Part shown: positions 1 through 20,989 of the stretch, piece after piece
Layout of the letters: the number at the start of each line of letters is the position of its first letter
Position numbering within the stretch: position 1 is the stretch's first letter
Origin: a virus
Virus record (IMG/VR): IMGVR_UViG_3300021964_000684
Location: 1 to 20,989 of that record
DNA length: 20,989 nt
Reading direction: 5' to 3' (one strand)
The notes under the pieces: generated by a model
Seen by the model: only the letters and a program-made list of their open reading frames with translations
What the model was told of the DNA's origin: nothing
The model's database searches: none
Made by a program: the position numbers and the translations under genes

Positions 1-72
1 CAATGCACCATAGTGTTAGATGTAGATATATCTAAAACATTTATGAGGTTTTTGCTTGAGCAACGCTTTTGA
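1..72 (+). CDS. Possible C-terminal end of an upstream gene (partial)
   Basis: Frame 1 is open from the window edge to a TGA at 70-72 and encodes 23 residues ending FLLEQRF. It overlaps the start of the next gene by 17 bases, the kind of overlap seen elsewhere in this operon. In lambda-like phages the terminase large subunit or a small connector lies at this place, but the residues visible are too few to name a family. An open stretch of 23 codons can also occur by chance in AT-rich DNA. Confidence 0.35.
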   Translation, partial: QCTIVLDVDISKTFMRFLLEQRF

Positions 73-676
73 TTCAACAAATTATCCAAACCAAGTTCCA
101 GTTGAGTTACAACTAGGAGATTTTTGGGCTTGGAAAAGAGAGGATTTATCACAGGATTATCCTGTTGCTGACTACTCTTTATCTTATGAATTCAATTTAG
201 TTGATGGTGCTACAGTTGCAAACTTTACTTTAACTGCAACTGAATCTGATGATAACTACATTATCGAAGAATCAAGCACAGCTTCTTACACAAAAGGAAA
301 CTATAACTGGGTTTCATACATAACCAGATCATCTGATTCTGCAAGAGTTAAATTAGAAGAAGGTTTTGTTGAGATACAGGATAACTATGCAACAACTTCT
401 GCTTCAGTTAGAAGTCATGCAAAGATTGTTTTAGATGCGATTGAAGCAGTCATAGAAAATAGAGCCACAATGGATCAGAGTTCTATGTCTATTGCTGGAA
501 GGTCTTTATCAAGACTTTCAATAGATGAGTTATTAACTTTTAGAGATAGATACAAAGCTGAATATCTTAAAGAAGTTAAACAATTAAGAATTAAAAATAA
601 AAGAGGATCAGGAAATACGATCAAAGTTAATTTTGGTCGTACTACTGGCACTACACCTAAGAGCGACATAGTATAA
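56..676 (+). CDS. Head-tail connector-like protein, gpW-like C-terminus (206 aa)
   Basis: The start is TTG at 56. A GAGG at 45-48 sits 7 bases upstream and in-frame stops close the frame before it (last TGA at 44-46), so no ATG start is available further up. The protein opens with a beta-rich region (about residues 10-105, starting YPNQVPVELQLGDFWAWKR) that looks like an Ig-like sandwich. It then has a helical C-terminal part (about 115-185) with the pattern AIEAVIENRAT, GRSLSRLSIDELLTFRDRY, and a basic tail. That helical pattern recurs in proteobacterial prophages directly before a lambda-type portal, where lambda has gpW, the small protein that plugs the portal side of the head. I infer a connector role from position and this pattern. 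The stop overlaps the portal start as TAATG. Confidence 0.6.
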   Translation: MSNAFDSTNYPNQVPVELQLGDFWAWKREDLSQDYPVADYSLSYEFNLVDGATVANFTLTATESDDNYIIEESSTASYTKGNYNWVSYITRSSDSARVKLEEGFVEIQDNYATTSASVRSHAKIVLDAIEAVIENRATMDQSSMSIAGRSLSRLSIDELLTFRDRYKAEYLKEVKQLRIKNKRGSGNTIKVNFGRTTGTTPKSDIV

Positions 677-2169
677 TGGCTTGGTATAACAGAATCATTG
701 GTGGTGATACACCAAAACAGAAAAAACGAAAGGCTTATAGAAGAAGTTATACTGGGGCTAACACTGGAAGATTGTTTGCAGATTTTGTAACCACATCTAC
801 AAGTGCCGATGCTGAAATAAAAGATAACATACGAATCCTAAGAGATAGGGCAAGAGAGTTAGCTAGAAACGATAGCTACATTGCTAGATACCTCAATCTA
901 ATGGTATCTAATGTTATCGGCAAGCATGGCATAAGAGTTAGCTCCAAAGCTAGGAACGATGATGGTTCTTTAGACATTGGAGCTAACCTGCTCATTGAAA
1001 GAGCTTGGAAGGAATGGTCTCAGCTTGGCAATTGTACAACCAATGGCAGATTGTCATTCTTAGATTGTCAAAAAATATTCATAGAATCATTGGCAAGAGA
1101 TGGTGAGGTTTTAGTTAGAAAAATAAAAAACCCAAATTCTCCTTTTGGCTTTCAACTACAGTTTTTAGAATCAGATCATTTAGACGAAAACAAAAATGAT
1201 GTTTACAAACAAACTGGCAACAAAGTTAAAATGGGTGTTGAAGTAGATCAATATGATAAGCCAGTAGCTTTTCACCTGTACAAAGATCATCCATACAATA
1301 GAAATTATTTAAGCCAAAACCAACATATTAGAGTTCCTGCTGATGAGATCATTCATGCTTATATGCCACAAAGGGCAGAACAAACCAGAGGTGTTTCTTT
1401 AATTGCAACCGCTATGGCTAATGTCAAAATGCTTAACGGATATCTTGAGGCAGAAATTGTGGCAGCACGAGTCGGAGCTAGTAAAATGGGCTTCTTCACT
1501 TCACCAGATGGTGATGGCTATGTTGGTGATGGTGAATATGAAGATACATTCAATCCAACAATGAACGCTCAAGCAGGAGTCTTTGAGCAGCTTCCAGCAG
1601 GTATGGACTTTAAGGCTTTTGACCCTAATCATCCAACATCTGCTTTTGAGTCTTTTACAACAAGCGTATTAAGAAGCATTGCATCAGGATTAAACATTTC
1701 TTATCACTCACTATCTAACGATTTAACATCTGTAAATTATTCTTCTATCAGACAAGGTGCTTTAGAAGATAGAAGTATGTATCAGATATATCAGCAATTT
1801 GTAATTGAGCATTTTGTAAACCCAGTATTCCAATCATGGTTAGAAATGGCTATTTCTACAGGTTATATTAATTTACCAATGGGCAAGTTTGATAAATTTG
1901 CTAGATCAGTAAATTACATTCCAAGATCATTCGCATGGATTGATCCATTAAAAGAAATGCAAGCTAATGTTATTGGTTTACAAAATGGAACACTTACATA
2001 TTCAGACATTTCTGCATCTTATGGCAGAGATACTGAAGAATTGTTTGAGCAACATCAAAAAGAAATTGAGTTAGCGAAACAATATGATATTGAATTAGCT
2101 TATCAGCCATTTGGTCAGAAGTTACCAGTGGAAGCTAAGATACAAGGTGGCGAAGAAGAAGATGGCTAG
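676..2169 (+). CDS. Phage portal protein, lambda gpB family (497 aa)
   Basis: This forms the dodecameric ring at one head vertex through which DNA is packaged and leaves, and on which the neck assembles. The whole length fits the lambda portal family (Phage_portal_2): an N-terminal segment with ARNDSYIARYLNLMVSNVIG near residues 73-92, a central stretch with LARDGEVLVRK, the family-typical RAEQTRGVSLIATAM around residue 235, and the C-terminal LNISYHSLSNDLTSVNYSS followed by a helical region. The length of about 500 is normal. The start ATG overlaps the previous stop (TAATG), and the TAG stop overlaps the next gene's ATG in ATGGCTAG. A lambda-type portal paired with an HK97-fold capsid is a common arrangement. 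Confidence 0.93.
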   Translation: MAWYNRIIGGDTPKQKKRKAYRRSYTGANTGRLFADFVTTSTSADAEIKDNIRILRDRARELARNDSYIARYLNLMVSNVIGKHGIRVSSKARNDDGSLDIGANLLIERAWKEWSQLGNCTTNGRLSFLDCQKIFIESLARDGEVLVRKIKNPNSPFGFQLQFLESDHLDENKNDVYKQTGNKVKMGVEVDQYDKPVAFHLYKDHPYNRNYLSQNQHIRVPADEIIHAYMPQRAEQTRGVSLIATAMANVKMLNGYLEAEIVAARVGASKMGFFTSPDGDGYVGDGEYEDTFNPTMNAQAGVFEQLPAGMDFKAFDPNHPTSAFESFTTSVLRSIASGLNISYHSLSNDLTSVNYSSIRQGALEDRSMYQIYQQFVIEHFVNPVFQSWLEMAISTGYINLPMGKFDKFARSVNYIPRSFAWIDPLKEMQANVIGLQNGTLTYSDISASYGRDTEELFEQHQKEIELAKQYDIELAYQPFGQKLPVEAKIQGGEEEDG

Positions 2170-4480
2170 ACCAAATGCAGGCATGAAGTCAGAAGCTCAA
2201 AAAGGCTTAGACTGGCGTGAAGAATTTGGCAGAGGTGGAACTAGGGTTGGTGCTGTAAGAGCAAGACAAATAGTGGCTGGTGAAAATTTATCAGATGAAA
2301 CTATTAAAAGAATGTACAGCTTCTTCTCTAGACATGAGGTTGATAAACAAGCTGAAGGATTCAGTGCTGGCGAAGAAGGTTATCCTTCTAATGGAAGAAT
2401 TGCATGGGCTCTTTGGGGTGGTGATGCAGGCTATAGCTGGTCAAAAAGATTGGTGGAACAAATGAAAAAAGATGATGAAAGACAAACAGTTTTTGATTCA
2501 AATGAATCAGAAATACATCCAGTAGAAAATACTGAGGAGAAAACTATGCAAAAAGAAGATAGACATATCCTCAGCGTTTCTGAAACTGATAACTCTGTTA
2601 TCGTTGAGTTTGAGAAACATGAGGATGTAGAAGAAGGTGAAGAAGTAGAAATGGCTGAGGAAGTTTCTATGATGGATCAAGATGAGGAAGAAAGAAAAGT
2701 ATTACATATGCCTATGAAATATAGGACTGTTGATCTTTCCAGAGCTTCTCATATTGATGAAGAAAATCGTAGAGTCAGAGTTGGCGTTTCTTCTGAAGAA
2801 CCTGTTGAAAGAAGTTTTGGCATGGAAGTGCTAGGACATTCTGAAGGTGATATAAACATGGAGTTTATTTCGTCTGGGCGAGCACCACTGCTCCTTGATC
2901 ATGATATGACCAAGCAAATAGGTGTAATTGAAGAATTCAAACTGGATGAGACTGCAAAAAGGACAATTGCAGTAGTTAGATTTGGTAAATCTGCTTTAGC
3001 TCGTGAAGTGTTTGAAGATGTCAAAGATGGTATTCGCATGAATATCTCTGTAGGCTACAGAATAGATAAACTGGAGCGTATACAACGTGATGGCGAGGAT
3101 TATTACAAAGCAAATTGGACTCCAATGGAAGTTTCTTCTGTTAGCGTTCCTGCTGATCAATCCAGACTTGTAGGCGTTGGGCGTTCTAAAAATAAACAAA
3201 CTAAAACTCAAATAGAGGTAATTAAAATGACTGAAGAAGTTAAAAATGAGATTAACCTTGATGAAGTTAGAGCTCAAAGTGCTGACGAAGCAAAAGCTGA
3301 ACTCAGAAGAGAATCAAAAGAGATGATTGATCTTGGTGTAAAGCACAATAGAAGAGACCTAGCTGACAAGGCTATTCAAGACGGCAAATCTGTTGAAGAG
3401 TTCAGAGGAATATTATTGGAAAACATTTCTAATAACACTCCACTTGAAACTCCTTCAGAAATCGGAATGACACCAAAAGAAGTTAGAAGATTTAGTTTAG
3501 TAAAAGCTATCAACGCTCTTGCTAATCCTTCTGACAGAAATGCACAGCGAGCTGCTGAATTCGAATTCGAATGTTCAGAGCAAGCTGCTAGAGAACATGG
3601 CAAAGTAGCACAAGGAATTATGCTTCCTGCTGACGTTCTTCGTAACTGGACTAGAGACCTGAACACAAGTGATGACTCTACTCTTATCGCTGAAGATTAC
3701 AAAGGCGGAGATTTCATAGACGTTCTAAGAAACTCATCTTCTGTAATGCAAGCTGGTGCGACAATGCTAAGAGGATTGCAGGGTAACGTAGTTATTCCTA
3801 AGAAAACTGCTGCTGCTTCTGCTGGCTGGATTGCTACTGAAGGTGGAGACTCTGCTGAGTCTGAATTCACCTCAGGATCAGTAACCATGTCTCCTAAAGT
3901 TATCGGTGCTCACACTGATGCTTCAAGATTAATGCTTCAACAATCTTCATTAGATGTTGAAAATTTAATCAGAGATGACCTTACACAATCTATTGCTTTG
4001 GCAATTGATTTAGGTGCTTTAGCTGGTTCAGGTACAAGTGGTCAACCAACTGGTATTGCTAATACTTCTGGTATCAATACAACAACATTTGTTGCTGCAA
4101 ATCCAACTTTTGCTGAGATTGTAGCTATGGAAAGTGCTGTTGCTGCTGATAATGCATTGTCTGGTTCATTGTCTTACATTTGTAAGCCAGCAGACTATGG
4201 AACATTGAAAACAACTAGCAAGGACACAGGTTCTGGTATGTTCGTTGTTGAGCCTGATGGAAGAATGAATGGCTACAATGTTGTTAGAAGTAATCAAGTA
4301 ACTTCAGGTGATTTCTACTTTGGAAACTTTGCTGACTTATTGATCGGATTCTATGGTGGGCTGGATATTTCAGTTGATCCTTATTCTCTGTCTAAATCAG
4401 GAAGTGTACGTGTGATAGCTCTTCAGTCAATTGACTGCCAAGTTCGTCATGCTGTTAGTTTCTGTAAGTCATCTGACTAA
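2162..4480 (+). CDS. Fusion: N-terminal phage domain + S78 prohead protease + HK97-fold major capsid protein (772 aa)
   Basis: I chose ATG 2162 (MARPNAGMK) over the upstream in-frame TTG at 2111 because it gives an 8-base overlap with the portal gene. Residues 1-105 are a domain met in other phage head modules (GLDWREEFGRGGT, GYPSNGRIAWALWGGDAG) whose role I do not know. Residues 106-185 are acidic linker. Residues 185-345 match the Caudovirales prohead protease family S78, with likely catalytic His247 (LLLDHD) and Ser296 (MNISVGYRI). Residues 356-772 are an HK97 gp5-type capsid: a charged helical delta-like part up to about 470, then the core with NVVIPKKTAAASAGWIATEG, GSGTSGQPTGIAN and a C-terminal VRVIALQSIDCQVRHAVSF. 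The protease would remove the delta region during head maturation. Protease-capsid fusions are known in phages. SD-preceded ATGs at 2546 and 3227 could release separate proteins. Confidence 0.9.
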   Translation: MARPNAGMKSEAQKGLDWREEFGRGGTRVGAVRARQIVAGENLSDETIKRMYSFFSRHEVDKQAEGFSAGEEGYPSNGRIAWALWGGDAGYSWSKRLVEQMKKDDERQTVFDSNESEIHPVENTEEKTMQKEDRHILSVSETDNSVIVEFEKHEDVEEGEEVEMAEEVSMMDQDEEERKVLHMPMKYRTVDLSRASHIDEENRRVRVGVSSEEPVERSFGMEVLGHSEGDINMEFISSGRAPLLLDHDMTKQIGVIEEFKLDETAKRTIAVVRFGKSALAREVFEDVKDGIRMNISVGYRIDKLERIQRDGEDYYKANWTPMEVSSVSVPADQSRLVGVGRSKNKQTKTQIEVIKMTEEVKNEINLDEVRAQSADEAKAELRRESKEMIDLGVKHNRRDLADKAIQDGKSVEEFRGILLENISNNTPLETPSEIGMTPKEVRRFSLVKAINALANPSDRNAQRAAEFEFECSEQAAREHGKVAQGIMLPADVLRNWTRDLNTSDDSTLIAEDYKGGDFIDVLRNSSSVMQAGATMLRGLQGNVVIPKKTAAASAGWIATEGGDSAESEFTSGSVTMSPKVIGAHTDASRLMLQQSSLDVENLIRDDLTQSIALAIDLGALAGSGTSGQPTGIANTSGINTTTFVAANPTFAEIVAMESAVAADNALSGSLSYICKPADYGTLKTTSKDTGSGMFVVEPDGRMNGYNVVRSNQVTSGDFYFGNFADLLIGFYGGLDISVDPYSLSKSGSVRVIALQSIDCQVRHAVSFCKSSD
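2533..2548 (+). promoter_or_regulatory. Candidate internal ribosome binding site and start before the protease domain
   Basis: TGAGGAGA (2533-2540) lies 6 bases before an in-frame ATG at 2546, codon 129 of the fusion, exactly between the N-terminal domain and the protease part. The match to the anti-SD is strong. The caution is that Glu-Glu codons (GAG GAG/GAA) create such purine runs by chance; another one precedes the in-frame ATG at 2669. Confidence 0.5.
3214..3229 (+). promoter_or_regulatory. Candidate internal ribosome binding site and start before the capsid domain
   Basis: AGAGG (3214-3218) lies 8 bases before an in-frame ATG at 3227, codon 356, just after the last protease-domain residues (RLVGVGRSK) and before the delta-like region. 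Initiation here would give a 417-residue capsid precursor, close to the 385 of HK97 gp5. The surrounding peptide is not Glu-rich, so the SD match is less likely to be a by-product of coding than the one at 2533. Confidence 0.55.
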
Positions 4481-4502
4481 TTAGCTGATGCTTAAATGGA
4501 AT

Positions 4503-4520
4503 GGTGGGGGCAACCCCACC
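4503..4520 (+). terminator. Strong GC hairpin with GCAA tetraloop just after the capsid gene
   Basis: GGTGGGG (4503-4509), loop GCAA (4510-4513) and CCCCACC (4514-4520) form a perfect 7-bp stem with a GNRA-type loop, starting 22 bases after the capsid stop. It is the most GC-rich short segment in this AT-rich region. The bases after it (ACCTTAATTA) are not a proper U-tract, so it may be a partial terminator, an mRNA 3'-end stabiliser for the capsid message, or a control element for the ATG at 4530. The structure is seen; the function is inferred. Confidence 0.5.
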
Positions 4521-4529
4521 ACCTTAATT

Positions 4530-4745
4530 ATGAAAAAATATAAAATTTTACAAGACACAGTTGCCAATGGATCAAAGGTTCATGCTGGAGATATAGTAGA
4601 ACTAGATCAACAAACAGGTCATTCATTATGTGGCTATGGCAAGGCAGAAATTCATGTTGAAAAACCAAAAGCTAAACAAGCTGATAGAAGCGTTGGTTTA
4701 GAAACATCAGAGGTTAAAGCTCCAAAGAAAAGAGCTAAAAAATAA
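4530..4745 (+). CDS. Small basic head-module protein of unknown function (71 aa)
   Basis: I prefer ATG 4530 (MKKYKILQDTVANGSK), which begins a compact beta-rich domain; an ATG at 4488 in the same frame would add 14 residues encoded by the hairpin. Neither has a clear SD. The first 45 residues (KILQDTV, VHAGDIVEL, GYGKAEI) resemble short phage proteins often found directly after the capsid gene, in the place of lambda FI. The last 25 residues are Lys/Arg-rich (APKKRAKK), which suggests contact with DNA or an acidic partner. The function is not known to me. The next gene starts 3 bases after the stop. Confidence 0.7.
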   Translation: MKKYKILQDTVANGSKVHAGDIVELDQQTGHSLCGYGKAEIHVEKPKAKQADRSVGLETSEVKAPKKRAKK

Positions 4746-4748
4746 ATC

Positions 4749-5153
4749 ATGCCCATCGAGAGTGCAGCAGATTTTAACTCCTATGTAGACATCAACACAG
4801 GTCATGGAGTTACTGCTACATTCTTCGAGGTGCAACAATCATTATGGGATCAAAGAGTTGGTCTCATTGACACTTGGTTCGATATTGATTCTGGAAATAC
4901 AACCAATATCAACATCATCATAGATCAAGAATATTTCAACATAGAAGGTGGCACAGTTCCTGTTGCTGGTTATCAACCTAGAGCAATTATCAAAGCAACA
5001 GATGCTCCTTATATATCGCAAGAAGATAGGTTAATTGTTAATGCAATTACAACCAATCGTGGCAGTGTTTTAAAACCTGAAACTGCCTTTACTGTTAGAA
5101 AAGTCGAGCCTGATAACACAGGTTTAGTATCAGTGGTATTAGAGGAAGAATAA
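4749..5153 (+). CDS. Head-tail joining protein, gpFII-like, copy 1 (134 aa)
   Basis: This is a likely neck protein that binds below the portal and forms the surface to which the finished tail attaches. The N-terminus DFNSYVDINTGHGVTATFF and C-terminus ending VEPDNTGLVSVVLEE match the layout of small beta-barrel joining proteins located between capsid and tail terminator in many proteobacterial phages, the place of lambda FII. No clear SD is visible; the start is only 3 bases from the previous stop, so coupling is likely. It is a paralogue of the next gene: both share Y-x-DI, GHGV, an I-I-x-x-x-EY strand, a P-x-IS-x-x-x-x-L strand and an LEE end. The naming rests on position and fold pattern. 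Confidence 0.68.
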   Translation: MPIESAADFNSYVDINTGHGVTATFFEVQQSLWDQRVGLIDTWFDIDSGNTTNINIIIDQEYFNIEGGTVPVAGYQPRAIIKATDAPYISQEDRLIVNAITTNRGSVLKPETAFTVRKVEPDNTGLVSVVLEEE

Positions 5154-5503
5154 TGTCTCAATATCGCATGGAAACAGAAGAAGATATGATTGCATATTTA
5201 GATATAGACTATGGTCATGGTGTATCTGCTGTTTATACAAACAATGGTACTGACCTAACAATAAAAATAATTCTTAATAATGAATATGTTGAACAAGAAG
5301 AAGGTATAGGCGTGGAAGCACTAAAGCCGATAGCTTATTGCAGAACAATAGATGTTCCAAATATATCTTTTGGAAATACACTAGCTGTTGCAGCCATTAA
5401 AGATGTTGATGGCAATACATTAAAAGCAGCTCAAAATTATACAGTTGTGAATATACAAGCAGATAGAACTGGTTTCTCTGCTTTGATGCTTGAGGAAATA
5501 TAA
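5153..5503 (+). CDS. Head-tail joining protein-like, copy 2 (116 aa)
   Basis: This is a second, shorter relative of the preceding gene, arising from an old tandem duplication. It shares the N-terminal DMIAYLDIDYGHGVSAVY block, the middle strand with EYVEQEEG, VPNISFGNTLAV, and the C-terminal NYTVVNIQADRTGFSALMLEE. It lacks the insert after the first block (DQRVGLIDTWFDIDS in copy 1). The start is TAATG with an AGAGGAAG run upstream, so it is translated in step with copy 1. It could form a second neck ring or a mixed ring with copy 1; the sequence does not decide this. Confidence 0.62.
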   Translation: MSQYRMETEEDMIAYLDIDYGHGVSAVYTNNGTDLTIKIILNNEYVEQEEGIGVEALKPIAYCRTIDVPNISFGNTLAVAAIKDVDGNTLKAAQNYTVVNIQADRTGFSALMLEEI

Positions 5504-5949
5504 TGGCAAATCATATTAGACAACAAATCAGAGAAAAATTTGGCACAACTCTAACAGGATTAACAACTACTGGTTCTAATGTTTTTGAATCCAGAGTTTA
5601 TCCATTAGAAAATGCTTCTTTGCCAGCATTAATCATTTACACAAAATCAGAAACATCTGAGCCTATTGTTATAGGAACACAAAGACTTATGAGCAGAGAA
5701 TTGTCAGTAGTTGTGGAAGGTTATGCAAAAGCTACTAGCAACTTTGACGATACTATTGATACAATAAGCAAAGAGGTTGAAGCAGCAATAGCTGCTGACA
5801 GAACTCTTGATGGATTAGCTAAAGATACTTATTTAGAATCCACAGAGATAGAGTTTAACGCTGAGGGAGAAAAGCCATTGGGCTATGTCTCACTTACATT
5901 TTTAACTAACTATTATGTCAAGGAAAATGCTCCTGACGTAGCAGTTTAA
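5503..5949 (+). CDS. Tail terminator / tail completion protein, gpU/gpZ position (148 aa)
   Basis: This protein probably caps the head-proximal end of the tail tube and sets the moment tube growth stops. Visible features are an N-terminal helix (ANHIRQQIREKFGTTLTGL), the strand pair TTTGSNVFESRVYPLE and LPALIIYTKSE, a helix with FDDTIDTISKEVEAAI, and a final strand set YLESTEIEFNAEGEKPLGYV. That alpha/beta order is typical of tail terminators, and the position between joining proteins and tube agrees. The start is again TAATG, with GAGGAAATA upstream. Whether it is closer to gpU or gpZ in function is inference. Confidence 0.68.
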   Translation: MANHIRQQIREKFGTTLTGLTTTGSNVFESRVYPLENASLPALIIYTKSETSEPIVIGTQRLMSRELSVVVEGYAKATSNFDDTIDTISKEVEAAIAADRTLDGLAKDTYLESTEIEFNAEGEKPLGYVSLTFLTNYYVKENAPDVAV

Positions 5950-5960
5950 AGGAGATAATT

Positions 5961-6128
5961 ATGAAAATGATTAGTCCAGACGGAAAAGTTTCTATAGATG
6001 CTCACCCTTCTAAGGTTGAGTCATTATTGAATAAGGGTTGGAAAGAAGAAGCAGCCCCATCGGAAGATAAACCTAAATCTTCTTCTAAAGAAAAGTCGAA
6101 AGACGAGGTAGAAAATGGCAACACATAA
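5961..6128 (+). CDS. Small conserved-type tail-module protein (55 aa)
   Basis: ATG 5961 is preceded by AAAGGAG with a 6-base spacer, one of the best SD sites in the window, and the frame is open to TAA at 6126-6128. The gene fills the otherwise unexplained 165-base gap between the terminator and tube genes and overlaps the tube start by 14 bases. The first 30 residues read MISPDGKVSIDAHPSKVE then LLNKGWKEE, a compact segment like those at the start or end of other small phage structural proteins. The rest is a Lys/Ser/Glu-rich tail that looks disordered. The layout (short folded part plus charged tail) resembles the protein at 4530. Function unknown. Confidence 0.72.
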   Translation: MKMISPDGKVSIDAHPSKVESLLNKGWKEEAAPSEDKPKSSSKEKSKDEVENGNT

Positions 6129-6504
6129 AGGAAGTGAGGGAACTGTAAAGGTTGGCTCAAATGCTGTAGCTGAAATAAGGTCTTACTCAATCGAAGAATC
6201 TGCTGATACTTTAGAAGATACTTCGATGGGAGCATCTGCTCGCAGTTACAAACCATCATTAACAAGCTTCTCAGGAAGTTTGGATGTTTTTTGGGATGAA
6301 ACTGATACATCAGGTCAAGGTGCTTTAAGCATTGGATCAGAAGTAACTTTAAATGTTTATCCTGAAGGCGATACTGCTGGCGATACTTATTACTCTGGTT
6401 CAGCTATTGTAACTGGTGTTTCAAGAACTGGTTCATTTGATGGATTGGTTGAAGCTAGTATTTCAGTTCAAGGCAATGGTGCTCTAACAGAAAGCACTGT
6501 ATAA
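6115..6504 (+). CDS. Major tail tube protein (129 aa)
   Basis: This is the subunit of the tail tube, polymerising as hexameric rings around the tape measure. The sequence is almost all beta strands with the usual tube pattern: GSEGTVKVGSNAVAEIRSYS at the start, then ADTLEDTSMG, a strand SFSGSLDVFWDETD, and a closing IVTGVSRTGSFDGLVEASIS. A start GTVKVG...V.EI..YS...SAD.ledT.mG is typical of TP901-1-like and lambda V-like tube proteins. The length of 129 is at the short end, with no extra Ig domain of the kind lambda V carries. The start ATG lies inside the end of the 55-residue gene. Confidence 0.85.
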   Translation: MATHKGSEGTVKVGSNAVAEIRSYSIEESADTLEDTSMGASARSYKPSLTSFSGSLDVFWDETDTSGQGALSIGSEVTLNVYPEGDTAGDTYYSGSAIVTGVSRTGSFDGLVEASISVQGNGALTESTV

Positions 6505-6506
6505 CC

Positions 6507-6842
6507 ATGAGCGTAATAGATAAGGCTAAAGCTCACTTTGATTCTTTAGAGATCAAAGAAATAGAAATACCTGAGTGGAGTGATGGAGAGAAGGTTCTGA
6601 AAGTATATGCAAAGCCATTAACATTAGCAGAAATGTCTAAATTGCAAAAATTTGCAAAAGATGATGATGTGGCGTTAATGGCTTATTGCGTAATATATAA
6701 AGCCTTAGATTCTGATGGTGAAAAAGTTTTTGATCTATCAGACAAGCACGCTTTAATGAATAGCGTGGATAAAGATGTTCTGGCAAGGGTTGCAACTGAA
6801 ATAATGTCTAGCCCAAGCGTAGAGCAACAAGCAAAAAAGTAG
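6507..6842 (+). CDS. Tail assembly chaperone, G-like product (111 aa)
   Basis: This is the short, unshifted product of the tail chaperone gene. Such proteins coat the tape measure and bring tube subunits to it, then leave before the tail is finished. It sits exactly between tube and tape measure, as lambda G does. Residues 15-50 form a beta/alpha segment (EIKEIEIPEWSDGEKVLKVYAKPLTLAEMSKL), followed by helices; substrates of this class often start with such a domain. No SD is seen; the ATG lies 2 bases after the tube stop, so coupling is likely. The gene ends GCA AAA AAG TAG, with the slippery heptamer touching the stop codon. Confidence 0.82.
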   Translation: MSVIDKAKAHFDSLEIKEIEIPEWSDGEKVLKVYAKPLTLAEMSKLQKFAKDDDVALMAYCVIYKALDSDGEKVFDLSDKHALMNSVDKDVLARVATEIMSSPSVEQQAKK

Positions 6843-6994
6843 CAGAGGATAAGGACTTATTTGCTAGATACTATCTTGCTGAAATGCTGGGTTGTACCTT
6901 GCAAGATTTAGAAGAGAAAATGACCTTATCCGAGTTTACAGGATGGATAGCATATTTAGAGGAAAAGAATAGGCAAATAAAAAATGGCAACTGA
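6507..6994 (+). CDS. Tail assembly chaperone, G-T fusion made by -1 frameshift (162 aa)
   Basis: After slipping back one base on A AAA AAG (6833-6839), reading continues GTA GCA GAG at 6839 and stays open for 51 codons to TGA at 6992-6994. The added part reads VAEDKDLFARYYLAEMLGC, TLQDLEEKMTLSEFTGWIAYL and ends NGN. The pattern L-G-C-T-L-x-x-L-x-x-x-M-(4)-F-x-x-W matches the short T-type domain that follows chaperones in many proteobacterial phages. The fusion's last 11 bases overlap the tape measure start, just as T runs into H in lambda. The extension has no start codon of its own at its beginning, and readthrough of TAG in frame 0 gives no family-like sequence. In lambda the G to GT ratio matters for tail assembly. 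Confidence 0.85.
6833..6839 (+). promoter_or_regulatory. Programmed -1 ribosomal frameshift site A AAA AAG
   Basis: The heptamer fits X XXY YYZ in the correct phase (gcA AAA AAG) and is followed at once by the frame-0 stop TAG (6840-6842). A AAA AAG is the best-known efficient -1 slip sequence in bacteria, used by E. coli dnaX. I see no clear downstream stem or upstream SD that would boost it. Confidence 0.85.
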
Positions 6995-8489
6995 TTATAA
7001 ATTAAGAGTTTCAGCTAAAGACGATACTAAAAAAGGCTTTAATTCTGTAAATAAAAATATCAACTCAACCCAATCAGCTATGAAAAAGCTGGCTGGTGCT
7101 TTTGCTGGTGCTTTTGCTGTTAGAGAGATAATTAATTTTGCCAATGAAACTTTAGCTCTTGCTGACAGCATTGGAAAAACTGCTGATTCTATTGGTGTAA
7201 GCACAGAATTCTTACAACAATATCAATTTGCTGCTCAACAGTCAGGAATAGAAACAGAACAATTCAACAAGGCTCTTAGATTTTTCTCAAAAGGTGTTGG
7301 TGAAGCCACAATGGGTATTGGTTTGGCTAAACGAGCCTTTGAGGAAATGGGTATTTCAATCACCAAATCTGGTGGTGAAACAAAAAAATCAGAAGAGCTT
7401 TTTAAAGAATTTTTTGTAAGACTTGAATCTATTGAAGAACCATTTAAAAGAAATGCATTATTAGCTCAAGTTTTTGGTGCGAAGGTTGGTATAACAATGG
7501 CTAATCTTATAAAAGATGGCTCTGTTGCTATGGAAGATTTAGCTGCTTCTGCTACTGGCGTTATTCCAGAAGATTCAATTAGGCAGGCTGAAATATTTAA
7601 TGATGCTATGAATGAGCTGAAAAGAGCAACATTATTACCATTACAAAAAGCATTTGTATCTGTTTCAACAACAGTTTTGGAATTTTTAGATTTATTAAAT
7701 ATAGTAGAAAGAAAAAAAACTCTTGGAGAATTAGAGGGAGAGCTTGAAAGGGTAAACAACTTATTAAAAGAAGCTTCAGAAAATGCTGGTCAATTTGAAA
7801 TAACAGAAGGCGTTTTTGGCGAAGTTGATATATATAAACAAAAATTTAGAAAAGCTGCACTAGAAGAAGAGATTGCACTAATAAAAGAACAAAAAAAATT
7901 AACAGGCATTGTTGAAAGTGCCTTTAATGCCACTCAATTAGATGTTACAAAAAAAGCAGTTACTGAAAATATAAAAGTAGTTAAAAATTTTGCAGATACT
8001 ATTGATGGTCAATTAACAACTGCATTTACCAAATTCTTTGATGTAACAAGTCAACAATTTTTAGACTTTAAAGATTTAGCAACATCAGTAGCTAGAGCTG
8101 TTTTAAATGAATTAATACAAGTATTTCTGGTGCAAAAATTAGTGGGAATGATAAAAGGTGCGATCACCACAGGAATAGATACTGCTGAATATAACAGGCT
8201 AACAGATGGAGATACTCTTTTTGATTTTAATGGTGGTGGCTACACTGGTAATGGCGTTAGAGCAGGTGGACTAGATGGCAAGGGTGGATTTATGGCTATG
8301 GTACATCCCAATGAAACAGTTATAGATCATACTAAAGGTCAATCAATGGGTGCAGCACCCACAGTCAACTTTAATATATCAACAGTTGATGCTGCTGGCT
8401 TTGATCAGTTATTAGCATCAAGAAAAGGATTGATAACATCAATCATAAACAATGCCATGAATAATCAAGGTAAGATGGGGGTTGTGTAA
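6984..8489 (+). CDS. Tail tape measure protein (501 aa)
   Basis: This protein sets tail length, fills the tube and helps DNA exit. It is long and mostly helical. Its beginning is typical (LRVSAKDDTKKGFNSVNKNI, then KKLAGAFAGAFAVREIINFANETLALADSI). A central part contains GVSTEFLQQYQFAAQQSGI and a heptad-like region around residues 250-310 (LGELEGELERVNNLLKEA). Hydrophobic stretches lie near 35-45 and 370-395. The Gly-rich end GGGYTGNGVRAGGLDGKGGF followed by VHPNETVIDHTKG is a hallmark of tape measure C-termini. At 501 residues and roughly 1.5 angstrom per residue, the tail would be about 75 nm, shorter than lambda's; that figure is an estimate. The ATG lies inside the chaperone extension. 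Confidence 0.9.
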   Translation: MATDYKLRVSAKDDTKKGFNSVNKNINSTQSAMKKLAGAFAGAFAVREIINFANETLALADSIGKTADSIGVSTEFLQQYQFAAQQSGIETEQFNKALRFFSKGVGEATMGIGLAKRAFEEMGISITKSGGETKKSEELFKEFFVRLESIEEPFKRNALLAQVFGAKVGITMANLIKDGSVAMEDLAASATGVIPEDSIRQAEIFNDAMNELKRATLLPLQKAFVSVSTTVLEFLDLLNIVERKKTLGELEGELERVNNLLKEASENAGQFEITEGVFGEVDIYKQKFRKAALEEEIALIKEQKKLTGIVESAFNATQLDVTKKAVTENIKVVKNFADTIDGQLTTAFTKFFDVTSQQFLDFKDLATSVARAVLNELIQVFLVQKLVGMIKGAITTGIDTAEYNRLTDGDTLFDFNGGGYTGNGVRAGGLDGKGGFMAMVHPNETVIDHTKGQSMGAAPTVNFNISTVDAAGFDQLLASRKGLITSIINNAMNNQGKMGVV

Positions 8490-9089
8490 ATGTCTGGTCA
8501 ATTTCCAACAGACCCTAACTTTAGGGCTTTAAATTTTAAAGATAACAGACCAACGCTTTTGAATCAGACTTTATCTGGTAAAAAACAAGTAAGACAAATA
8601 GGCTCACAATATTTTTCTTTTACAGTAGGGATGCCACCTTTACAACAAGAAAAAGCACAGGAAATATTTGCATTTTTACAAAAGCAAAAAGGTTCTTTTG
8701 AGGACTTTACTATTCAAGCACCATTAGACAATTTAGGTGCAAGCAAATTAGAAACAGATATAGTTGTTAATGGAGCTCATACCTCTGGCGATAACACAAT
8801 AGCAATGGATGGTTTTTCACAAACCACAGGAGCATTAAAGGCTGGAGATTATATTAAGTTTGCCAATCATTCTAAGGTGTACATGGTATCTGAAGATGCC
8901 GATGCATCAGGTGGAGCAGCAACAGTAACCATATCTCCAAATTTAGTAGCATCTCTTGCAGATAATGAAGCTGTTACTGTAAACAAACCTAGCTTTACTG
9001 TATATCTTGAAAACAATGAGATCATGTATTCAACAGATGCTAGTGGTTTTTACAGCATTTCATTTGACGTTAGAGAGGTTATTACCTAA
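8490..9089 (+). CDS. Distal tail / minor tail protein in the lambda M position (199 aa)
   Basis: ATG 8490 follows the tape measure stop directly (TAAATG), with a GGGGG run shortly upstream. Residues 1-75 hold a segment (FKDNRPTLLNQTLSGKKQ, IGSQYFSFTVGMPPL, IFAFLQKQKGSFEDFTIQAP) that looks like a ring-forming distal tail fold. About residues 90-160 form a beta-sandwich-like insert (GALKAGDYIKFANHSKVYMV, then GAATVTISPNL). The last part returns to the first fold (PSFTVYLENNEIMYSTDAS, ending SFDVREVIT). An inserted domain inside a distal tail ring protein is common among siphoviruses. The naming rests on position after the tape measure and this layout. Confidence 0.65.
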   Translation: MSGQFPTDPNFRALNFKDNRPTLLNQTLSGKKQVRQIGSQYFSFTVGMPPLQQEKAQEIFAFLQKQKGSFEDFTIQAPLDNLGASKLETDIVVNGAHTSGDNTIAMDGFSQTTGALKAGDYIKFANHSKVYMVSEDADASGGAATVTISPNLVASLADNEAVTVNKPSFTVYLENNEIMYSTDASGFYSISFDVREVIT

Positions 9090-9637
9090 TGCCTAGAAGT
9101 CTATCTGCTGCTTTACAAACACAAGTATCATCCACAGCCACTAAGACAGCTTTTCTGGTTGAACTTAATTTATCCACAGTTATTAGATTAACTGATTGGT
9201 ATACAAATGTAACTTATGATTCTAACTCTTATGAAGCTGGTGGTTCTTTTCTTACAGTTGATTCAACAACTGAAACAGGTCAATTGCAAGTTAATGAAAT
9301 TAACTTAGGATTTTCTAATATTACAGACCAAGTTAGGTCATTAGTTCAAGATGGTGAGTTTACAGATAAAATAGTTGATGTTTATTTGGCTTATTTTAAT
9401 TCAGATGAAACCATTGTCGGTGCAATAAATTTTTTTACAGGTCAAATAAGAAATGTTTCTATAAATGAATCTTTAGAAAATTCAATTTTAAGCATGACTG
9501 TTGCAAGTCATTGGGCAAATTGGAATTTAACCAAAGGCAGGCATTATTCTGACGAATCCCAGCAATCATTCAGCTCTGGCGATAGAGGTATGGAATTTGC
9601 TGGTCAAGTCAAAGAAGATGTTAGGTGGGGAATGTAA
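9089..9637 (+). CDS. Minor tail / hub protein, BR0599-type (lambda L position) (182 aa)
   Basis: The whole protein looks like the family known as phage conserved protein BR0599 (Gp84 N-terminal, DUF2163-like). Signs are the N-terminal LQTQVSSTATKTAFLVELNL, then RLTDWYTNVTYDSNSYEAGG, a middle VNEINLGFSNITDQVRSLV, and the C-terminal GRHYSDESQQSFSSGDRGM before a final VRWGM; a closing D-R-G-(n)-W-G is typical. Members sit between the tape measure and the J-like tip protein and help form the baseplate hub. In lambda the protein at this place (gpL) carries an iron-sulphur cluster, but here I find no cysteine at all, so that feature is absent. TAATG links it to both neighbours. Confidence 0.72.
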   Translation: MPRSLSAALQTQVSSTATKTAFLVELNLSTVIRLTDWYTNVTYDSNSYEAGGSFLTVDSTTETGQLQVNEINLGFSNITDQVRSLVQDGEFTDKIVDVYLAYFNSDETIVGAINFFTGQIRNVSINESLENSILSMTVASHWANWNLTKGRHYSDESQQSFSSGDRGMEFAGQVKEDVRWGM

Positions 9638-12600
9638 TGGGTTTCTGGACAGCAGTTGGAAAATTTTTTACAACGATTGGTGAAGCATGGGCTGCTGCCG
9701 ATACATTACAAAAAATTAACTATGTTTTAACAGCAGTTACACTTGCAGTTGGAGTTAAGGGATTTCTTCAAGCAAGAAATATGCTTAATAAGGGTCAAGA
9801 CATACTTGCTAACAAAACTTCTATGGGTGGAAAGATACCAGTTATCTATGGAACAAGAAGGGTTGGAGCACAAATTATTTACATGGATGTAAATGAAAAC
9901 GATTCTAGGGATATGTATGTGGTATACGCTTTGTCAGTTGGTGAGTGTGATGAAATTCTAGGCAGAACAATTGAGCTAGATGGTAACCCATTAACTGATT
10001 CTGCAAGATTTAGAGATGGTGGTTACATTGGTTCAGACAAAATATCTTCAGGCTCAGGATCATTAAATACAGTTTCACAAAATGGAACAAATAGCTTAAA
10101 TCTTGCTGGTGGTACTTTTGGAACTGATCCTACTGCTAAATATAGATATGTTATGAATTTACATCATGGGGCTGCATCACAAACAGCAGACCCCATGCTT
10201 GTTGCATCTATGCCTAATTGGACTTCATCACATAGACTGGATGGAATTTGCTACATAGCTGCTCACTATGGTTATGACAAAGAAGGAATGTGGAAAGGAG
10301 TTCCCCAGCTAACAGTGCAAGTTAGAGGAAAAAAAGTTTTTGATCCTAGAGATACAAATCAAACATTTGGAACTATATCTACCTATGAGCACTCAGACAA
10401 CCCAGCCTTATGCTTTCTTGATTTTATAACTAATGATGAGTATGGAAAAGGTTTAACAGAGTCTCAAATTAATATGTCTACTTTTAGCTCTGCTGCTAAT
10501 GTTTGTGATACTTTGGTTGATCAGCCTTACTTTAATGGCACAGCACAAAATGTTACATGGGGTGGCACTTCTGGCAATGACTATATTGATATAACTGGAA
10601 CTGGTGCAAATACTGTTTGGTGGCAAAACAAGGTTGGCGAACTAATAGATTTAGAAGATGGCTCTGGCAATCTTGTTTTAGATAGTGCTGAGATAAAAGA
10701 TATACAAAGAACACAGTTTTACGATGAAAACGAAGCATATTCTGTGTATTTTAATAATATTCTTGGTTCTAATTACTCTTCTGAAAATGGAACATCTTTA
10801 CTAAAGGTTAAAAGATTTCATTGTAATGGTTACTTAGATGCTAATAAGAATGTTATGGATAATGCTAAAGAGTTGCTTGCTAATATGCGAGGTATCTTTC
10901 TTTATATAGATGGCAAGTATGAACTATCCATTGAAGATACAGGCTCATCTACCTTTAGTATTACTGATGATCATATTATTTCTGATTCTGGCATATCAGT
11001 TGATTATGGAAATAAAGACAAGAAGGCAAACAAAGTTATTGTTGAATTCTTCAACGCTAACAAAAAATATGAGCTAGACACAGCCACAGTTTTACATGAT
11101 GCAACCCCTGATTATACATCTGACGATGGTGGTGAAGTCTTAGAAGTTAAGGCAGAGTTTCCTTATGTCTCTGATCCTTACATTGCCTATAACATGGCAA
11201 AGGCTATTTTAACCAGAAGCAGGAATCAGACCACAATGCAGTTCTTAGGTACTCCTGAGATGTATAAGCTCAACGTGGGAGACATTGTTGATCTTACTTA
11301 TGCAGGATTAGGTTTTAATGGAAAGATATGCAGGGTGGAAGCCTTAGAGCTTCAGTCAAATGGTTTGGTTGCAGTTAGTCTAATAGAATACTTTGATGTT
11401 TATACATGGGAAGTTCCACCACAAGAACCAGTAGAAGAACTATCTAATCTACCTTCAGCTTTTGCTGTAAAAGCACCCACAGGCTTATCTTTTACTGATA
11501 CTGATTCTAGCTCCACAAATAGACCTTTTCTTTCTTGGGATGAGCCCACAGACTTTCCAGACCATGAATATAGAATTAATGTAGTAGATAGCTCAAGCAA
11601 TGAGCTTACAAATAAAATTGTTGATACTGAATTTTGTGATCTTGGTTTTATTCCAGTGGGTTCAAATTATGTTGCCAGCGTTAGTTCAATCAACACTCTT
11701 GGAGTTGAATCATCGCCAGCCACATTAACTTTTAGTGTTGCCACAGCACCTGTAGATACTGCTGATGTTAAAGATGATGCTATTACTTTATCTAAAGCAG
11801 CAGCAGATTTAGTTGCTGCTATTGATGCAGGTGGAGCTGGTTCAACACAATTAATAAAATCAACATCAGCACCATCAACAAGGGATGATGGCAATGCATT
11901 GCAAGCTCAAGATTTATGGGCAGATACCGATGACAACAATCAGATTTATGTAAGAAATGCATCTAACAATGGTTGGGTAAAAGCCAGAGATTCTTCTTTG
12001 GTTACTTTGTATAACTCACTAAGCTCAACTGTTTCTACAAATAGTTCTAACATTGCTACAGCTCAGGGAGATATTGTTACTTTAACAACTGATACCTCAG
12101 CTAATGCAAGTGCTATTTCAAGCTTAACTTCCACAGTTAATAGCAACACATCAGCAATAAGCACAGAACAAACAACCAGAGCAAATGCAGATAGTGCTTT
12201 AGCTGCTGATATAACATCACTAACTTCTACAGTGGGTGGCAACACATCTTCTATCACAACTAATGCTACAGCCATATCAACATTAGATGGCAATGCTTCT
12301 GCTGGTTATGTATTAAAGCTTAATGCTAATGGCAAAGTAGCTCAGATGGTTCTTGGTAGCAATGCATCTTCTGGAACAGGTGCAACAAGTATTGTTGCTT
12401 TCTTGGCTGATACATTTAAGATTGATAATGATGCAGGATCAAGTGTATCTCCTTTTATTGTTAGTGGTGGTCAAGTATTTATTGATAATGCAAGAATCAC
12501 TAACTTGGAAGGAAGCAGGATTGATGTTGATACTTTAAATGTTAAGCAATTTGCAAATACTAGCTCAAAAATTATTAGTCATTTGCCAGCAGGAACAAAA

Positions 12601-12978
12601 TTTGATTTAGGTAGAGATGGTCAGGCTTATGTACAAAGAACTGGAACTTACACAGGAAGCAATGCTGCATTTATACCAGTAACTATTACTGATGTAAGAA
12701 ATAATGCAGGTTATGTAGCAATATTCTCAGGCGTTCTTGGTGATGTAAGTGGTGGCAGGGTGCAATATTCTTTAGACAATTCTACATGGGTTAATGCTAA
12801 TGGTAATACCAATATCTCTTGGAGTGCTGGAACTTATAGGGGTTATACCTATGTTTACACAGGTCAAATAACAACTTTAAGCACATCACAATCAACTGTT
12901 TACTGGAGAGTTTATTTCTCAGGTAGTTACAACCATACACAATTATCTTTAAACGTAATGATGGATAACACACGATAA
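9637..12978 (+). CDS. Tail tip / host specificity protein, gpJ-like (1113 aa)
   Basis: I chose ATG 9637 (MGFWTAVGKF), which overlaps the previous stop as TAATG, over a GTG four codons upstream. Order of parts: residues 1-55 amphipathic/hydrophobic (VLTAVTLAVGVKGFLQARNM); 65-590 the J/TipJ core with KIPVIYGTRRVGAQIIYMDV and ANMRGIFLYIDGKYELSIED; about 610-710 a fibronectin type III-like domain (PTGLSFTD to SSPATLTFSV); 750-780 a short LWADT...W module; 787-890 a Ser/Thr-rich coiled-coil-like region with repeated LTSTV-x-x-NTS; about 930-980 the typical DUF1983-like NARITNLEGSRIDVDTLNV; 981-1113 a beta-rich tip, probably the receptor-binding part. The protein closes the tail tube and contacts the host. 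Lambda J is of similar size (1132). Confidence 0.87.
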   Translation: MGFWTAVGKFFTTIGEAWAAADTLQKINYVLTAVTLAVGVKGFLQARNMLNKGQDILANKTSMGGKIPVIYGTRRVGAQIIYMDVNENDSRDMYVVYALSVGECDEILGRTIELDGNPLTDSARFRDGGYIGSDKISSGSGSLNTVSQNGTNSLNLAGGTFGTDPTAKYRYVMNLHHGAASQTADPMLVASMPNWTSSHRLDGICYIAAHYGYDKEGMWKGVPQLTVQVRGKKVFDPRDTNQTFGTISTYEHSDNPALCFLDFITNDEYGKGLTESQINMSTFSSAANVCDTLVDQPYFNGTAQNVTWGGTSGNDYIDITGTGANTVWWQNKVGELIDLEDGSGNLVLDSAEIKDIQRTQFYDENEAYSVYFNNILGSNYSSENGTSLLKVKRFHCNGYLDANKNVMDNAKELLANMRGIFLYIDGKYELSIEDTGSSTFSITDDHIISDSGISVDYGNKDKKANKVIVEFFNANKKYELDTATVLHDATPDYTSDDGGEVLEVKAEFPYVSDPYIAYNMAKAILTRSRNQTTMQFLGTPEMYKLNVGDIVDLTYAGLGFNGKICRVEALELQSNGLVAVSLIEYFDVYTWEVPPQEPVEELSNLPSAFAVKAPTGLSFTDTDSSSTNRPFLSWDEPTDFPDHEYRINVVDSSSNELTNKIVDTEFCDLGFIPVGSNYVASVSSINTLGVESSPATLTFSVATAPVDTADVKDDAITLSKAAADLVAAIDAGGAGSTQLIKSTSAPSTRDDGNALQAQDLWADTDDNNQIYVRNASNNGWVKARDSSLVTLYNSLSSTVSTNSSNIATAQGDIVTLTTDTSANASAISSLTSTVNSNTSAISTEQTTRANADSALAADITSLTSTVGGNTSSITTNATAISTLDGNASAGYVLKLNANGKVAQMVLGSNASSGTGATSIVAFLADTFKIDNDAGSSVSPFIVSGGQVFIDNARITNLEGSRIDVDTLNVKQFANTSSKIISHLPAGTKFDLGRDGQAYVQRTGTYTGSNAAFIPVTITDVRNNAGYVAIFSGVLGDVSGGRVQYSLDNSTWVNANGNTNISWSAGTYRGYTYVYTGQITTLSTSQSTVYWRVYFSGSYNHTQLSLNVMMDNTR

Positions 12979-13346
12979 TGAATACTTTTACTGTTTATGA
13001 TTTAGCAACTGGTGAAATAGAATATTCAACAACAACTGTTGCAGCAATAAATGAAGTTGGCTTGCAAGAAGGTCAAGGAATTATTGAAGGAAATTATCAA
13101 GCAAACGAACATATTGTTGTTGATGGCGAAGCAGTTGCAAGAACAGACAACATATTAGAAATACTAAGATTAAAAAGAGATGCTTTATTAACTGAATCTG
13201 ATTGGACTCAAGTCAACGACAGTCCTTTGTCAGATACAAAAAAAGCAGAATGGGCAACATATAGACAGGAGCTAAGAGACTTACCATCATCTCATCAATC
13301 AACTACAAATTTTGATGATGTAGTGTTTCCAACTCAACCAGATTAA
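12978..13346 (+). CDS. Phage tail assembly chaperone-like protein, PF16778 type (122 aa)
   Basis: The C-terminal half (about residues 60-105) carries LRLKRDALLTESDWTQ followed by SDTKKAEWATYRQELRDLP, the well-known pattern R-x-x-L-L-x-x-S-D-W-T ... W-x-x-Y-R-x-x-L-R-D of the family Phage_tail_APC. Members lie beside tail fiber genes and are thought to help fiber folding or attachment. The N-terminal half (TFTVYDLATGEIEYSTT, then GQGIIEGNYQANEHIVVDGE) is a small beta domain found with it. The start is TAATG after the J-like gene, and the giant fiber gene follows after 26 bases with its own SD, so the context fits a fiber-assembly helper. Confidence 0.78.
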   Translation: MNTFTVYDLATGEIEYSTTTVAAINEVGLQEGQGIIEGNYQANEHIVVDGEAVARTDNILEILRLKRDALLTESDWTQVNDSPLSDTKKAEWATYRQELRDLPSSHQSTTNFDDVVFPTQPD

Positions 13347-13372
13347 ATATACAATAGGACAGAGGTAAATTA

Positions 13373-16300
13373 ATGGCACAGCACGATTACTACTTAGAAA
13401 ATGCTAGCGGAGCTGACTTCAGAGCTGATTTAAACAATGCTCTAGCAGCTATAGCTACAGTAAACTCAGGGGCTACCGAGCCTTCAACTACCTTTGCCCA
13501 TCAATTATGGGTAGATACAGCAAACAGTGTTTTAAAAATCAGAAATGCTGCTGACACAGATTGGATCACATTTGGCGTAAGCATTAGCTCATCCAATGTA
13601 TTTACAGGCAATTTAACAGGTGATGTAACAGGTAATGTAACTGGCAATGTTACAGGTAATGTTACTGGAGACCTAACAGGTAATGCTGATACAGCCACCA
13701 TATTAGAAACAGCAAGAACCATATCTCTATCAGGAGATGTTGTTGGTTCAGTATCTTTTGATGGTAGTGCTAATGTTGACATAGATACAGTTGTTCAAAT
13801 TAATTCTATTACTCTTGGAACTGATACCACTGGTGATTATGTAGAAAGCATATCTGGTGGCACAGGCGTAACTATTACAGGTGGCACAGGCGAAAGCTCT
13901 ACACCAGTGGTTGCTATTGGTCAGGCTGTTGCTATAACTAGCAATGTTACATTTAACACTGTTACAGCGACTGATGAGTTTATTGGTGATATTGATGGTG
14001 CTGTTAGATTCAGTGCAAAAGCTGGTGAAGCATTAACAAAAGGTGATTTGGTTTATGTTTCAGGTGTTTCAGGTGATGTTCCAGTGGTATCTAAAGCTAA
14101 AGCTGATGATGTTTCTAAAATGCCTGTATTTGGTTTAGCTGTAACAGATGCTAATAATAATGCAGGATTACAAGTTGCAACATTTGGTACGTTAGATGGA
14201 TTAGATACCTCAGGTGTATCAGAAGGACAAATTTTATATGCTTCAACAACAGCAGGTGCTTATACAACAACAAAACCAACAGGCGAATCAAGTCAAATAC
14301 AAAACATAGGTAAAGTTATAAGAAGTCATGCTGCTGCTGGTTCAATTAAAGTAGGTGGTGCTGGTAGAAGCAATGATGTTCCAAACTTAAATAATGGCAA
14401 CATATTTATAGGTAATGCTTCTAATCAAGCATCAACATCAACATTAGATACTTCTATTGTTCCAGAGAATACTAATCTCTATTGGACTACAGCTAGGGGC
14501 GAATCTATGTTTGATACTAGATTGGCTACCAAAGACACTGGTGATTTGGCAGAAGGCTCAAACCTTTACTACACAACTGCAAGGGTTAATTCTGATTTTG
14601 ATACTAGGCTTGCAATAAAAGATACAGGTGATTTGGCTGAGGGCGTTAATCTTTATTACACAGATGCAAGAGCTAATTCTGCATTTGATACTAGATTAGC
14701 TACAAAAGATACTGATGATGTAAGCGAAGGATCAGTCAATCTTTATTACACATCATCTAGGGCTAATTCTGATTTTGATACAAGACTTGCAACAAAAGAT
14801 ACTGGCGATTTAACAGAAGGAGTTAACCTTTACTATACAGATGCAAGATTTGATACAAGGCTTGCAACCAAAGATACAGACGATTTAACAGAAGGCACTA
14901 ATCTTTACTATACTCAAGCAAGATTTGATACTGCTTTTTCTAACAAAACAACCTCTGACTTAACAGAAGGTACTAATTTATATTACACAGATGCAAGGGC
15001 TAACTCTGCTATTGATACTAGAGTTACTAAATCATTTGTTGATGCCCTTAATATTCAAGCTGCAAGCGTAGATGCAAACAGCGTTGCTTTAGGCACAGAT
15101 ACTACAGGCAATTACATTCAAACAATTACAGGAACTGCTAACAAGATTACAGTTACAGGCTCAGGCAGTGAATCTGCTGATGTAACTTTAACTTTGCCAG
15201 ATGATGTGCAAATAGCAGATAGCTTAACAGTTGCAGGAAATTTAACTGTTAATGGCACACTAACATCATTAGATACAACAAACTTAGACATAGAAGATAA
15301 CCTGTTCCAGCTTAATGCAGGATTAACAGGCAGCCCAGTCAATGATTCTGGTATGTTGATTAATAGAGGTGATCAAGATAATGGCATCTTTATGTGGGAT
15401 GAGTCAGCAGACAAATTTACATTAGGTCTTACTACAGCAGATGGTACTGCTACAGGAAATATCACGCTTAATTCTCTTGGAACTTTGGTTGCTAACATTG
15501 AAGGAAATATCACTGGTAATGTTACTGGTCAAGTTTCAGATATAAGCAATCATTCAACATCAGACTTAACTGAAGGCTCAAACCTCTATTACACAGATGC
15601 TAGAGCAAACTCAGCGTTTGATACTAGATTAGCAACTAAAGATACTGGAGACTTAACTGAAGGCTCTAATCTTTATTACACAGATGCTAGAGCTGATGCC
15701 AGAGTTAATTTACAAACTGGTGCAAATTTAGATTTAAGCTCTAAATCAACATCAGACCTTGCAGAAGGCACTAACGAATATTTCACAACAGCTAGAGCAA
15801 GAAGCTCTATTTCTGCTTCTGGTGATATAAGCTATAACAGCTCAACAGGTGTTATTAGCTTCACAGCAGCAGCAGCACCAGTAACTAGTGTTAATACATT
15901 CACTGGAGCTGTAGTATTAGATAGTGATGATATTTCAGAAGGCTCAACCAATTTATATTACACAAGTGCAAGATTTGATTCAGACTTCTCTGGTAAATCA
16001 ACCAGCGATCTTTCTGAGGGCACTAATCTTTATTACACTGATGCCAGAGCAGATGCTAGGGTTAATTTACAAACTGGAGCTAATTTAGACTTAAGCTCTA
16101 AATCTACCAGCGATTTATCAGAAGGAACTAATCTTTATTACACAGATGCTAGAGCAAGAGCTGCTGTTAGCGTATCAGGCGATTTAGCTTATGATTCTGG
16201 AACTGGTGTATTCTCTTTCACAGAAAGAACTGATGCAGAAGTACAAGCATTAATAACTGCTGGTACTGGCGTTACTGTAAGTGGTGGTCAGGTATCTATA

Positions 16301-18166
16301 GGACAAGCTGTAGCAACTTCTGATTCTCCAACATTTGCCAACATGACTTTAAGTGGCACAGGTTCAATTAAAGTTCCAAGTGGTACTACAGCACAAAGAG
16401 ATGCTACACCTGCAAATGGTATGTTTAGATATAATTCTGAAGATGCTCAGTTTGAAGGTTATGCTGATGGTGCTTGGGGTGCTATTGCAGGTTCAGGTGG
16501 TGGTGCTTCAGCGATGGAGACCAACAACTTTACAGGCGATGGCTCTACCACTGCATTTACATTAAGTTCAAGCGTTTCTGATGAAGATAATTTATTAGCT
16601 TTTATAGAAGGTGTTTACCAAAACAAAGCTGATTTTGTTGCTTCAGGAACTACCATAACTTTTGATACAGCTCCTGCTAATGGCAGAAACATTGTTGTAC
16701 ATCATGTTAAAGCATCTATCAGTGGCAGCAACGTCATACTTAATTCATTTACAGGTAATGCATCAGACACAGACTTTACATTATCAGTTGCACCTCAGTC
16801 AGAAAATAATACTCAGGTACACTTAGATGGTGTTTACCAAAACAAATCAACTTACTCAGTTTCTGGCACAACTTTAACTTTTGATGCAGCCCCTGCTAAT
16901 GGTGTTGAGATTGAAGTTATTATGTTTACTCAGACCACTATTAATGAGCCAGCAGCAAATACTGTTGGGATTACTCAGCTTGATGTATCTGATGGCACAA
17001 ACGGACAGGTCTTAACAACCGATGGTGCTGGTACTTTATCTTTTGCTGATGGTGGTGTAGCTGGAATAGTATCAAGTGCAGACGCTACCGCAATCACCAT
17101 TGACAGTTCAGAAAATGTTGGAATTGGTTCGACTAGTCCTACTGTAGCATTGGAAGTTCATAAAAACGATTCAAGCTCTCCTGTACTTGAACTTAAAAAT
17201 ACTAATGCAGCAGGTTATAGCGGATTACATTTAAGGAGTTATTCAGATATTCTCGTAGGTCATCTTGGATATGCTAATGCTTCTGTGGGTGGCTCACTTG
17301 CAGACGAGGTTTTTTTCGGAAGCATATCAGCTACACCAGTTGTATTTACAACTTCTGATGCAGAACGCATGAGGATTGATACTTCTGGAAACTTGTTGGT
17401 TTCTACTACTTCTTCAAACTTTGCAGCAGCAGGTTCTCAACTAGGAGTTGGTGGTAACAACTACATGACTAGGTCAGGTGCTAACCCCTTACTATTAAAT
17501 AGACTATCTTCAGATGGTGACATTTTATCGCTAGCAAAAGACGGCACAGTAGTTGGAACTATTGGTACGGGTTATGGTCAGTTATATATTGGTACAGGAG
17601 ATATAGCATTATATTTCGACTCGACTGATGAAACAATTGTACCTTATAATGCGTCAACTAACTCGCAAAGAGCCAATGCCATTAATTTAGGCAGGTCGGC
17701 TGCACCTTTCAAAGACCTCTACCTTTCAGGCGGTGCTTATCTAGGTGGTACAGGTTCAGCAAATCATCTTGACGATTATGAAGAAGGTACTTATACTCCG
17801 ACTTGGAGTTCTATTGCTGGTAATCCATCTAGTTACTACAATGCTGACAATACAAATACTGGATTATCTTATGTAAAAATAGGTAGACAAGTTACAATTT
17901 CAGGTTCTGCAATTTTTAATTCAGGTAGCTCAATAAATAATACGAGACCTTTTATGTCCTTACCTTTTGCTGCTAGAATTTATAGTGTCACAGGAGTTAT
18001 TGCCAGTTTTCAAACTAATAGTCAGTCAGCTGTAAATTATCTAAACTACTCATCAACAACTGCAATTAACTTATTTAAATTAAATAGTACAGGCAGTCAT
18101 GTCCCTTTTGGTGCAAATGCTGCTATAGAGCTTTATATTAATATTACATATCAAACATATGCCTAG
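13373..18166 (+). CDS. Giant repeat-rich tail fiber protein (1597 aa)
   Basis: An AGAGGT SD precedes ATG 13373. Order of parts: an N-terminal attachment segment (1-45, DYYLENASGADFRADLNNAL); an LW...W module (43-65); a GN-(V/L)-TG tract (77-104); a beta region; 13 copies of an EG-x-NLYYT-type unit in two clusters (363-554 and 731-951) separated by a domain with LTVAGNLTVNGTLTSLDTTN; two tandem 60-residue GVYQNK domains (1053-1185); a segment with VGIGSTSPTVALEV and ERMRIDTSGNLLVSTTS (about 1250-1350); NAINLGRSAAPFKDLYLSGG; the box LDDYEEGTYTPTW (about 1466); and a final 115-residue beta-rich tip (YVKIGRQVTISGSAIF), probably the receptor-binding end. I recognise these motifs from marine phage fibers. 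The last third has more CpG than the rest. Confidence 0.88.
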   Translation: MAQHDYYLENASGADFRADLNNALAAIATVNSGATEPSTTFAHQLWVDTANSVLKIRNAADTDWITFGVSISSSNVFTGNLTGDVTGNVTGNVTGNVTGDLTGNADTATILETARTISLSGDVVGSVSFDGSANVDIDTVVQINSITLGTDTTGDYVESISGGTGVTITGGTGESSTPVVAIGQAVAITSNVTFNTVTATDEFIGDIDGAVRFSAKAGEALTKGDLVYVSGVSGDVPVVSKAKADDVSKMPVFGLAVTDANNNAGLQVATFGTLDGLDTSGVSEGQILYASTTAGAYTTTKPTGESSQIQNIGKVIRSHAAAGSIKVGGAGRSNDVPNLNNGNIFIGNASNQASTSTLDTSIVPENTNLYWTTARGESMFDTRLATKDTGDLAEGSNLYYTTARVNSDFDTRLAIKDTGDLAEGVNLYYTDARANSAFDTRLATKDTDDVSEGSVNLYYTSSRANSDFDTRLATKDTGDLTEGVNLYYTDARFDTRLATKDTDDLTEGTNLYYTQARFDTAFSNKTTSDLTEGTNLYYTDARANSAIDTRVTKSFVDALNIQAASVDANSVALGTDTTGNYIQTITGTANKITVTGSGSESADVTLTLPDDVQIADSLTVAGNLTVNGTLTSLDTTNLDIEDNLFQLNAGLTGSPVNDSGMLINRGDQDNGIFMWDESADKFTLGLTTADGTATGNITLNSLGTLVANIEGNITGNVTGQVSDISNHSTSDLTEGSNLYYTDARANSAFDTRLATKDTGDLTEGSNLYYTDARADARVNLQTGANLDLSSKSTSDLAEGTNEYFTTARARSSISASGDISYNSSTGVISFTAAAAPVTSVNTFTGAVVLDSDDISEGSTNLYYTSARFDSDFSGKSTSDLSEGTNLYYTDARADARVNLQTGANLDLSSKSTSDLSEGTNLYYTDARARAAVSVSGDLAYDSGTGVFSFTERTDAEVQALITAGTGVTVSGGQVSIGQAVATSDSPTFANMTLSGTGSIKVPSGTTAQRDATPANGMFRYNSEDAQFEGYADGAWGAIAGSGGGASAMETNNFTGDGSTTAFTLSSSVSDEDNLLAFIEGVYQNKADFVASGTTITFDTAPANGRNIVVHHVKASISGSNVILNSFTGNASDTDFTLSVAPQSENNTQVHLDGVYQNKSTYSVSGTTLTFDAAPANGVEIEVIMFTQTTINEPAANTVGITQLDVSDGTNGQVLTTDGAGTLSFADGGVAGIVSSADATAITIDSSENVGIGSTSPTVALEVHKNDSSSPVLELKNTNAAGYSGLHLRSYSDILVGHLGYANASVGGSLADEVFFGSISATPVVFTTSDAERMRIDTSGNLLVSTTSSNFAAAGSQLGVGGNNYMTRSGANPLLLNRLSSDGDILSLAKDGTVVGTIGTGYGQLYIGTGDIALYFDSTDETIVPYNASTNSQRANAINLGRSAAPFKDLYLSGGAYLGGTGSANHLDDYEEGTYTPTWSSIAGNPSSYYNADNTNTGLSYVKIGRQVTISGSAIFNSGSSINNTRPFMSLPFAARIYSVTGVIASFQTNSQSAVNYLNYSSTTAINLFKLNSTGSHVPFGANAAIELYINITYQTYA
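13601..13684 (+). repeat. GN-(V/L)-TG tandem tract in the fiber gene
   Basis: Twenty-eight codons encode FTG followed by a run of four-residue units (NLTG, DVTG, NVTG three times, DLTG). The DNA units are 12 bases, of the type aca-ggt-aat-gta, with third-base changes only. Such a run probably folds as a narrow beta-helix or triple-beta shaft and can change copy number by slippage. Confidence 0.85.
14459..15034 (+). repeat. Fiber repeat cluster 1: seven EG-x-NLYYT units
   Basis: Seven units, typically about 29 residues and shorter where truncated, of the form D-(L/V)-x-EG-x-NLYYT-x-AR-(A/V)NS-x-FDTRLATKDT. The first is degenerate (PENTNLYWTTAR) and the fifth and sixth lack the ANSxF part. Third-base differences between units show that they are not recent copies. 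Confidence 0.9.
15563..16226 (+). repeat. Fiber repeat cluster 2: six EG-x-NLYYT units including a 72-residue supra-repeat
   Basis: Six further units. Codons 15650-15865 and 16007-16222 encode two 72-residue blocks that align without gaps, with 57 identical residues by my count (NLYYTDARADARVNLQTG, then LDLSSKSTSDL, ending TGV-x-SFT). The blocks are separated by one unit of a different type. Confidence 0.9.
16529..16708 (+). repeat. GVYQNK domain, copy 1
   Basis: Sixty codons from FTGDGSTTAFTL through EGVYQNKADF to IVVHHV. It aligns without gaps to 16748-16927, with 31 identical residues by hand count. It is probably a small beta domain on the fiber shaft. Confidence 0.85.
16748..16927 (+). 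repeat. GVYQNK domain, copy 2
   Basis: Sixty codons from FTGNASDTDFTL through DGVYQNKSTY to IEVIMF. The strongest conservation with copy 1 is GVYQNK and TT-(I/L)-TFD-x-APANG. The two copies are separated by 13 codons. Confidence 0.85.
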
Positions 18167-18179
18167 TGGATTCTAGGTA
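18160..18179 (+). other. Small stem-loop across the fiber stop codon
   Basis: CCTAG (18162-18166) and CTAGG (18173-18177) pair around a 6-base loop; one G-U and one more A-U pair extend the stem to 7 bp. The fiber stop TAG (18164-18166) lies in the stem. No U-tract follows, and the SD of the next gene starts shortly after, so it is not a clear terminator. It could be chance. Confidence 0.3.
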
Positions 18180-18194
18180 CGGACAGGAGAAAAA

Positions 18195-18443
18195 ATGATA
18201 ACAAAAGAAATATTAGAAGATAAAATAGAAATTGTAGGAGACTACAAAGATGTACAGGTAAGAACTGCTACAGTCATTAAAGAAGATGGCGTAGAACTTA
18301 GCAGGTCTTATCACAGACACGTTGTAAATTGCTTAGACGATATAAGCGGTGAATCAGCAGAAGTACAAGCAATCTGCAATGCGATCTGGACCGATGAATT
18401 AAAAGCAGCTTATCAAGAACACTTAGACAACTCAGAGATATAA
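18195..18443 (+). CDS. Small conserved-type protein after the fiber gene, unknown function (82 aa)
   Basis: A strong SD (ACAGGAG, 6-base A-rich spacer) precedes ATG 18195. The protein is acidic and begins ITKEILEDKIEIVGDYKDVQ, continues with VRTATVIKEDGVELSRSYHRH, and ends in a helix with WTDELKAAYQEHL. I associate this kind of protein with marine phage fiber regions, where the VRTAT-x-I-x-EDG-x-E-(L/I)-SRS-(Y/F)-HRH stretch recurs, but I know no function for it. It is unlikely to be membrane-bound or enzymatic on sight. It sits between the giant fiber and the Gly-rich adhesin, one base from the latter, so a role in fiber assembly or attachment is a guess from context. Confidence 0.75.
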   Translation: MITKEILEDKIEIVGDYKDVQVRTATVIKEDGVELSRSYHRHVVNCLDDISGESAEVQAICNAIWTDELKAAYQEHLDNSEI

Positions 18444-18444
18444 G

Positions 18445-19470
18445 ATGGCAAATACAAAAGTACCAAGTGAGCTTATAGCAGATTTAAGTCTTAATGATCT
18501 AAGCGATGCTATTGTTTCAAGTTCTGATCCAGCAACTGACACAAACCCTGCAAGTGGTGTTGGCACTTTATGGATTAACTCTACAAGTGGTGAAGCCTAT
18601 GTATGTACAAGTTCTTCTACTAATTTTAATATTTGGAAAAATTTAGGTACAGGCACAACTGATGTTACTCCATTTATTGCAACAGGCGGTACTATTACAA
18701 ATGTAGGTGGATATAATATTCACACCTTTACAACATCAGGAACATTTACACCTAATAAAACTGGAACAGTTGATTATTTAGTTATAGCAGGTGGTGGTGC
18801 TGGTGGTGGTGGAACTGCTGGTGGCGGTGGAGCTGGTGGATTTAGAACTGGAACATCCTTTAGTGTTTCCGCACAAGCATACAGTATAACTGTGGGTGCT
18901 GGTGGTGCTAGAGTTACAACATCTTCAAGGGGAAATGCTGGTTCAAATTCTATATTTTCAAACATTACATCAATTGGCGGTGGTGGTGGTGGAGATAGAG
19001 ATTCAGCTACTAGTGGTGCTAGTGGTGGCTCAGGCGGTGGCGGTGGCGGTCAAGACAGTAATCCCCCTGCTAATGCAGGCGGAGCTGGTGTATCAGGACA
19101 AGGAAATGCTGGTGGAACTGGGCGAGGTGGTGGTGCTAACTCGGCTGGTGGCGGTGGCGGTGGTGCTGGTGCTGTTGGTGGTAATAGCCCTAGTAACCAA
19201 GTTGGTGGAACTGGTGGTGCTGGAACAGCTAGTAGTTATTCAGGCTCGTCTGTTACATATGCAGGTGGCGGTGGTGCAGGCGGTCATGCAAGTTCACAAT
19301 CAGCAGGTGGTGCAGGCGGTGGTGGTGCTGGTGCTTCTGTGGGAACAGATAATGCTGTTAATGGCACAGTCAATACTGGCGGCGGTGGCGGTGGTGGAGC
19401 AGGGGGCACTATTCATGGTGGCGGTGCTGGTGGCTCAGGCATAGTAATTATTAGATATCCATATTCATAG
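18445..19470 (+). CDS. Glycine-rich tail fiber adhesin (341 aa)
   Basis: Residues 1-20 (MANTKVPSELIADLSLNDLS) are a short attachment segment. Residues 40-65 hold an LWINST...W module shared with the two large tip proteins. Residues 80-112 are beta strands (YNIHTFTTSGTFTPNKTGTV). From about 114 to 330 the protein is a Gly-rich domain with many runs of three to seven Gly separated by short loops (SFSVSAQAYSITVGAGGARV, SIFSNITSIGG, SYSGSSVTYAGG), and it closes with GGSGIVIIRYPYS. Gly-rich runs with interspersed loops recall the polyglycine type II helix sandwich of phage S16 gp38, where the loops bind the host receptor. I infer a receptor-binding role. The end GGSGIVIIRY recurs in marine phage and related fibers. 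Gly codons are almost all GGT/GGC, giving locally high GC. Confidence 0.82.
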   Translation: MANTKVPSELIADLSLNDLSDAIVSSSDPATDTNPASGVGTLWINSTSGEAYVCTSSSTNFNIWKNLGTGTTDVTPFIATGGTITNVGGYNIHTFTTSGTFTPNKTGTVDYLVIAGGGAGGGGTAGGGGAGGFRTGTSFSVSAQAYSITVGAGGARVTTSSRGNAGSNSIFSNITSIGGGGGGDRDSATSGASGGSGGGGGGQDSNPPANAGGAGVSGQGNAGGTGRGGGANSAGGGGGGAGAVGGNSPSNQVGGTGGAGTASSYSGSSVTYAGGGGAGGHASSQSAGGAGGGGAGASVGTDNAVNGTVNTGGGGGGGAGGTIHGGGAGGSGIVIIRYPYS

Positions 19471-19480
19471 GTAAGTAAAA

Positions 19481-19831
19481 ATGGCACATTATGCAAAAGT
19501 AAATAACGGAATAGTAGAAAGAGTAATTGTTGCAGAAGCTGAATTCTTTGATACCTTTGTTGATGATTCAGCAGGCACATGGATTCAAACTTCATATAAC
19601 ACTTATGGCGGAGAACACAAATTGGGTGGAACACCTTTAAGAAAAAATTATGCAGGCATAGGGTTTTCTTATGATTCAACTAGGGATGCTTTTATTCCGC
19701 CAAAACCATACCCATCTTGGATATTAAATGAAGATACTTGCTTGTGGGAAAGCCCAGTTGCATATCCTGATGATGGTAATATGTATAATTGGAATGAAGA
19801 AACACAAACATGGGATTTGGTTGAAAATTAA
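19481..19831 (+). CDS. Conserved-type marine phage protein, unknown function (116 aa)
   Basis: An AGGTAAG SD precedes ATG 19481, 10 bases after the adhesin stop. The first part (HYAKVNNGIVERVIVAEAEF) and middle (GTWIQTSYNTYGGEHKLGG, then RKNYAGIGFSYDSTRDAFI) lead to PPKPYPSWILNEDTCLWESP and a Trp-rich end (YNWNEETQTWDLVEN). I recognise the combination A-F-(I/V)-PPKP-(Y/F)-PSW-x-LNEDTCLWE as frequent in cyanophage and other marine phage genomes, often beside fibers, but no function is known to me. It may be a small virion or fiber-associated protein; it has no signal peptide or membrane segment. Confidence 0.75.
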   Translation: MAHYAKVNNGIVERVIVAEAEFFDTFVDDSAGTWIQTSYNTYGGEHKLGGTPLRKNYAGIGFSYDSTRDAFIPPKPYPSWILNEDTCLWESPVAYPDDGNMYNWNEETQTWDLVEN

Positions 19832-19870
19832 TTTATAATTTAACAAATAAACTTTTATAGGGAGCACACT

Positions 19871-20128
19871 ATGACTGAAGAGAAAAAAGAAATGAGTAAC
19901 GAAGAACCAATCATCCTTACATTTGATGATGTGCCTTACAGGGCATCTGATCTAAATGATGAACAATTGCCAATTGCAGTTGAGCTAAATGAGATCGTTC
20001 CACAATTACAAAGATTGGAAAGAGAACATTTAAAACTTAATCGTTTTAAAAATTACTTGGTTCAAGACTTTAAACGTAGCTTAGAGGTGGAAACACCAGA
20101 AGCTGAACAAACAGAGGAATCTGAATAA
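19871..20128 (+). CDS. Small acidic helical protein, unknown function (85 aa)
   Basis: A GGGAG SD precedes ATG 19871. After a charged start (TEEKKEMSNEE), the core reads IILTFDDVPYRASDLNDEQ followed by a long helix with coiled-coil spacing (VELNEIVPQLQRLEREHLKL) and a Glu-rich end (EVETPEAEQTEESE). A beta hairpin with Y-x-x-x-(D/S)-L followed by a coiled coil resembles small phage proteins such as DUF6447, but the likeness is loose. It is the first gene after a 39-base gap, the longest in the late part of the window apart from the start of the lysis genes it leads into, and is joined to the next one by TAATG. Confidence 0.68.
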   Translation: MTEEKKEMSNEEPIILTFDDVPYRASDLNDEQLPIAVELNEIVPQLQRLEREHLKLNRFKNYLVQDFKRSLEVETPEAEQTEESE

Positions 20129-20214
20129 TGGAATTATTACCTATCTTTAACACAATTATTATTGGTTTTCTTTTGTGGTTACACAAAGAAGATATCAAAA
20201 AATTTAAAAACTAA
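20128..20214 (+). CDS. 28-residue single-span membrane peptide in the lysis region
   Basis: ATG 20128 overlaps the previous stop (TAATG), its own stop TAA overlaps the next ATG (TAATG), and GAGGA at 20114-20118 provides an SD. The peptide begins MELLPIFNTIIIGFLLWLHK, a hydrophobic span of about 15 residues, and continues with a short basic end (KEDIKKFKN) that would stay in the cytoplasm. Without this gene there would be an 85-base hole in an otherwise gapless operon. It could be a small holin or a holin regulator; the position just before two more membrane proteins supports a lysis role, but no family is recognised. Confidence 0.62.
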   Translation: MELLPIFNTIIIGFLLWLHKEDIKKFKN

Positions 20215-20423
20215 TGCCTAACCCTAAGCCAACAGTTTCATCTGTACATCATGAGCTTTTGCGACATGAAACTGAGTGCAGTGAGCGTTGGCGTACCAAT
20301 TTCAAACAACTAGATAAACTAGAAACATCTATCACCAGAATGATGTGGTGGATGATTGGTGGTCTAACAACCATAGGTGCTAGTTTGTTGACCTTAGTTC
20401 TAAGAAGCCTATTTACACAATGA
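20214..20423 (+). CDS. Single-TM lysis-associated protein, XhlA-like (69 aa)
   Basis: The N-terminal 43 residues are polar and helical (SSVHHELLRHETECSERWRT, then LDKLETSITRM). One membrane span follows (about residues 44-65, MMWWMIGGLTTIGASLLTLV) and a short end RSLFTQ. A short amphipathic helix with E-x-x-x-(E/S)-RW and K-L-E followed by a single C-terminal span is the build of haemolysin XhlA and related holin-associated proteins. It lies between the 28-residue peptide (TAATG) and the 3-TM holin (ATGA overlap), so the three membrane proteins are translated together. A holin or antiholin function is inferred. Confidence 0.65.
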   Translation: MPNPKPTVSSVHHELLRHETECSERWRTNFKQLDKLETSITRMMWWMIGGLTTIGASLLTLVLRSLFTQ

Positions 20424-20896
20424 AATTTAACAAAATTAAAAGCCTTATAGGTGGCTTAGTGCCAACGATTGCTGCTGGCATGGGTTCACCTGTTGCTGGC
20501 ATGGCTGTGAACATGGTGGCTGATGCACTAGGTTGCAAGCCAGAGCCTAGATCAATAGAGCAAGCAATAGCTGATGCAACACCAGAACAATTACTCAGAC
20601 TTAAAGAAGCAGAACAAAACTTTGAAATCCAAATGAAACAAATGGATATAGATGTTTTTGCTCTTGAGACTCAAGACATCCAAGATGCTAGAAGCAAATT
20701 TAGTAATGACTGGACTCCTAAAGTTTTAGGCTTGCTTTCAATGATGGGGTTTATGAGTTACATCTTTTTTATTACTGCCTTTCCAATTGATGACAGCTCT
20801 GACGATATAGTCATGCTGATCATTGGATCATTAACAGGTATAGCTACAGCAGTTATATCTTTTTACTTTGGGTCTAGTAATAAAAAGGATAAATAA
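20420..20896 (+). CDS. Holin of the 3-TM (GTA-type) family (158 aa)
   Basis: A hydrophobic N-terminal part (residues 9-36, GGLVPTIAAGMGSPVAGMAV) is followed by a soluble helical stretch (EQAIADATPEQLLRLKEAEQ, then DARSKF). WTPKVLGLLSMMGFMSYIFF and DIVMLIIGSLTGIATAVISF make two clear spans, and the end FGSSNKKDK is basic. This order, in particular A-x-x-P-E-Q-x-x-x-L-K-x-(A/E)-E followed by W-x-P-(K/R)-x-L and two spans, fits the family 'holin of 3TMs, for gene-transfer release'. It would open the inner membrane at the end of infection and let the endolysin through. The ATG overlaps the TGA of the previous gene, and the next gene begins by TAATG. Confidence 0.8.
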   Translation: MKFNKIKSLIGGLVPTIAAGMGSPVAGMAVNMVADALGCKPEPRSIEQAIADATPEQLLRLKEAEQNFEIQMKQMDIDVFALETQDIQDARSKFSNDWTPKVLGLLSMMGFMSYIFFITAFPIDDSSDDIVMLIIGSLTGIATAVISFYFGSSNKKDK

Positions 20897-20989
20897 TGTA
20901 CCTATATATGCATCAAGAAGATAAACATTTCGATAGAGAACTTATTAGAAAAAGACTGATAGATTTTGAGGGCTTAGTCCTCAAGTCCT
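20896..20989 (+). CDS. Start of a probable endolysin, GH24 lysozyme-like (partial, cut by window end)
   Basis: ATG 20896 overlaps the holin stop (TAATG), with AAGGAT a few bases upstream. Only 31 codons are inside the window. They begin MYLYMHQEDKHFDRELI and go on with RKRLIDFEGLVLKS. A helix followed by L-I-x-x-E-G-x-x-L-(K/R)-x is how GH24 phage lysozymes (muramidases) start, with the Glu being catalytic, and the position after a holin fits. The decisive part, the T-I-G-Y-G motif, lies beyond the edge, so the family call is tentative. Confidence 0.6.
   Translation, partial: MYLYMHQEDKHFDRELIRKRLIDFEGLVLKS

Follow-up and report, generated by a model that had tools for sequence, protein, structure and literature searches.

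The window analysed here is a 20,989-nt stretch of viral DNA (IMG/VR record IMGVR_UViG_3300021964_000684). The open reading frame (ORF) at positions 2162–4480 encodes a protein of 772 aa, in which an N-terminal module, an S78 protease, a scaffold domain, and an HK97-fold capsid follow one another (Table 1). A first-pass annotation had read this ORF as a three-part head fusion of an N-terminal phage domain, an S78 protease, and an HK97-fold capsid, which was confirmed by family matches along the 772 aa. Residues 4–106 matched phrog_2859 (E = 2.8e-33), residues 186–770 matched phrog_617 (E = 1.9e-145), residues 241–334 matched the TIGR01543 proheadase, and residues 517–769 matched the PF05065 capsid. 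The match of residues 198–467 to NF045541 (prohead protease/MCP fusion) was partial, with 137.7 bits under a cutoff of 525 bits. The presence of a protease and an HK97-fold capsid in a single open frame meets the criterion for the phrog_617/NF045541 family. The annotated His247 and Ser296 were found and were invariant in alignments of 10, 56, and 64 sequences. The predicted catalytic His and Ser of an S78-type protease are in place, and catalytic activity was not demonstrated.

The best Foldseek matches of the capsid part were 8gta, GTA, and HK97, which meets the criterion for the HK97 fold. The best solved relative is the capsid of the marine phage R4C (PDB 8gta), whose 268-residue chain aligned to residues 507–764. 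On the basis of this alignment, the mature capsid was assigned to about residues 505–772 and residues 356–504 to the scaffold. The "417 aa capsid" of the first-pass annotation thus corresponds to a predicted scaffold (about 356–504) plus the mature capsid (about 505–772), and we infer that the scaffold domain is removed during maturation. The AlphaFold model (56 sequences) had a mean pLDDT of 75.7, with confident folded domains. Residues 108–129, 153–194, 342–366, and 498–516 were modelled with low confidence and correspond to joint 1 (J1), an acidic linker, joint 2 (J2), and the probable maturation site, respectively. In this model both joint ATGs fall in low-confidence linkers (108–129 and 342–366) between folded domains, and these two linkers are presumably disordered. 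The N-terminal module alone was modelled poorly (pLDDT 48).

Table 1. Features of ORF 2162–4480 and its two joints (SD, Shine-Dalgarno sequence).
Feature	Position	Strand	Remarks
Start of full-length ORF	2162..2169	+	Overlaps the stop of a lambda-type portal gene (ATGGCTAG)
N-terminal module (residues 1–106, phrog_2859 type) and linker 107–128	2162..2545	+	Exchangeable or missing in close relatives
SD GAGGAG of J1	2534–2539	+	Spacing 6 to ATG; dG −9.2 kcal/mol
ATG of J1; putative initiation codon for a 644-aa protease-scaffold-capsid chain of 70.6 kDa	2546..2548	+	SD, conservation, linker 108–129
S78-type prohead protease domain, about residues 195–341	2744..3184	+	TIGR01543, NF045541, phrog_3244; PF04586 in relatives L069 and L083
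His247	2900–2902	+	Invariant in alignments
Ser296	3047–3049	+	Invariant in alignments
SD AGAGGT of J2	3214–3219	+	Spacing 7 to ATG; dG −7.1 kcal/mol; position conserved family-wide
ATG of J2; putative initiation codon for a 417-aa scaffold-capsid precursor of 44.5 kDa	3227..3229	+	SD, conservation, linker 342–366
Scaffold (delta-like) domain, about residues 356–504, mostly helical	3227..3673	+	AlphaFold helices 366–479; no counterpart in mature chain 8gta
Mature HK97-fold capsid, about residues 505–772, 27.8 kDa	3674..4477	+	PF05065; 8gta phmmer E = 7.6e-47, Foldseek E = 6e-20

The first-pass annotation had also reported an SD and an in-frame ATG at both domain joints. Both were present (GAGGAG before 2546 and AGAGGT before 3227), and the length of 417 aa given for the product from ATG 3227 was correct. 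J1 and J2 had the strongest anti-SD pairing among the 25 internal in-frame ATGs, the next value being −6.2 kcal/mol.

The conservation of J2 was analysed in 429 loci gathered from viral contigs, bacterial genomes, and named phages, and this sampling of relatives was biased toward fused genes. Of these loci, 418 formed 88 clusters at 70% identity, of which 83 were not cyanophage-like. The joint ATG was defined as the first ATG past the protease VGxGR motif, and a strong SD as −4.5 kcal/mol or better. The joint ATG was present in 82 of the 83 non-cyanophage-like clusters. The proportion of strong SDs in these clusters was 76% at J2, compared with 14% at other internal ATGs, 58% at the start of the next gene, and 64% at the fusion ORF's own first ATG. 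The cluster-level comparison gave a Wilcoxon p of 3e-14 (n = 82). The proposal of an internal start would have been refuted by homologues that keep the protein and lose the SD and ATG at 3214–3229; these proportions show the opposite and give comparative, not experimental, support to the earlier suggestion that the start yields extra free capsid precursor. A conserved in-frame start with an SD downstream of the protease domain is one of the features expected of nested head genes of the lambda C/Nu3 kind, and it was seen here.

The SD lay 6–11 nt before the J2 ATG despite varying linker residues, length, and codon register, and the SD tetramer frequency peaked 7–8 nt from the ATG (0.50–0.55 against a background of 0.02). 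Local mRNA folding reached its minimum exactly at the J2 ATG (−5.8 vs. −11 to −14 farther off) and did not differ from that at true gene starts (p = 0.49). An SD with low structure is evidence for initiation and is no measurement of it. The linker protein sequence at J2 was not conserved. Isolated phages at 35–60% identity, namely the module-bearing Roseobacter phage CRP-811 (TAAGGAGAACACTATG), CRP-821 (CAAAGGAGTGATCCCATG), VP882 (AGAGGTGCAGAAATG), and R4C (TCGGAGGACGCAATG), retained the J2 site, and Helicobacter prophages at about 24% identity retained the J2 SD (AAAGGAGGCGAGTATG). In roughly one in four of the main clusters the SD at the first post-protease ATG was weak, although later ATG, GTG, or TTG codons were not systematically sought there.

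The cyanophage-like relatives (Synechococcus phages S-CBS1, S-CBS3, and S-LBS1 and about 130 others) provide a natural control, as SDs are scarce at any start in this clade (24%), at the joint or in other genes. The absence of a start in this clade was considered and rejected: the rule of taking the first post-protease ATG frequently led to the wrong codon, and realignment revealed an ATG/GTG column. Among the 134 aligned sequences, 113 had ATG and 19 had GTG as the joint codon (132/134), and the other two look misaligned, with an ATG close by. All genuine joint Val codons were GTG, which accounts for 44% of Val codons in cyanophage-like genes. A Met-or-Val position restricted to ATG or GTG looks like a start codon. 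The folding minimum was again found exactly at the joint (−6.8 vs. about −11 to −18).

It could be argued that the SD-like sequence at J2 reflects a charged Glu/Lys-rich linker or an inter-domain translational pause, and not initiation. Residues −4 and −3 are frequently Glu or Lys, and strong SDs already reached 39% under a synonymous null in which amino acids were fixed and codons were redrawn from each gene's own usage (500 draws). However, the observed anti-SD pairing at J2 was −5.73 against −3.82 ± 0.24 in this null, and none of the 500 draws reached it. Other registers and residues (IRG, QRS, LRS, and QAG) also yield this SD with its distance unchanged, and the GG of the SD occurred in all three codon registers (54/13/6); therefore, a conserved peptide cannot explain the signal. 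The codon at −4 in the window's own cluster was AAG in 22 and AAA in 2 sequences, or GAG in 18 and GAA in none, although G-ending forms account for only about 20% of the Lys and Glu codons. The ATG/GTG restriction and folding minimum of the SD-poor cyanophage-like relatives likewise do not fit a linker or a pause. Linker composition alone was rejected on the strength of the synonymous null and the varied codon registers, and we find this explanation as a whole scarcely credible.

The protease and capsid were in one frame in all 429 loci, and no locus among the 429 was split at J2. The 84 unrelated linkers (median 20 aa) contained no in-frame stop, whereas 98 of 174 off-frame readings contained a stop; therefore, the fusion itself is retained. 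The compared sequences keep the fusion and, within it, the start as well. Retention of the fusion in every locus would also be expected if only the full-length (or J1) protein were made, with the protease as a built-in scaffold on every subunit and the SD and ATG of J2 left over from an ancestor in which the capsid gene stood alone. The split state does exist in the distant Cellulophaga phage phi39:1, in which protease and capsid are separate genes with an overlapping stop/start at the J2 joint. However, a relic would decay, yet the SD, its spacing, the synonymous choice, and the low structure persist family-wide in a linker that is otherwise unconserved, and the SD persists down to about 24% identity. 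A relic of gene fission or fusion was rejected as the sole explanation because the signal persists although the linkers around it are otherwise not conserved. An estimate of prohead volume, in which T = 7 and the cavity radius are assumptions, also speaks against a built-in scaffold on every subunit. With full-length protein only, the 57-kDa N-terminal part in 415 copies would fill an estimated 70–110% of the T = 7 prohead cavity, compared with 20–31% for the scaffold alone. The first-pass annotation had offered as an alternative that every capsid subunit carries its own protease and N-terminal domain; this is disfavoured by the filling estimate and by some close relatives that have no N-terminal domain. 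We consider it very improbable that only the longer proteins are made.

The J1 SD was found in 17 of 17 clusters of a module-bearing subset (RHIL-type sequence), in several forms and with a folding minimum. The earlier caveat that the SD before 2546, in a Glu-rich context, may be fortuitous was thus too cautious. The codons of Glu125 and Glu126 were GAG in 100% and 84% of sequences, against a mean of 23% across Glu columns, and ranked first (tied) and fourth of 47. Codon constancy alone is no proof of J1, because an unrelated non-start Glu column (154) was likewise 100% GAG. The J1 sequences all belong to a single subset, and their independence is lower than for J2. It is possible, if rather unlikely, that J2 is real and J1 is unused, the context of ATG 2546 being kept only by inheritance of the linker through module exchange. 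Close relatives show almost no variation at J1 (GAGGAGAAA), partly through shared descent, and the module-bearing examples at hand from the cyanophage-like clade have no clear J1 SD. On the other hand, the varied forms of J1 (GAGGTAAAA, GAGGAAAAA, AAAGGAACGAACAAG, and ACAGGTGATAAT) all carry an SD, and all 17 clusters have it together with the folding minimum. The module of CRP-823 is in a different frame from the protease-capsid part, via a one-base insertion, so the latter must start downstream unless the insertion is an error. The module frameshifts in L060 and CRP-823 were given little weight as evidence, since they are single-base changes and possible sequencing errors.

We propose, with a probability of roughly 85%, that ORF 2162–4480 is a nested 3′-coterminal gene set in one frame with full-length, J1, and J2 products, of which the J2 product is expected to be the bulk. 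The architecture and the conservation of both starts as initiation-like signals were established from sequence; start use, product ratio, co-assembly, and cleavage are inferred, and no product was observed. Ribosomes coming from the portal gene would make some full-length module-protease-scaffold-capsid (85.0 kDa), initiation at J1 would give protease-scaffold-capsid (70.6 kDa), and initiation at J2 would give scaffold-capsid (44.5 kDa), supplying most subunits. All three products may co-assemble through the shared scaffold-capsid part, and a minority of subunits (full-length or J1) would bring the protease covalently into the prohead. The protease would then cut off itself and the scaffold, leaving a mature capsid of about 28 kDa.

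In phage lambda, an in-frame internal start in the head-protease gene C gives Nu3, an abundant partner without the protease. The nested product of lambda consists of scaffold alone, and its capsid protein has a gene of its own, E, whereas the nested product of the window would comprise scaffold and capsid. No lambda C-type match was found in the family scans, and the window protease matched the HK97-type proheadase and Peptidase_S78. By analogy, the window ORF most likely works like lambda C/Nu3 and is not a homologous member of that system; the shorter product and its excess are inferred. The herpesvirus UL26/UL26.5 genes give a protease-scaffold product and an excess of a scaffold product, which are 3′-coterminal. 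Unlike the single frame of the window, these come from separate transcripts, and the capsid protein gene is separate.

In HK97, the scaffold is a domain of the capsid protein (PMC10275583). HK97 gp4/gp5 resemble the window in the S78-type protease and in the N-terminal scaffold domain of the capsid that is removed at maturation, but they are separate genes, and packaging of the protease is non-covalent. Dinoroseobacter phage vB_DshS-R4C (PDB 8gta) has a fused gene like the window, with GGAGG-6-ATG at Met189 and a mature capsid of 268 aa; it has no N-terminal module, and the internal start is not annotated in its record. The phrog_617/NF045541 fusion family has the same protease-scaffold-capsid chain as the window and is annotated as one protein, without an annotated internal start in the records examined.

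Fused protease-capsid genes have been mentioned before (PMC8601537, PMC12760985). No description of an internal start for the capsid that is conserved among fused genes was found in the open-access literature (subscription journals were mostly uncovered). Fused protease-capsid genes and nested head genes are thus known, and a conserved start of this kind is apparently undescribed, no report having been found in that literature. Fused genes occur widely among proteobacterial and marine phages, and no account of how these phages avoid a protease-filled prohead was found in the open-access literature. A conserved internal start would answer the problem that a virion needs hundreds of capsids and few proteases. 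An open frame with an internal start would be a simple way to set the stoichiometry and guarantee packaging of the protease. The annotation of fused genes would then be incomplete, with the likely capsid precursor missing in the records examined, a point of importance for proteomics and structural studies.

Phages that are 97–99.7% identical in the protease-capsid part differ in their N-terminal modules, with J1 as the border of the exchange. The modules found on this part were phrog_2859 alone, with Hva1_TUDOR, or with DUF5824, or a WL-type module. We speculate that these modules are interchangeable cargo on a rare full-length chain, although we regard this as improbable. The capsid domain would carry a few copies into the prohead and the protease would free them, after which they may remain in the head or accompany the DNA into the host. 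With J1, the cargo could be swapped without touching protease or capsid expression. The close relatives L055, L062, and L064 lack the N-terminal domain, and their ORF starts at the stop of the portal gene. A module is missing from most of the family, and a median N-terminal extension of at least 120 aa was found in only 9 of 67 clusters.

The N-terminal module of the fused protease-capsid gene was exchanged or missing between phages whose protease-capsid parts are 97–99.7% identical. The exchanged modules were of the phrog_2859, Hva1_TUDOR, DUF5824 and WL types, and the boundary of the exchange was joint 1, the junction with the protease at the in-frame ATG 2546. In two relatives, L084 and L060, a single-base change relative to near-identical phages placed the module out of frame with the protease-capsid part. 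These changes may be genuine or sequencing errors. The Glu codon of residue 154 was GAG in 37/37 dereplicated relatives, and no obvious in-frame start lies behind it.

The region after the capsid stop folded with −19.7 kcal/mol (z −3.1) into a hairpin with the core GGUGGGG-GCAA-CCCCACC, with a possible role in keeping the capsid mRNA stable or in curbing readthrough. Further downstream, two adjacent genes each matched the head-tail attachment family PF05354/phrog_82. The sole match of the 1597 aa ORF in the tail region was DUF4183, weak and below the cutoff.

Additional capsid-like ORFs were found in two relatives. A second capsid-like ORF of a Haematospirillum prophage (L160) scored 346.7 bits against the protease-capsid fusion profile, and a separate ORF of a Paracoccus contig (L173) matched the C-terminal capsid part.

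Locations of the features in the window and in relatives (L-numbers)
Feature	Location	Position relative to neighbours
N-terminal module, exchanged or absent	window 2162–2545; L007, L008, L062, L069, L074, L075	
Frame change	L084 ~3165–3205	
Frame change	L060 ~3269	
Residue 154 codon	window 2621–2623	
Strong hairpin	window 4497–4524	directly 3′ of capsid stop, upstream of ATG at 4530
Attachment gene pair	window 4749–5153, 5153–5503	
Tail-region ORF	window 13373–18166	
Second capsid-like ORF	L160 4789–5878	immediately downstream of fused gene
Separate capsid-like ORF	L173 1542–1974	overlaps fused ORF start
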